This document shows, one piece after another, positions 1 to 64,000 of a stretch of 64,000 nucleotides of DNA. The stretch lies in NCBI GenBank assembly GCA_025998875.1, contig AP024675.1, positions 310,001 to 374,000 on the forward strand. The letters run 5' to 3'. The notes under the pieces are model-generated. The model had not been told where the DNA came from. It did not search any database and worked only from the letters and a program-made list of their open reading frames with translations. Each line of letters opens with the position of its first letter. Within the stretch, counting starts at the first letter, position 1. Source of the DNA: Bacteroidota bacterium. GTDB lineage: Bacteria; Bacteroidota; Rhodothermia; JANXDC01. Both the position numbers and the translations under genes were made by a program.

Positions 1-638
1 AGGAGCTGCGTCGGGTGCTTCCCGTCATTGAGGCGATCCGGCGTCGGTTTCCGGAGGCCATCATCTCTGTGGACACGTATAAGGCCCCCGTGGCGCGGGC
101 CGCTCTGGAGGCCGGGGCTCATCTGGTCAATGATATCAGCGGCGGAAGCTTCGATCCGGACATGTTGCCCACCGTGGCCGCCTTCGGGGCGCCGATTGTG
201 CTTATGCATCTGGTGGGCTCACCCGGAGCGATCGTGCAGGAGGCCACCTACATAGATGTCGTAGCGGAGGTCAAAGCCGCACTGGCTCGGGCCGCCCGTC
301 GGGCCGAGGAGGCGGGCATACGCTACTGTGTGCTCGATCCGGGCTTTGGCTTCGGCAAGCGGCCGGCGGACAACCTGCGTCTGGTGCGCGATCTGGGCCA
401 GCTGCGCTCCCTGGGCCGCCCCATTCTGATCGGGGTATCGCGCAAATCCACACTGGGGCTGGTGCTGGGGGGCAAGCCCCCCCTGGAGCGGCTCTACGCC
501 TCCCTGGCCGCCACGGCGGTGGCCGTGCTCGAGGGGGCCAGTATCATACGCACGCACGACGTGCGCCCCACCGTGGAGCTGGTGCGCACGCTAGAGGCCA
601 TCAGCCATCCCGAAAAATTCGAAACCGAACCTGCCTGA
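1..638 (+). CDS. folP: Dihydropteroate synthase, 3' part (5' end outside window)
   Basis: Joins 6-hydroxymethyl-7,8-dihydropterin diphosphate to p-aminobenzoate in cytoplasmic folate synthesis. The open frame runs in from the left edge (first full codon at base 3), so the true start is upstream; the GTG at 15 is internal. About 210 residues of the TIM barrel are present. Visible family motifs are SVDTYK followed by ALEAGAHLVNDISGG, the LDPGFGFGK segment that binds pterin, IGVSRKS near the PABA/sulfonamide site, and a terminal RTHDV. The usual MHMRGTP segment reads MHLVGSPG, a mild variant. The TGA stop overlaps the ATG of the next gene (TGATG), indicating cotranscription. folE lies about 45 kb away in the same window. 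Confidence 0.95.
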   Translation, partial: ELRRVLPVIEAIRRRFPEAIISVDTYKAPVARAALEAGAHLVNDISGGSFDPDMLPTVAAFGAPIVLMHLVGSPGAIVQEATYIDVVAEVKAALARAARRAEEAGIRYCVLDPGFGFGKRPADNLRLVRDLGQLRSLGRPILIGVSRKSTLGLVLGGKPPLERLYASLAATAVAVLEGASIIRTHDVRPTVELVRTLEAISHPEKFETEPA

Positions 639-1195
639 TGAACAGATACGTTTTTCTTTATGCCGCTATGGGCCTGCTCATCACGGGCCTGTACTCCCAG
701 CCCCTGGTGCGTCCCCTGGGCACGTATCTGGGGTACTGGGGGCTCATGGGGCTTTACTGGGTGCTCATCAGCCTTATCGGCGCTCATTTTCACTGGCGCT
801 GGAATCATCCCGCTTCCGATGGGCGGGGACGTTTTCTCCTCGAATACGCCCTGGCCGTGCTGAGCGCGGATTTGCTTTTTCGTCTGACGCGCACCGTCTT
901 GCAGGACGGATGGCTTGGCTGGGGATTGGGCGGCTTCGCAGGTGCTCTGGCCCTGGGACGGCTCTTTGGCCTTGTCTTTCGGGATGCGCCCGATACCTGG
1001 GCCGCCGCCCTGCGCTTGGGCCTCTGGGGGGGAGCCGGCATGCTGCTGGCCTGGACGCTGGCCGAGGGCCCGATCTGGCTCAAGCTCCCCATTCCCCATG
1101 GGGTACATGAGTACGGGCTGCGCCCCTTGGCCGCTATAGGGGCCGGTGCCCTTCTGGGTCGGGGCATCGGCCGCCTCTATGAATCCCGATCATGA
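638..1195 (+). CDS. Polytopic membrane protein of unknown function
   Basis: A 185-residue protein I do not recognise. It shows about five hydrophobic stretches: residues 5-20, 30-48, 66-85, 92-112 and 122-142, with a last glycine-rich stretch near 160-178. That fits an integral inner-membrane protein with no catalytic motif. It overlaps folP upstream by one base and the LpxH-like gene downstream by four bases (ATGA), so the three genes are translationally coupled. Position beside a possible lipid A enzyme hints at envelope biogenesis, but this is context only. Confidence 0.7.
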   Translation: MNRYVFLYAAMGLLITGLYSQPLVRPLGTYLGYWGLMGLYWVLISLIGAHFHWRWNHPASDGRGRFLLEYALAVLSADLLFRLTRTVLQDGWLGWGLGGFAGALALGRLFGLVFRDAPDTWAAALRLGLWGGAGMLLAWTLAEGPIWLKLPIPHGVHEYGLRPLAAIGAGALLGRGIGRLYESRS

Positions 1196-1983
1196 TCGTC
1201 CTCCTGGCCGACGCCCATCTTCCCTATAGCCCGGAACTGGATCGCGATCCGGCCTGGATCGCCCTGCGGGGGCTTTTCGACATGCTCAGCGAGGGGGACC
1301 GGCTCTATGTGCTCGGCGATCTGTTTGACTGCTGGATCGAATACGGGCCAGGGCGCTACCCCCTTCGATACCGACCCGTTGTAGAGAAGCTGCTCGAAGT
1401 GCTCCAGCGAGGCGTCGACATCGCACTTCTGGTCGGCAACCACGACGCCTGGACGGGCACGTTCTGGCCCCACCACGGGGTGCGCTTGAGACACGGCCCG
1501 ATCCAGGAAACCTTCTACGGCGAACCCGTATGGCTTGCCCACGGACACGAGTGGCCCCACCGGGGCTGGCGATACCGGATACTGCTCCATCCGGTGCCAA
1601 ATCGACTCTATCGGCTCCTGCTGCCGGAGCCTGTGGGTCTGGAGCTGGCCGCCCGGATTGCGCGTCTGCTACGCAGGCGGGGAAAAGACCCGGATCGAAA
1701 CCACATGGATCCTCGATACCGCGCCGCCTGTGCGCTGGCAGGCTCCGGAAAGGTTCGACACATCGTATGCGCCCATACACACTACCCCAAACGCCTGCCT
1801 CTACCCGGAGGGGGATGGTACTGGAACGTGGGGGCCTGGATGGAAACAAGAACCCTGTTGCTCTGGGACGAAACCGGTCCGAGGCTTTGCCGCTGGTCAG
1901 AACAGGGCGGGCTGCTGCCCTGGGAGGAAGAGTCCGGCGCGGAGGAAAACAGCCGCACGGCCCATCCTCCCGGTAGTTACTAA
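1192..1983 (+). CDS. LpxH-like calcineurin-fold metallophosphoesterase
   Basis: A 263-residue dinuclear metallophosphoesterase. The metal ligand set is complete: D7/H9 (DAH), D43 in GDLFDCW, N83-H84-D85 in GNHD, H117/H119 in AHGH, and H195/H197 in AHTHYP, followed by NVGAW. GDLFDxW and the terminal N-x-GxW are typical of the UDP-2,3-diacylglucosamine pyrophosphatase (LpxH) group, which makes lipid X for lipid A. Other membrane-lipid phosphoesterases share these motifs, so the substrate is inferred. The extreme C-terminus (about residues 240-263) is low-complexity, and the stop codon overlaps the end of an opposing transposase relic, so the tail may have been altered by the insertion. Confidence 0.75.
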   Translation: MIVLLADAHLPYSPELDRDPAWIALRGLFDMLSEGDRLYVLGDLFDCWIEYGPGRYPLRYRPVVEKLLEVLQRGVDIALLVGNHDAWTGTFWPHHGVRLRHGPIQETFYGEPVWLAHGHEWPHRGWRYRILLHPVPNRLYRLLLPEPVGLELAARIARLLRRRGKDPDRNHMDPRYRAACALAGSGKVRHIVCAHTHYPKRLPLPGGGWYWNVGAWMETRTLLLWDETGPRLCRWSEQGGLLPWEEESGAEENSRTAHPPGSY

Positions 1984-2590
1984 TGTCTGAAGCTCAGGAA
2001 TTCTTCCCAACCCCAGACATGCTCAGCCAGGCCAATCGCCATAGCGGGCCTGCGGGGCCGATAGCGCCGCCCGCCCGGCAAGCCTCCAACGCGCTCTCGC
2101 AACGCCCGATGCGGACGCAACGCGGCGCTCAAACAAACAAGCCGCACCAGCGCATCCCAGCTCGTTGGCTGCTTCGCAAAAGCATGGGTGTTGCGCCTCA
2201 CGTTCCTCGTGCACACAGCAGGGACAGGCTAGCGGCTCCCCCACGACCGGGCGCATTTCCACCCCGACCACGTGCCCAGCCGTTGCTTGACCGCTTGCGC
2301 CAAGCGCACATCCTGCCTCAGCACCCGGGGCGGACGCCCCCGTGTGGTTGCGGGTCACGATACACCCGCCGGAGGGCCTTTTCGCAGGCCTTCCGGCCAT
2401 CACGGACCCGGCACACACCGGCCTGCCCCCGAGTGCGCTCACGGCTCAGACGGATCCCTTCCGGAGCCCGTTCATCCTCGGTCTCAGGCCACCACAAAGC
2501 GGCTGGCCCGCTTCTGGCTTATGCATCCCCGGAGCGGGCCCACCCCGTCCGGCGTGCCCGTCCTGCTTCTAAGCGCACCCCGCTTTTTTT
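1980..2590 (-). pseudogene. Decayed DDE-family transposase (IS relic)
   Basis: This 700-base stretch has no intact gene. The minus strand encodes consecutive transposase-like pieces in shifting frames: KRASRFVVA near 2515-2475; PETEDERAPEG... running on to EKALRRVYRDPQPHGG (about 2477-2340); RPPRVLRQDVRLAQAVKQR (2340-2280); GVEMRPVVGEPLA (2265-2225); then RRNTHAFAKQPTSWDALVRL (from about 2200) through PAMAIGLAEHVWGWEEFLSF to a TAG at 1980-1982. The last pieces match my memory of the C-terminal ends of DDE transposases (THAFAK..TWDAL, RPHRALR, PAMALGLTDHVWSWEEFL). At least three frameshifts and no visible 5' third mean it is dead. I could not define terminal repeats. The opposite-strand open frame at 1983-2630 is a shadow. 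Confidence 0.75.
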
Positions 2591-2640
2591 AACAAACGAG
2601 CAGAAGGCGTCCACTTCCCATCCCACCTGAATCCAGACGA

Positions 2641-2668
2641 AAAGGGCCGGGCTTTCTGGCCCGGCCCG
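2641..2668 (-). terminator. Intrinsic terminator of the act-cox operon
   Basis: On the minus strand GGGCCGGGC, loop CAGAAA, GCCCGGCCC is followed by TTTTCGTCT. The perfect 9-bp GC stem with its U tract lies about 25 bases beyond the coxC stop, closing the operon. Confidence 0.88.
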
Positions 2669-2692
2669 CATACGGAGACGCCTCTGGAGGGC

Positions 2693-3496
2693 CTAGATCA
2701 GGTAGATGCTGAAGAACAGAAACACCCAGACCAGATCCACAAAGTCCCAGTACCAGCCCGCGGCGTTGAAGGCGAAGTGGTACTTCGGGCTCATGTGCCC
2801 CAGCTCCAGACGCACGTACACCAGGGCCCAGAGCACAATGCCCGTCAAGACGTGCAGGGCGTGAAAGCCGGTCATGATATACAGGTACGTGCCGGCCATG
2901 GTGGTCTGGTGGGTAAAGTTGTCGAACTCCTTGAGCAGGCCCCATTCGTAGGCCTCCATGGCCAGAAAGATGCTGGCCAGCGCTATTGTGACCAGAATCC
3001 ACGTCTTGGCCGCGCTGCGAGCTCCCCGCTGCACAAAGCGGCTGCGCGCAATACGCGCGGTAACCCCGCTGGTCAGCAGAATCAACGTGGCGATGGCCGG
3101 CAGCTGGGTCTCCAGCTCGGGCGCTCCCGCTGGAGGCCAGCTCTCAAAGACCAGCAGGCGCTGGTAGTAGTAGTGGGCAAAAAAGGCTGCAAAGATGGCG
3201 GCCTCGGAGATCAGGAAGAACAAAAACCCCCGGTTAAGCATGCGCTGTAGCTCATCGGGATCGTGCACATGCTGGGTGAGGATCTCCGTAGCCCATCCGA
3301 TCAGGGAGCCCAGCGCCCCCACACCGCCGATGAGCAGGGCCCAGGTGCCCAGCGGGCTGCCATAGAAGTACAGCACGATACCGGAAAAGAGGATCCCTGC
3401 CCCCAGGGCGGCCAGGAGAGGCCAGAAGCTCGGGGGGCTTACGTGACTCATGGGGTCGTCGTGGTGGTGCTGTGGTGCGTGCATTGGCTCCGTCAT
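2693..3496 (-). CDS. coxC: Cytochrome c oxidase subunit III
   Basis: Integral subunit III of a heme-copper oxidase, 267 residues. The first 15 residues are rich in histidine (PMHAPQHHHDD), then come about seven hydrophobic helices with family landmarks: LNRGFLFFLISEAAIFAAFFAHYYY, TMAGTYLYIMTGFHALHVLTG, and a C-terminal FAFNAAGWYWDFVDLVWVFLF. It is the last gene of the respiratory operon, separated from coxA by four assembly genes, and is followed directly by a terminator. No subunit IV gene follows. The start ATG at 3496 comes five bases after the stop of the small upstream gene. Confidence 0.95.
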   Translation of the reverse strand: MTEPMHAPQHHHDDPMSHVSPPSFWPLLAALGAGILFSGIVLYFYGSPLGTWALLIGGVGALGSLIGWATEILTQHVHDPDELQRMLNRGFLFFLISEAAIFAAFFAHYYYQRLLVFESWPPAGAPELETQLPAIATLILLTSGVTARIARSRFVQRGARSAAKTWILVTIALASIFLAMEAYEWGLLKEFDNFTHQTTMAGTYLYIMTGFHALHVLTGIVLWALVYVRLELGHMSPKYHFAFNAAGWYWDFVDLVWVFLFFSIYLI

Positions 3497-3501
3497 GGCT
3501 G

Positions 3502-3693
3502 TTATGGTTGTTTGGGTTGCTCCTGTTGGGATCGGGTAGCCCGGGGATCCGGCAGATTACCATAGGTGCGGATCCACCAGTACGTATATCCGACGATGGC
3601 GAGCATAACGAGCAAAAGCACGATACCCAGCCGGCGGTTGCGCCGGCGCAGGGCCGGATCGGTGCGGGGATCAACGGGCGGGTGTACGCTCAT
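3502..3693 (-). CDS. Small single-pass membrane protein of the cox operon
   Basis: A 63-residue protein: a basic N-terminus (RTDPALRRRNRRLG), one strong transmembrane segment at residues 23-41 (IVLLLVMLAIVGYTYWWI), and a short polar tail rich in Q, P and K. Its start lies 23 bases inside the end of ctaG and its stop five bases before coxC, so it is surely cotranscribed. I do not recognise a family. Position suggests an assembly factor or accessory oxidase subunit (inference). Confidence 0.7.
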   Translation of the reverse strand: MSVHPPVDPRTDPALRRRNRRLGIVLLLVMLAIVGYTYWWIRTYGNLPDPRATRSQQEQPKQP

Positions 3694-4210
3694 GGGGCTC
3701 CCGTCGGTACAGCGTATAGCTCATCGTAATCCGACCCACGTCGGCGCGCAGATCCGGGCTGAAGGCGTATACCACGGGCAGTTGCCGGCGTTCGCCCGGA
3801 AGCAGGGTGATGTCATCAAAGCAGAAACACTGCAGCAGGGTCATTTTTCGGGCCGCGTCTTCCGGAACCACGCTGTGAATGGCCCTAAAATACACCGTAT
3901 CGGAGGAAAGATTCTCCACCCAGTAGAGGTTCCTGCCCTGCGTACCGAGCCGGTAGGTCTGCAGTACCTCCTCTACTTGCAGGCGCAGGGGGAGACGATC
4001 GGCCACAGAGGCCACGAAGGCCACGCGTACGCTCCGAGCGGCGGTTACCTCTCCGAGCGGGCGCACCGCCGGGTTGTTCGGAGAGAGATTGATTCCCAGC
4101 GCCCGACAGAAAAGCTGAAAAAGGGGGACGTTCAGGAAAGCAAAGCCGAACATGAATCCGGCCAGGAGCAACAGGCCCACCAGCAACCACTTACTGCGAT
4201 CGCCCCTCAT
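3671..4210 (-). CDS. ctaG: Cytochrome c oxidase assembly protein CtaG/Cox11
   Basis: Copper chaperone that delivers Cu to the CuB site of subunit I. It is 179 residues long: an N-terminal membrane anchor (LLVGLLLLAGFMFGFAF), then NVPLFQLFCRALG, an immunoglobulin-like domain, and the copper motif LLQCFCFDD (CFCF). I chose the ATG at 4210, which overlaps the ctaB stop as ATGA; the open frame extends upstream but that part overlaps ctaB and shows no family similarity. This is the Cox11-type CtaG, not the Bacillus CtaG of the caa3 system. Confidence 0.93.
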   Translation of the reverse strand: MRGDRSKWLLVGLLLLAGFMFGFAFLNVPLFQLFCRALGINLSPNNPAVRPLGEVTAARSVRVAFVASVADRLPLRLQVEEVLQTYRLGTQGRNLYWVENLSSDTVYFRAIHSVVPEDAARKMTLLQCFCFDDITLLPGERRQLPVVYAFSPDLRADVGRITMSYTLYRREPHERTPAR

Positions 4211-5082
4211 CGCGTCCAGCTCCCCCCGCGGAAGACGGTATCCAGCATCACCCCCACAAAGAGCCCAAGCAGGTACAGGATCGAGGTGCCAAACAGGCGC
4301 CGGTAGGACTCCACCGTGCGTCGCCGATAGGAATCCCAGGCCCGATACAGAAACCAGATCCCCAGCACGAGAGCAAAGACCCAATACACCGCCCCCGCCC
4401 CCCGCATCGCCCAGATCAGGCTGACCAGGAAGGTGACCGCGCTGTAGAGCAGGATCTGCCGCAGCGTGTAGAGATCCCCCCGGACCACGGGCATCATGGG
4501 CAGACGCACGCGTTCATAGTCCTGCTTGACCATGAGGGCCAAGGCCCAGAAATGGGGGGGGGTCCAGAAGAAGATCACCAAAAACAGAATCCACGGCGCC
4601 AACTCCAGTCCCCCCGTGGCCGCCGCCCAGGCGATCACCGGCCCCATGGCCCCGGCCGCCCCACCGATGACGATGTTCTGCGCTGTGCGGGGCTTAAGCC
4701 AGAGGGTATAGAAGAAGCTGTAAAAGCCGATCGTGAGCAGGGCGAGAAAAGCGCTCAGCCCGTTGTAGCGCCAGGCCAGCAGTCCCACCCCCAAAAGCCC
4801 CATCCCGAGGGCGAAAAGAAGCGCCTCCTGCGGACGGATCAGTCCCCGGGGCAGGGGGCGGCGCTCGGCCGTGCGACGCATCTGCGCGTCCCGATCGCGC
4901 TCAAAGTACTGGTTGAGCGCGTTGGCCGAGGCGCTGGTGGCGAATATGGCCAGTAGAATAAGCAGGAAATCCAGAGGCCGATGGAGCGTGCTTCCCTCGG
5001 CTACAAGCGCCGTGGCGGCCGTAACCAGCACCAGCAGGGTAATGGTGGGCTTGCTAAGAGCCAGATAATGCCGCAGGCGCAT
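4207..5082 (-). CDS. ctaB: Heme o synthase (protoheme IX farnesyltransferase)
   Basis: UbiA-family membrane prenyltransferase that adds a farnesyl group to protoheme to give heme O. It has 291 residues with about nine hydrophobic helices. The first aspartate-rich loop reads NALNQYFERDRDAQMRRTAE, then RRPLPRG; the second conserved region is WTPPHFWALAL followed by the DYERVRLPMMPVV segment. It overlaps ctaA upstream by 29 bases and ctaG downstream by four. It supplies heme O to CtaA next door, and the heme A goes to coxA of the same operon. Confidence 0.96.
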   Translation of the reverse strand: MRLRHYLALSKPTITLLVLVTAATALVAEGSTLHRPLDFLLILLAIFATSASANALNQYFERDRDAQMRRTAERRPLPRGLIRPQEALLFALGMGLLGVGLLAWRYNGLSAFLALLTIGFYSFFYTLWLKPRTAQNIVIGGAAGAMGPVIAWAAATGGLELAPWILFLVIFFWTPPHFWALALMVKQDYERVRLPMMPVVRGDLYTLRQILLYSAVTFLVSLIWAMRGAGAVYWVFALVLGIWFLYRAWDSYRRRTVESYRRLFGTSILYLLGLFVGVMLDTVFRGGSWTR

Positions 5083-6157
5083 AGCGCAACTCGTAGGTAA
5101 TGGCCACCAGGATCACGAGCAATCCAAACCCCACCACCTGATGCGCCAGCCCCAGAGCGATGGGCACCTGAAGCAGGAGCGTGGCGATGCCCAGCAGAAG
5201 CTGCAGCACGAGCACGGAGAACACGGCCCGGAGTAGCAACCGGCCGCGGGCGGAGATCGCCGGCGTGCGCAGCGATACCCATACGAGCGCAACAACAAGC
5301 CCGGCCACCACCCAGGCCCACCAGCGATGCAGAAACTGCACAAGCACCTTGTTGTGGAACAGGTTCAAGAGGGCTGGCTCGAAATCCGCAGACCACAATC
5401 CGGGCGGAATCCAGTACCCTGCCATCGTGGGGAAGGTGTTCATGAAATGCCCCGCGTAGTTGGCCGCTACCAGCCCCCCCAGCAACACCTGCAGGGCCGT
5501 GGCGCTTAGCGCCGCTACCGCCCACGGATACGGCCTGGCCGGACGGCGAACGCGACCAGCATCGAGCATCTGCAGGGCGGTCCACACCACAAGCCCCAGA
5601 AACAGGCTGGCCATCCCGAGATGGGCGGTCACCATTTCCGGCTTGAGGTCGGATTTGACCACGACCCCGCCCAGAATAGCCTGGGCCAGGAGCAGTACAG
5701 CAAGCCAGGTGAAGCGCAACCCGTAGCGGCGCCGCAGAGCCGCATTACGCACGACCTGCACGAACAGGACCAGGAAGACGATGCCCACCAGCGCGGCCAC
5801 AAACCGGTGCGCGTACTCGATCCAGAACATCACCTGGAACCGCTCCATAGGGATGACCCCCACGGCGGGACCCTCATAGTGCTGTTCCGGATCTACCCCT
5901 TCGATGACGATGTGGTAGGTGCGGTAGACGGCCTGCCAGTCCTCCTCGGTCATGGGCGGAAGCAGGCTGCCGTTGATGATGGGCCACTCGGGGATGGAGA
6001 GCCCGGATCCGGAGAGCCGCACGTATCCTCCAAGCCCCATAAGCCCGAAGACAAGCACGGCCAACCAGAGCATCCAGGCACCCAGCCGGCGCGGGGGATC
6101 AGCAAGCACTCCCGCCGCGCGGGCGTCGGCCGCATAGGGCGTCGATAGCCCGGACAT
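5054..6157 (-). CDS. ctaA: Heme A synthase (CtaA/Cox15)
   Basis: Oxidises the C8 methyl of heme O to the formyl group of heme A. It has 367 residues with about eight transmembrane helices in two pseudo-repeated halves. Heme-ligand histidines sit in WIEYAHRFVAALVG, VTAHLGMA, FLHRWWAWVV and GLAHQVVGF. LGGYVRLSGSGLSIPEWPII in the first periplasmic loop is diagnostic of the proteobacterial/mitochondrial-type enzyme. A hydrophilic insert (residues about 65-105, including TYHIVIEGVDPEQHYEG) follows the first helix. It lies 12 bases downstream of coxA and overlaps ctaB. Confidence 0.95.
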   Translation of the reverse strand: MSGLSTPYAADARAAGVLADPPRRLGAWMLWLAVLVFGLMGLGGYVRLSGSGLSIPEWPIINGSLLPPMTEEDWQAVYRTYHIVIEGVDPEQHYEGPAVGVIPMERFQVMFWIEYAHRFVAALVGIVFLVLFVQVVRNAALRRRYGLRFTWLAVLLLAQAILGGVVVKSDLKPEMVTAHLGMASLFLGLVVWTALQMLDAGRVRRPARPYPWAVAALSATALQVLLGGLVAANYAGHFMNTFPTMAGYWIPPGLWSADFEPALLNLFHNKVLVQFLHRWWAWVVAGLVVALVWVSLRTPAISARGRLLLRAVFSVLVLQLLLGIATLLLQVPIALGLAHQVVGFGLLVILVAITYELRYAPAALSGS

Positions 6158-6169
6158 GGCGTTTTCCTT

Positions 6170-7816
6170 TTATCTGGCCACCTCTGCCGAAGGCGCATGC
6201 CGCCACTGGTCGGGCGTGGGCGTACGTTCGAAATTGTACGGCGGAGGCGGGCTTGCGGTGACCCAATCGAGCGTCTTCTGCACCTCGTTCACCCCCCAGG
6301 GGTCCGGCGGCAGAGGCCGGGCGGGCTTCCTCAGCAGGGTGCGCAGGATATCGAAGAGCAACAACAGCCCGGCGATGAGCTGAAGCCCGTATCCGGCCGT
6401 CACAAGCTGGTTGAGCGTAGTGAACTCCGGCCGATACGTGTAGACCCGCCGGGGCATACCCAGAATACCCAGAAAATGCATGACCATGAAGGACAGGAGC
6501 ACGCCCAGGAAAAAGAGCCAGAACACCCAGGTGCCCAGCTTCTCACTCAGAAAACGGCCCGTCATCTTGGGGAACCAGAAATACGTGGCCGCAAGAAGGG
6601 CCACCACCGTACCCCCGGCGAAGACGTAGTGGAAATGCCCCACCACGAAGTACGTATCGTGCAGGGAAAGATCAAGCGGCACGTTGGCCAGGAAAATACC
6701 GCCCATACCCCCCAGAATGAAAAGGGCCACAAAGCCCAGGGCGAACTTCATCGGGGTCGTAAAGCGGATCGTACCTCCCCAGACCGTGGCCAGCCAGCTC
6801 CAGACCTTCACCCCTGTGGGAATGGCGATAACCATCGAGAAGGCGCTAAAGAGCAGCAGGCTGAGCGTAGAAAGGCCCGTAGTGAACATGTGGTGGGCCC
6901 AGACCAGATAGCCCACGATCCCGATGGCCGCGATGGCGATCACCATGCCGGGGTAGCCGAAAATGCGCTTGTGCGCAAAGGCGGCCAGTACGTGGCTGAT
7001 GATGCCAAAAGAGGGCAGGATGACGATGTAGACTTCCGGATGCCCGAAGAACCAGAACAAATGCTGCCAGAGCAGGGGATCCCCTCCTTCGGAGATCTTG
7101 AAGAAGTTCGTGCCCAGCAGTCGATCCGTGAGCAGCATGGTCAGCGCCCCGGAAAGCACGGGTATGGCGACCAGAATCAGGGTGGCCGTCACAAACCAGG
7201 CCCATACAAAAAGCGGCATCTCCATCATGCGCATGCCCGGAGCGCGCATGTTGAGCGTGGTGACGATGAAGTTCACGGCCCCGAGGATGGAGGAAAGCCC
7301 GGCCAGGTGCAGGCTGAAAATCCACATATCCACCCCCGGGGTGGCCATGTACTGCTTGGAAGCCAGAGGAGTATAGCTCGTCCAGCCGGCCGCAGCCGCT
7401 CCCCCTTCCACGAAAAGACTGGCCAGCATGAGTATCCCGGAGGGCACCAGGAGCCAGAAGGAGAAAGCATTCAGGCGCGGAAAGGCCATATCACGCGCGC
7501 CGATGAGGATCGGCACCAGGTAGTTACCAAATCCGGCCAGCGCGGGCATGGCCACAAAAAAGATCATGATCGTGCCGTGCAGGGTGAGGATCTCGTTGTA
7601 CAGTTCCGGGCGCAGGAACGTATTGTCCGGCACGGCCAGCTGGGTGCGAATCATCCCGGCCATGGCCCCGCCGACGATGGCCATGAGCAGGGAGTAGACC
7701 AGGTACATGATCCCGATCTTCTTGTGATCTGTGGTCGTAAGCCAGTCGGCTATGACGGCCAACGGCTTCGGCCACCGGCTGTAGAACGTCATCGGCTGCT
7801 GTATGGTCTGCGCCAT
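6170..7816 (-). CDS. coxA: Cytochrome c oxidase subunit I (A1-type)
   Basis: Catalytic subunit of an aa3-type heme-copper oxidase that reduces O2 and pumps protons. It is 548 residues from the ATG at 7816 (MAQTIQQP), six bases after the coxB stop; the upstream extension of the frame overlaps coxB and is not real. Ligands visible are H80 (heme a, LHGTIMIFF), H259 with E261 and Y263 in GHPEVYI (CuB, D-channel glutamate, His-Tyr pair), H308-H309 (CuB), and H394/H396 in GHFHYVF (heme a3 and a). The glutamate in GHPEV places it in the A1 subclass with a standard D-channel. Twelve hydrophobic helices are evident. Confidence 0.97.
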
Positions 7817-7821
7817 CGCCC

Positions 7822-8613
7822 TTAGCCCTCCTGGTGTGCTATAGCAGGATTCGGCAACATGGCCCGGAGCTCTTCGATCGAGGGAGCCTCTCCGCGTTTG
7901 CGGGCAAGGACCCACTGGCGGAAGGCCTCCTCCGGCAGGGCCACCACTTCGATCCACATCACTCCGTGCAGGGCCCCGCAGAGTTCGGCGCACTGCCCCT
8001 TGTAGTACCCCGGCTTGACCTGAACCCAGCGAGTGGCCACCCGGCCGGGGTTGGCGTCCTGCTTGAAGCCGAAAGCGGGCACCCACCAGCTGTGGATCAC
8101 ATCGACGCTGGAGAAACTGAGCGCCACCTTCTTGTTAGCGGGCAGAACCAGCGGCTCATCCGAGAGCGTAATCCCGTACTCGGGGTACTCGTAGCGCCAG
8201 AAGAACTGATGCCCGAAGACCTGCACCTCCAACTCGGTATCCGCCGGCACGTGGGTGATCTGACGCAACAGCTGAAAGGAAGGCACGGCGATCATGACCA
8301 GCGTCACGGCCGGAACAAGGGTCCAGAAGATCTCCAGCTTGACGTTTTCATGAAAACTGGCCGGCTTGCGTTCCGGTCGAGCCCGGAAGCGAAAGATGAC
8401 GTAGATCAAAAGCGCCTCGGCCAGGATGAGAAACGGGGCGACCAGGGAGGCCGTGTACCAGAAGTTCTGCCGCACCGCCTCGGCTATAGGCGTGGCCGGA
8501 TCGAAAAGCCAGGTCGTTGTGGCCTCCGGGTCGGCGAACCGGCACCCGGCAAGAAGGCCCAGCCCCGCAAGGAAAGGCACAAGAGAGCGGACCTGTCGCA
8601 ACATGACGCTCAT
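7822..8613 (-). CDS. coxB: Cytochrome c oxidase subunit II (CuA, no heme domain)
   Basis: Accepts electrons from a cytochrome c at the binuclear CuA centre. It has 263 residues: a lipoprotein-type signal ending LLAGC (C24), two transmembrane helices (about 52-75 and 95-115), then the cupredoxin domain. The CuA ligand set is complete: H174, C208, E210, C212, H216, M219 ([12 protein letters not shown]). The protein ends about 35 residues after CuA, so it lacks the C-terminal cytochrome c domain of a true caa3 oxidase. A separate diheme cytochrome is encoded immediately upstream, with the stop and start overlapping as ATGA. Confidence 0.96.
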
Positions 8614-9539
8614 TCTCCTGTAGCCAGCGCTTTGAGATACTCATACAGGGCCTCCAGCTCGGCCCGCGTCAGCGTGCCATATCCGGGCATGAGCCGACCC
8701 TGCAATCCCCCGGTTACGACGCGCTCAAAGTAGCCGCGATCCAGAATCCAGGGTGCCTCCGGCACGGCCAGGGGGGCGGTGACCACCCGACTTCGGGGAT
8801 CGGATCCGAAACGCCCCAGCACGATCCCCCCCTCTGCTCGCTCCCCGTGGCAGGAAGCGCACAGCTGCGCATAGAGGCTAGCTCCGGGATAGCGGGCCGG
8901 GTCCACGGGGCGCGGTTGCGCCTGCGGGGCCCTTTCGGCCAGACGCTCCATGGCCAGGCTAACCGGAATGCGCTCGGTGGGCTTTTCCTCCACCGGGGGG
9001 GCGGGAACGGAGGAGGCCGTCCCCTGTCCGGAGGCGGCCATCGCGGATCCGGCCTCCGGCTCCGGGTTGGGGATCATCTCCGCCCGGAGGTAGTGCACAA
9101 GGGCGTACCGCTCTTCTTCAGAGAGCCAATTGAAGGCGGGCATAGAAGTGCCCGGAATCCCGTTTGTGAGCGTTCCGTGCAGAGCGGCCACACTGGTGCC
9201 GTACTTGAAGGGATCGGCCCGGAAATTCCGGGGCCTCGGGTTGAGGCGCAATCCCGCCGGCCCATTGCCCTCGCCGGTTTCCCCATGGCAGGAGGCGCAG
9301 TTGACCTTATAGAGTTCGGCGCCCTTGGCGATGAGCTCCGGAGTGGGCACCTTCAAGGCCTCCACATCCACGGCCGGCGCAGCTGCGCCCTGCGTCTGTT
9401 CCTGCGCGCTGGGGTAGAGCTTGGCGTAGGTTCCCTCCAGCTCCCCCTTGCGATAGTAGTGCACAAAGAGGTAGACGACAGCCGCCGTGGTCAGGAACAT
9501 GACCACGAGGTTGAGTAACCAGCGCCCCAGCATCCTCAT
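8610..9539 (-). CDS. Membrane-anchored diheme cytochrome c between actF and coxB
   Basis: A 309-residue protein with an N-terminal anchor (residues 8-27) and two class I cytochrome c domains. The first CASCH is C81-H85 with likely axial Met M133 (TSMPAFNW); the second CASCH is C227-H231 with likely axial M284 (GRLMPGYG). A 50-residue linker rich in A, P and E separates them. It overlaps actF by four bases and coxB by four bases. Its place between complex III and oxidase subunit II suggests it carries electrons from alternative complex III to CuA, replacing the heme domain missing from CoxB. That role is inferred from order and domain content. Confidence 0.9.
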   Translation of the reverse strand: MRMLGRWLLNLVVMFLTTAAVVYLFVHYYRKGELEGTYAKLYPSAQEQTQGAAAPAVDVEALKVPTPELIAKGAELYKVNCASCHGETGEGNGPAGLRLNPRPRNFRADPFKYGTSVAALHGTLTNGIPGTSMPAFNWLSEEERYALVHYLRAEMIPNPEPEAGSAMAASGQGTASSVPAPPVEEKPTERIPVSLAMERLAERAPQAQPRPVDPARYPGASLYAQLCASCHGERAEGGIVLGRFGSDPRSRVVTAPLAVPEAPWILDRGYFERVVTGGLQGRLMPGYGTLTRAELEALYEYLKALATGE

Positions 9540-10735
9540 TTCAGGTATCCGCCGTTTAGACTGTAGAGCAACTTGGGATCGCCCACGGCCAGCATGGAAA
9601 ACCGGCCGTAGAAGTTCAGCAGAGCCAATCCAAACAACCCCGCAAAGCCCAGGAACGTTCCAAGCTCGATCCAGGTGGGCACCACAGGGTGTTCATAGAA
9701 GCTCGGGTACACAATCCAGAACAGGTCCAGCCATTGCCCCAGCAGAACCCCGACGGCCACGGCGCGCAGCACCTTCGGATGTCCCCGAAAGGCGTCGGGC
9801 ATGAGCACAATAAAGGGAAGGACCCACTTCAGCACGGGAAGAGCGGCAAGCAGGTACTGCCACCCGTTTTCCGTGCGCTTGATCATGAAGAAGGCCTCCA
9901 GGGGCAGGTTGGCATACCAGATGAGCATGAACTGGGAAAACCCGATGTACATCATAAAGCAGGAGAAAGCCATAAGCCAGGTGCCGATATCCCGGACATG
10001 GAAGTCCTGGATGATTTCCCCGAGCGCCGTATGCCGGCGCACGGTCAATGTGATCAGGGCCAGCGTGGCCATGGTGCTCAAAAAGAGCCCGGCGAAGGTA
10101 TAGACGCCGAACATGGTGGAAAACCACGTGGGCTCCAGGCTCATGAGCAGGTCGACGGAGGCCAAATAGAAGGTAATCCCGAAAAGCACCAAGAAGGCGG
10201 CCGACAGGCGGGCGTTGCGCCGCGTCAGCTCCGGATCCCGGAGCCGATCCTGGCGCACGGAATTGCCGATGATCAGCCACCCAAAGAGCATCCACAGTCC
10301 CAGATAGAAGAGCAGCCGGCCCATGAAAAAGGGCGTGCTCAGATAGGCCGCCTTACTGGGTCCGAAGTGAAACCGATCGTGGTCGGTCCACCCGTAAAGC
10401 TGCCCTAGGCCGGCCAGCAGGGCCAGAAGCAGAGCCGCCGCAATAGGCAGATAGGCGGCAAACCCTTCGGCCAGCCGCCGCACGGGGGTCGACCAGAAGG
10501 CCCCGGATACGTAGTGCAGCGCAGCAAAGAAGATCCCGCCCACGCCGATGGACAGAAAGAAGAAGTAATTGACCAGAAAGGCGGCCCAGGCGCGCTGCGC
10601 ATTCAGGGCCAGCCCGAGCAGGAAAAGCACAAACCCGACGGTTGTGATGCCCAGCACAAAACGCCTCAGACGATCCGAAACGGCCAGCGGGCCGGGATCG
10701 GCAACCGCGGTAAAGACCTTCTGTTCCATGGCCAT
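9536..10735 (-). CDS. actF: Alternative complex III subunit ActF
   Basis: A 399-residue integral membrane protein with about ten helices. Its gene-order position at the end of actABCDEF and its landmarks (FFLSIGVGGIFFAALHYVSGAFW near residues 40-60, and FMMYIGFSQFMLIWYANLPLEAFF) mark it as the shorter relative of ActC, a quinol:cytochrome c oxidoreductase membrane subunit. It is thought to sit opposite ActC and to form part of a proton path. The start could be the ATG at 10735 or at 10729. The stop overlaps the diheme cytochrome start. Confidence 0.92.
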   Translation of the reverse strand: MAMEQKVFTAVADPGPLAVSDRLRRFVLGITTVGFVLFLLGLALNAQRAWAAFLVNYFFFLSIGVGGIFFAALHYVSGAFWSTPVRRLAEGFAAYLPIAAALLLALLAGLGQLYGWTDHDRFHFGPSKAAYLSTPFFMGRLLFYLGLWMLFGWLIIGNSVRQDRLRDPELTRRNARLSAAFLVLFGITFYLASVDLLMSLEPTWFSTMFGVYTFAGLFLSTMATLALITLTVRRHTALGEIIQDFHVRDIGTWLMAFSCFMMYIGFSQFMLIWYANLPLEAFFMIKRTENGWQYLLAALPVLKWVLPFIVLMPDAFRGHPKVLRAVAVGVLLGQWLDLFWIVYPSFYEHPVVPTWIELGTFLGFAGLFGLALLNFYGRFSMLAVGDPKLLYSLNGGYLK

Positions 10736-10754
10736 AGACCGTTGGCTCCTGGCT

Positions 10755-11351
10755 TTACTCGGTTCGCGTTGTCTGCGCCGGCGGACTCAGCCCCAGCGCC
10801 TCCATCTCCTGGAGATCTTCCGGGGTGGGAAAGGCCGCCCGCTGCAGGGCGCGCACGTAGTGCACAATGGCCCAACGCTTCTCGGGCGTGATGGCATACC
10901 CGTAGCCGGGCATATTGCCCTGCCCCAGGGTGATGGTGTGAAACAGGCGCCCATCTGGCCACCGGCGCAGCTTGGAGGAATACAGCACCGGGGGCTTGAC
11001 GGTCATACGCGGCGCCACAGGCCCATCCCCATCCCCTTGAGGCCCGTGGCAGACGCCGCAGTAGATATTGTAGTAGCGCTGTCCCACCCGGAGCACCTCC
11101 ATCGTCCTGGGCAGGGGATTGAGTTGCGCATCCGCGCTCAGGGTATCTTCCCAGGCTATATGGTAGGGCTCGTAATTGCGGGGCACCGTACCCTCCGGAG
11201 GCAGGCGCACGGCGCCCGGCTCTTGGGCTTTGACCGCCGCCGAACGATACATGTCCGGCATGTACTCGATTTTGCGGATGTTCGATCGATCGCAGCCGGC
11301 CCCCAGCAACCCCACGGCCAGGACCAGCATATGGAGCATGCCCTTATTCAT
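10755..11351 (-). CDS. actE: Alternative complex III monoheme cytochrome c ActE
   Basis: Periplasmic lipoprotein cytochrome of alternative complex III. It is 198 residues from the ATG at 11351; the signal peptide ends LLGAGC (C20), so it is probably lipid-anchored. One heme site, CGVCHG (C98, C101, H102), with likely axial Met M147 in GNMPGYGY. YMPDMYRSAAVKAQEPG near residue 30-47 is typical of ActE N-termini. It overlaps the actD stop by eight bases and lies 19 bases before actF. It should take electrons from the ActA/ActB centres and pass them to the downstream cytochrome. Confidence 0.93.
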   Translation of the reverse strand: MNKGMLHMLVLAVGLLGAGCDRSNIRKIEYMPDMYRSAAVKAQEPGAVRLPPEGTVPRNYEPYHIAWEDTLSADAQLNPLPRTMEVLRVGQRYYNIYCGVCHGPQGDGDGPVAPRMTVKPPVLYSSKLRRWPDGRLFHTITLGQGNMPGYGYAITPEKRWAIVHYVRALQRAAFPTPEDLQEMEALGLSPPAQTTRTE

Positions 11352-11859
11352 AGCGGATGTCCTCGGCCCCTTGCTCTCGGAGAAAGGCCTCGATTTCCTC
11401 CTGCCGTACCCCCTTCTGAGCCAGGGGCACAAGCAGCGCGAACCGATCGTCCGTCAGACGGGGATCGATCACACGCACCCTGCGCCCGGGCCAGATTCGA
11501 CAGGAATACAAGAGGGAGAAGAAGTTGGTAAACGCACCGATAATGACCCCGCTTTCAAAAAGTACGGGCACGAAAGCCGGCCAGGAGTTAAAAGGCTTCC
11601 CCCCGATGTTTACGGGATAATCTACCGCGGAGGTCCAGATGGCATACGTCATCCCCAGAGAGGCGCCCACGAGCAGGGCGGTTTTCGTGGCCGCCGTCAC
11701 CCAAGAACGGCGCAGCCGAAGCGCGCGCTCGATGCCGTGCAACGGATAGGGCAGATAGGCCTCCAGCCCCCTCCAGCCCCGCTCGGTGGCGGCCGAACAG
11801 GCGTGCTCGAATCGATGCGGGTCGGCAAATAGCCCCACGACGTACTTGGCCTGGCCCAT
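11344..11859 (-). CDS. actD: Alternative complex III subunit ActD (DUF3341)
   Basis: A 171-residue subunit with a soluble N-terminal part (VGLFADPHRFEHACSAATERGW, an alpha/beta fold that resembles a metal- or nucleotide-binding ferredoxin-like domain) and two transmembrane helices around residues 58-77 and 93-115. This layout is that of the DUF3341 family, always found in act operons. It starts three bases after actC and overlaps actE. No cofactor motif is present. Its role is structural as far as is known. Confidence 0.93.
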   Translation of the reverse strand: MGQAKYVVGLFADPHRFEHACSAATERGWRGLEAYLPYPLHGIERALRLRRSWVTAATKTALLVGASLGMTYAIWTSAVDYPVNIGGKPFNSWPAFVPVLFESGVIIGAFTNFFSLLYSCRIWPGRRVRVIDPRLTDDRFALLVPLAQKGVRQEEIEAFLREQGAEDIRYE

Positions 11860-11862
11860 AAC

Positions 11863-13269
11863 TTACACCCGCTCCACTTGTTCTACGGTTTTCCGATACG
11901 GGTACTTGAGCACCGTTTTCACTTCCGCGATGGCAATCGTCGGGAAGAACTTGGCAAAGAGGAAAAAGAGCGTAAAGAACAGCCCAAAAGAGCCGATCAA
12001 CAGGGCGATGTCCCAGATCGTGGGCGTAAAGTACATCCAGTTGGAGGGCACAAAGTCCTTGTACAGGGACGTGATGATGATGTTATAGCGCTCAAACCAC
12101 ATCCCGATGTTGACGAAGATGGAGATGATAAAGACGGCGAGCATGTTGTAGCGGATACGCCGGAACCAGAACAGCTGGGGGATGACCACGTTGCAGATCA
12201 CCATGGTCCAGAACGCCCAGGCGTACTCGCCGGTGGGCCGGTTGGCGAAGATGAAGCGCTCGAAGGGATCCTCGCTCCACCAGGCCATGAAGAACTCCGT
12301 CGTATAGGCAAAGCCCACCATCATGGACGTGGCCAGCGTCACCTTGCACATCAGATCCACATGACGGAGCGTGACGTACTCTTCGAGCCGGAAGACCTTG
12401 CGCATGATGACCATCAGCGAGAGCACCATACCGAAACCGGAGAAGATGGCGCCGGCCACGAAGTAGGGCGGAAAGATCGTGGTATGCCATCCCGGAATCA
12501 GGGAGACGGCAAAGTCGAAAGACACGATGGAGTGCACGGAGAGCACCAGCGGCGTGGCGATCCAGGCAAACTGCGCATAGGCGCGCTCGTAGTGGTTCCA
12601 CTGCCGCGCCGTGCCCTGCCAGCCAAAGGAGAGGATGCCGTAGATCTTCTTCTTCCAGCCCGAGGCGCGGTCCCGGATCGTGGCCAGATCCGGAATCAAT
12701 CCCTGATACCAGAACATCAGCGAGGTCAGGAAGTACGTGCTCACCGCAAAGACGTCCCAGACGAGCGGAGAGCGGAAGTTCACCCACAGCAGGCGCTCGT
12801 TGGGATAGGGAATGAGCCAGAAAGCCAGCCAGGGACGACCGATGTGCAGGATCGGAAACAGGGCCGCGCAGATCACGGCGAAGATGGTCATGGCCTCGGC
12901 GGTGCGGTTAATGGAGGTCCGCCACCGCTGCCGCAACAGAAACAGGATGGCCGAGATCAGCGTACCCGCATGGCCGATACCGACCCAGAAGACGAAGTTG
13001 GTAATCAGGGTGCCCCACATGACGGGGTGGTTGTAGCCAAACAGGCCCAGACCCCGACTGAACATATTGTAGACCACCCAGATACCCAGCCCGAGCGCGG
13101 CGGCCGACAGGCCAAAGGCCAGATACCACAGCGGGCCCGGCCTGGCCTCCACGGGACGGGCCACATCGCGCGTCACATCCCGTAGCTCAATGTGCTCCGG
13201 AATCAGCGCGGGTTCCGCCGAAAGCTCGTCATGCACCGCGATGGCGCTGTCCCTGCGATCCGTGCTCAT
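11863..13269 (-). CDS. actC: Alternative complex III subunit ActC (NrfD-like quinol site)
   Basis: A 468-residue NrfD/PsrC-like membrane protein with about ten helices, the principal quinol-oxidising membrane subunit of alternative complex III. Landmarks are [77 protein letters not shown] and [28 protein letters not shown], with histidines and aspartates buried in helices for quinol binding and proton release. The ATG overlaps the actB stop (ATGA). The first about 45 residues form a soluble N-terminal arm. Confidence 0.96.
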
Positions 13270-16200
13270 GTGTGATGCCCTTCTGCCTGCTCCTCTACGT
13301 TACGCACCTTCGTGTAGTAGGTGATGGCCGGCCGGGTATTGAGCTCACCCAGCACAAGATAGCCGCGCGGATCCTGCCGCAGCCGATGCACCAGCGAGTT
13401 GGGATCGTTCACATCCCCGAATATGATCGCATCCGTCGGGCAGGTCTGCTGGCAGGCTGTCTGCACCTCCCTGTCGCGTAGGGGCGTGCCCCGCTCCTTG
13501 GCCACATACTTGGCCTCCCGGATGCGCTGAATACAGAAGGTGCACTTCTCCATGACGCCCCGCTCACGCACGGTTACATCCGGATTGAGCACCAGCTGCA
13601 AGGGCGAGACAACCTCTTGCGATTTATGCGAGGGGATCTGCTGATCGTACAGCGTGTAGATGGTCTGGTGATACTCAAACCAGTGAAAGCGCCGCACCTT
13701 GTAGGGGCAGTTGTTGGAGCAATAGCGCGTGCCCACGCACCGGTTGTAGATCTGCACGTTCAGCCCCTCGTCGTTGTGCATGGTCGCGATCACGGGGCAG
13801 ACCGTCTCGCAGGGGGCGTAGTCGCAGTGCTGGCAGAGCATGGGCTGGTAGACGACCTGCGGATTGGCCGGATCCCCCGAATAGTAGCGGTCGATCCGGA
13901 TCCAGTGCATCTCCCGCCCCCGCAGAGCCTCTTGCTTGCCCACCACGGCGATGTTGTTTTCCGCCTGACAGGCCACCATGCAGGCGCTGCAGCCGATGCA
14001 GGCGTTCAGATCGATGACCATCCCCCACTTATGGCCGGGATAGGGATGCTCATCTTTCCAGGTGGACATGGGCTCCTCCGGCCCGTGATGCTCCTGACCG
14101 GCCTTGGGATCTTTGCGATATTCGGGCAACGTGGTCTCGAAGATAATGGGCCGATGCTGCTCGCCCACCAGCGGGGCTTTTACCGTGATGTAGTTGTGCC
14201 CCTGCATGTCCACCAGATCGTAGTATTCCCCCGTGGGGGTGATGCGCACCGGCAATCCGCTGTAGACAAGCCCCTGCTCTTGAGCCCGGACCCAGCGAAA
14301 GGCGTTCACCCCCACGCCGTTGCCCACGGCTCCGACGGCCTCCCGGCCCCACCCTACCATCACAGCCACCACGTCCGGGTGGGTGCCGGGCAGGATGTGC
14401 ACGGGGATGCGCTGCTTTACCCCTCCGGCCTCCAGCTCCACCAGGGGCACCTTCTGCCCGTAGACGGGGCCCTCCGTAGCGGGCTTCAGGCCTAGCCGTT
14501 CGGCCGTAGCCAGGGAAATAGCGGCGAAATTATCCCAGGCGATTTTGGAGACCGGATCCGGTGTCTCCAGGAGCCAGACGTTGTTCATCGTGCTCCCGTC
14601 CCCATGCAGGGGGGAACGATAGAGCACCAGCCGCAGGCCTTCCGGGGCCGGACCGGGCTCGGGCAAACTGGCCAGGGATTCGACCCGGAAGGTGCGCGCA
14701 CGCGCCTGCGCATTCCGGAAGGCCGCGCTCTGGAAGACGCCCTGGCGCAGAACCCCGCGCCAGAAGGTCTCGAAATCCGCCGCAACCCCCGCACTCGGAT
14801 AGACCTGCTCCCGCCAGACCTTGCGGATGAAGTGATAGAAAGACATGCGCGTGGGACCCGGATTGGGGTTTTCCGGCGTCGCGGGAGGAACGAAGCGGAA
14901 ACGCTCATCACCCGCCGCATCCACAAGCGCAATGAGCGTCTCTTCCATAGCCCGGTTATCCCACAGCGGCCGAATCGTCGGCTGGGATACACTCATGAGC
15001 CCGCGCACGGGCTCGGCGTCAAACCAGGCCTCCAGGTAATGGAGCCCGGGCAGGAGGTAGTCACACACCTGGGTGGTCTCATCGATCCGGTCGTTGAGGC
15101 TCACCTTCACGGGCACATTTTTGAGCGCCTCGGCCAACCCCAGATCAGCAGGCAGGGCGTAGAGCGGATTGACCCCGGCAAAAAGGATCATCTCTACGCG
15201 CCCGGCGCGCATCTCCTCAATGAGGCGCAGAAACTGCGCCGGATCCCCCTGCGAGACCAGCGCAGGCGCGCCGGCATCCACCGTCGCCCCCTCGTTATCG
15301 AGGGCGCTGTTGAGCAGGTTGGCCGCCAGATGCAGGGCCAGCGCCTCCGACGTCTCCGACTCCAGCCCACCGGCGTAGACCAACCCCCGGCCCCGATGCG
15401 CCCACAGGTCGGAGGCCACCTTCTGAAAGACCTCCTCAGGCAGACCGGTCCAGGCCGCCACGCGAGCGGGATCAAAGGGCTCCAGCGCCCGGCGCACGTT
15501 CGGATCGGAGGCAAAGCGACTCCGACCCTCTTTGAGGATGAGCTGATGGGCGATGGCCAGACCCACCTTCCACAGGTCGTCGGGCCGCACAGGATAGCGG
15601 TAATCCGCGTTTGATCCGGAAAGCGTCATGACGGGCTCAAAGGCGTAGACGCGCGACATATTGCCGTCGCGGATCTTGCGCATCAGCCCGAACCCGCGGG
15701 CGAACTCCGTGGCCGAATACCCGGATCCCAGCGGATCGCCCCCAAGAAGCACAACCACCTCGGCCCGATCGAAGTGGTACCGGGGCAACACGGGCTCCCC
15801 ATAGGCCAGCTCTTGGGCCTTGCGTCGGGTGGCCTCCGGCAGGGGCTCAAAGACCACATGCCGCACGCCCGGGAAAGCGGCCAGAAACTCCCGCAGCAGG
15901 GCCTGACGCGCCGGCCCATGCCAGGGGCCCGTAACAAGCACCGCACGGGAGGCCCGGGCCCGCAGCTCCTGGGCCAGGATCTCATCGAGCTCCTCCCAGC
16001 GAGCCTCCACCCAACGGCCCGAACGGGTTTTGCGCTTCGGACCCCGAGCGCGGTCCGGATCATAGAGATCCAGAATCGAGGCCTGTCCCCGCGCGCAGAG
16101 CTTGCCCGCATTGAGCGGGTGGTCCGGATTGCCCTCTAGCTTGATGGGTCGCGCTTCGCGCGTTTTAACCAGCACGCCGCACCCGGCAGCACAGGCGCCG

Positions 16201-16538
16201 CAGACGGCGGCGTAGTAGTTCGGAATACCCGGTTTGACCTCTTCGGGCGGGATCACATAGGGGATGATTTTCTCCACGGGGCGCTGTCCACAGCCCACCG
16301 CGGCCAGCACAGCGGCCACCCCGCCCAGTTTGAGGAAATCGCGTCGATCCAGACCAATCCCCCCCTCGCCCCGCTCCAGCGCCTCGAAGAAGGAGGCGGG
16401 CTTGCTTAGAAACTCCTCCATCCGCAGGGCTTCCACGGAGGGATGATTTTCGTACTCCGCCAGCGTGGTCCAGTATCGTTTCTTGGAGGGAGCTTCCATG
16501 GGCGCGCTCACTTCTGTGGGACTTTTGTGGGTGAACAC
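13266..16538 (-). CDS. actB: Alternative complex III iron-sulfur/molybdopterin-fold subunit ActB
   Basis: A fusion of two domains. Residues about 75-800 (counted from the GTG at 16538) have the molybdopterin oxidoreductase fold, here probably cofactor-free as in characterised ActB. The N-terminus carries a Tat-like [10 protein letters not shown] plus a hydrophobic run ending in a lipobox-like AAVGC. The C-terminal 220 residues bind four FeS clusters: [37 protein letters not shown] and CTFC...CQQTCP. The open frame begins at GTG 16538; the ATG at 16499 ([10 protein letters not shown]) is an equally plausible start. It overlaps actC by four bases and follows actA closely. Confidence 0.96.
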
Positions 16539-16544
16539 AACGGG

Positions 16545-17138
16545 CTACTGATGGCAGGTATTGCACTGCGTGGAGGCGTTCGTTTTGCCGAACATGGCGG
16601 CCAGATGCAGGTTATCGAACCGGGCCAGCTCCGCTTTGCGCTCCTCAGGCACGTAATCGGTCTGCCGATGGCACGTTATGCAGTCGCCCATCTCCAGCCG
16701 ATTGACCTGCCGCACGATGTCCATCTGCTCCACCGGCCCGTGACAGGTCTGACAGCTCACCCCGGCGGCCACATGCCACCGGTGGGAGAAATAGGCGTGA
16801 TCCGGTAGACTGTGCACGCGAATCCATTCGATCGGCTCGCCCCGATCGTAGTACTCTTTGAGCTGCTGGATGGTGGGCTTCTGGGTGGCTACCACGTTAT
16901 GACAGCCCATACAGGTATACAGCGAGGGGATCGAGGCGTGCTTGGACGTCTCGGCTGTCTGATGGCAGTACAGACAGTCGATCTTATACTGACCGGCATG
17001 GAGCTTATGACTGAACGGGATGGGCTGCTTGGGGGCGTAGCCCACGTTGGTCTGCAGCTGATAGCAATAACCGATGCCCAGGGAAAGGGAGACAAGCAGC
17101 ATCAGGGCCAGCTGCCAGTGCTCTTTTAGCCAGCTCAT
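16545..17138 (-). CDS. actA: Alternative complex III pentaheme cytochrome c ActA
   Basis: First gene of the operon, 197 residues: an N-terminal membrane anchor (residues 10-28) and five CxxCH heme sites (CLYCH 55-59, CMGCH 76-80, CQTCH 129-133, CITCH 153-157, CNTCH 192-196). The fifth lies one residue before the C-terminus. IPFSHKLHAGQYKIDC and AYFSHRWHVAAG supply further histidine ligands. I chose the ATG at 17138, preceded by GAGGAG; upstream codons lie in the promoter leader. Five hemes in this context identify ActA of quinol:cytochrome c oxidoreductase. Confidence 0.96.
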   Translation of the reverse strand: MSWLKEHWQLALMLLVSLSLGIGYCYQLQTNVGYAPKQPIPFSHKLHAGQYKIDCLYCHQTAETSKHASIPSLYTCMGCHNVVATQKPTIQQLKEYYDRGEPIEWIRVHSLPDHAYFSHRWHVAAGVSCQTCHGPVEQMDIVRQVNRLEMGDCITCHRQTDYVPEERKAELARFDNLHLAAMFGKTNASTQCNTCHQ

Positions 17139-17251
17139 CGATGTACGCTCCTCACGGCTTTGGCGTCCTTTCGGACGCATGCCCATCGGCCCACGCGGAT
17201 CGTCCCTGCAGACGATAGCGGCCTGAGGGATCGGTTTCGAACAAAGCGTCC

Positions 17252-17282
17252 CAAAGATACGGCACAGGGCCCAAAATGCAAA
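17252..17282 (-). promoter_or_regulatory. Bacteroidota-type promoter of the act-cox operon
   Basis: Reading the minus strand, TTTG (17282-17279), 19 bp, then TATCTTTG (17259-17252) is an exact match to the -33/-7 consensus of Bacteroidota (TTTG...TAnnTTTG). Transcription should begin near 17245 and leave a leader of about 105 bases before actA. The rest of the 340-base divergent gap shows no gene. Confidence 0.8.
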
Positions 17283-17370
17283 CCCCCGGGAGTAAGAGAC
17301 CAAACGGGGGCGGGCTGTTTTTCACGCACTCTTCATGCGTCTTAACAGCCCAGCCGGGAGGCTCCGTTCC

Positions 17371-17400
17371 TTGTTCCCTGCCCCGCGGAAGGCTATCTTG
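17371..17400 (+). promoter_or_regulatory. Possible promoter of the penicillin-binding protein gene
   Basis: TTG (17371-17373), 20 bp, TATCTTG (17394-17400) resembles the promoter type used elsewhere in the window but is one base short of the consensus. It lies 78 bases before the start codon in the gap shared with the divergent act operon. Confidence 0.4.
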
Positions 17401-17477
17401 TTGTGCAGGGGCAAGCCTGAGGGAACCCCGAAGGGAAGCGGGCGTTAAGGCGGCCGGAAAGACTCAGATGATCGTCC

Positions 17478-19730
17478 ATGGGCAAGGTACCTGAACGCTA
17501 CTTTGCGGATCCGCGCTATCGACGCGCTCAGCGTGCGGCGCCCCCCCGCAGGCCGCATCGTCGGTATCTCTGGATCGGCCTCTCCGGGCTTCTGCTTGCC
17601 GGCATGCTTTATCTGGGCTACCTGATCTCCGGGCTTCCTTCCCTGCAACAACTGGAAAATCCCGAATCCGCTCTGGCCAGCGAAGTGCTCAGCATAGATG
17701 GCCAGGTAATTGCGACCTATTATTACGAAAACCGCACCCCCATACCGCTGGATAGCATCTCTCCCTACGTGATCCAGGCGCTCCTTGCCACAGAAGACCA
17801 GCGCTTCTACCGGCACTGGGGGGTGAACATCTGGCGTACGGCGCAGGCCGCCTTGTACACCCTGCTGGGCAGACGTCAGGGGGGCAGCACAATCACCCAG
17901 CAGCTGGCCCGCAACCTGTATGAATCGGTAGGCAAGGAGGTCTCCGTATCGCGGAAGCTGCGGGAGATGCTTACCGCGATCCAGATCGAGCGCGCCTACA
18001 CGAAGCGCGAGATTCTGGAGATGTACCTTAATACGGTCGATTTCGGCAATAACGCCTTCGGGATCGCCGCCGCGGCCCGGGTGTACTTCAATAAGCGCGC
18101 CTCTGAATTGGAGCCCGACGAGGCGGCCCTGCTGATCGGGATCTTGAAGGGAACAAGCTACTACAACCCGATCCGGCATCCCGAACGAGCGCAGGCCCGC
18201 CGGAATTTGGTTCTGGCTCAGATGCATCGGAACGGATACCTGAGCTCGCAGGAGTACGAGCGCTATCGGCAGAAGCCCATCGCGCTGCGGTATACTCCTC
18301 CCTCACATACCAGCGGTCCCTATGCGCATTTCGCCGAATACGTCCGGTTACAGCTGCGGGAATGGGCCTCCCGGAGGGGCTATAACCTCTATCGAGACGG
18401 GCTGCGCATCTATACCACGCTGGATACCCGCATGCAGCGCTACGCCCAGCGGGCTGTTGATAGCCTGCTGGCTGTGGCCCAGCCCGCTCTGGAACGACAG
18501 TGGGGAGGTCCCGGGCTACCGCTTCTGTGGCGCACGTATCCGGATCTGCTCCCCAGCCTGATCCGGCAGACAGAGGCCTATCGGGAGGCGGTGCGGGCAG
18601 GACAACGGCCGGAGCGGGCGCTCGATTCCCTGATGCGCCTGCCCCGTTTTGTGGACTCCGTCAAGACCTACTATACCACCCTGCAGGTGGGCTTTGTGGC
18701 GCTGGACCCCACAAACGGGCACATCAAAGTTTGGATCGGAAGCAAAAACTACGCGATCGATTCCTACGATCACGTCTATCTGGCCCGCCGCCAGCCTGGC
18801 TCCACTTTCAAACCATTCGTCTACGTGGCGGCGATCGACAACGGCTACCCCCCCAATTACGTCTATCCCAACGCGCCGATCACGTTCTACAACCCGGACG
18901 GCACGGTGCGCTGGCAACCGCGCAACGCCGAGGGAGAGAGCTCCGGAGAGCCCACCACGCTACGGGAGGCGCTGGCGCGTTCTTACAACATGGTCACCGC
19001 TCGTCTGGTGGCCGATATCGGGGAAGAACGCGTAGCCGAATACGCCCGTCGCCTGGGCATCACCTCCCCGCTGGACGTGGTGCCGGCCCTGGCCCTGGGG
19101 ACCAGCGATGTGACCCTGCTGGAGCTGGTCTCCGCCTACGCCACCTTCGCCAATCGGGGCATCTACACCAGACCCATGGCGATTTTGCGCATCGAAGACG
19201 CACGCGGCCACATCCTGGAAGAATTTCAACCCGAGCGACGGGAGGCGCTCAGCGAGCAGACAGCCTACATCATGGTTGATATGATGCGGGACGTGGTCAA
19301 TTACGGCACAGCCGTGCGCCTGCGCACCAGCCCCCCGTACGGGTTCGGGCTTGTGGACTTGGATCTGGCCGGTAAAACGGGCACCACCCAGCAACACGCC
19401 GACGCCTGGTTCATCGCCATGACCCCCAATCTGGTGGCCGGCGCCTGGGTGGGCTGTAACGACCGGCGCGTGGCCTTTCGGGATATGAGCTGGGGACAGG
19501 GGGCGCGTCTGGCGCTACCCATCGTGGGTCGCTTCCTCCGATACGTCTACCGTGATCCCGAAATCGGCCTGCCCCGCGAGGTCTTCACCCCGCCGGAGCA
19601 CTTCGCGCCACCGGAAGATTATGGCTATAGTGCGGATTCCACTCACCAGCGAGCACAGCCCGGCGCCCCGCCCTCTTCGGTTCATCGGACCCCTTCCCGG
19701 GACCGGGAACGGCGGCGCGTTGACTGGTAA
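17478..19730 (+). CDS. mrcA: Class A penicillin-binding protein (PBP1A type)
   Basis: Bifunctional peptidoglycan glycosyltransferase/DD-transpeptidase of the inner membrane, 750 residues. A basic cytoplasmic tail and one transmembrane helix (31-50) precede the GT51 domain: E106-D107 in ATEDQRFYRHWG, GGSTITQQLARNL (136-147), and the KREILEMYLN segment (176-185). The transpeptidase domain has S442-x-x-K445 (GSTFK), S502-Y-N504, and K633-T-G-T. The last 70 residues are proline/arginine-rich and disordered. It is divergent from actA and convergent with rho, with only 12 bases between the stops. Confidence 0.96.
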   Translation: MGKVPERYFADPRYRRAQRAAPPRRPHRRYLWIGLSGLLLAGMLYLGYLISGLPSLQQLENPESALASEVLSIDGQVIATYYYENRTPIPLDSISPYVIQALLATEDQRFYRHWGVNIWRTAQAALYTLLGRRQGGSTITQQLARNLYESVGKEVSVSRKLREMLTAIQIERAYTKREILEMYLNTVDFGNNAFGIAAAARVYFNKRASELEPDEAALLIGILKGTSYYNPIRHPERAQARRNLVLAQMHRNGYLSSQEYERYRQKPIALRYTPPSHTSGPYAHFAEYVRLQLREWASRRGYNLYRDGLRIYTTLDTRMQRYAQRAVDSLLAVAQPALERQWGGPGLPLLWRTYPDLLPSLIRQTEAYREAVRAGQRPERALDSLMRLPRFVDSVKTYYTTLQVGFVALDPTNGHIKVWIGSKNYAIDSYDHVYLARRQPGSTFKPFVYVAAIDNGYPPNYVYPNAPITFYNPDGTVRWQPRNAEGESSGEPTTLREALARSYNMVTARLVADIGEERVAEYARRLGITSPLDVVPALALGTSDVTLLELVSAYATFANRGIYTRPMAILRIEDARGHILEEFQPERREALSEQTAYIMVDMMRDVVNYGTAVRLRTSPPYGFGLVDLDLAGKTGTTQQHADAWFIAMTPNLVAGAWVGCNDRRVAFRDMSWGQGARLALPIVGRFLRYVYRDPEIGLPREVFTPPEHFAPPEDYGYSADSTHQRAQPGAPPSSVHRTPSRDRERRRVDW

Positions 19731-19742
19731 TGGCCGGGTGGG

Positions 19743-21323
19743 CTAGCTGTTCATGATGGCCAGGAACTCCTCGTTCGATTTGGTGCCTCGCATCTTCTCC
19801 AGCAGGAATTCCATGGCCTCGACGGTGTTCATCTCGCTCAGAAACTTGCGCAGGATCCAGACCCGGCTCAGTTCAGCCGAATCGAGCAGCAGCTCTTCCC
19901 GACGGGTCCCGCTCTTGAGCAGATCGATGGCCGGGAAAATGCGCCGGTCGCTAAGGCGCCGATCGAGCACGATCTCGCAGTTGCCCGTACCCTTGAACTC
20001 CTCGAAGATCACCTCATCCATCCGGCTGCCCGTATCAATGAGGGCGGTGGCGATGATGGTCAAGGAGCCGCCCTCTTCGACCTTGCGCGCCGAACCGAAA
20101 AAGCGCTTGGGCCGCTGTAGGGCCTGAGAATCGATACCGCCGGAGAGGATCTTCCCCGAATGGGGAACGACCACGTTGTTGGCGCGGGCCAGACGGGTCA
20201 GGGAGTCGAGCAGAATAACCACATCCTGCCCGGCCTCGACAAGCCGCTTGGCTTTTTCCAGGACGATATCCGCTACCTGGATATGCTTTTCCGGCGGCTC
20301 ATCGAAGGTGGAGCTGATCACCTCCGCGTCCACGGAGCGTTCCATGTCCGTTACCTCCTCAGGACGCTCGTCGATGAGCAGCACGATCAGGTAGACCTCC
20401 GGATGGTTGCGCGTGATCGCATTGGCGATCTTCTGCAGGAGAATGGTTTTGCCCGTTTTGGGTTGCGCCACGATCAGCGCGCGCTGTCCCTTGCCGATCG
20501 GGGTGAACAGATCGACGATGCGCGTCGTGTACTCCCCCGGGGTCGTCTCCAGGCGCAATCGCTCATGCGGATACAGCGGGGTCAGGTAATCGAAGGAAAT
20601 ACGATCCCGCAACCGATCCGGGGGCACGCCGTTTACGCTCTCGACCCGGAGCATGGCGAAGAAGCGATCCCCTTCTTTTGGGGGACGCACGTAACCGGCC
20701 ACCGTATCGCCGGTGCGCAACCCGAAACGCTTGATCTGCGAGGGGGATACGTAGATATCATCCGGGCTGGGCATGTAGTTATAGTCCGGAGAGCGCAAAA
20801 ACCCGTACCCATCGGGCATGACCTCAAGCACCCCTTCGGTGAAGATCATGCCCTCCAGCTCACGCTCCCGTACCGGACGGGCGGCGATCTCTGGCGGCGG
20901 GGGGGGCGCAACGACCTCCGTTGGGGTCAACTCGACCTCGGGCGCTTCCTGCCGGGGGACCTCGACGGGCTCCGGTTGCGGCACACGATCGGACTGCTCC
21001 GAAAGCCGGGCCATCTCCGCCTCAAGAGGCTCCGAGACGGGAGCAAAGAGCCTCTCCGCCCGGTCCCGGGCGCCCAGGGCACGACGGGTGGTGCTGCGAC
21101 CCAAGGCCTCGCTCTTGGGCACACGCATCACCTTCGGGCCCCCGGCCGCCTCTGTTTTTCGGGGGGCCGGGGGCAATACGCCCGCTTTGGCCGCCGCCTC
21201 GGCCTCCAGAATACGATAAATGAGCTCCTGCTTGCGGAGCTCCGTATATCCCGGAATACCCAGCTCGCGGGCGATCTCGTAGAGCTCCGTTACCTTTTTG
21301 GCCTGGAGTTCTGTGATGTCCAT
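19743..21323 (-). CDS. rho: Transcription termination factor Rho (with long N-terminal insert)
   Basis: Hexameric RNA-dependent ATPase/helicase that ends transcription. It has 526 residues from the ATG at 21323. Residues 1-43 are the Rho_N helical domain ([20 protein letters not shown]). Residues about 45-155 are an extra low-complexity insert rich in A, P, E and R. The cold-shock RNA-binding domain follows ([20 protein letters not shown]), then the ATPase domain with Walker A AQPKTGKT and Walker [14 protein letters not shown]. The C-terminus [13 protein letters not shown] is typical. E. coli Rho is about 419 residues; the difference is mostly the insert, a feature also known from Bacteroidota and Actinobacteria. 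Confidence 0.96.
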
Positions 21324-21505
21324 AGTGCACACCGAATGTGTTTGTTCGCGTATGAAGGGCTCTTCTGTTGTGACGTCTCCTCCAGAAACCGGGAAGGACC
21401 ACGGCTCGGGCTCAACGAGAGCGGTAAGAACTCCGAGGGTGCTCCTTCACGCCACGGTGAAATCACATTCAGACTGGGGGAGGAAAGGTCCGCAACCACG
21501 GACCC

Positions 21506-22609
21506 CTACAAAGTTAGGGGTTTTTTCGGCGTTGTCAAGTCCCGGATGGCCAGCTGCCCACAGGCGGCCTCGATGTCCTCTCCCCGACTCCGCCGCACGG
21601 TCACCGTGATGTGGGCATCCCGCAGGATGCGCACAAAGCGTTCCAGCCGCTCGGGACTGGTGCGGGCAAACGGGGCCCCCGGAACGGGATTATACCAGAG
21701 CAGGTTTACCTTCGCCGGCACCCAGCGCGCGATCTGCACCAGACGCCTGGCATCGAGCTCGGAATCATTAAAGTCCCGCAGGAGGATGTACTCGTAGGTT
21801 ATCCGTCGGCCCAGCTTCGCATGGTAGTACTGCAGCGCTTCGCGGAGCACCTCCAGGTTGTTGCTTTCGTTGATAGGCATGATGCGGCTGCGTTTCTCAT
21901 CGTCGGGGGCGTGCAGGGAGAGCGCCAGCTTAAAACGGGTGCCGTCATCGGCCAGCTGTCGAATCCGGCGAGCGAGCCCGGCCGTCGAGACCGTGATCCG
22001 CCGGTTGGCGATCGCCAACCCGAGCTCGCTGGAGAGGATCTCGGCCGAGATGAGCACATTGCGATAATTCTGCAAAGGCTCCCCCATGCCCATATAGACC
22101 ACATTCGTCACCGGCCGGCCCAGGTGCTCCCGCGCGTAGCGGTTGAGCTGGGCCACCTGATCGACGATCTCTCCCGGATCGAGATTCCGGAAAAACCCCA
22201 TCTGCCCCGTGGCGCAGAAAGCACATCCGAGTGCGCATCCCACCTGGGAGGAGACGCAGACGGTCAGTCGTCGGGGATCGCCCTCTTCATCGAAATCCGG
22301 AATGAGCACGCTCTCCACGGCCCGGCCATCCCGGAGTCGAAACAGCGCCTTGAGCGTGCCATCGGAAGCCTGCCGGAGCTGTTCCAGGTGGATCCGCCCC
22401 AGATGCGCCTCGGCGGCAAGACGCTCGCGCAGACGCCGGGGCAGATTGGTCATCTCCTCAAAATCGGAGGCCTGCTTTTGATAGATCCACTGAAAAAGCT
22501 GCCTCCCCCGGTAGGCGGGCTCACCCCAGGAGCGCATGAGCGCCTCCAATTCGGCCAGCGAAAGGCCATTGAGGTTTCGGGCTTGATCGGCCGGGGAAAG
22601 CGGACGCAT
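21506..22609 (-). CDS. rlmN: Dual-specificity rRNA/tRNA adenine-C2 methyltransferase RlmN
   Basis: Radical SAM enzyme that methylates A2503 of 23S rRNA and A37 of tRNA. It has 367 residues. The 4Fe-4S cysteines are C125, C129 and C132 (GCALGCAFCATGQMGFF). The two catalytic cysteines are visible as C118 (LTVCVSS) and about C350 (EDIEAACGQLA). The N-terminal helical domain contains YRGRQLFQWIY, the tRNA-binding region of this family. It lies 41 bases downstream of the SCP2-like gene, and its 3' end contains the rho promoter. Confidence 0.96.
   Translation of the reverse strand: MRPLSPADQARNLNGLSLAELEALMRSWGEPAYRGRQLFQWIYQKQASDFEEMTNLPRRLRERLAAEAHLGRIHLEQLRQASDGTLKALFRLRDGRAVESVLIPDFDEEGDPRRLTVCVSSQVGCALGCAFCATGQMGFFRNLDPGEIVDQVAQLNRYAREHLGRPVTNVVYMGMGEPLQNYRNVLISAEILSSELGLAIANRRITVSTAGLARRIRQLADDGTRFKLALSLHAPDDEKRSRIMPINESNNLEVLREALQYYHAKLGRRITYEYILLRDFNDSELDARRLVQIARWVPAKVNLLWYNPVPGAPFARTSPERLERFVRILRDAHITVTVRRSRGEDIEAACGQLAIRDLTTPKKPLTL
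21509..21538 (-). promoter_or_regulatory. Promoter of rho, overlapping the end of rlmN
   Basis: On the minus strand TTG (21538-21536, within TTGACA), 19 bp, TAACTTTG (21516-21509) is an exact Bacteroidota-type promoter. It overlaps the last codons of rlmN. The predicted leader to the rho ATG is about 180 bases and opens with the hairpin GTCCG-TGGTTG-CGGAC (21502-21487). Confidence 0.78.
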
Positions 22610-22650
22610 ATATCGAGCGGCGACAAGTCGGGCACTTATACCCCCTGCCT

Positions 22651-23070
22651 CTATCCCGGTTCCCCATCTCCCGCCGGAGAGCTGAAGACTTCTCGAGCGA
22701 TCTCCGTTAACAGGCGCGCGGCGGCCATATAGCGAGAGAGCGCCAGCGGATTGCCTTTACGCAGACGAAGCCGACCGCTCATGAGCGCCAGCACGGGATC
22801 CAGCCCGTGGACGATCACCTGCTCCCAGACCGCCTCCTCACCGACCAGAACGTAGGCGGCCTGTTCTATCTCCTCGGGTGCGATCACACGCACCCCGCGG
22901 CAGGAGCCCCGATGCAGGTCCAGGTAAACGGCCCGCTCCAGCCCACCCCGAACGGAGACAAGCACTAAGGCGCCCTCCCAATCACGGGCCGCTTCCCGAT
23001 ATGAGGGGCTGGCGTTGAGCGCCTCACACCAGCGCAGCAGGCGCTCTTCGGCAAACAATTCTTTTATCAC
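22651..23070 (-). CDS. SCP2 sterol-transfer-domain-like protein
   Basis: A 139-residue soluble protein. Helical N-terminus (FAEERLLRWCEALNASPSYREAARDWEG), then beta strands VLVSVRGGLERAVYLDLHRGSCRGVRV and the WEQVIVHGLDPVLALMSGRLRLRKGNPLALSRYM segment. This layout (aliphatic dipping strand, W....G.ldp..alm.G.l...G) is that of bacterial SCP2/YhbT-like proteins that bind hydrophobic ligands. The ligand is unknown. It is divergent from the MtfA-like gene and upstream of rlmN. No signal peptide. Confidence 0.7.
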   Translation of the reverse strand: MIKELFAEERLLRWCEALNASPSYREAARDWEGALVLVSVRGGLERAVYLDLHRGSCRGVRVIAPEEIEQAAYVLVGEEAVWEQVIVHGLDPVLALMSGRLRLRKGNPLALSRYMAAARLLTEIAREVFSSPAGDGEPG

Positions 23071-23151
23071 GGCCCTCCACCCTTGTTTTTATACTAGCAA
23101 GATAGCTACCTCGCCCTGCAGGCGCAAGCCGTTTCGTATCTTCCGGAGGCT

Positions 23152-24060
23152 ATGCGGCGGCAGATACTGCTTGCCTATACGCATGCGGGGTTCCACGCCC
23201 TCTTGTTCGCGCTCCTCTGCGCGGGTATGACCGTGCTGGGCTGGCTTAGCCAGTGGGCGATCCTCTACGGGCTGGCCGCGGGCCTCGGTGCCGCGTATGG
23301 CGGCTGGTGGTTGCGGCGCTGGCTACGTCTGGAGCGCGCCCTCCGAAGTCCCCTGCCCCAGACCTGGCGGGCCGTGCTGGAACGCATCCCGCTGTATGCC
23401 GGTATGGGGCCCGATGAACGAGAGCGCTTTGAGCTTCTTGTGCGGCTCTTCCTGGCCCGACATCGTTTCGAGGGGGTGGATGGGGCTATACCTACAGAGG
23501 AGCGACGCCTGCTTGTGGCCGCCGGTGCGGCGGCCCTGCTCTTCGGACGTCCGTACCGGGGCCTGCCGCACACGCCCACAATCCTGTTCTATCCCGGCCC
23601 CTTCGATGAGCAGTTTCGCATCCACAGACGGGGTCCCTTCTGGGGGCAGGTGCATGGCCAGGGGCCTGTACTGCTTTCCCTGCCCGCCGTGGAGTCGGAG
23701 TGGTTTTGTCGGGATGGGCAAAACCTGGTTTTGCATGAGCTGGCTCATCTGCTGGATCTCGACAGCCACGGGGCCGACGGGATACCCCGGGACCTTCCCC
23801 CGGCCCTCGTCCGCCGGTGGCGTCTATGCCTGGGGGAGATCCAGGAAGCCATTCGCAAGGGACAATCGCCCCTTCGACCCTATGCAGCCACGCATCCGGC
23901 CGAATGCTTTGCGGTCTCCGTGGAGGCGTTTTTCGAAATCCCCCACACCCTGGCCAGGGCGCATCCCCAATGGTATGCGCTACTGTCGGAGTACTTTCAG
24001 CTCGACCCCCGGAGATGGTTGAACGCTGAGGAAGAAGCTGATCCGTTCTGGAACACGTGA
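23152..24060 (+). CDS. MtfA-like zinc-dependent peptidase (M90)
   Basis: A 302-residue protein with two N-terminal transmembrane stretches (about 14-32 and 36-55) and a C-terminal M90 peptidase domain. The zinc site is HELAHLLD with H-E-x-x-H, preceded by NLVLHE; a downstream HPAECFAVSVEAFFEIP supplies the third ligand region. IPLYAGMGPDERERF matches the start of the MtfA domain, where E. coli MtfA reads LPLLRWL..EEQ.RL. E. coli MtfA inactivates the Mlc regulator of glucose uptake; no such regulator is in view, so the substrate is open. Confidence 0.85.
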   Translation: MRRQILLAYTHAGFHALLFALLCAGMTVLGWLSQWAILYGLAAGLGAAYGGWWLRRWLRLERALRSPLPQTWRAVLERIPLYAGMGPDERERFELLVRLFLARHRFEGVDGAIPTEERRLLVAAGAAALLFGRPYRGLPHTPTILFYPGPFDEQFRIHRRGPFWGQVHGQGPVLLSLPAVESEWFCRDGQNLVLHELAHLLDLDSHGADGIPRDLPPALVRRWRLCLGEIQEAIRKGQSPLRPYAATHPAECFAVSVEAFFEIPHTLARAHPQWYALLSEYFQLDPRRWLNAEEEADPFWNT

Positions 24061-24097
24061 ACCCATAGGGGCGTTAGTATGGGTGCACAGCCTCCAT

Positions 24098-24184
24098 GAC
24101 GACCGGCCGCTGCACGTCTCCTCTCATCGCACCTCCGATGAGCTCCTTGCAGGCTTCCCCCTCCCGCGGCCGGTCGTCTTTTTT
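24098..24184 (+). terminator. Multi-hairpin terminator; candidate C/U-rich small RNA
   Basis: GACGACCGGCCGC (24098-24110) pairs perfectly with GCGGCCGGTCGTC (24166-24178), followed by six T (24179-24184). Inside are a second helix CTGCA/TGCAG (24110-24114 with 24148-24152) and a third CTCATCG-CACCTC-CGATGAG (24123-24142). Single-stranded parts are C/U-rich (CGTCTCCT, CACCTC, CTCCT, CTTCCCCCTCCC). It ends the MtfA-like transcript at least. The size and loop pattern would also suit a small RNA, but I see no clear promoter of its own. On the other strand there is no U tract. Confidence 0.7.
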
Positions 24185-24192
24185 AGGCGCAC

Positions 24193-25395
<1,203 letters not shown>

Positions 25396-25524
25396 TCATC
25401 CGGCTATCCGCACCAGAAGCGCTCCATAGGCGGAGGCTTCGAGGGTGCGTGGACTGTGTGGCTTCAGCCGCAGGGGGCGTTTTCCCCTGGACAGATTGCA
25501 CCGGTGTTTTAAGGAAAAGGCGCT

Positions 25525-27204
25525 ATGCAGAAAGAGATCATAATTCACGCCACCCAGGGGCAGACGCGCGTGGCCCTTGTGGAACATGGCGAACTGGCGG
25601 AATTGCTCGTCGAAACCCCGGAAAACGCACGCACAGTCGGGGACATCTACGTTGGACGCATACGTCGCGTCATGCCCGGCCTGCGGGCCGTCTTCGTGGA
25701 TATCGGACAGCGTCAGGATGCCTTCCTGCACTTTTCCGATATCGCCCCCACCCTGCTCGATTTTCAACGTCTGCTCGGGATCGAACCCCGACTCAACAGC
25801 CGCCTCTACGCAGGCAAATCCGAGCAGGCGGCCCCTCTGTGGGCCTATCTGGAGAAAGATCAGCCCATTGTGGTGCAGATCATGAAGGAGCCCATCGGCC
25901 GCAAGGGCTCCCGGATCAGTACGAACATCTCCCTGCCCGGGCGATTTCTGGTCCTGGTGCCGTTTGCCGACTACGTGGCCGTCTCCAAGAAAATCGTCAG
26001 CTATCGGGAACGCCGACGCCTGCAGGTGCTGGCGCGCAACCTGCTTCCCCCGGGGTTCGGGGTCATCGTACGCACGGTTTCCGAAGGCAAGGATGCCCGA
26101 TCGCTGGATCAGGACCTGCAGAACCTGCTCAAAACCTGGCGAGAGGTCGAAAACCGGATCCGCTCGGCCGCTCCCCCGGAACGGGTCTATGAGGATCTGG
26201 GTATGGTCTCGAGCGTCATTCGCGACCTGTTCCGCGACGATTTCGATCGCATCTTGACCGATGATCCGGAACTGTATCGACAGATCAAAGCCTACGTACG
26301 CCAAGTAGCCCCGCACATGGAAAGCTGCGTGCAACTGTACCGGGGCAAAAAGCCCATCTTCGATTACGTGGGCATCCAGAAAGACGTCGAGTCCGTCTTC
26401 AGCCGCCGCGTAAAACTGCCCAGCGGAGGACATATTGTCATCGAGCATACCGAAGCCATGCACGTCATCGACGTCAACTCCGGCCCTTACGCGCCCAGAC
26501 GGGATCAGGAAGAAAACGCGCTACAGACGAATCTGGAAGCGGCGCGCGAGATCGCCCGTCAGCTCCGGCTGCGGGATCTGGGCGGAATTATCGTGGTGGA
26601 CTTCATCGATCTGCGGGACCCGAAGAATCGGCAAAAAGTTTACGAAGAGCTCAAAAAAGAGTTCGCCAAAGACCGGGCCAAAACGAGCCTCTTACCCATG
26701 AGCGAATTCGGCCTTGTGCAGATCACCCGACAACGCATACGGCCCGGCGTGCTACATGCCCTGAGCGATCCCTGTCCGACCTGTGGAGGAACCGGGGTCG
26801 TGCAGTCGACCACCTCGCTGGTTATGGACATCGAAAACTGGATTCGCCGTTTCCGACTGCGCTCCGGAGAGCGCCTTGTGGAGCTGCGCGTACACCCCTA
26901 TCTGCGGGCTTTTCTGACCAAGGGCCTGTGGAATTATCCCCTGCGCTGGCTGATCCGACACAGGGTACGGGTGCGCGTGGTCGCCGACCCGGAGCTGACC
27001 ATGACCCAGTTCCGCTTTGTCTCCCCGTACACGGGAGAAGATATTACCCCACACTACGGGGCCGAGGAGCGCCCGGCTCTTCCGGTGGGATCCGGTGAGG
27101 AATCCGGTGCAGAACGAAAACAGCCCAAACATACCCCGCGCCGGCGAGCCACGCGGAAGCGTCCCTCCTCTGCGCCCGGCACGTCGGGATCGGGGGCCTT
27201 ATAG
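25525..27204 (+). CDS. rng: Ribonuclease G/E family endoribonuclease
   Basis: Single-strand-specific endoribonuclease for rRNA 5' maturation and mRNA decay. It has 559 residues. The S1 domain is at about 36-130 (VGDIYVGRIRRVMPGLRAVFVDIGQRQDAFLH), followed by the 5' sensor/RNase H-like region (KGSRISTNISLPGRF) and the DNase I-like catalytic domain with the two acidic metal-binding motifs HVIDVNSGPY and VVDFIDLRDPKNR. The Zn-link cysteines are in DPCPTCGGTG. The last 45 residues are basic and disordered (KQPKHTPRRRATRKR), a possible RNA-binding tail. Preceded by AAGGAAAAG at a suitable distance. Confidence 0.95.
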   Translation: MQKEIIIHATQGQTRVALVEHGELAELLVETPENARTVGDIYVGRIRRVMPGLRAVFVDIGQRQDAFLHFSDIAPTLLDFQRLLGIEPRLNSRLYAGKSEQAAPLWAYLEKDQPIVVQIMKEPIGRKGSRISTNISLPGRFLVLVPFADYVAVSKKIVSYRERRRLQVLARNLLPPGFGVIVRTVSEGKDARSLDQDLQNLLKTWREVENRIRSAAPPERVYEDLGMVSSVIRDLFRDDFDRILTDDPELYRQIKAYVRQVAPHMESCVQLYRGKKPIFDYVGIQKDVESVFSRRVKLPSGGHIVIEHTEAMHVIDVNSGPYAPRRDQEENALQTNLEAAREIARQLRLRDLGGIIVVDFIDLRDPKNRQKVYEELKKEFAKDRAKTSLLPMSEFGLVQITRQRIRPGVLHALSDPCPTCGGTGVVQSTTSLVMDIENWIRRFRLRSGERLVELRVHPYLRAFLTKGLWNYPLRWLIRHRVRVRVVADPELTMTQFRFVSPYTGEDITPHYGAEERPALPVGSGEESGAERKQPKHTPRRRATRKRPSSAPGTSGSGAL

Positions 27205-27207
27205 ATT

Positions 27208-27348
27208 TCAGCCGGCACCTCCAGAAACCTTCGCCTCCGAAGGCTGAGCGGCCCTGGCCGCCTTCAGCGCCCGGATACGGGCCTTGAGGCGCTCGATATA
27301 TCGCTTGCGCCGGCGGCGTTTCTCGCGCTTGTTGTACTGTCGGCTCAT
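27208..27348 (-). CDS. Very basic 46-residue protein
   Basis: A short gene, MSRQYNKREKRRRRKRYIER followed by LKARIRALKAARAA and a short tail to GGAG, then TGA at 27208-27210. Nearly half of the first 30 residues are K or R. I recall similar short proteins (MSKQYNKxxKRKRRxRYxKR) from many Bacteroidota genomes; their function is unknown, and the composition suggests RNA or ribosome binding. A good promoter lies 52 bases upstream. It converges on rng with a three-base gap between stops, and shares no transcript with neighbours. Confidence 0.78.
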   Translation of the reverse strand: MSRQYNKREKRRRRKRYIERLKARIRALKAARAAQPSEAKVSGGAG

Positions 27349-27399
27349 ATTGCGTTTGTCCCTCTATTTACCCCGAGTCCTTACCCTGAAAAGCGGACG

Positions 27400-27432
27400 C
27401 AAGTATAGCGCAGGCCCGCAAATCCGGGCAAA
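27400..27432 (-). promoter_or_regulatory. Promoter of the 46-residue basic protein gene
   Basis: Minus strand: TTTG (27432-27429), 21 bp, TATACTTG (27407-27400), one mismatch from TAnnTTTG. It supports the small gene at 27208-27348 being real. The rest of the gap to lipB (27433-27498) holds only short GC palindromes. Confidence 0.62.
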
Positions 27433-27498
27433 TCAGCAGGTCTCCGCCCCCCGGGCCCTCGTTCTACGGAGAAGCAGGCGTCCTTCCCGGAAGGTCGA

Positions 27499-28248
27499 CT
27501 ACAGCGCACTCCCCTGCTGGAGTATCTCTTCTTTCAGCGCCCGCCAGGCCTCCTCTCCCCGGTAACGGGAAACGACCTCGATGTTGAAGAGGGCCACAAA
27601 GTGCTCTACGAGGCGATCCTGCACCTCCTCCACAGGCACCGTCCGCCCCAGCAGACGGGCCAGAGAGGTGATCCCCTTGTCCGAAATACCGCAGGGGATG
27701 ATATAGCCGAAATAGCGCAGATCCGTATTCACGTTGAAGGCAAAGCCATGCATGGTCACCCATCGACTGCACTTAATCCCCATGGCGCAGATCTTATCCG
27801 CACCCACCCACACGCCGGTGAGCTTCTCAAGGCGGTGTGCCCGAATGCCGTAGTCGGCACAGACCCGAATGATTACCTCTTCGAGGGTGCGCAGGTAGCG
27901 ATGGATATCCGTAAAATGCCGGTCCAGATCCAGAATGGGATAGCCCACGATCTGCCCCGGACCGTGATAGGTGATATCTCCACCCCGATCGGTGGGCACG
28001 TATGTGGCCCCGATCTCGGCCAGACGATCCGGGGACAGCAAAAGGTGTTCGGGCCGGCCGCTTTTGCCCAGCGTATAGACGTGCTCGTGCTCCAGAAGCA
28101 ACAACACATCGGGCAACGGCTCCAGCGGCGGCTCGCCAGCCCAGCGGCGCAACTTCTGTTCGATGAGCGCCCGCTGTAGGCGCTGCTGCAGGGCCCAGGC
28201 CTCCTGGTAGGGCACCCGACCCAGCTCGGCTATGAGCAGTTTCCGCAT
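27499..28248 (-). CDS. lipB: Octanoyl-[ACP]:protein N-octanoyltransferase LipB
   Basis: Transfers octanoate from ACP to lipoyl domains, the first step of lipoate synthesis. It has 249 residues. Motifs: [34 protein letters not shown] (88-105), [29 protein letters not shown] with catalytic K159, and IIPCGI with catalytic C186. It sits 48 bases downstream of lpd, whose product is a subunit of the lipoate-dependent dehydrogenases. lipA is not in the window. Confidence 0.96.
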
Positions 28249-28296
28249 CGGAAAGGCGACACCTCGGGATCACAGAAGATTCCGCTGGCGCGGATT

Positions 28297-29697
28297 TTAC
28301 AGATGGATCACCTCGCCCAGAGCTGCAGCGGCGGCCTCCATGATCGCTTCCGAGAGCGTGGGATGCGGATGCATGGCGCGCATCACCTCGTGCACCGTGG
28401 TCTCCAGTTTACGCCCCAGTACGGCCTCGGAGATCAACTCCGTAGCATCCCAGCCCAGAATATGGCAGCCCAGCCATTCGCCATATCGGGCATCAAAGAC
28501 CATCTTGACAAAGCCCTCCGTATGCCCGATGGCTGTGGCCTTTCCGCTGGCCTGAAAGGGAAACTTGCCTACCCGCACCTCATAGCCCCGCTCACGAGCC
28601 GCCTTTTCGGTCAGCCCGACAGAGGCCACCTGCGGCTGCGCATACGTACAACCGGGAACATTGTCGTAATCTAAGGGCTCCACCTCCAGGCCGGCGATCT
28701 TCTCCACACAAATAATCCCCTCATGGGAGGCCACATGAGCCAGCCAGGGCGGACCGGCCACGTCCCCGATAGCGTAGAGGCCCTCGACGTTGGTGCGATA
28801 CCATTCGTCGACCACGACGGCGCCTTTTTCAACGCGCACCCCGAGCTCTTCGAGCCCCAGGTTCTCCACATTGCCCACGACCCCCACCGCGGAAAGCACC
28901 ACATCGACCTCCATGGTGCGCTCCCCTTTCGGCGTCTGCACCGTGACCCGCACCCGAGGCCCGGAGGTATCGGCCGCCTTGAGGGAGGATTCCGTCAACA
29001 CCTCGATACCGTACTTCTGGTAGATTTTGCCCAGCTCACGGCCGATCTCCTCATCCTCCGCGGGCAGGAGGGTGGGCATGATCTCCACCAGGGTAACCCG
29101 GCTGCCCATCATGTGGTAGAAGTAGGCAAATTCGACCCCAATAGCCCCGGCCCCGACAATGAGCAGGGAATCGGGCCGCTCGGAGGCCATCAGGGCATCG
29201 GTGGAGTCCCAGACCTTTTTGTGGTCGATGGGCAGGAAGGGAAGCTGGCGCGGCCGGGCCCCGGTGGCCAGAATGATATGCGGGGCGCGTAGCTCTTCGA
29301 AGGGCTTGCCATCTTCTCGGAGCAGGGCCACCTTGCGCGGCCCATCGAGGCGGCCTGTGGCCTCGAAGACCTCGATTTTGTTTTTCTTCATGAGGAACTG
29401 CACCCCCCGGCTCATACGCTCGGCCACCTGCCGGGAGCGGGCGATGACGGCCTGAAAGTCGACCGCAACGGCGCCATCTACGCGCAGACCATATTCGCCG
29501 GCGTGCCGCACGATATGAGCCAGTTCGGCGCTTTTCAGCAGCGCTTTTGTGGGGATGCAGCCGACATTCAGGCATACCCCGCCCAGCTTGTTTTTTTCCA
29601 CCAGGGCCACCCGCATGCCCAGCTGCGCGGCCCGAATGGCGGCCACATAGCCACCCGGACCGGATCCGATCACCACAACATCGAACTGCTTGGCCAT
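28297..29697 (-). CDS. lpdA: Dihydrolipoyl dehydrogenase (E3)
   Basis: FAD-dependent disulfide reductase that reoxidises dihydrolipoamide in pyruvate/2-oxoglutarate dehydrogenase or the glycine cleavage system. It has 466 residues from the ATG at 29697. FAD motif VVIGSGPGGYVAA; redox disulfide C42-C47 in GGVCLNVGCIPTK; NAD motif LLIVGAGAIGVEFAYF; second FAD motif LYAIGDVAGPPWLAH; and the C-terminal catalytic HPHPTLSEAI. The promoter at 29731-29763 supports this start. No E1 or E2 genes lie nearby. Confidence 0.96.
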   Translation of the reverse strand: MAKQFDVVVIGSGPGGYVAAIRAAQLGMRVALVEKNKLGGVCLNVGCIPTKALLKSAELAHIVRHAGEYGLRVDGAVAVDFQAVIARSRQVAERMSRGVQFLMKKNKIEVFEATGRLDGPRKVALLREDGKPFEELRAPHIILATGARPRQLPFLPIDHKKVWDSTDALMASERPDSLLIVGAGAIGVEFAYFYHMMGSRVTLVEIMPTLLPAEDEEIGRELGKIYQKYGIEVLTESSLKAADTSGPRVRVTVQTPKGERTMEVDVVLSAVGVVGNVENLGLEELGVRVEKGAVVVDEWYRTNVEGLYAIGDVAGPPWLAHVASHEGIICVEKIAGLEVEPLDYDNVPGCTYAQPQVASVGLTEKAARERGYEVRVGKFPFQASGKATAIGHTEGFVKMVFDARYGEWLGCHILGWDATELISEAVLGRKLETTVHEVMRAMHPHPTLSEAIMEAAAAALGEVIHL

Positions 29698-29730
29698 GAT
29701 TGTGCTCCTTGTCCTGGCTGGATGGGGAAC

Positions 29731-29763
29731 CGAAGATAGCACCCCTGGAGGGGGGAATTCAAA
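29731..29763 (-). promoter_or_regulatory. Promoter of lpdA
   Basis: Minus strand: TTTG (29763-29760), 21 bp, TATCTTCG (29738-29731), one mismatch from TAnnTTTG. A GGGGGG/CCCCCC hairpin (about 29751-29771) after the pgk stop overlaps the -33 region and may act as a weak terminator for pgk. Confidence 0.6.
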
Positions 29764-29772
29764 ACCCCCCGA

Positions 29773-30969
29773 TCAGGGCGCATCTTCCAGGACGGCTATA
29801 CCCGGAAGCAGGCGGCCTTCGAGCAATTCCAGGGCCGCACCACCGCCGGTGGAGACATGGCTTACCCTGTCGGCCATCCCGAAAGCCTCCAGCGCGGAGG
29901 CCGAATCCCCCCCGCCGACGATCGTCGTGGCCCCCCGTTCGGTAGCTCGCACCAGCGCCTCGGCGATCGCCCGCGTACCCGTTGCAAAACGGGCGTGTTC
30001 GAAGACCCCCATGGGGCCATTCCAGAGAACTGTGCCCGCCTTCTCGATCCGGGCAGCATACCGGGCGGCCGTTTCCGGCCCGATATCCAGGCCCATATAT
30101 CCTTCCGGAATCGGGCCCCGGACGATCCGGGGGGGCTGTGGATCATCCAGCGCGCGGGCCACCACATGATCGTTCGGCAGCTCAACGGCAAGCCCTCGCT
30201 TGCGGGCCTGCTCCAGAATGGCACCCGCCACCTCCAGCCGATCCCCTTCGCAGAGAGACTGGCCGATCTCCTGTCCGAGAACACGCAGAAACGTGTAGGC
30301 CATACCCCCGCCGATGAGGATCCCATCCACGCGCTCCAACAGCCGTTCGAGGAGCAGAATCTTATCCGATACCTTCGCTCCTCCCAGCACGAGCACAAAA
30401 GGCCTCATGGGATGCTCCAGGGCACCGATCAGGTACTCGAGCTCCTGCCGCAGTAGATATCCCGCCACAGCCCTGGGGCTCATCCTGGGCAGGGCTTCGA
30501 TCGAGGCATGCGCCCGATGGGAGGCGCCAAAGGCGTCGTTGACGTAGACCTCCGTCCAGGCCGCCCACTGACGGGCCAGCTCCGGATCGTTGCGCTCTTC
30601 CCCGGGATGGAAACGCACGTTTTCCAGCATGAGCACCCCGCCCTCCGGAAGGGAGCGGACGGCCTCTTCGACGGCGACCCCACTCACCTCGGGGATGAAC
30701 GATACCGGACGGCCCAGCAGCCGCTCCAGATGCCGGGCTACAGGCCGCAGACTCAGCCGGGGATCGGGTCCTTTGGGACGCCCCAGGTGGCTAGCCAGCA
30801 CAAGACGCGCACCCCGCTCCACAAGGGTGCGGATCGTCGGCAGGGTTGCGCGCATACGCCGATCGTTAGCCACCCGATCTGCCTCCATGGGCACGTTGAA
30901 ATCCACCCGCAGAAATACACAGCGCCCTTTTACCTCGAGGTCATCGATCGTTTTCTTGCGCCATGACAT
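29773..30969 (-). CDS. pgk: Phosphoglycerate kinase
   Basis: Glycolytic enzyme making ATP from 1,3-bisphosphoglycerate. It has 398 residues. N-terminal KGRCVFLRVDFNVPM, substrate loop LASHLGRPKGPDPRLSL, FHPGEERNDPELARQWA, then the nucleotide domain with LVLGGAKVSDKI, GGGMAYTFL and the C-terminal TIVGGGDSASAL plus HVSTGGGAALELLEG. Preceded by AAGGAG nine bases before the ATG. It follows gap, but an intrinsic terminator and a nested hairpin lie in between. Confidence 0.97.
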   Translation of the reverse strand: MSWRKKTIDDLEVKGRCVFLRVDFNVPMEADRVANDRRMRATLPTIRTLVERGARLVLASHLGRPKGPDPRLSLRPVARHLERLLGRPVSFIPEVSGVAVEEAVRSLPEGGVLMLENVRFHPGEERNDPELARQWAAWTEVYVNDAFGASHRAHASIEALPRMSPRAVAGYLLRQELEYLIGALEHPMRPFVLVLGGAKVSDKILLLERLLERVDGILIGGGMAYTFLRVLGQEIGQSLCEGDRLEVAGAILEQARKRGLAVELPNDHVVARALDDPQPPRIVRGPIPEGYMGLDIGPETAARYAARIEKAGTVLWNGPMGVFEHARFATGTRAIAEALVRATERGATTIVGGGDSASALEAFGMADRVSHVSTGGGAALELLEGRLLPGIAVLEDAP

Positions 30970-31003
30970 GGACCATTCTCCTTCTGGGTTGCCCGCACAA
31001 ACC

Positions 31004-31049
31004 GTCCCCCCGGCCGGCAGATCCGGGCCGATACGGCCCGGAGGGGGAC
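31004..31049 (-). other. Nested hairpin in the gap-pgk intergenic region
   Basis: On the transcript strand GTCCCCC (31049-31043) can pair with GGGGGAC (31010-31004), enclosing a perfect CCGGGCC-GTATC-GGCCCGG hairpin (31041-31023) and a GC-rich arm. It lies after the gap terminator and 35 bases before pgk. No match to a riboswitch class I know; it could be a leader structure or a processing/stability element. Confidence 0.5.
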
Positions 31050-31051
31050 GG

Positions 31052-31082
31052 AAACAAAAACCCCTCCCGGCTGCGGAAGGGG
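31052..31082 (-). terminator. Intrinsic terminator after gap
   Basis: Minus strand: CCCCTTCC, loop GCAGCC, GGGAGGGG (one G-T pair), then TTTTTGTTT. It lies 22 bases after the gap stop codon and should end or attenuate the acnA-gap transcript before pgk. Confidence 0.82.
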
Positions 31083-31104
31083 TTTGACCTTTTGGGTTCC
31101 ACGC

Positions 31105-34852
<3,748 letters not shown>

Positions 34853-34929
34853 GGTTCCCCTCGCGCCTTGAGACGGAAAAAAGACCGCTGCAAGGTACGC
34901 ACGGAAAGCGGATCAGTTCCAGTCGCGGG

Positions 34930-35925
34930 CTAGCCGCCAATAAGGATCATCGGACGATTGGGGATGTGGGGGAGCACTTCCATACCGGCATGATGGGCCT
35001 TCTTGCGCTTGACCGCCGCGTCGATGAGCGCTACGAGGTCTTCTTCCGAAGCGCCGGCGCGCAGGGCATCCCGGAGGCTTACCTCCTGGGGTCCGAACAG
35101 GCAGACCTTCAGATGGCCGTCGGCCGTCAGTCGGAGCCGGTTACAGGTGGAACAGAAGTGCTCGGTCATGGAGGTGATAAACCCTATCGTGCCCACAAAG
35201 CCCGGAATGCGAAACCGTTTCGCCGTATCGTGGGGCCCACCAGCAAGGGGTTCCAGCCTGTAGACGGAACCGATACGCTCTAGGAGCTCTCCATAGGGCA
35301 CCAGACGATCTGTTGTCCACCGGTTGCCCTCAAAGGGCATGTATTCGATAAAACGCACCTCGACGGGACGCGTGCGGGCAAAAGCCACGAAATCGAGCAC
35401 CTCATCGTCGTTGATGCCCCGCAGCACCACGCAGTTGATCCGCGGCCGATAGCCGAGCGCTATGGCCAGCTCGATACCCTCCAGCACGCGTTCCAGGCCA
35501 GGCCGCCGGGCGATCAGGGAGAACTTGACCGGATCGAAGCTGTCCAGGCTGATGTTGAGCTGATCGAGCCCGGCCCGGTGCAGGGCGGGCAACTTCTCGG
35601 CAAGCAGCAGCCCGTTGGTCGTCATCGCCAGGGTTTCCAGTTCCGGCATGGCCCGGAGACGGGCTACGAGCTCCTCGACGCCTCTGCGCACCAGAGGTTC
35701 TCCGCCCGTGAGGCGGATTTTGCGCACACCGAGCCGCACAAATAGCCTGGCCAGCTCATGGATCTCCTCCAGGGTCAGGAGCTCCTCCCGCGGCCGCTGG
35801 GGTACGCCCTCCTCCGGCATGCAATAGACACAGCGCAAGTTGCAACGCTCCGTAAGCGCAATCCGCAGATAAGTATGGGCGCGCCCGAAGGTATCCACCA
35901 GCGCAGGATGTACCCTCATAGCCAT
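34930..35925 (-). CDS. moaA: GTP 3',8-cyclase MoaA
   Basis: Radical SAM enzyme for the first step of molybdopterin synthesis. It has 331 residues from the ATG at 35925 (a second ATG at 35919); the promoter at 35948-35978 excludes the earlier in-frame codons. SAM cluster C28-C32-C35 in RCNLRCVYC; GTP cluster cysteines in HFCSTCNRLRLTADGHLKVCLF; the C-terminus ends in Gly-Gly (MILIGG), the catalytic tail of the family. No other moa/moe gene is in the window. The ActB subunit has a molybdopterin fold but probably no cofactor, so the pathway must serve another enzyme. Confidence 0.96.
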   Translation of the reverse strand: MAMRVHPALVDTFGRAHTYLRIALTERCNLRCVYCMPEEGVPQRPREELLTLEEIHELARLFVRLGVRKIRLTGGEPLVRRGVEELVARLRAMPELETLAMTTNGLLLAEKLPALHRAGLDQLNISLDSFDPVKFSLIARRPGLERVLEGIELAIALGYRPRINCVVLRGINDDEVLDFVAFARTRPVEVRFIEYMPFEGNRWTTDRLVPYGELLERIGSVYRLEPLAGGPHDTAKRFRIPGFVGTIGFITSMTEHFCSTCNRLRLTADGHLKVCLFGPQEVSLRDALRAGASEEDLVALIDAAVKRKKAHHAGMEVLPHIPNRPMILIGG

Positions 35926-35947
35926 ACGCGAAGCCCCCGAGCCCACC

Positions 35948-35978
35948 GGAAGATACACCCGGGGGTACCGGAACGCAA
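35948..35978 (-). promoter_or_regulatory. Promoter of moaA
   Basis: Minus strand: TTG (35978-35976), 20 bp, TATCTTCC (35955-35948). It matches TAnnTTTG at six of eight positions and leaves a short leader before the ATG at 35925, which supports that start. Confidence 0.5.
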
Positions 35979-36031
35979 CCCACGCGGCCCACCAAATGGG
36001 CCCGATCCTGTGCTTCCGCGTCGCGGAGGAC

Positions 36032-36280
36032 TCAGGCAGCGGGTTTTTTCGTGGAGGCGGAATCGTCGGCTTCGCTTAGATCGGAGAACGTCTTCAGGCG
36101 CTCCAGGCGCAGCTGGAGCTCCTGAATACATCGATCGCGTTTGGCGATTTCCCAGTGCAGATGCTTGACCTGCTCCAGGCGTTCGGCGCTAAATGCGCGC
36201 CAGAAGAGAAAGCCCGTGGCGAATCCCGTCAAAAAAGCGCCGAAGATGAACAGGGCCAAGGTGAAAAACGTCATCGCCAT
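36032..36280 (-). CDS. Small membrane protein with coiled coil
   Basis: An 82-residue protein: one transmembrane helix (residues 4-27, FFTLALFIFGAFLTGFATGF), then a charged helix suited to a coiled coil (ERLEQVKHLHWEIAKRDRCIQELQLRLERL) and a polar tail ending TKKPAA. The plan resembles LapA/DUF1049-type small proteins, but I see no certain family match. It starts seven bases after the upstream OmpA-like gene and is probably cotranscribed with it. Confidence 0.68.
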   Translation of the reverse strand: MAMTFFTLALFIFGAFLTGFATGFLFWRAFSAERLEQVKHLHWEIAKRDRCIQELQLRLERLKTFSDLSEADDSASTKKPAA

Positions 36281-36286
36281 CCCCCC

Positions 36287-36940
36287 TCAAGAGGCCATTT
36301 TGATCTGGATCCGATCCGGTCCCCGCCGGTAGATATACCGGACCAGCGCCGGGTCCACGCCGCGGATGACCAGGTAATCTCGTAGCGCCCAGGCGCGCTC
36401 CTGCGCCAGCTGCTCAGAGGGAGCCTCGACCTCAAGCACTATGGGCTTGCGCCAGGTGATCAGCTGGGAAGCGGCCTCTTTGAGGGGCTCGACCACCTGG
36501 GGTCCGAGCACGGCGCGCCGGGGCTCAAAACCCCGATAGGCCGTCTGCAGCAATGAGGCCAGAGCGGAAAGTTCTGCTGATCCGGAACTATTTGCCCCGG
36601 AAGCGGCTTCGGCAGCGGGGGCCGATTCTGGCCTCTTCGGGGTCGACTCGGCGCTCCTTTCCGGAGCGATCGCAGGGGAAGGCGTCGGGGGCACAGGGCC
36701 AGCTTCCGCCTGCGGGCCCGAGGGCGGCGGAGCCGAAACCGGCTCGGGGGACTCAACCAGCAACGGCACCCCCACAAGACCGGAATCCGAGGTCGTCGAA
36801 TTGGCGGGCATCGAGGACACCTGAGCCGATTGCGGGGCACGCGGCAGGCGATCGTCTTCCAGCTGCACGGCCACGTAGGCCAGCCCCATCAGGGCAATGA
36901 GCCCCACGATCCCGATGAGGAGAATCCACCGACTATCCAT
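36287..36940 (-). CDS. Membrane-anchored protein with possible OmpA-like C-terminus
   Basis: A 217-residue protein from the ATG at 36940 (MDSRWILLIG), preceded by GGGGGAAG. One N-terminal transmembrane helix (5-25), then a disordered stretch rich in P, S, A and E (about 30-120), then a folded domain (about 125-217). The end reads QERAWALRDYLVIRGVDPALVRYIYRRGPDRIQIKM, like the helix-strand end of OmpA-type peptidoglycan-binding domains (Q.RA.AV..YL...G), though the key D and R residues are not clear. It may link inner membrane and cell wall (inference). Confidence 0.65.
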   Translation of the reverse strand: MDSRWILLIGIVGLIALMGLAYVAVQLEDDRLPRAPQSAQVSSMPANSTTSDSGLVGVPLLVESPEPVSAPPPSGPQAEAGPVPPTPSPAIAPERSAESTPKRPESAPAAEAASGANSSGSAELSALASLLQTAYRGFEPRRAVLGPQVVEPLKEAASQLITWRKPIVLEVEAPSEQLAQERAWALRDYLVIRGVDPALVRYIYRRGPDRIQIKMAS

Positions 36941-37017
36941 GGTACACTTCCCCCGCTGGCGATCCCTGGAGTGTACGATCAAGGATCGTGCCAGGATCCC
37001 GGCCGGGTCCATACCGG

Positions 37018-38187
37018 CTATCGCAACCGGCGGAGCACCTCCAGAAGGGCTTCCGTATCCTCGGCCTGATTGTACAGGTGCAAGGAGATGCGCAACACGG
37101 TGCCCCGAATGGAAACGCAGATGCGACGGCGACGGAGCGCGTTCCCCAGCGCCCGCAGCCGTTGGGCATCGATCCCGCGCAATCCAAACAGGTGCGGCGT
37201 CCGATAGGGCTCTGCATTCACCTCATAGCCCAGCTCGGAGACGGCCTCCCAGAACGGCTCGGCCAGCCTACGGGCATGTCGGGAGATCGCCTCTGGACCC
37301 CACCGCAACAGGAGCGACAGGGCCTCGGCCAGCATGCTCAGCAGGACGGGACTGCGTTGCCCCACGTCGAAACGTCGGGCACCGGGGCGATAGGATTGCG
37401 GATATTCGACCAGACGGGCGAAATCCTCGCTTCCCTGGCGATTGAGCCAGCTTTCCTCCAGGGGCACGGCCCCTTCAAAGCGAGGTCCGAAATATCCCAC
37501 CGTCACCCCATAAGGGCCCAGCAACCACTTGTATCCGGCGCAGAGCAGGGCATCGGGCCTGACCGCCTCGATCGACCAGGGCAGGGCGCCGATGGCCTGC
37601 GTGCCGTCGACCACAAAACAGGCCCCCACCTCACGAGCCCGGCGGCCGATGGCTTCCAGGTCGAAGCGCGTCCCGTCGGTCCAGTGCACAGGGGGCACGA
37701 GGACCACGGCGGTGCGGGTGGAGATGGCCTCCAACAGCCGCTCATTCCAGCGCCTCCCCCGATCCCGTCCTTCCGTAGGTGGGGGGATCATGCGCAGCAG
37801 GCCTCCTTGTTCTTGAGCCAGGCGTGCCCATGGATAGACGCTGCTGGGGAAATCTTCGGCCGGCAGGATGATCTCCTGTCCCCGCCCCAGGGGCACGTTG
37901 CGCGTCAGGATGGCCATGCCGTAGGATACCGAGGGCAGCACAGCCACCCGATCCGGATTTGCGAGCCCGATCAGCCGGGCGAAGCGCTCCCGAACCTGCT
38001 CTGCGGGCTGGAAGAACGATTCCGGCCCTATCTGCCAGGGGATGCGTTGCCTGCGCAGAGCGGCTATGCCGGCCGCTTCGACCGGACGGGCCAGAGGGGC
38101 CATATAGGCGCAGTTGAGGTAATGCCATCCCGGAGGGATCCGGAAAAGCGAGCGATAGGTTTCCTCCACCGACCCGATCAGGGACAT
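37018..38187 (-). CDS. Class V aminotransferase / cysteine desulfurase-like PLP enzyme
   Basis: A 389-residue fold-type I PLP enzyme. HYLNCAYMAPLARPV is the usual start; VLPSVSYGMAILTRNV and PAEDFPSSVYPW line the cofactor pocket; CFVVDGTQAIGALP has the aspartate-x-x-Gln pair; LCAGYKWLLGPYGVTVGYF holds the Schiff-base lysine. The group includes isopenicillin-N-epimerase-like and selenocysteine-lyase-like enzymes. No conserved active-site cysteine loop typical of NifS/SufS is evident, so desulfurase activity is doubtful. It overlaps the 3' end of purA by ten bases. Confidence 0.85.
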   Translation of the reverse strand: MSLIGSVEETYRSLFRIPPGWHYLNCAYMAPLARPVEAAGIAALRRQRIPWQIGPESFFQPAEQVRERFARLIGLANPDRVAVLPSVSYGMAILTRNVPLGRGQEIILPAEDFPSSVYPWARLAQEQGGLLRMIPPPTEGRDRGRRWNERLLEAISTRTAVVLVPPVHWTDGTRFDLEAIGRRAREVGACFVVDGTQAIGALPWSIEAVRPDALLCAGYKWLLGPYGVTVGYFGPRFEGAVPLEESWLNRQGSEDFARLVEYPQSYRPGARRFDVGQRSPVLLSMLAEALSLLLRWGPEAISRHARRLAEPFWEAVSELGYEVNAEPYRTPHLFGLRGIDAQRLRALGNALRRRRICVSIRGTVLRISLHLYNQAEDTEALLEVLRRLR

Positions 38188-39455
38188 AGGATCGTCTGCT
38201 CCCTTGCGGGTCCGGTGGATATCCAGCGGACGGGCACCCGGAGCCAGTCCGAAACGAAGGCCACATAGGCGCGCGCCCGCTCCGGAAGCGCCCCGTAATC
38301 CGTTACCCCCGCCGTGCTCTGCTTCCAGCCGGGCAACACCTCGTATACCGGCTCCACCCGTTCAAGGGTCTGCACATCTGTCGGGAATACCGTGGTGATC
38401 TTCTCCCCGATGCGATAGGCCACACAGACGGGGATCTCCTCCAGGGAATCGAGCACATCGAGCTTCGTGAGGGCCAATTCCTGGATACCGTTTATTCGTA
38501 CGGCGTGCCGGAGGCTGACCAAGTCCAGCCATCCGGTTCGGCGAGGCCGGCCTGTAGTGGCCCCGTACTCCTTGCCCCGGAGGCGGAGCTGTTCGGCCTC
38601 CTCTCCGGATAGCTCCGTGGGAAAGGGACCATTGCCCACGCGTGTGGTATAGGCTTTTGCCACCCCGATGACGCCTCGGATGGCCGTCGGGGGGATGCCG
38701 AGCCCCGTACAGGCCCCGCCCGCGGTGGGGTGCGAGGCGGTCACAAACGGATAGGTGCCAAAATCCACATCCAGCAACGCCCCCTGGGCTCCCTCCAGGA
38801 GCAACCGCTGGCCCTGCTCGAGGGCGTCGTTGAGCAGCTCGACGGTGTTGGTCACATAGGGATCGATCATCTGATCGAAGGCCACATACTGCTCGATGAT
38901 GGCCTCCACATCGAGCGGTTCCCGGCTGTAGAGCCGGCGCAGCAGCTCGTTTTTCGCCTCCAGATTAGCGCGCAGCTTACGGCAGAGCACCTGGCGATCG
39001 AGCAGATCCACCACCCGGATCCCGACCCGGGCGAACTTGTCCACGTAAGCCGGCCCGATGCCCCGGCCTGTGGTGCCGACTCGCTCCGCCCCGCGCGCCT
39101 CTTCCCCCACCTCATCGAGCAGCTTGTGATAGGGCATGATGAGATGGGCCATATGGCTGATAAAGAGCCGCCCGACGGTGCGCACGCCCAGAGACTCGAG
39201 CATACGGATCTCCTCAAGGAGCGCTACGGGATCGATGACCACCCCGTTTCCGATGACACAGCGCACATGGGGGTGGAAGATCCCCGAGGGGATCTGATGC
39301 AGCACAACGGTCCGGCCTCCGAAGCAGACCGTATGCCCCGCATTAGCCCCCCCCTGATAGCGGGCCACGACGTCGAACTGCGGGCTCAGCAGGTCGACAA
39401 TTTTCCCCTTTCCCTCATCGCCCCACTGGGCGCCGATAAGAACGGTCGCGCTCAT
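38178..39455 (-). CDS. purA: Adenylosuccinate synthetase
   Basis: Condenses IMP and aspartate using GTP on the way to AMP. It has 425 residues from the ATG at 39455 (MSATVLIGAQWGDEGKGKIVD). Further motifs: RYQGGANAGHTV, GTTGRGIGPAYVDKFAR, EGAQGALLDVDFGTYPFVTASHP, and VGNGPFPTELSGEEAEQLRLRGKEYGATTGRPRRTGWLD split over the GTP site. NGIQELALTKLDVLD and the C-terminal base site are intact. Codons upstream of 39455 lie in the terminator of the preceding STAS gene, so they are not coding. Confidence 0.97.
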   Translation of the reverse strand: MSATVLIGAQWGDEGKGKIVDLLSPQFDVVARYQGGANAGHTVCFGGRTVVLHQIPSGIFHPHVRCVIGNGVVIDPVALLEEIRMLESLGVRTVGRLFISHMAHLIMPYHKLLDEVGEEARGAERVGTTGRGIGPAYVDKFARVGIRVVDLLDRQVLCRKLRANLEAKNELLRRLYSREPLDVEAIIEQYVAFDQMIDPYVTNTVELLNDALEQGQRLLLEGAQGALLDVDFGTYPFVTASHPTAGGACTGLGIPPTAIRGVIGVAKAYTTRVGNGPFPTELSGEEAEQLRLRGKEYGATTGRPRRTGWLDLVSLRHAVRINGIQELALTKLDVLDSLEEIPVCVAYRIGEKITTVFPTDVQTLERVEPVYEVLPGWKQSTAGVTDYGALPERARAYVAFVSDWLRVPVRWISTGPAREQTILCP

Positions 39456-39471
39456 TCTGCCCCCATGGCAC

Positions 39472-39505
39472 AGAAAAGGCCGCACGCCCCTGGACGTGCA
39501 GCCTT
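39472..39505 (-). terminator. Intrinsic terminator after the STAS gene
   Basis: Minus strand: AAGGCTGCACG, loop TCCAGGGG, CGTGCGGCCTT (one G-T pair), then TTCTGTG. It ends the secDF-STAS transcript just before purA. Confidence 0.7.
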
Positions 39506-39528
39506 CATGTTTTTCTACGCAACAGCCC

Positions 39529-39894
39529 TTATGCGCCGAGCTGTTCCCCGTCTGACTTTCCGTAGCTGGCCACGGCTTCTTCGACGCTTTCGTAGTGCTC
39601 AAAGACCGTGATCAGCTTCGTGACGATGAGCAGACTCTGAATGCGATCGGCGGCCCGGGCGATCTTGAGATCCCCCCCCGCATTGCGCATCGTCGTCAGC
39701 GCGGCGATCAACATGCCCAGCCCAGAGCTGTTCATGAAACGCACCTTGCCCAGATCCACGACGATGTTCTTTTTGCCCTGGTTGCGGAGCTCATGAAGCT
39801 TCTCCAGCAGCTTGGCCCCATCCGGGCCCCCGAGCACATCGCCCTTGAGCTGGATCACCACGGCGTTGTAGCGCTCCTCGATGTCGAAGGTCAT
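39529..39894 (-). CDS. STAS-domain protein (anti-sigma factor antagonist type)
   Basis: A 121-residue single STAS domain: VVIQLKGDVLGGPDGAKLLEKLHEL, KNIVVDLGKVRFMNSSGLGMLIAAL with the phosphorylatable-type Ser-Ser pair, then DLKIARAADRIQSLLIVTKL. This is the SpoIIAA/RsbV plan, which in Bacteroidota-type genomes is often a stand-alone protein in signalling or cell-envelope control. No kinase or phosphatase partner is encoded nearby. The ATG at 39894 follows secF by 16 bases, after GGAGAG. Confidence 0.88.
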   Translation of the reverse strand: MTFDIEERYNAVVIQLKGDVLGGPDGAKLLEKLHELRNQGKKNIVVDLGKVRFMNSSGLGMLIAALTTMRNAGGDLKIARAADRIQSLLIVTKLITVFEHYESVEEAVASYGKSDGEQLGA

Positions 39895-39910
39895 GTCCGG
39901 CTCTCCTTTT

Positions 39911-40867
39911 TTACTTGCGCGCCCGTGGCCCCGTGCTCCGAACCGCCACCGCCGACTGGGCCCTGCGCTGCTGATAGCGATACAGCTCGTATACGAACGG
40001 ACTGGAGACGAAAATCGAGGAATATGTACCCAGCCCGATACCCAGAAAGAGCGCAAAAGCGAATCCGCGCAGCGCCTCGCCGCCGAAAATAAACAGAACC
40101 AGGATGACAAGCAATGTGGTCCCGGAGGTGATGATGGTGCGGCTGAGCGTGGCGTTGATGGCGCGGTTGATGAGCACATCGAGCCGTTCGGTTTTGAAGA
40201 TGTTGCGGTACTCGCGAATACGGTCGTAGATGATCACCGTATCGTTGACCGAATAGCCGATGATCGTCAGAAAAGCGGCGATGATGGTCTGGCTGATCTC
40301 GATGGAAAAGGGCGTAATGGGCTCCAGAATCGTAAACAAGCCGAGGACCACGATTACGTCGTGGGCCAGTGTGAGCAAGGCGCCCAGACCAAAGCGCCAC
40401 TCAAAGCGGATCATGATGTAGAGAAAAATCACGATCAGGGAGCCAATGGCCGAATAGAGCGCCCCTTTGCGCAAATCGGCCGCAAAACGAGGACCGACGA
40501 TGCTCGTGCTGAGCACCTCAGGCCGATTACCCGGTTGTGTGCGCTCCAGCGCCTCGATGATACGGGCCTGGATTTCATTGAGATCGCCCTCCACATCGGT
40601 GCGAATAAGCAGGGTTCGATCATCGCCGTACGTTTTAACCTCAGGCGACTTGCCCAGAGCGGGGGTGAGGGTGCTGCGCACATCCGCTACGCTGCGCGGT
40701 TGGGCAAAACGCACCACGTATTCTTTCCCCCCTTTGAAGTCGATGCCGTAATGCAGGCCGCCGATCAGAACAAACAGGATTCCGACCACCAGGGTCACCC
40801 CCGAGAAGATGTATCCGTAGCGCCGGAGGCCGATGAAGTCTATGTTCGGGTTGCGCAACAGCCGCAT
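39911..40867 (-). CDS. secF: Protein translocase subunit SecF
   Basis: Membrane subunit that with SecD uses the proton gradient to complete Sec export. It has 318 residues from the ATG at 40867 (an upstream GTG at 40873 is possible). One helix, a periplasmic P4-like domain beginning GIDFKGGKEYVVRF, then five helices with SLIVIFLYIMIRFEWRFGLGALLTLAHDVIVVLGLF and IGYSVNDTVIIYDRIREYRNI, the SecF signature. It lies 38 bases after secD. It is a separate gene here, not the SecDF fusion common in many Bacteroidota. Confidence 0.96.
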   Translation of the reverse strand: MRLLRNPNIDFIGLRRYGYIFSGVTLVVGILFVLIGGLHYGIDFKGGKEYVVRFAQPRSVADVRSTLTPALGKSPEVKTYGDDRTLLIRTDVEGDLNEIQARIIEALERTQPGNRPEVLSTSIVGPRFAADLRKGALYSAIGSLIVIFLYIMIRFEWRFGLGALLTLAHDVIVVLGLFTILEPITPFSIEISQTIIAAFLTIIGYSVNDTVIIYDRIREYRNIFKTERLDVLINRAINATLSRTIITSGTTLLVILVLFIFGGEALRGFAFALFLGIGLGTYSSIFVSSPFVYELYRYQQRRAQSAVAVRSTGPRARK

Positions 40868-40905
40868 GGTCACCTTGCTCCTTTTCGCTTGAGCCTGCCC
40901 GCCTT

Positions 40906-42726
40906 TTAGCCAAAATTGATCTGCACACGCCCGCGGGCGAAGAGCTGTTCGAAGATCGTGCGCGTGACGAAGATGCCCGTAAAGAGCGAAGAGACGATAC
41001 CGGCCATGAGCGTGATGGCAAAGCCCTGAATAGGGCCTGTGCCGAAGCTGTAGAGGATAACCGCGGTGAGAAACGTCGTCAGGTTAGCGTCGATAATGGA
41101 GCTCATGGCTTTCTGATAGCCCATATTCAGGGCCGCTTTGAGCGTGCGGCCGCCGTCAAGCTCCTCGCGGACGCGCTCGTAGATGAGCACGTTTGCGTCC
41201 ACGGCCATGCCGATGGTGAGCACGATCCCCGCAATACCGGGAAGGGTGAGCGTGGCCCCGAATCCGGCCATAAAGCCCAGAATGAAGAGAATGTTCAGCA
41301 GCAGGGCCACATTGGCCGTAACCCCCCCGGTGCGATAGTAGAGGAGCATGAACAGGGCCACCAGCAACAAACCCGTCAGGCCCGCATACAAGCCGGCCCT
41401 TATGGATTCCCGGCCCAGGGTCGGCCCAACCGTGCGTTCTTCGACGATCGTCACCGGAGCCGGCAACGCACCGGACTTCAGGATAATGACGATATCCTCG
41501 GCCTCCTTGAGGTCCCGCAGGCCGGTGATAGAGGATCGTCCGCCTGTGATGCGGGTCTGCACCGTGGGCCAAGAGTAGACGTAGCCATCCAGCACGATGG
41601 CGATCGGTTTGCCGATGTTGGCCCCCGTAAGCCGGGCCCAGATGCGCGCACCCTCGGCGTTCATGCTCATGAGCACCTCGGGTCGATTCGTAGCCGGATC
41701 GAAGCTCACGCTGGCCTCCGTGAGGACCTCCCCGGTGAGCTCGACCTGATCGCGTACCCCGAGCAAGTACAGCACCGGGCCTCTTTGGGGGTCGGTCAAC
41801 TGGGCATCGGCGGTCCACATCGGCACCACCCCGCGGGGAAGGAGCCGCTGGATTTCCGGACGGCGGAAGATGGCGTTCACTTTCCCCGTATCCTGCACGG
41901 CCACGGCGCCAATAACCACCCCCCCGACAGGCTGCATGACGGAAAGCAGGGGATGCCGGCTTGGATCTAGGCCCGTGGTATCGCTCACCAGCGTGTCCCC
42001 CCGCACCTCGGCCTGCAGCAAGGCTATAATTCGTTGCAGGGAGGCCTGTAGCTCCGTGGGATCGGCCATAAGACGGAACTCCAGACGCGCCGTACCGCGG
42101 AGCAGGTTGCGCACCCGCTCTTCGTCATCCACTCCCGGCAGTTCGACCACGATGCGGCGTGTACCCTGTTTCTGAATAGAGGGCTCAGATACCCCGAAAC
42201 GATCCACACGGGTACGGATGATCTGAATGGCCCGGTTAACGGCCTCATCGGCCTCCTTGCGTAGCCAGTCGGCCACCTCCGTATTGGAGCTGGTGCGGGT
42301 AATGCGCGCCGCCTCGTTTCGGAAATACCGGCTCAGCCGACCCTGGGGATCGCGGCGCTCAAAGGCGCGCACGAATTCGTCGATGATCGAGACATCCCCC
42401 GTGCGAGCCCGTTCGACCGCCTCCCGAAGTGCGGCCTCGAAGAGGGAGTCCCGTTCCACGGCCAGGTTGCGAATCAATTCCGCAATGCCCACCTCCAGCG
42501 TTACATGCATCCCCCCCTGAAGATCCAAGCCAAGCTTGAGGGACTTCTCCCGCAACCGCTGCAGCCGCTGGCGATTCTGCTCCACATAGCGCAGGCTATC
42601 CTCTCCCCGCAGGGAGGCCAGCTTCCGCTGCTCACGCGTCCACTGAACGGTGGGCCACAGGAAGTAGAGCGAAAGCGCGACCAGAATCCCGATAAGCACC
42701 CAGCGAAATTGCAGATTGCTTTTCAT
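40906..42726 (-). CDS. secD: Protein translocase subunit SecD
   Basis: A 606-residue partner of SecF. N-terminal helix (8-24), then the P1 head/base region opening with LDLQGGMHVTLEV, and the conserved DRFGVSEPSIQKQGTRRIVVELPG. The C-terminal half has six helices with TGLRDLKEAEDIVIILKSGALPAPVTI, ERTVGPTLG and AVDANVLIYERVREELDGGRTLKAAL, the D-x-N-V-L-I-Y proton-coupling motif. An insert between residues about 100-150 rich in R, E and D is longer than in E. coli. The gene starts 63 bases after the small secreted-protein gene upstream. Confidence 0.96.
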   Translation of the reverse strand: MKSNLQFRWVLIGILVALSLYFLWPTVQWTREQRKLASLRGEDSLRYVEQNRQRLQRLREKSLKLGLDLQGGMHVTLEVGIAELIRNLAVERDSLFEAALREAVERARTGDVSIIDEFVRAFERRDPQGRLSRYFRNEAARITRTSSNTEVADWLRKEADEAVNRAIQIIRTRVDRFGVSEPSIQKQGTRRIVVELPGVDDEERVRNLLRGTARLEFRLMADPTELQASLQRIIALLQAEVRGDTLVSDTTGLDPSRHPLLSVMQPVGGVVIGAVAVQDTGKVNAIFRRPEIQRLLPRGVVPMWTADAQLTDPQRGPVLYLLGVRDQVELTGEVLTEASVSFDPATNRPEVLMSMNAEGARIWARLTGANIGKPIAIVLDGYVYSWPTVQTRITGGRSSITGLRDLKEAEDIVIILKSGALPAPVTIVEERTVGPTLGRESIRAGLYAGLTGLLLVALFMLLYYRTGGVTANVALLLNILFILGFMAGFGATLTLPGIAGIVLTIGMAVDANVLIYERVREELDGGRTLKAALNMGYQKAMSSIIDANLTTFLTAVILYSFGTGPIQGFAITLMAGIVSSLFTGIFVTRTIFEQLFARGRVQINFG

Positions 42727-42789
42727 GCCTTATTGCACTCCTCTCTCTGGCGAATTTCCGAACACCGGGGAAAAGCATCCGAAAGGGAC

Positions 42790-43335
42790 TTACGGGGCTC
42801 GGGGCCGAAGGGGAACCAGCGCCGGATGGTCAACCTTACCCGGGCAAAAGGGGCTCCCGTAGTTCCCTGCAAGGGGGCACAGCCTGCCCGGGAGCAAGCG
42901 ATCCAAGACCACCTCCCCCGCGGCGTTTCCGCTCCCGCTTATAGCCGGCGCCCGCCAAGACAACCAGATCGGCCCGGGCGGCCCCTCAAGACACGCCCGT
43001 CGGGCACCCAGGAGTTCGAGCAGAGAAAGCGAAGCGGAAGCGACATCCCGGGCGAAATACCAGCCCGCTGGCTTGCCGGGGTTGAGCTCCCGGTATCCCT
43101 CTTCGAAGAGCACGAGCAGATGCCTCGGATCGGTCGCCCGGGCCAGAGCGCGCTCGAGGGCCTGCTCGAAAAGGGCATCCAGCGGCCTTACCGCCTCCGA
43201 GCGCAACCACTGCCCCAGCTGCTCGCGCATAGCTCCCCGGGCGATCTGCGGGCCGTAGGCCGCCCAGGCCATCTGGCCCAGCAAAACAGCCCAGAATGCG
43301 CCAGCGCGCACGGATATGGATCGAAACCCCCGCAT
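42790..43335 (-). CDS. Predicted secreted protein of unknown function
   Basis: A 181-residue protein with a signal peptide-like N-terminus (RSISVRAGAFWAVLLGQMAWAAYG, cleavage near 26). The mature part is helical at first (LGQWLRSEAVRPLDALFEQALERALARATD), followed by a mixed region with three cysteines. No family recognised. It is transcribed from a consensus promoter 11 bases upstream and precedes secD by 63 bases, so it probably heads the secDF-STAS operon. Confidence 0.62.
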   Translation of the reverse strand: MRGFRSISVRAGAFWAVLLGQMAWAAYGPQIARGAMREQLGQWLRSEAVRPLDALFEQALERALARATDPRHLLVLFEEGYRELNPGKPAGWYFARDVASASLSLLELLGARRACLEGPPGPIWLSWRAPAISGSGNAAGEVVLDRLLPGRLCPLAGNYGSPFCPGKVDHPALVPLRPRAP

Positions 43336-43345
43336 GAAAGCAACG

Positions 43346-43378
43346 CAAAGCTACGGGCACGGCATCGCAGGTACCAAA
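43346..43378 (-). promoter_or_regulatory. Promoter of the secreted protein-secDF-STAS operon
   Basis: Minus strand: TTTG (43378-43375), 21 bp, TAGCTTTG (43353-43346), an exact match to the Bacteroidota promoter. Transcription would begin only a few bases before the ATG at 43335, giving a nearly leaderless message. Confidence 0.78.
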
Positions 43379-43391
43379 TCGACCCGAACAC

Positions 43392-44111
43392 TCAGAGGTC
43401 GCCCAGCTGAGGGCGGAGCAGAATTTCCTCGACCACCGTGCGTGGGCTCATCGCGAAGGCGGCCACAATGGCGCTGGCCACGTCTTCCGGGGGCATGAAG
43501 CGCTCTTCCGGCCATTCCGTCCCGGCCCAGGAATCCGTCCACGTCGCCCCGGGGAGCACGGCCGTGACCCGTATACCGTGCGGCTTGAGTTCCTCTCGAA
43601 GCGCGCGCGTCAGCCCGAGCAGTCCGTGCTTGGCGGCGCAGTAGGCAAGACTGCGCGGGTATCCCCGGATACTGGCCACAGAGCAGAGGGTAAAGAGGTG
43701 TCCCCGTCGGCGCTCGAGCATATCGGGCAATACCGCTCGGGCTACCCGGAAGGCGCCCGTCAGATTGACCGCCACCACGGACTCAAAGCGCTCCGGATCC
43801 GTCTCCAGAATACCTCCGGGGGCGAACCATCCCGCGTTGAGCACCAGCCCATCGGCCGGACCCACACGGATGCGGGCTTCCCTGACCCACCGATCCACAT
43901 CGGAGGAGCTGGTTACATCCCCGGCCATCCAGTAGACCGCTCCGGCGCCCCGGTTCCGAAGCAGATCCGCGGTCTCCTCCAGCGGGGGGCTCCGGCGCCC
44001 GATGAGCGCCAGTTTACATCCCGGATACGCCTCCGCGAAGGCGATCGCGACCGCCCGTCCGATACCCGTACCGCCCCCTGTGATGTATAGCACCGGTGCC
44101 TGCGCCTTCAT
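43392..44111 (-). CDS. Short-chain dehydrogenase/reductase
   Basis: A 239-residue classical SDR. Cofactor motif TGGGTGIGRAVA near residue 11; LALIGRRSPP suggests NADP (Arg after the second strand); LVLNAGW; catalytic S in LCSVASIRGYP and Y-x-x-x-K in AYCAAKHG; then LPGATWTDSW. Substrate unknown. The ATG at 44111 lies two bases after the stop of the M20 peptidase gene, so the two are cotranscribed. DVASAIVAAFAMSPRTVVEEILLRPQLGDL is the usual SDR C-terminus of the YdfG/serine-dehydrogenase-like group. Confidence 0.9.
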   Translation of the reverse strand: MKAQAPVLYITGGGTGIGRAVAIAFAEAYPGCKLALIGRRSPPLEETADLLRNRGAGAVYWMAGDVTSSSDVDRWVREARIRVGPADGLVLNAGWFAPGGILETDPERFESVVAVNLTGAFRVARAVLPDMLERRRGHLFTLCSVASIRGYPRSLAYCAAKHGLLGLTRALREELKPHGIRVTAVLPGATWTDSWAGTEWPEERFMPPEDVASAIVAAFAMSPRTVVEEILLRPQLGDL

Positions 44112-44113
44112 CC

Positions 44114-45367
44114 TCAGCGCCTCTGTAGCCCCACGAGACGCAAGGCCAGGAGCAGGGCCTGTTGTACCCCCAGATGCCCCCGGTCGTTCTCGTACCATTC
44201 ATCCAGCGCGTGCGCATTTCCCCCGCGCCCCCCTCCGCCGATGGTGACAGCGGGTATGCCGAGCGCGATGGGGATGTTGGCGTCCGTGCTGCTGCGGCCC
44301 AGGCGGGGCGTTCCGCCCAGATAGGTGATCACCTCCGAGGCGGCGCGCACGATCTCGTGATCGGCCGGGATCTCTCCGGAGGGCCGATCCCCGATCACGG
44401 CGATCTCGACTTCGATACGCCCCCGGGATCGCGGCCAGTAGGCGTTTTCTTCCTCCACCGCCTGCTGGATGTAGCGCCGCAGATGGGCCTCCGCCTCAGC
44501 CAGGGCCTCGGGGGACTCCGAACGCAGATCGATCTCCATCCAGGCCTCATAGGGAATGGAGTTGACCGAGGTACCTCCCCCGATACGGCCCACGTTGAAC
44601 GAGGTGCGCGGCGTAGCGGGAACAGGCAACTCCGCGATGCGGGCCAGGGCGCGCCCCAGCGCATGGATGGGGTTTACCGTGCCGAAAGCTCCCCAGCTGT
44701 GTCCGCCCGGGCCGCGAAATGTGACGCGAAACCGTTTGCTCCCCAGGGCCTGATGCGTCACCGTGCCCAGCCCGGCCCCGTCGACGGAGATAAAGTAATC
44801 GATCTGATCCCGCAGCGGGGAGCGCTGAAAAAGGTACTTGACCCCGCGCAGATCCCCGATCCCCTCCTCGCCAACCGTACCCACAATAGCCAGGGTGCCC
44901 TCCAGCGGAATGCGCGCGGCCTGAATGGCCCGGGCCACCATCCAAATCACGGCCAGCCCCCGACCATCATCGGAGATGCCCGGCGCCTCAAGCCGATTCC
45001 CCGAACGACGCACGCGTACGTCCGTCTCCTCCGGAAAAACCGTATCCAAATGGGCCGAAAGCACCACAAGGGGCCGCGGAGCCCGCCCCCGAATGAAGCC
45101 AATCACATTGCCCTCTTCGTCGATATGCACATCCTGCAGGCCCAGACGTCGCAGGGAGTCGGCAAACACGGCGGCCCGCCGGGCCTCTCCGAAAGGGGGA
45201 GCCGGAACCTCCGTCAGCGCGGCCTGCATGCGCAGGGTCTGCTCATCTTCCCGTTCAATATAGGCCATCGCGGCCCGCACGGCGGGATGCTGCAGCAGTG
45301 AAGAGATCTGCCCCTGCGCTATGGAAACCAGAGCCAACACAGAATACAACCCGATGATGATGCGCAT
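44114..45367 (-). CDS. Secreted M20-family metallopeptidase
   Basis: A 417-residue dizinc peptidase with a signal peptide (first 19 residues, ending IAQGQ). Motifs: LSAHLDTVFP (H and D ligands with catalytic Asp), GISDDGRGLAV (bridging Asp), TVGEEGIGDLRG (catalytic Glu-Glu), VDGAG (Asp ligand), GPGGHSWGAFG in the dimerisation domain, and HALDEWYE (last His ligand). It resembles the PepT/ArgE-type M20 peptidases. It probably acts outside the cytoplasm on peptides or acylated amino acids. It lies 57 bases after folE and is coupled to the SDR. Confidence 0.92.
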   Translation of the reverse strand: MRIIIGLYSVLALVSIAQGQISSLLQHPAVRAAMAYIEREDEQTLRMQAALTEVPAPPFGEARRAAVFADSLRRLGLQDVHIDEEGNVIGFIRGRAPRPLVVLSAHLDTVFPEETDVRVRRSGNRLEAPGISDDGRGLAVIWMVARAIQAARIPLEGTLAIVGTVGEEGIGDLRGVKYLFQRSPLRDQIDYFISVDGAGLGTVTHQALGSKRFRVTFRGPGGHSWGAFGTVNPIHALGRALARIAELPVPATPRTSFNVGRIGGGTSVNSIPYEAWMEIDLRSESPEALAEAEAHLRRYIQQAVEEENAYWPRSRGRIEVEIAVIGDRPSGEIPADHEIVRAASEVITYLGGTPRLGRSSTDANIPIALGIPAVTIGGGGRGGNAHALDEWYENDRGHLGVQQALLLALRLVGLQRR

Positions 45368-45424
45368 AGCGCTCCCGCTTCCTGTTCGGGCGGGAAAATA
45401 CCGCCTCAGACGGAGAGGGGCAAA

Positions 45425-46063
45425 CTAGAAAGCCGACTCTGAGCGGATGAGCCGCATAAACTCCGCCCGGGTGCTTTCCTGCTCAAAAACCCCGGAGACG
45501 GCGCTGGTCACCGTAAGCGCATGCTGCTTCTGCACACCCCGCATGGCCATGCACAGGTGTCGGGCCTCGATTACAACGGCCACCCCGAGTGGCTCCAACA
45601 CCTGCTGGATTGCGTCCCGAATCTGGTTGGTAAGCCGTTCCTGCAGTTGCAACCGACGGGCGAAGATGTCCACTACGCGAGGAATCTTGCTCAGGCCCAC
45701 AATCTTTCCGTTGGGGATGTAGGCCACGTGAGCTTTACCGAAGAAGGGGAGCATATGGTGCTCGCAGAGGCTGAAGAGCTCAATATCCTTGACGATCACC
45801 ATCTCATGATACGGCTCCTCAAAGAGCGCCTCTCGGAGCACCGCATAGGGATCCTGCTTGTATCCCCGGGTAAGGAACTCCAGCGCCCGGGCCGCCCGGA
45901 TGGGGGTCTTACGGAGCCCCTCTCGCTGTGGATCTTCCCCTAGAAGATAGAGGATCGTCTCCAGATGCCCGGCTATGGATTCACTCAGCGCATCGGCCGA
46001 AAGCCTGTGGGAGAGCCCACAGCGGCCGTTCTCTTCGGGGCGCACTTCGCCTTCAATGCGCAT
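45425..46063 (-). CDS. folE: GTP cyclohydrolase I
   Basis: Converts GTP to 7,8-dihydroneopterin triphosphate, used for folate, queuosine or biopterin. It has 212 residues from the ATG at 46063. Zinc ligands C100 and H103 ([20 protein letters not shown]) and C171 ([12 protein letters not shown]); [17 protein letters not shown] is the family signature. The ATG overlaps the end of the QueD/PTPS gene by 11 bases, so both products act together on the dihydroneopterin triphosphate. Upstream codons of the frame belong to that neighbour. Confidence 0.97.
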
Positions 46064-46502
46064 CGTATTCCCCCCGATATTCCACGTAATTGCGTTCCGT
46101 TTCATAGAGCCGAATGGCGTACAGACGTCCCTGGACGATCCTGGGCTCCAGCTGTCGCCAGAAGGCCACGGCCAGGTTTTCTGTAGAGGGGATGAGCCCA
46201 TGAAGAAAATCCACCTCTGTGTTGAGGTTACGGTGGTCGCATTTTTGTACGATCACCTCGTCGATGATCTCGGCCAGTTTGGCCAGATCGATAACGTATC
46301 CCGTCTCCGGGTGCGGCGAGCCGGCCACGACCACCTCCAGCGTGTAGTTATGCCCGTGATAATGAGGGCTGGCGCATTTGCCAAAGGTACGCCGATTCCA
46401 TTCCTCCGAAAATCGGGGGTTATAGAGCCGATGGGCGGCGCTGAAGTGAGCCCGACGCACCACATAGAGGAGCGGGCGAGGCTCAGGACCGGAAACAGCC
46501 AT
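46053..46502 (-). CDS. queD: 6-carboxytetrahydropterin synthase / 6-pyruvoyl-tetrahydropterin synthase
   Basis: A 149-residue T-fold enzyme acting on dihydroneopterin triphosphate. Zinc ligands H24, H49 and H51 ([20 protein letters not shown]), catalytic C43 (FGKCASP), the DHRNLN motif, and [11 protein letters not shown]; the terminal E of [11 protein letters not shown] binds the pterin. The Cys-x-x-x-His spacing allows either QueD (queuosine) or PTPS activity. Coupling to folE is seen; no queC, queE or queF gene is in the window, so the end product is not settled. Confidence 0.9.
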
Positions 46503-46563
46503 AGGCTTTCCTGCACACGTTGGCCGGCGGGTAAACCATGCGAGCTACGGGAAAGGTTCCACG

Positions 46564-47142
46564 CTACCAGGAAACGGTGTCGGACCCTCGCAACGAGCGT
46601 CCGGCCTGCCACAGGCGCCATCCAGGCCACAGCGGAAGCGCGCCCGGCCAGCCTCCGCGCTGTGCCCCCATGGACTGTCCGGACAGAGGGGCCTCAAAAC
46701 CGCCCACGGAAGCCTGTATCTCTCCGGGAACGCGGTAGTAGGTAGCCTTCAAAGCCCCGGTTTGCTGCTGACGAGACTCCTCCCAGGCCCACAAGGCCAT
46801 GCCACTCAGCAACAGGGCAGCCACGAGCATCCACCCCACCGCCCAGGTGCGCCGCTCAGCATCCGGGGCAGGGAGGGCTGTCCACACTTCCTCGGCCCGA
46901 ATACGGGCCCGGAGGCGTTCCTCAAACCCTTCCGGTGCCCGCACACAGGGAAGCTGCGCCAGCAGATCCCGAACCCGTCGAATCCCCTCCAGGCGCCGCC
47001 TTACGACGGGATGCGCCTCCAGATACATCTCAACCCAGCGGGCCTCTTCCGGCGAAAGCGTACCATCCAGATAATCGACCAGATAGGGTTCTATGTTGCT
47101 TTTCGGGGCACCGGATGCGGAGGAACGGTAGCGATGCTCCAT
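46564..47142 (-). CDS. Putative anti-sigma factor (membrane-bound)
   Basis: A 192-residue protein, ATG at 47142 (MEHRYRSS). The N-terminal cytoplasmic part has the anti-sigma pattern LVDYLDGTLSPEEARWVEMYLEAHPVVRRRLEG (residues about 20-55) without the H-x3-C-x2-C zinc motif. A single transmembrane helix follows at about 106-122 (VGWMLVAALLLSGMALWAW), then a glycine/tryptophan-rich periplasmic tail. It lies directly after the ECF sigma gene, but a terminator separates them. The role is inferred from layout. Confidence 0.78.
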   Translation of the reverse strand: MEHRYRSSASGAPKSNIEPYLVDYLDGTLSPEEARWVEMYLEAHPVVRRRLEGIRRVRDLLAQLPCVRAPEGFEERLRARIRAEEVWTALPAPDAERRTWAVGWMLVAALLLSGMALWAWEESRQQQTGALKATYYRVPGEIQASVGGFEAPLSGQSMGAQRGGWPGALPLWPGWRLWQAGRSLRGSDTVSW

Positions 47143-47230
47143 AGGCAACGGCTCCGCCTTGTAGTAGGATATATGCGCAGCACCGAAACATCAGACCCGA
47201 AGGAAGGTCTTTTTGTTCCGGGGAGCAAAC

Positions 47231-47262
47231 AAAAAGCGGGAAGAGCACGGGGCCCCTCCCGC
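47231..47262 (-). terminator. Terminator between ECF sigma gene and anti-sigma gene
   Basis: Minus strand: GCGGGA (47262-47257), a loop of GC-rich bases, then TTCCCGC (47242-47236) and TTTTTGTTTG. It begins 26 bases after the sigma stop codon. Confidence 0.75.
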
Positions 47263-47287
47263 TAGAGATTAAGACAAGGCGGGACGC

Positions 47288-47902
47288 CTATTTTGGCGCG
47301 TAGACGTCTTTGAGCAACGCCTGCAGCCGGGCTCTACCCCGGTTGATCCGGCTTTTGACCGTCCCCATTGGCAGGCCTGTGATTTCGGCGATCTCTTCAT
47401 AAGAGAGCTGCTGGATATCCCGCAAAATGACCACCTCGCGGAATTCCGGCGAGATCTGCCGCAGCGCTTCCTGCACGCGCTCCTCCTGCAGCACACCCTC
47501 GGTGTGGCGCTCGGGGGAATACGTCTCGTCTGGAATTTCCATCTCGTATTCTTCTTCCTCCCGATTCAGGCCCACCAGGGACTGCAGCTTGCGACGCCGG
47601 CGCTTGCGGTATTCGGAACGGGCCAGGTTGCCTGCGATCGTATATAGCCAGGTGGAGAACTTGGCGATTCGCCTGTAGGCGTGACGGTTCCGGTATACGC
47701 GCAGGAAGGTCTCCTGGAGCAGATCCTCGCACTCCTCCCAGTCGCCCAGAAAGCGGTAGATGTAATTGGCGAGCGGGTCTTTGTAGCGGTTGACCAGGAT
47801 ATCGAAGGCCTCCTCCACCCCCTGCTGGAAGGCGGCCATGAGGTCTTCGTCGCTGAGCCGATACAGATGCTCAAGAGCCTTGTTTTTGCGCCGCTGGGTC
47901 AT
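47288..47902 (-). CDS. ECF-type RNA polymerase sigma factor
   Basis: A 204-residue extracytoplasmic function sigma factor. Region 2: EEAFDILVNRYKDPLANYIYRFLGDWEECEDLLQETFLRVYRNRHAY with the FSTWLYTIAGNLARSEYRKRRRRK DNA-melting segment. Region 4: SPEFREVVILRDIQQLSYEEIAEITGLPMGTVKSRINRGRARLQALL. The linker is rich in E and Y. A putative anti-sigma factor follows. It is the RpoE/SigW-like group found in nearly all Bacteroidota. An exact -7 box TAACTTTG lies 27 bases upstream of the ATG. Confidence 0.94.
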   Translation of the reverse strand: MTQRRKNKALEHLYRLSDEDLMAAFQQGVEEAFDILVNRYKDPLANYIYRFLGDWEECEDLLQETFLRVYRNRHAYRRIAKFSTWLYTIAGNLARSEYRKRRRRKLQSLVGLNREEEEYEMEIPDETYSPERHTEGVLQEERVQEALRQISPEFREVVILRDIQQLSYEEIAEITGLPMGTVKSRINRGRARLQALLKDVYAPK

Positions 47903-47928
47903 CTATGCTCGCTCCTCCTTCGTGCCCG

Positions 47929-47936
47929 CAAAGTTA
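47929..47936 (-). promoter_or_regulatory. -7 box upstream of the ECF sigma gene
   Basis: Minus strand TAACTTTG matches the -7 consensus and GGAGGAG follows before the ATG. No TTG lies 19-21 bp further upstream, so the -33 element may be replaced by an activator or a different sigma factor. Confidence 0.45.
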
Positions 47937-47944
47937 CGAAACCC

Positions 47945-48982
47945 TTAACCCATAGGGGTAATGGAAAAGTTCTCCATCTTCCGCAAAGCGCGTTGCAGGA
48001 TCCCGGCTGGACCAAGCGGATGCCCGCTTTTGAGCGCCCGATCGGCTTCCTCCAGGGCCAGAAACGCGCTGGCCAGGCGCTCCGGGGGATACCGACGCAG
48101 GTCTTCGAGGTAGGCTTTGATGAAATATCGGTTGATCCCCGTCTGCCGGCTCATTTCCTCCTCGCTGGCTTCCATGCGCCGGAGCTCATGCAGTTTCCAG
48201 AGGTTGAGCAGGTACCGCCCCAGCCAGTTGAGCATCAGCAACGCCTCTCCGAGGGCCACAGAGGCGTTCCGCAAACGATGTTCCACGATCCGGTAGGCCC
48301 GATCGAAATCCCCCTGCCCTATCGCTTTTTGCAGCTCGAAAACGGTGTATTCCCGGCTATGGCCGACCAGTTGCTCTACATCTTCGGCCGTGATCACGGA
48401 CGATCCGTCTACATAGAGGCACAGCTTTTCGATCTCCTGATCCAGAGCCCGTAGGCTGGAGCCCACATAGCCTACCAGGAGCATCGCCGCTTCGGGTGCT
48501 ATATCCCGACCTCGCGCCCGCACCTCCTCGCGCACCCAGCCGTAGAGCTGCTGTTCATAAAGGGGCCGAAACTCCAGCACCACGGCCGTTTCCTGGAGCC
48601 AACGGTAAGGCGGCTGGGCGAAGTTCGGCGTCCCTTCATATCGAAGCAGCAGCACCGTATGGGGTGCGGGCCGTTCCAGGTAAGCGCCCAGCATACGGGC
48701 CCTAGGGAGCCTGTGCATCTGCCGGACCACGACCACCCTGCGAGAACCCAGCACAGGCACACTGCGACAGGCGGCAATGACCCGCTCCCCGTCGACCTCC
48801 GGACCGTAGAAGCGATCTAGGTCAAAGACCTGCGCCTCGGGGGGCAGAACGTGCGCGATCAGCTCGTGCTCCAGACGCTCCTGCAGAAAGTCCTCCTCCC
48901 CGTAGAAGAAATACACCGGCGCGAGGTTACCGTGCCGGATCTGCGTCCGCACATCTTCAAGACGCAACCGGGTTTCCGTCAT
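47945..48982 (-). CDS. holA: DNA polymerase III subunit delta
   Basis: Clamp-loader subunit that opens the sliding clamp. It has 345 residues. APVYFFYGEEDFLQERLEHELI at the N-terminus, the RRVVVVRQMHRLP segment in the first AAA+-like domain, VLVGYVGSSLRALDQEIEKLCLY (the family signature G.dlr.l..ELeKL.ly), and VFELQKAIGQGDFDRAYRIVEHRL opening domain III. No Walker A, as expected for delta. Its start overlaps the 3' end of a 41-residue membrane protein gene. Confidence 0.94.
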   Translation of the reverse strand: MTETRLRLEDVRTQIRHGNLAPVYFFYGEEDFLQERLEHELIAHVLPPEAQVFDLDRFYGPEVDGERVIAACRSVPVLGSRRVVVVRQMHRLPRARMLGAYLERPAPHTVLLLRYEGTPNFAQPPYRWLQETAVVLEFRPLYEQQLYGWVREEVRARGRDIAPEAAMLLVGYVGSSLRALDQEIEKLCLYVDGSSVITAEDVEQLVGHSREYTVFELQKAIGQGDFDRAYRIVEHRLRNASVALGEALLMLNWLGRYLLNLWKLHELRRMEASEEEMSRQTGINRYFIKAYLEDLRRYPPERLASAFLALEEADRALKSGHPLGPAGILQRALRKMENFSITPMG

Positions 48983-49082
48983 GCTCCCGCCAGAGTCGGA
49001 TCAGAAAATACACCAACCCGCCCCATACGGTCCCGGCCACCAGGAGAAAAACCAACAGGCCTGACACCGGCTCCTCCAGCAT
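48957..49082 (-). CDS. 41-residue single-pass membrane protein
   Basis: Too short for most gene finders: MLEEPVSGLLVFLLVAGTVW continues GGLVYFLIRLWREHDGNPVAS, ending TGA at 48957-48959. Nearly the whole protein is one transmembrane helix (8-29) with VWGG and a basic end. The VWGGL..(Φ)..LxRxxE pattern recalls MetS-type small subunits of NSS transporters, but no such transporter is adjacent, so I leave the function open. It overlaps holA by 26 bases and starts 39 bases after the der stop, suggesting one transcript. Confidence 0.6.
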   Translation of the reverse strand: MLEEPVSGLLVFLLVAGTVWGGLVYFLIRLWREHDGNPVAS

Positions 49083-49120
49083 GTAGGCAAGTAATTAGAC
49101 GAGCAAACCCTCCGAAAGTG

Positions 49121-50437
49121 TCACTTTTGCCGAAACGTAAGCCCTATGGGCACCCCCGGAAAGCCAAAATGCTCCCGCAACCGACGTTCCAGAAAACGCC
49201 GGTAGGACTCAGGCACATGTCGGGGATGGTTCGTAAAAAAGGCGAACACCGGGGGAGCGCTGTGAACCTGGGTGACGTACTTGATCTTGATGGGACGCCC
49301 CTGGTAGGCGGGGGGAGGCGTCCGGGCGATATCGGCCAGCAGTTTCTCATTGAGCTCCGAGGTGGGGATGCGCCTGGCCCGCTCCGCGGCAATCCGCAAC
49401 GCCCATTCAACGATCTTGATGATCCGCTGACGGGTTTTGGCGGAGATGAAGACAACGGGCACATAGTCGAAGGAGGGCAGGCGCTGGCGTATAGCTTCCT
49501 CGTAGACACGGGCGGTCTGGCTATCTTTGGGCACCGCGTCCCACTTATTCACCGCCAGCAACAGCCCTTTGCGCCTGGCCTCGGCGGCGCGAAGGATGGC
49601 GATGTCCTGGGCCTGAAGCCCCTCCAGGGCATCGAGCAGAAGGACGGCCACATCGGCTCGCTCGATGGCTCGATACGTGCGGAGCATGCTGTAGAACTCT
49701 ACGGCCTCCCGCACCCGGGCTTTTCGGCGCAGGCCAGCCGTATCGAGGAGCACGATCTCCTGTCCGTGATAGCGCAGCAGGCTATCCACCGCATCCCGGG
49801 TGGTGCCGGGCAGATCGGAGACCACCATGCGCTCCTGTCCGAGCAAGGCGTTGACGAGACTGGATTTGCCCACGTTGGGCCGACCGATGATGGCGATCTT
49901 GACCCGCGCATCTGCCTCTTCCGCCGTCGGGTTCTGCCTCTCCGGCAGACGAGCCACGAGGGCGTCCAGGAGCTCTCCAGTACCCAGTCCGGACAGCGCG
50001 GAAATGGGATATACGGGCCCCAATCCAAGCTCATAGCATGCCGCCGCCGACCAGGTCCACTGCGGTGAGTCGGCCTTGTTGGCGGCCACCAAAATGGGCT
50101 TTCGATCGATCATCGGCCGCAGGAGTTCAGCAAGCCGATAGTCCTCCTCAACCAGCCCCGTCTGCACATCAACGAGGAAGAGGATCAGATCGGCTTCTTC
50201 GATGGCCTGCCAGATCTGCTGCCGCACGGCCGAGCTCAGAGGGTCTGTATCGTGGACCATGAACCCCCCTGTATCTACGACCGTGAAGGTTTTTCCGGTC
50301 CATTCGGCCATACCATAGTGACGATCCCGCGTCACGCCGGGCTCGTCGTATACGATGGCCTCTCGCCGCGCAAGCAGGCGGTTGAAGAGCGTGGATTTGC
50401 CCACATTGGGGCGCCCAACGATGGCGACAACGGGCAT
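49121..50437 (-). CDS. der: Ribosome-assembly GTPase Der (EngA)
   Basis: Essential double GTPase of 50S assembly. It has 438 residues from the ATG at 50437. Two G domains: first with [20 protein letters not shown] and ANKAD; second with [24 protein letters not shown] and VNKWD. The C-terminal KH-like domain ends [36 protein letters not shown] split over its last 36 residues. It is downstream of rnpB and its terminator. Confidence 0.97.
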
Positions 50438-50458
50438 GGTGGACCTCTGAAGATGCAA

Positions 50459-50487
50459 AGCCGCCCGCCCCGGTCGGGCGGACGGCT
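50459..50487 (-). terminator. Intrinsic terminator after rnpB
   Basis: Minus strand: GCCGTCCGCCC, loop GACCG, GGGCGGGCGGC, then TTTG. An 11-bp stem with one G-T pair, about 20 bases beyond the RNase P RNA and just before the der start. Confidence 0.72.
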
Positions 50488-50504
50488 TTCGGGTGAGGTG
50501 GGCT

Positions 50505-50968
50505 TCCTCATGGCCTGGCTCGATAAGCCGAATTCTGTCTACCCCGGTGCCCTGCCGGGGGAGGCCATCATTTCTCTGGGACCCCGGTCACCCGGGGCCT
50601 CAAGCGACCTACCCGTCCTGCTCGGCTCCATGGCCTGTTGGGCGTGCCACCCTTCTGCCGCTCAGCAAAGCGGGGGCCGGAATTGATCCGCCCCACAGCG
50701 GGCGCGGCACGCAGGACTGCTTGGTCTTGCACCCCGTGAGGGTTGCCGTGCCACCTGTGTCACCACAGGTGCGGTGGGCTCTTACCCCACCTTTTCACCC
50801 TTACCCCGTCCCCCGCGGGACGAGGCGGTCTGTTTTCTGTGGCCCTCTCTGTCGCCGATCCCTCGCGGAATCGGCGCCTTCCCGTTAGGAAGCACGGTGC
50901 ACTGCGGTGTTCGGACTTTCCTCCCCGGACCTCTGTCCGAGGCGATGGCCTGAGCCAGGCCTCTCTGG
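50505..50968 (-). ncRNA. rnpB: RNase P RNA (bacterial type A)
   Basis: Catalytic RNA that matures tRNA 5' ends. On the minus strand GAGGAAAGTCCG (about 50928-50917) is the 5' half of helix P4 and ACAGAATTCGGCTTAT (50540-50525) the conserved 3' end. GCCTGGCTC near the 5' end pairs with GAGCCAGGC near the 3' end as P1. The J-region GGGTAAGAGCCCACC and GGTGGCACGGCAACC segments are typical. Ends are estimated from P1 pairing and may be off by about ten bases. It lies between the zinc-ribbon gene and der. Confidence 0.95.
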
Positions 50969-50973
50969 TATAC

Positions 50974-51720
50974 TTACTGGGCCCGGATCAGGTTTCTTGC
51001 GTGCTCTTCGTAGAAGGCCTCGTCGATCAGGATCCGCCCGCAGTGCTCGCAGATCACGATCCGATTGTGCTGGCGGATCTCCAGCTGTCGCTGCGGGGGT
51101 ACGGCGTTGTAGCACCCGTCACAGGCGCCCCGTCGCACAGGCACGATCGCCCGTCCGTTACGCACCCCGCGCCGGATGCGCTCGTATGCCTGCCGCAGCC
51201 GGGGCTCAACACGCTGCAGGGCCAACTCGCGCTGGCCCTGCAGAAAGGCATATTCCTGCTCTGTCTCCGCCAGTACGGCCTCCAGCTCCCGGCGTTTGGC
51301 CTCCAGCTGGAGGCGCAGCTCCTGGAGCTTTTGCTCTGCCTCCTCGATGATCTCCATGTTGCGCAGGGTTCGGCCCGTGAGCTCTTCGATGCGTGTACGG
51401 GCATCGATAATGCGCTGTTTCTGTTCCTCGATCTCCTTGCTCAGGGCGTCATATTCCCGGCTATTGCGCACATGGAGCTGCTGTTGCTCGTAACGCTGAA
51501 TGAGCTCTTCGGCCGTTTTGATATCCAGCTCCAGCTGCCGACGCTCCACCTCAGCCTGCACGTTTTCCGTACGACATCGCTCCAGACGCGTCTCCAGCTG
51601 AGCGATCGTATCCTCTAGGTCGGCGATCTCATCGGGCAGATCCCCCTGAAGGCGATCGAGCTCATCGAGCCGGGTATCCACCCCCTGCAGTTCGACCAGC
51701 GCTTTGAGCTGTTCTATCAT
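50974..51720 (-). CDS. Coiled-coil protein with C4 zinc ribbon
   Basis: A 248-residue protein from the ATG at 51720. Residues 1-180 are a long antiparallel coiled coil (LQGVDTRLDELDRLQGDLPDEI ... EEQKQRIIDARTRIEEL). The C-terminus has two CxxC pairs: GACDGCYNAVPPQ and VICEHCGRIL. This plan (DUF164/CT398-like) is conserved in many bacteria, often beside nif3 and rnpB as here. Proposed roles include nucleic acid or secretion-apparatus binding; none is established for this group. Confidence 0.9.
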   Translation of the reverse strand: MIEQLKALVELQGVDTRLDELDRLQGDLPDEIADLEDTIAQLETRLERCRTENVQAEVERRQLELDIKTAEELIQRYEQQQLHVRNSREYDALSKEIEEQKQRIIDARTRIEELTGRTLRNMEIIEEAEQKLQELRLQLEAKRRELEAVLAETEQEYAFLQGQRELALQRVEPRLRQAYERIRRGVRNGRAIVPVRRGACDGCYNAVPPQRQLEIRQHNRIVICEHCGRILIDEAFYEEHARNLIRAQ

Positions 51721-51737
51721 GGTGGACTCCTTATATG

Positions 51738-52850
51738 TCACCCCACACGTTCCCTGCTTATATACAGGACCGGATTTTCCGCTCGAGCGACCCGACAGGC
51801 AAGCTTCGGGAAAGCCCTCCGGAGCCGTTCGGCCAGCACCTCGAGCACGGGCACCTCCGTCTCGTAATGTCCCGCATCGAGCAACCAGAGGGCCGCAGAG
51901 GCCTCCTGAAAGGTGTGATAACGCACATCGGCCGTGATCAACGCATCGGCCCCCTGCCGAGCGGCCACGGTCCAGAGGCTCGATCCGCTCCCCCCGCAGA
52001 CAGCCACCCGATGAATCCTCTCCTGGGGGCCCACCCCGTAGCGCAGCGCCTGTACATGCAGACGCTCGACCACATAGGCCAGAAACGCATCGGCCGGCAT
52101 CGGGTGGGGAAGCTCTCCGATCCGCCCCATGCCGGCCTCTGCAACGGGCTTCTCCAGCGGGTATACGTCCCAGACCGGTTCCTCATACGGATGCGCCGCG
52201 CGCAGCGCCTGCAGAACGGCCCCCAGCCGCCAGGCGGGCACCTGCATCTCTAAACGCACCTCTTCCACACGCCCCAGACGACCCACCTCCCCCAGGTGCG
52301 GTCGGGCCTCCTGCAGGGGGCGAAACAAACCCGTTCCCCGCACCTCAAAGGCGCACTCCTCGTAGGCGCCGATCCGCCCCGCCCCGGCATCCGCCATCGC
52401 GCGACGCAGTAGATCGACATGGGTCACGGGCACGAACACAACCAGCTTGCGCAGCATATTCGGCAGGGGATCAAGCACGCGCACGTTCTGCAGACCCAGA
52501 CGCGCGGCCAGAGCATCGTTTACCCCGCCCGGGGCCACGTCCAGGTTCGTGTGTGCGCTGTAGACGGCCCGGCCGGAGCGCACAAGCCGCATAAGCATGC
52601 GCCCGAGGGGCTCCTGCGAGGTACACCGACGGAGCGGATGGAATAAAGGGGGATGATGGGTCAGGATCAGATCAGCCGACCAGGCTTCGGCCTCAGCTAC
52701 CACCTCCTCGGTCAAATCCAGCGCCACGAGCACGCGATGTACTCCCTGATCCGGATCCCCCAGCTGAAGCCCCACATTATCGTATTCCATCGCCCAGCTC
52801 GGGGGAGCCCAGGACTCCAGGTATTCGATCAACTCGCGCAACGGGGCCAT
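51738..52850 (-). CDS. Nif3-like dinuclear metal-centre protein (YqfO type)
   Basis: A 370-residue protein from the ATG at 52850; the earlier GTG at 52865 is less likely. N-terminal NGG1p-interacting factor 3 half: LESWAPPSWAMEYDNVGLQLGD, ADLILTHHPPLFHPLRR (metal His pair), VYSAHTNLDVAPGGVNDALA. A PII/CutA-like insert (about 135-245) contains KLVVFVPVTHVDLLRRAMADAGAGRIGAYEECAF. The C-terminal half has VAVCGGSGSSLW, GADALITADVRYH and DAGHYETEV. Members are hexameric and have been proposed to act in GTP cyclohydrolase-like or metal/nucleotide roles; function is unsettled. A leader terminator precedes it. Confidence 0.93.
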   Translation of the reverse strand: MAPLRELIEYLESWAPPSWAMEYDNVGLQLGDPDQGVHRVLVALDLTEEVVAEAEAWSADLILTHHPPLFHPLRRCTSQEPLGRMLMRLVRSGRAVYSAHTNLDVAPGGVNDALAARLGLQNVRVLDPLPNMLRKLVVFVPVTHVDLLRRAMADAGAGRIGAYEECAFEVRGTGLFRPLQEARPHLGEVGRLGRVEEVRLEMQVPAWRLGAVLQALRAAHPYEEPVWDVYPLEKPVAEAGMGRIGELPHPMPADAFLAYVVERLHVQALRYGVGPQERIHRVAVCGGSGSSLWTVAARQGADALITADVRYHTFQEASAALWLLDAGHYETEVPVLEVLAERLRRAFPKLACRVARAENPVLYISRERVG

Positions 52851-52870
52851 AAGCGAAAACAACACCTCAT

Positions 52871-52904
52871 AAAAAAGGCACGTACCCTCGCTCCGGTACG
52901 TGCC
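52871..52904 (-). terminator. Terminator-like hairpin in the nif3 leader (possible attenuator)
   Basis: Minus strand: GGCACGTACC, loop GGAGCGAG, GGTACGTGCC, then TTTTTT, a perfect 10-bp stem. It lies about 50 bases after the predicted start of transcription and ends 20 bases before the nif3 ATG, so it would stop transcription before the gene unless relieved. Confidence 0.8.
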
Positions 52905-52955
52905 CTGTATTTTCCGCTGCGGTATGGAGGGCTACAGTTTCGCATGGACAGGTTT

Positions 52956-52986
52956 CAAAGTTAATCGACACGTATCTGCTTTGCAA
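52956..52986 (-). promoter_or_regulatory. Promoter of nif3 leader
   Basis: Minus strand: TTG (52986-52984), 20 bp, TAACTTTG (52963-52956), an exact -7 box. Transcription should begin near 52950. Confidence 0.75.
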
Positions 52987-53008
52987 GCTGTGCCCCCACA
53001 ATGGCACA

Positions 53009-53040
53009 TTGACAATGCTCACCGGGGGGGTGTAGTTTTA
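53009..53040 (+). promoter_or_regulatory. Promoter of the polysaccharide locus
   Basis: TTG (53009-53011, within TTGACA), 21 bp, TAGTTTTA (53033-53040), one mismatch from TAnnTTTG. It is divergent from the nif3 promoter with only 22 bases between the -33 boxes. The spacer contains a run of seven G. Confidence 0.65.
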
Positions 53041-53090
53041 GCCGGCCCTCTCGGGACCGAAGCGCACGCAAGCACCACCTCGGAACATCT

Positions 53091-54923
53091 ATGGGTTATC
53101 TCCGGCTCTGGCTGATTGCTCTCCTGGGGTCGCTGAGTCCGCTCCTTCTGGAAGCTCAAGTTCCCACTTCTCCCTATCTGCTGCCAGAAGCCGATCAGCA
53201 GAACCCCTACCTGCGCGATGTGAGCCGGGCGCGTCAGATGCTGCTGCGCTCCTATTACGGTCAAAGCGCCCGGCTGGAACCGCGCGCCCCTGGGATCAGC
53301 GACCTTGCGCGCCTGCAGGAGCAGCTCGACAAACTACCCGCCTTACCCCAAGAAGGTCCCGTAGATCCGACCCGATACCGGGTCGGACCGGGAGATCTTT
53401 TTCAGGTTACCGTCGAGGCCTTTCAGCCCCCCCTGGTCCTGCCTGTGATGGTCAACCCGCAAGGCCTCATCGATATCCCCACCGCGGGCGCCCTCTCCGT
53501 AGCAGGCCTGTCCCTTGAGGAAGCGCAGAGACGCCTTGAATCCCTGCTTCGGGAGGCCTATAAGGCGAAAGTCCGCATCCATCTAGCCGGCGTACGTTCC
53601 TTCTGGGTACATGTGGCGGGGGCGGCTCCCCTGCCGGGCCGCTATCTGGCTACCCCCTTGAGCCGCGTCGAGGAGGTCGTCCTGCAGAGCCTGTTCTCCT
53701 TTGATGCCACCCTGCCATTCGGCAAGAAAGATCTGGCGCAGCCCCCCGAGGCGTCCACATCGGGATCAGAAAGTGCGCACGTCACTCGGGAACCCGTTCG
53801 GGTTCCCGCCATTTCCCTGCGTCATATCGCTATTCGCCATGCCGACGGCACAGAAAGCCGAGCCGATCTGCTGCGCTACTATCTCACCGGCGATCTGGAG
53901 GCCAACCCATACCTGCGCGATGGGGATGTGGTGCAGATTCGCACGGCCCAGCTGGCGGCCGGGTCTATCAGCCTCTCCGGAGCCGTATACCTGCCGGGCA
54001 CCTTTGAATACGTGCCCGGTGACAGCCTCCGGCAAATCCTGGCTTTTGGCCTGGGTTTTACCCCGGAGGCTCAGCCCGAGTCGGCGCGCCTGTTGCGCTC
54101 CGGACCGGAAGGGATCGAGGTGGTCTCCTTTGATGCAGAAGCCGTGTTGACCCGGCGGGCCCCCAACATGGCCCTGCGTCCGGGAGATCGCATCATCATC
54201 CCCCGCCGTCCCGGTCCCTGGCAAGCTCCGGTGGTGGAGATCATCGGTGAGGTGCACGCACCGGGGATCTATCCGATCCAACCCGGCAAAACCCGCCTGC
54301 GCCAGGTCCTGCAGTGGGCCGGGGGCCTGACGGCGGAGGCCGATCCGCGGGCGGCTTACGTGGTGCGCCGCCCGGACGTATTCGATCCCCTGCTGGAGAA
54401 CCCCGACTACATGCGCCTAGTACTGGCCCGCACGGCGGCCGTCGACCTCTATGGTCGGCAGTACGTAGATTACGAGATCTTGATCCGACGCGATCTCGTG
54501 CCGGCCGATTTCGAAAGCCTCTTGCACCCGGAAGCCCCGGAAGCCGGCCCCATCCTGGAGCCCGGCGATCGCATCTATGTACCCCGCCGGCAGCAGACCG
54601 TTTTCGTTTTCGGCCAGGTAGCTCGACCGGGACATGTGCCCTATCGGGAGGGCTGGTCGGCCCAGCAGTACATCGAGGCAGCCGGCGGCTTCAGCGAGGC
54701 GGCCCAGCGCTCGGAAGTCTTCCTCATCGAGGCGGGATCCTTCCACTGGAAACCGGCCTCCAGGGCCACCATCCGGCCGGGGGACATGCTCTTCGTCAAC
54801 CGTAAACCCCTGCCGGACCCCTACATGGCCCAGCTTGGATCGACCCAGCGCACTCAGGTGATCGCCTCTCTGATCAGTGTAGCCGTCACACTGCTTTCCT
54901 TTACCCTGCAACTGGTGCGGTAG
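53091..54923 (+). CDS. SLBB-domain polysaccharide export protein (Wza-like)
   Basis: A 610-residue outer-membrane/periplasmic export protein. Signal peptide at 1-22 (LIALLGSLSPLLLEAQ). A Poly_export domain starts near 85 (YRVGPGDLFQVTVEAFQPP...VNPQGLIDIPTAGALSVAGLSLEEAQRRLESLL). Several SLBB repeats follow, for example ISLSGAVYLPGTFEYVPGDSLRQILAFG, VEIIGEVHAPGIYPIQPGKTRLRQVLQWAGG and VFVFGQVARPGHVPYREGWSAQQYIEAAGG. A last hydrophobic helix (590-608) is unusual. First gene of the locus, with its own promoter; the next gene follows after four bases. Confidence 0.92.
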   Translation: MGYLRLWLIALLGSLSPLLLEAQVPTSPYLLPEADQQNPYLRDVSRARQMLLRSYYGQSARLEPRAPGISDLARLQEQLDKLPALPQEGPVDPTRYRVGPGDLFQVTVEAFQPPLVLPVMVNPQGLIDIPTAGALSVAGLSLEEAQRRLESLLREAYKAKVRIHLAGVRSFWVHVAGAAPLPGRYLATPLSRVEEVVLQSLFSFDATLPFGKKDLAQPPEASTSGSESAHVTREPVRVPAISLRHIAIRHADGTESRADLLRYYLTGDLEANPYLRDGDVVQIRTAQLAAGSISLSGAVYLPGTFEYVPGDSLRQILAFGLGFTPEAQPESARLLRSGPEGIEVVSFDAEAVLTRRAPNMALRPGDRIIIPRRPGPWQAPVVEIIGEVHAPGIYPIQPGKTRLRQVLQWAGGLTAEADPRAAYVVRRPDVFDPLLENPDYMRLVLARTAAVDLYGRQYVDYEILIRRDLVPADFESLLHPEAPEAGPILEPGDRIYVPRRQQTVFVFGQVARPGHVPYREGWSAQQYIEAAGGFSEAAQRSEVFLIEAGSFHWKPASRATIRPGDMLFVNRKPLPDPYMAQLGSTQRTQVIASLISVAVTLLSFTLQLVR

Positions 54924-54927
54924 CGCC

Positions 54928-56088
54928 ATGGAGACAACCGGGGCACAACAGCCGATTATGCGGGCTCTGGCGGTGCTATACCGCCGCCGAAAGTTCATTA
55001 TCGGCTCTACGGCGGCGGCTGCCCTCCTGAGCGCGGCCGTTAGCCTCCTGCTGCCGAACTGGTATCGGGCCACGGCCACCGTGCTGCCCTCGCAGGCCGG
55101 AAATCTGCGTAATCTTGCGACCGCCCTGCCGCGCGATCTGGCCGCACTGGCCTCCAGCCTGGGCGGGTTCGCCATGAACGCGGACTTCGAACGCTATTAT
55201 GCCATTTTGACCAGCCGGAGGGCCAAATGGGACGTGATCCAGCGCTTCAAGCTGATGGACGTCTATCAGACCCGCACCAAGCGCTATCCCATCACGGCCA
55301 CCATGAAGAAGCTCGACCAGAATACGCGCTTCGGCATGCATCGGGAAGGATATTTTGAGATCTCCGTCTGGGATCGAGACCCCCGGCGGGCGGCGGAAAT
55401 GGCCAACTACTACGTCGAGCTGCTGAACCGGATCCATACGGAGATCTCGACCGCCGAGGCGCGCGCCTACCGGGAGTTCATCGAAACCCGCTACCGCAAG
55501 GCCCGCCGCGATCTGGATTCGCTCGGGCGCCGGCTGGCTGAGTTTCAGCGCCGCTACGGGGTCTATGATTTGCCGAGCCAGCTCGGCGCCTATTTCAGCA
55601 CGATCGCGGAAATCACCGCCGAGCTGTACCGGCTCGAGGTGCAACGCGACGCCCTGCGAGCCTCGCTTCAGGAAGACAACCCGCTTCTAAGCCAGCTTGA
55701 GGAGCAGATTCGCGCTGCGCGGGCCAAGCTGCTCAGCCTGAGCCGGGAGACGGGTCCCGTTCGGCTCATGGCCCCCATGGACGCGCTTCCGGAGGTCAAC
55801 CGGCAGTATCTGGATCTTATGCGCGAGCTCACCGTCCAGGCCAAAATTCAGGAGGTCATCGTACCCCTCTACGAACAGGCCCGGGTGGAAGAGCAGCGCA
55901 ACACGCCTACCGTGATCGTGCTGGATCGAGCCGAGATCCCGGAACGCAAAGATCATCCCCGGCGCATGATCATTGTGCTGGCCAGCACGCTCTCCGTGTT
56001 GATCCTGTCCATCGTCTTCGCGCTGGCCGTTGAGCCGGCTCGAAGGCGCTGGATGGCCTTTCGGCTCTACCTGAGCCAATCAGCCTAG
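54928..56088 (+). CDS. Wzz/GumC-like chain-length or export co-polymerase
   Basis: A 386-residue inner-membrane polysaccharide co-polymerase. Two transmembrane helices, at about 25-44 and 346-365, flank a periplasmic coiled-coil domain (ETRYRKARRDLDSLGRRLAEFQRRYGVYDL and LEVQRDALRASLQEDNPLLSQLEEQIRAARAKL). RATATVLPSQ and the PEIPERKDHPRR-type segment (AEIPERKDHPRRM) just before the second helix are family landmarks. No tyrosine-kinase domain is fused to it. It should work with the SLBB protein to control chain length or export. Confidence 0.9.
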   Translation: METTGAQQPIMRALAVLYRRRKFIIGSTAAAALLSAAVSLLLPNWYRATATVLPSQAGNLRNLATALPRDLAALASSLGGFAMNADFERYYAILTSRRAKWDVIQRFKLMDVYQTRTKRYPITATMKKLDQNTRFGMHREGYFEISVWDRDPRRAAEMANYYVELLNRIHTEISTAEARAYREFIETRYRKARRDLDSLGRRLAEFQRRYGVYDLPSQLGAYFSTIAEITAELYRLEVQRDALRASLQEDNPLLSQLEEQIRAARAKLLSLSRETGPVRLMAPMDALPEVNRQYLDLMRELTVQAKIQEVIVPLYEQARVEEQRNTPTVIVLDRAEIPERKDHPRRMIIVLASTLSVLILSIVFALAVEPARRRWMAFRLYLSQSA

Positions 56089-56089
56089 C

Positions 56090-57481
56090 ATGCGCTTCGG
56101 ATTCTGGACCCGATTCGACTACCTGTGGTGGGGCCTCTTTGCCAGCCTCAGCGCCGGGGTTCTGGCCGGCATCCTCTGGTTGATCCCGGAACGGGCTTGG
56201 CTCTTTCCTCCCGCTATCCTGGCCGCGGTGGGGCTCATCTTCTCCCTTTGGCGTGTGGAGCGGGCCTTTCTGGTGCTGCTGGGGCTGAACGTCTTCGGCC
56301 TGCTGGACGTCTCCCCGGGTATCGGCCCACCGGAGCTGGCCCTGGCCGGCTATACCCTGCTTTTTGCGCTGCGCTGGGGCTATGAAAAACGCATCCGCCT
56401 CGGGGAGCCCATTTTGGACAACCCGCTGGCCTGGGCGGTGGCCATTTTTCTGGGCGCCGTGGGGCTGAGCGCCCTGCTCGGCCTGGCGTACGGGAACCCC
56501 CTGGTGCTCGTATTGCGGGATTTCAAGCGTTATCTCGTTTTCGTCTTCTTCTTCTTTCTGTACGACTTCTTCCGGCGCCGACCGGATTTTGTGGGCAAGC
56601 ACCTGGTTATCTACCTCACGATCGCCATCGGATTCAGCCTCTACAACAGCGCCGAGTTCTTCCATAATCTCACCAGCGCCCAGGCCGTCTGGCAGGCCGT
56701 GGCGGCCCGGGAGGCGAAATACTACCTGGTCTTCTTCCCGGCCATTGTGCTCTGCACGGCCCTGCTGCTGTATCACCGGCGCTGGCTGGCGCGGCTCTTT
56801 TTCGGGTTTTCCGCCATGGCCTGTACGGCCGCGCTGGTGCTCACCTTCAGTCGAGGCCCCTGGCTGGCCACCGCGGTGGCTGTTGCCGTAGTAGCCGCCC
56901 TCGTAGAAGGCCGGGACCGGCGCCTGCTCGGGCTCTACGTGTTGGGTGTATTCCTGGCGGGCGTGGGCCTAGTGCTGGCTCTGGCCGGCCCTCAGGGGAC
57001 GCTTCTGGCCGCAGGCCTGGTGGGCCGACTGCTTTCCATCGGCAAAGCCGTGCAAGCGGACCTGTCCGTGCTCAACCGCTTTGCCGAATGGCAGGCGGCC
57101 TGGGAAGCCCTGAGCCCAAACTGGATCACGGGCTGGGGCCTTGGAGCCACCTATCCATTCCTCAACATCATCACCCTCCGCTACCTGCCGGAATGGGACT
57201 ATATCCACAATAATTTCCTCTTCGTGTGGATGACTACGGGTCTGGTGGGCCTGCTGGCCCAGCTGTTTTTTTACGGCTTTGGCCTGCTTGTGACCTGGCG
57301 AGCCTGGCTTGCCAGTCCGGATCGCTTCACCCGCTACGTGCTGGCCGCCTCCCTGGGCATACTCATCGGCATGTTCATTATGCTCAACACGGAGGCGGCC
57401 TGGGCCATGTATGACGGGATCTTCGCCACGGTCTTTAGCATCGCGCTGGGGGCGGCCTCATGGAGGCGAGGCGGCGCTTAA
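56090..57481 (+). CDS. O-antigen ligase/polymerase-type membrane protein
   Basis: A 463-residue protein with about eleven to twelve hydrophobic helices. The Wzy/WaaL hallmark is visible as LVLTFSRGPWLATAVAVAVV, with the periplasmic loop WITGWGLGATYPFLNIITLRYLPEWDYIHNNFLFVWMTTGLVGL ending in the H-N-x-x-L motif. Either O-antigen ligase or polymerase is possible; the presence of Wzz and a flippase favours polymerase. It overlaps the flippase gene by 22 bases. Confidence 0.85.
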   Translation: MRFGFWTRFDYLWWGLFASLSAGVLAGILWLIPERAWLFPPAILAAVGLIFSLWRVERAFLVLLGLNVFGLLDVSPGIGPPELALAGYTLLFALRWGYEKRIRLGEPILDNPLAWAVAIFLGAVGLSALLGLAYGNPLVLVLRDFKRYLVFVFFFFLYDFFRRRPDFVGKHLVIYLTIAIGFSLYNSAEFFHNLTSAQAVWQAVAAREAKYYLVFFPAIVLCTALLLYHRRWLARLFFGFSAMACTAALVLTFSRGPWLATAVAVAVVAALVEGRDRRLLGLYVLGVFLAGVGLVLALAGPQGTLLAAGLVGRLLSIGKAVQADLSVLNRFAEWQAAWEALSPNWITGWGLGATYPFLNIITLRYLPEWDYIHNNFLFVWMTTGLVGLLAQLFFYGFGLLVTWRAWLASPDRFTRYVLAASLGILIGMFIMLNTEAAWAMYDGIFATVFSIALGAASWRRGGA

Positions 57482-58734
57482 GCTTCCTTTACCCGCACCA
57501 GGCCAAACTTTTTCCTCTGCTCGGCCAGATCAGCCGCGCCCTCCGAGGGATCGTGATGATCTTTCTGGTCATCCGAACCCTTCCCCCGGTTGAATACGGA
57601 AGCTATGACCTCCTGCTCGGCCTGATCGCACTCAGCGCGGCCTTCTCCGTGGGCCTTCTGGCGCAGGGCACGATTCGCTTTGTCTCCTTTTACCGAGACA
57701 ACCCTACCACACAGCGGGCCGTCCTGGAGCTCGTCTTCGCCCTCACCTTGCTGGCTGGTTTTCTAGCCGGGACCCTGGTCTGGTTGCTTCGTCCCTGGAT
57801 CGCCTCCTGGCTCCGGTTTCCTGCCTTCCTGGACTGGGCCTGGCTCCTGGCCCTGACCGTGCTCCTGCAGGGGCTGCGTGGACTGGCCCTGCACACCCTG
57901 CAGGGACAGGAGCGCTACGGCCGGCTCCTGAGCGTGGAGCTTGTGCTTAACGGGGGGTTTGTGTTTGGGGTACTCCTGCTGTGGAGAGGAAACGTGCTGG
58001 GCCTGAGCAGCCTACTGTGGATTTTCCTGGCCACTGAAGCCGCCTCCCTACTGGTATCCTGGCTGCTGGCGCGCCCCTGGTTGCCTTCGCGACCTCGATG
58101 GCACGCAGAGCACTTCCGGGCCTTCTGGAGCTTCTCCGGCTATCTGGCCCTCTATATGCTTGCCCTGCACGGGGGACAATATGCGGATGTGATCCTGATT
58201 TCGGCCTATCTTTCCCCGGAGCAGGTGGGCTTCTATTCAGCTGTCAAGCGCCTGACGGATACCATAGCCCTGGTGTTCCTGAACGCGATCAACACGGTCA
58301 CCCTGCCCCGCTCGGCCTATCTGTACCAGCGCCGCGACTGGCCCGGCCTGCGTCGCCTTAAGCGGCGCGCTTTAGGCTACGGCTTATTGCTCCTGGGCCC
58401 GGCCGGGATGGCCTGTATGCTCGCCCCGGAGGCGATCCTGGAGGCCCTCTACCGGGGCGCCTACACGGCTTCTGCCCCCATATTGCGCACGCTCGGCGCA
58501 GGTTTCCCGGCCGAGGTCTTCTATCTTGTGGGGCTCAACCTGCTCATGGGCATCGGACACGTGGCCCCGGTGTTCCGGGCCCAACTCATGCGCCTGGGTT
58601 TGAGCACGACGCTTTACCTAATCCTTATCCCCGCCTGGGGCGAGCGGGGAGCGGCTATGGCGAACGTGCTGGCCGCTTCGGCGGCCGCGCTGTATGTCCA
58701 GTGGATGCTGTATCGGATATGGACCGGTAGATGA
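57460..58734 (+). CDS. Polysaccharide flippase (Wzx/MOP family)
   Basis: A 424-residue membrane protein with twelve to thirteen hydrophobic helices, opening QAKLFPLLGQISRALRGIVMIFLVIRTLPPVEYGSYDLLLGLIAL, a typical Wzx/RfbX start. The G-x-Y segment AYLSPEQVGFYSAVKRLTDTI and the second-half LGAGFPAEVFYLVGLNLLMGIGHV also fit the MOP exporter family. It should move lipid-linked repeat units across the inner membrane. It overlaps both neighbours. Confidence 0.88.
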   Translation: MEARRRLSFLYPHQAKLFPLLGQISRALRGIVMIFLVIRTLPPVEYGSYDLLLGLIALSAAFSVGLLAQGTIRFVSFYRDNPTTQRAVLELVFALTLLAGFLAGTLVWLLRPWIASWLRFPAFLDWAWLLALTVLLQGLRGLALHTLQGQERYGRLLSVELVLNGGFVFGVLLLWRGNVLGLSSLLWIFLATEAASLLVSWLLARPWLPSRPRWHAEHFRAFWSFSGYLALYMLALHGGQYADVILISAYLSPEQVGFYSAVKRLTDTIALVFLNAINTVTLPRSAYLYQRRDWPGLRRLKRRALGYGLLLLGPAGMACMLAPEAILEALYRGAYTASAPILRTLGAGFPAEVFYLVGLNLLMGIGHVAPVFRAQLMRLGLSTTLYLILIPAWGERGAAMANVLAASAAALYVQWMLYRIWTGR

Positions 58735-59978
58735 GGGGCGGCCGCATCCTTTTGCAGTGGCCTCATCTGGGGCCCTATCACTGGATCCGCGTTCGGGCCG
58801 CGGCCGAACGGCTGCGTGTGCGCAACAGGAAGCTGTTCGTGCTGGAAACAGCGGCCCGAGAGGCGCGCTACCCCTGGTGGGGGGAGGCGGCTTCTGCCCC
58901 TGAGGGGGTAGAACACGTGCGCGCGTTTCCGGAGGCCACCTTCGAGGCGCTCTCCCCCTGGAAGATCCATCGGCGGCTCGAGGGCCTGCTTGAGGGACTC
59001 AATCCCGATGTCGTGGTGGTCAACGGCTACAGCCTGCCGGATGCGCGCGCCGTTCTGTACTGGGCTCGCCGTCGCAAGCGCAGGATCGTGTTGATGAGCG
59101 ACTCCCGAGCCGAGGACCTGCCCCGCAGGCCGATCCGCGAGGCGCTTAAAGCCCTTCTTGTGCGCCTGGCCGACTCGGCCCTCGTGGCCGGAACCCCCCA
59201 GGCGGATTACCTGCGCAGGCTCGGCCTGTCAGCCTCGCAGATCCGCTGCGGTCTAAATGTGGTCGATAACGCCTTCTTCGCCGAGGGGGTCCGAAAACTC
59301 CGGGCTGCACAGACCGACCTGCCCGGACTGGAAGACCGGCGACCGTTTTTCCTGGCCGTCGGACGATTGCTTGGACGCAAAGGCTACCGGGAGCTGTTGC
59401 GTGCATATGCGCGTTACCGGGAAGAGGTCGGCGAACCCTGGAGGCTCATCCTCGTCGGCGATGGGCCTCTGCGGGGCGAACTGGAATCGATGGCCTCCCC
59501 GCTGAGACCGGATGTCGTGCTGGCCGGAGCGCGCTCGGGTCCGGAGCTATTGGCCTATTACGCCCGAGCGGGGGCCTTTGTGCATCCCGCCCTGCAGGAG
59601 CAGTGGGGACTTGTGGTCAACGAGGCCATGGCCTGTGGACTACCCGTGCTCGTCTCCCGGCAGTCCGGCTGCTGCTGGGATCTGGTCGAGGAGGGCGGCA
59701 ACGGGGCCACGTTCGATGCGCACAATACCGAGGAGCTGGCCGAACGGCTACGCTGGATGAGCGATCCCGCTACGGACCGCCGGGCCCTGGGACGCCGATC
59801 GGAGGAGATCATCCGCCAGTGGGGCCCGGAGCGCTTCGGTCGCGCCCTTGAGGAGGCCATCGAGCTCAGCCTGGCCCGGCCTCCCCGGCCTTTTCCGATC
59901 CCCGCTCGGCTTCTGCTCCTGGCCCTGCAGCGGCTGGCCCGGCGGGTAACGGCCTTTCACCAGTTGGAAGAGCTGTAG
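58731..59978 (+). CDS. GT4-family glycosyltransferase (first)
   Basis: A 415-residue GT-B enzyme. The N-terminal domain has LLQWPHLGPYHWIRVRAAAERL and VVNGYSLPDARAVLYWARR; the C-terminal domain has FFLAVGRLLGRKGYRELLRAYARY, LILVGDGPLRGELESMA and the E-x7-E motif region EQWGLVVNEAMACGLPVLVSRQSGC. No membrane helix. Sugar donor and acceptor unknown. It overlaps the flippase by four bases and directly abuts the next glycosyltransferase. Confidence 0.92.
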   Translation: MRGGRILLQWPHLGPYHWIRVRAAAERLRVRNRKLFVLETAAREARYPWWGEAASAPEGVEHVRAFPEATFEALSPWKIHRRLEGLLEGLNPDVVVVNGYSLPDARAVLYWARRRKRRIVLMSDSRAEDLPRRPIREALKALLVRLADSALVAGTPQADYLRRLGLSASQIRCGLNVVDNAFFAEGVRKLRAAQTDLPGLEDRRPFFLAVGRLLGRKGYRELLRAYARYREEVGEPWRLILVGDGPLRGELESMASPLRPDVVLAGARSGPELLAYYARAGAFVHPALQEQWGLVVNEAMACGLPVLVSRQSGCCWDLVEEGGNGATFDAHNTEELAERLRWMSDPATDRRALGRRSEEIIRQWGPERFGRALEEAIELSLARPPRPFPIPARLLLLALQRLARRVTAFHQLEEL

Positions 59979-61106
59979 ATGCGGTGGCTGTTGCTTGGCA
60001 AAACCCCGCCGCCCCTTGATGGGCAGGCCATTGTCACCCACCGGCTCATCGAGCTCCTCAAGCCCGAGGTGGACTTCATTGTGGTGCGCTCCTCCCCCCG
60101 CGGTCCGGGAGTGCGACCGGCTAACCGGTTCGGGCTGGGCCGATCGATCGAAGTGCTCCGCTACCTGGCCGAGGCCCGGCGGACCATCCACTACCACCGC
60201 AACGCCCCCATTCTGTACGCCAACTTCTCCGGAACCCCCCTGGGACACCTCCGAGATGTGCTCACCTTCCTGGTGGCCATTCCGCCCGAACGGATGGTCG
60301 TGGTATGGCCCCACAACGCGATCGGCCGCCTCCTGGGCAACCCGATCGGGAGGCGCTCGGTGCGGCTCCTAAGCCGGCGTACTACCCACTGGGTGGCGCT
60401 CAACCACTACCTCATCCAAGAGCTGCGGGACCTGCCGCTGCGCACAGAACAGCTGACGATCATCCCCAACCCCATAGAGGCGGCGCTCATCCCGACAGAG
60501 AGGGAGATATCGGCCAAGCTGGCAGATGCCGACCCGGTACGGATGCTGCGCCTGCTCTTCGTCGGCCATCTGATCGCGGAAAAGGGATTTCCCACCGCAC
60601 TCCTTGTGCTGGAGCACCTTTCGGCGTCCGGTATCCCGGCGCAGCTTACCTGCGTGGGCACCTGGCCTTCGGAGGCGGAGGCCCGGCGATGGGCCCAGTG
60701 GGTCCGGAGACGAGGTCTACAGGATCGGGTCTGCTTCAGGGGCCCTGTCCAGGACCGCGAACAGCTGCGGGCACTGTACCTGGAGCATCACGTGCTCCTG
60801 TTCCCCACCCGCTATCCGTGGGAGCTGCAACCGCTGGTCGTCCTCGAGGCCCTGGCCGCGGCATGTCCGGTTATAAGTACGCCCCGAGGCGGGATTCCGG
60901 AACTCATCCTGTCCGGTGAGCACGGCGCTCTGGTGGATCCCGAGAACCTGCCCGACCTTATACGGGCCACCGAGGCATACCGGGATCCGGACTTCTGGCG
61001 GGCCCAGGCCCGAAACGCGCGCCGATACTTCGAGACGCATTTCCACCCGGATCAGATCCGGCGCAGGTGGCTGGAGCTGCTGCGCGGGCTTGTAACATTC
61101 TCCTGA
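59979..61106 (+). CDS. GT4-family glycosyltransferase (second)
   Basis: A 375-residue GT-B enzyme. It opens WLLLGKTPPPLDGQAIVTHRL, a start seen in many polysaccharide-locus glycosyltransferases; mid-protein MVVVWPHNAIGRLLGNPIGR and WVALNHYLIQELRDL; C-terminal LRLLFVGHLIAEKGFPTALLVLE, VCFRGPVQDREQLRALYLEHHVLLFPTRYPWELQPLVVLEALAAACPVI with the E-x7-E-like region. Last gene of the locus; the stop comes directly after the previous gene without any gap. No terminator follows before the S9 peptidase promoter. Confidence 0.92.
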   Translation: MRWLLLGKTPPPLDGQAIVTHRLIELLKPEVDFIVVRSSPRGPGVRPANRFGLGRSIEVLRYLAEARRTIHYHRNAPILYANFSGTPLGHLRDVLTFLVAIPPERMVVVWPHNAIGRLLGNPIGRRSVRLLSRRTTHWVALNHYLIQELRDLPLRTEQLTIIPNPIEAALIPTEREISAKLADADPVRMLRLLFVGHLIAEKGFPTALLVLEHLSASGIPAQLTCVGTWPSEAEARRWAQWVRRRGLQDRVCFRGPVQDREQLRALYLEHHVLLFPTRYPWELQPLVVLEALAAACPVISTPRGGIPELILSGEHGALVDPENLPDLIRATEAYRDPDFWRAQARNARRYFETHFHPDQIRRRWLELLRGLVTFS

Positions 61107-61112
61107 CCAATC

Positions 61113-61143
61113 TTGCCTCTCACCCAAGCAGGATGTAGTCTTA
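61113..61143 (+). promoter_or_regulatory. Possible promoter of the S9 peptidase gene
   Basis: TTG (61113-61115), 20 bp, TAGTCTTA (61136-61143), two mismatches from the -7 consensus. The ATG at 61171 is preceded by a full AAGGAGG (61156-61162). Confidence 0.45.
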
Positions 61144-61170
61144 TTGCGCATTTGCAAGGAGGGTCGACGG

Positions 61171-63195
61171 ATGCGCAAAGGCTGGCTATGGAGCGTGCCG
61201 GTGCTGCTGCTGGCCCTGGCGGCCGTGGCGCAAGCGCCCCGCAAGCTCACCCTGGATCTGTACCTGGAGTACGAGACCGTCTCCGATCCGCGGATCTCCC
61301 CCGACGGCAACTCGATCCTGTTTACCCGACAGTGGATCGACAAGCTCAACGACCGCCGCGTAAACGATCTGTGGATCATGAACGCCGACGGCACCCGGAT
61401 GCGCTTTCTGGTGCGGGGTTCGGGGGCGCGCTGGTCACCGGACGGCACGCGCATCGCCTATCTGGCCCAGGGCGAAGGGCGCGGCACGCAGATCTTCGTC
61501 CGCTACATGGACCCCGAAGGGGCCACCTTGCAGGTCACACGCGTGGATCGCACTCCTTCGAACCTGACCTGGTCTCCGGACGGCCGATATCTGGCCTTTA
61601 CTATGCTTGTGCCCCGACGCACAAACTGGCCCATCAAACTGCCCCCCAGACCCGAAGGGGCGCGCTGGACCGAAGAGCCCCGGATCGTGGAAGAGCTGGT
61701 CTACCGGCGAGACGGGATCGGCTTTCTGGAGCCCGGCTACACGCACATCTTCCTTGTGCCGGCCACGGGCGGTACACCCCGACAGATCACCTCCGGGGAC
61801 TGGCATCACGGTCAGGGAGGTATCTCCTGGACCCCGGACGGCCGGGAGATCCTCTTCTCTTCCCTGCGGGAACCGGAGGCCGAATACGCCTGGCGGGAAT
61901 CGGAGATCTACGCGGTAAACGTAGAAACGGGCGCCATCCGACAGCTCACGCGCCGGAAAGGCCCGGACTACAACCCGGTCGTCTCTCCGAACGGTCGCTA
62001 CGTCGCTTACCTGGGATATGATTGGACGGATGACACCTGGGTTGATGCCCGGCTTTATGTCATGGATATCGACGGATCCAACGTGCGGGAGCTGACCGCC
62101 TCCCTGGATCGCACCCCCCAGAACCTGATATGGGCGCCAGATAACTCCGGGATCTATTTCACCGTCGACGATCGAGGCACACGCAACCTATACTTTGTCT
62201 CCCTGCGCGGGGAGATCCGCCAGATCACGCGCGGCACGCACATGCTGACCGTGACAGACATGCACCCCTCCGGCTGGTTTGTCGGCGTCTATACGAGCTA
62301 CCATCGTCCCCCGGATGTGGTGCGTTTTGCTCTGCGTCAGCCCGAGATCCAATTCCTGACCGCCGTCAACGAAGACATCCTGCAGGGCATCCAACTCGGA
62401 GAGGTCGAGGAAATCTGGTATACCTCCACCGACAACTTCCGCATCCAGGGTTGGATCATCAAACCCCCGGACTTCGATCCCGGGAAAAAATATCCGCTCA
62501 TTCTCGTCATCCACGGGGGTCCACATGCCATGTACTCGGTGGCCTTCAACTTCGCCTGGCAGCTGCATGCGGCGGAGGGTTACGTGGTGCTCTACACCAA
62601 TCCACGCGGCTCTACGGGATACGGATCGGCCTTCGGCAACGCGATCAAATACGCCTATCCGGGCAAAGACTACGACGATCTGATGCACGGGGTCGATGAG
62701 GTGATCCGACGCGGCTATATCGACGAACAGAACCTCTTCGTCTACGGGGGATCCGGAGGCGGCGTGCTCACCTCCTGGATTATCGGCCATACGGATCGGT
62801 TCGCCGCCGCCGCCGTGCTCTATCCGGTCACGAACTGGCTCTCTTTCGTGGGGACCACAGACGGGGTATCCTGGTACCGCAACTTCCAGAAGCTGCCCTG
62901 GGAGGATCCTTCTGAACACCTGCGACGCTCGCCCCTCATGTACGTAGGCAACGTCAAGACACCCACCTTGCTCATGACCGGCGTCAACGACCTGCGCACC
63001 CCCATCTCGCAGACGGAGGAGTACTATCAGGCGCTCAAACTGCGCAAAGTGCCCACCGCCATGATCCGGTTCAACGAGGAATTTCACGGCACGGGCTCCA
63101 AACCCTCAAACTGGCTGCGCACACAGGCCTATCTGCACTACTGGTTTCAGAAATGGGCTCGCAAGGGGGCATCGGCCCCGAGCTCGAGCAGATGA
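61171..63195 (+). CDS. Secreted S9-family prolyl oligopeptidase-type peptidase
   Basis: A 674-residue serine peptidase with a signal peptide (1-20, LLALAAVAQA). Residues about 25-420 form a beta-propeller of TolB/PD40-like repeats (SDPRISPDGNSILFTRQ, GARWSPDGTRIAYLAQ, NLTWSPDGRYLAFTM, GISWTPDGREILFSS). The C-terminal alpha/beta hydrolase has catalytic S528 (YGGSGGG), D607 (GVNDLRTP) and H639 (EEFHGTG), with YPLILVIHGGPH before it. It belongs to the dipeptidyl/acylaminoacyl peptidase group. It probably degrades peptides in the periplasm. A strong terminator follows. Confidence 0.95.
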   Translation: MRKGWLWSVPVLLLALAAVAQAPRKLTLDLYLEYETVSDPRISPDGNSILFTRQWIDKLNDRRVNDLWIMNADGTRMRFLVRGSGARWSPDGTRIAYLAQGEGRGTQIFVRYMDPEGATLQVTRVDRTPSNLTWSPDGRYLAFTMLVPRRTNWPIKLPPRPEGARWTEEPRIVEELVYRRDGIGFLEPGYTHIFLVPATGGTPRQITSGDWHHGQGGISWTPDGREILFSSLREPEAEYAWRESEIYAVNVETGAIRQLTRRKGPDYNPVVSPNGRYVAYLGYDWTDDTWVDARLYVMDIDGSNVRELTASLDRTPQNLIWAPDNSGIYFTVDDRGTRNLYFVSLRGEIRQITRGTHMLTVTDMHPSGWFVGVYTSYHRPPDVVRFALRQPEIQFLTAVNEDILQGIQLGEVEEIWYTSTDNFRIQGWIIKPPDFDPGKKYPLILVIHGGPHAMYSVAFNFAWQLHAAEGYVVLYTNPRGSTGYGSAFGNAIKYAYPGKDYDDLMHGVDEVIRRGYIDEQNLFVYGGSGGGVLTSWIIGHTDRFAAAAVLYPVTNWLSFVGTTDGVSWYRNFQKLPWEDPSEHLRRSPLMYVGNVKTPTLLMTGVNDLRTPISQTEEYYQALKLRKVPTAMIRFNEEFHGTGSKPSNWLRTQAYLHYWFQKWARKGASAPSSSR

Positions 63196-63217
63196 GGGGA
63201 CAGGAAGAGCGCGTCCC

Positions 63218-63257
63218 GGCGGGGCGGCTTTTCTCCGCCCCGCCTTTTTATTTTTTT
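63218..63257 (+). terminator. Intrinsic terminator after the S9 peptidase gene
   Basis: GGCGGGGCGG, loop CTTTTCT, CCGCCCCGCC (63235-63244), then TTTTTATTTTTTT. A perfect 10-bp stem 22 bases after the stop codon. Confidence 0.9.
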
Positions 63258-63321
63258 CGTAACCCGGACTGAGAAGGACGCGTAGATGCCGTCTGGTCAA
63301 GCAAGGGATTCGGAGGACGCC

Positions 63322-64000
63322 ATGCGCGAGCTGCTCTTTGCCGGTGCCCTGGCCGTGGGCCTTCAGACGGGCGCCCTGGCCCAGAACGCCCCAGAGGGAT
63401 TCACCTTCGTTCGCGAATCCGGGGGCATCCGGGAATACCGGCTCAACGCCAATGACCTGCAGGTCCTGCTGCTGGAGGACCATTCCGCTCCCGTAGTCTG
63501 CTTTATGATCACCTACCGGGTGGGCTCCCGCAACGAGGCTCCAGGATATACCGGGGCCACGCATCTGCTGGAACACCTGATGTTCAAAGGCACCCCCACA
63601 TTCAACAAACAGAAGGGCACGGCCATCCCGGTCGTGCTCCAGAACGCGGGGGCGATGATGAACGCGACCACCTGGAACGACCGAACAAACTACTTTGCCG
63701 TTCTGCCCAGCGACCGCCTGGAGCTGGCCGTGCACCTGGAGGCGGATCGGATGCGCAACGCCTTCCTCTCCGAGGAAGATCGGCGCTCGGAGATGACCGT
63801 GGTGCGCAATGAGTTCGAGCGAGGCGAGAACTCCCCCCTTCAGGCCCTCTCGAAAGCGGTCTGGGCCACGGCCTACTGGGCGCATCCGTACCACCATCCC
63901 ACCATCGGCTGGCGTTCGGATATTGAAAATGTGCCCATCGAGCGCCTGCGGTGGTTCTACGACACCTACTACTGGCCCAACAACGCCACGGTGACCGTGA
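63322..64000 (+). CDS. M16-family zinc protease, 5' part (runs off the window)
   Basis: The first 226 residues of a pitrilysin-type protease. The ATG at 63322 follows GGAGG and opens a signal peptide (MRELLFAGALAVGLQTGALAQ); an in-frame ATG at 63286 would add 12 residues and spoil it. The inverted zinc motif is H81-L-L-E-H85, and E164 (RNEFERGEN) is the likely third ligand at the expected spacing. VGSRNEAPGYTGATHLLEHL is typical of the family. The frame is open to the right edge, so the C-terminal half is outside the window. Confidence 0.93.
   Translation, partial: MRELLFAGALAVGLQTGALAQNAPEGFTFVRESGGIREYRLNANDLQVLLLEDHSAPVVCFMITYRVGSRNEAPGYTGATHLLEHLMFKGTPTFNKQKGTAIPVVLQNAGAMMNATTWNDRTNYFAVLPSDRLELAVHLEADRMRNAFLSEEDRRSEMTVVRNEFERGENSPLQALSKAVWATAYWAHPYHHPTIGWRSDIENVPIERLRWFYDTYYWPNNATVTV

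Follow-up and report, generated by a model that had tools for sequence, protein, structure and literature searches.

The pyrBI attenuator of Escherichia coli consists of a promoter, a leader frame, an intrinsic terminator overlapping or just after that frame and a structural gene, and a coupled ribosome keeps the terminator open (PMC4824070). In E. coli, when a stop codon lying 28 bp upstream of a terminator was moved to a distance of 5 bp, the efficiency of termination fell from ~90% to under 10%, and the stop-codon effect was gone, with terminator efficiency at its maximum, only beyond 27 nt (PMC4824070). Terminators located up to 100 bp into a coding region can act despite translation (PMC4824070), so timing is critical and the balance delicate; such a balance between terminator and translation would suit a sensor. 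In the trp, his and ilv leader-peptide attenuators, a short leader frame before the terminator is likewise translated. Screening for premature terminators has revealed further attenuators with a terminator in the 5′ leader, some of them with short ORFs, although the terms nif3, yqfO and 'Bacteroid' are absent from the main text of that survey (PMC2965389). In Bacteroides thetaiotaomicron, small ORFs (sORFs) in long 5′-UTRs have been likened to attenuation leader peptides (PMC7366714). No paper joining nif3 and a leader peptide was found among the open-licence papers searched.

Here we analysed the region upstream of nif3 in a 64,000-nt stretch of DNA (the window; G000:C1:310001-374000, where G000 is the genome itself). 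The only genome of the same genus that we found, G001, has a nif3 that is 71% identical, and its gene order around the leader is the same on both sides. The features of the window are given in Table 1. A sequence-only reading of this DNA had described a promoter directed toward nif3 and, about 50 nt further on, a perfect hairpin with six T and nif3 20 nt later, and both descriptions held when the positions were checked.

Table 1. Features of the nif3 leader and the genes behind it (positions within the window)
Feature	Position	Strand	Details
Promoter, Bacteroidota type	52956..52986	-	TTG 52986-52984, 20-nt spacer, TAACTTTG 52963-52956
Candidate leader ORF	52829..52945	-	38 codons, ATG 10 nt after the -7 box
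Terminator hairpin	52877..52904	-	10 perfect pairs, GCAC...GTGC near the foot
T6 tract of terminator	52871..52876	-	directly after the hairpin
nif3 (DUF34_NIF3, 370 aa)	51738..52850	-	Pfam PF01784, E = 1.5e-80
C4-type zinc-ribbon protein gene (COG1579-like)	50974..51741	-	Pfam PF02591, E = 8.8e-12
rnpB, RNase P RNA class A	50508..50961	-	just after the zinc-ribbon gene

Promoters of the phylum carry TAnnTTTG at -7 and TTTG near -33 (PMC7366714), and the nif3 promoter is of the right type for the phylum. Its spacing is identical in G001, where TTG-N20-TAACTTTA occupies the same place. A promoter scan of the window's genome, with an overall rate of 0.14 matches per kb of strand, recovered all seven independent sampled tRNA units, one of which has an identical TAACTTTG. 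Between the SLBB gene and rnpB, the nif3 promoter was the sole match on that strand in both genomes, and rnpB may therefore depend on it here. The scan revealed no promoter of rnpB's own in G000 or G001, the junction with the zinc-ribbon gene (50961-50974) included, and the RNase P RNA may arise by processing of a longer transcript. A divergent promoter, TTG-N21-TAGTTTTA (53009-53040, plus strand), faces the SLBB/polysaccharide export operon, and G001 has TTG...TAGCTTTG at the matching place. The zinc-ribbon gene overlaps the nif3 stop. Translation of nif3 might instead start at a GTG (52865), for which G001 gives no support.

The hairpin in the window grows to 12 pairs if one A-U and one G.U pair are counted, and it folds better than shuffled sequences do (z = -2.5). 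With a GC-rich stem followed by a U-tract, and with covariation in relatives, it has the properties of an intrinsic terminator. In G001, arms GCACGTGC/GCACGTGC and a T7 tract are found in the same place, in a leader that is 9 nt longer. The two stems differ by one compensatory change (A-U to G-C) and two one-sided changes, with no broken pair, while the loops are unrelated, which indicates that the stem is under selection. In 464 kb of G000, drawn from 20 sampled stretches, 19 terminator-like hairpins lay outside called genes, and only two promoter-terminator units had no ORF in between, namely the nif3 leader and a tRNA-Arg gene. A DNA search with the leader sequence found no second copy. Given the folding score, the conservation in G001, the rarity of such units in the 464 kb and the performance of the promoter scan, the association of promoter and hairpin is more than chance.

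The same arrangement is widespread outside the genus. Of the 160 distinct nif3 leaders examined, 98, mostly from Ignavibacteria, had a terminator-like hairpin and U-tract immediately upstream of nif3, and the layout was found upstream of nif3 in most of the Ignavibacteria examined. The attenuator-like order proposed from the window alone, with promoter, terminator and nif3 together, thus recurs in G001 and in most of these Ignavibacteria; together with the covariation of the hairpin described below, this supports the attenuator reading well. The leader scan did not find the leader in the other Rhodothermia or at loci labelled Bacteroidales, and most of the 62 negative loci belong to other groups. 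Four loci scored as negative (L034, L042, L045 and L051) do have a hairpin, whose loop is too long for the scan; among 11 negatives in the class sample, the hairpin is shorter in three and lies further upstream in one, and in another a hairpin occurs but no U-tract follows it. In 526 kb around the relatives' loci, we found no other terminator that stood directly before a gene start without an upstream gene.

The window and G001 have hairpins of the main class, in which the foot reads GCAC...GTGC and the upper stem covaries. Both sides had changed in 36 cells of the upper stem compared with 11.5 in shuffles (0/500), although, because the hairpins were picked by complementarity, the choice itself accounts for part of the pairing percentage. 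The foot was invariant in 48 of 48 members of one hairpin class, against 1 of 27 other terminators nearby that begin in this way; the class was itself defined by GCAC, with which 47 of 96 hairpins begin. A covariance model of the hairpin gave the nif3 leader as the best match in all ten genomes tried, most of which were in the training set (G083 was not), and as the only match at E <= 1 in G000 and G001. As an observation in its own right, the foot of the nif3 leaders (GCAC/GTGC or GTGTYCC/GGRACAC) is conserved in sequence beyond a terminator's needs.

The sequence-only reading had held that no gene lies upstream for the hairpin to terminate. This was not quite right, since the relatives carry a leader ORF there and the window has an ATG equally far from the promoter. 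In 72 leaders, the -7 box was located without using ORF information, and the next ATG downstream was then taken as the start. In 71 of the 72, the frame so defined was free of stops up to a point at most 20 nt short of the hairpin, or past it; the other two frames were so in 5 and 18 leaders. In the relatives, the usual place of the stop is 0-20 nt upstream of the hairpin; it fell between 20 nt before and 6 nt into the hairpin in 60 of the 72 leaders and further in or past it in 11. The gap between box and ATG peaks at 10 nt in the relatives and is also 10 nt in the window and G001, so the message would be nearly leaderless. The leader peptides are ~15-45 aa long and basic (K 18%, R 9%), and in subgroups they keep a loose [KR]KF[LIFY] core through synonymous changes. 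In some leaders, U-runs occur at the KF codons; synonymous changes break the run in others, and the idea that the core is purely a U-run pause signal was dropped. In the leaders L195-L207, the stop reads AUAUGA one base before the terminator, where an AUGA start-stop overlap is possible.

The frame of the window, MRNCSPPYRSGKYRARTGARVRAFFMRCCFRLWPRCAS, lacks the KF core, continues across the hairpin and stops 22 nt into nif3, and that of G001 (43 codons) likewise runs through the hairpin into nif3. Open frames of this kind are expected by chance with P = 0.16 in the window and P = 0.26 in G001, and are not significant by themselves; it is from its position that the window's own leader ORF is presumed to be translated. 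The order of promoter, leader ORF, terminator and gene, with no second promoter, is clear in the relatives, and the ORF of the window takes its place in that order by position.

We consider it reasonably probable that this segment is a transcription attenuator of nif3, the zinc-ribbon gene and possibly rnpB, in which, on the simplest model, ribosomes translating the leader ORF counteract the terminator in the manner of pyrBI. RNA polymerase would start at the TTG/TAACTTTG promoter, transcribe the nearly leaderless short frame and then meet the intrinsic terminator just before nif3. A closely following ribosome at the end of the leader frame would cover the 5′ arm of the hairpin and allow read-through into nif3, the zinc-ribbon gene and possibly rnpB; if translation lagged or failed, a short RNA of ~75-90 nt would be released. 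Termination, leader translation and the role of translation as the switch are what we infer from the sequences, whose support consists of the promoter, the terminator, the conservation of both, the leader frame of the relatives, and the failure to find a second promoter or a conserved antiterminator. The leader ORF ends past the hairpin, or close enough for its ribosome to reach it, in 71 of 72 leaders, the reach being ~27 nt (PMC4824070). For ordinary genes at the same loci, the median distance from stop to terminator is 27 nt (17 cases).

Other readings of the segment account for parts of these data. The short frame could be a micro-gene with a short mRNA of its own and a functional product, a basic peptide of 20-30 aa, nif3 then living on leaky read-through. 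The frame and its stop are kept in Ignavibacteria, and the basic composition and the KF core with its synonymous changes would fit such a peptide; yet in the window, G001 and several other loci the terminator comes before any stop codon of the frame, which would make the short RNA a non-stop message there. The five leader peptides tested matched nothing in Pfam or NCBIfam, and the pooled pN/pS of 0.62 for the leader is loose beside nif3, which is weak evidence, as the pairs were picked by hand and two of those for nif3, both involving L205, are not in frame. We regard a micro-gene as unlikely. A free small RNA acting elsewhere and ended by its own terminator, close to the ~80-nt RNA that the sequence-only reading had offered as an alternative, would explain why the promoter-terminator unit resembles that of a tRNA gene. 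This alternative fits less well than an attenuator: the body is conserved as a reading frame and not as RNA structure, the hairpin is found in front of nif3, and there is no Rfam match, which makes a free RNA very improbable.

The switch itself might be something other than a ribosome, for example a protein or RNA that binds the sequence-conserved foot of the hairpin. The contrast between 48 of 48 GCAC/GTGC feet in the class defined by GCAC and 1 of 27 terminators nearby speaks for such a factor, and ribosome blocking alone leaves the invariant foot unexplained; a switch without ribosomes, however, leaves unexplained why nearly every leader has a frame ending at the hairpin, and we give it little credence. 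Even less is to be said for a leader of the riboswitch or T-box type, which we find scarcely credible: the terminator does stand directly before the gene, but Rfam gave no match, and the terminator was the only conserved helix. Rfam searches identified rnpB alone in the window, and in the relatives searched nothing beyond rnpB and tRNAs, and ARAGORN found no tRNA in the window. Single-sequence folding gave weak alternative pairings of the 5′ arm that differ between G000 and G001. A covarying antiterminator, for which the sequence-only reading had proposed a search, was not found in relatives, where the terminator helix alone is common to the leader subgroups and the conserved partner of the hairpin is the reading frame. 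A structural antiterminator is thus unlikely and was dropped.

A broader form of the attenuator reading, which we put forward tentatively and with some doubt, is that an old, previously undescribed attenuator tunes DUF34/NIF3 and the zinc-ribbon protein, and in many species the cotranscribed RNase P RNA, to the state of translation by means of a nearly leaderless frame of 15-45 codons, with the foot also bound by a specific factor. The zinc-ribbon gene lies downstream of nif3 in 56 of 56 relatives that carry the leader, and DUF34 in general has COG1579 as its most frequent partner (PMC8469502). In many relatives, rnpB follows the two genes. The suggestion that the hairpin influences rnpB as well agrees with the window, where rnpB follows without a promoter of its own, but does not extend to all leader-bearing relatives: rnpB lies ~4 kb upstream of nif3 in two Melioribacteraceae (L050 683-1114; L067 734-1152) and was not found within the loci L040, L062, L069 and L085. 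We therefore dropped rnpB as a conserved target.

NIF3/DUF34 proteins are ubiquitous, and their role is debated, a metal chaperone or insertase having been proposed (PMC8469502). A leader kept across two Bacteroidota classes would help to learn when a cell needs more NIF3, and what the zinc-ribbon partner does. It would also give the phylum, in which control of this kind has been little studied, an attenuator with a leader ORF and a defined set of sequences for tests.

Taken together, the comparison suggests an attenuator that employs a leader ORF. The leader-peptide attenuators of trp, his and ilv share with it the short frame before a terminator, which is translated in those operons and would be translated here. 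Unlike them, the nif3 leader has no run of codons for a single amino acid, as judged from the peptides and their composition, and no mutually exclusive antiterminator helix, and nif3 is not an amino-acid operon. The attenuators from premature-terminator screening (PMC2965389) resemble it in general layout. The leader sORFs of B. thetaiotaomicron belong to the same phylum but to other genes, with no nif3 case in the part of that paper used here (PMC7366714). The closest likeness is to pyrBI, whose order of elements it shares, whose coupled ribosome provides the mechanism proposed for nif3 (PMC4824070), and whose leader ORF passes through the hairpin as that of the window does. It differs from pyrBI in its genes and phylum, in a nearly leaderless frame, in a terminator foot conserved in sequence, and in showing no clear evidence of UTP-sensitive pausing.
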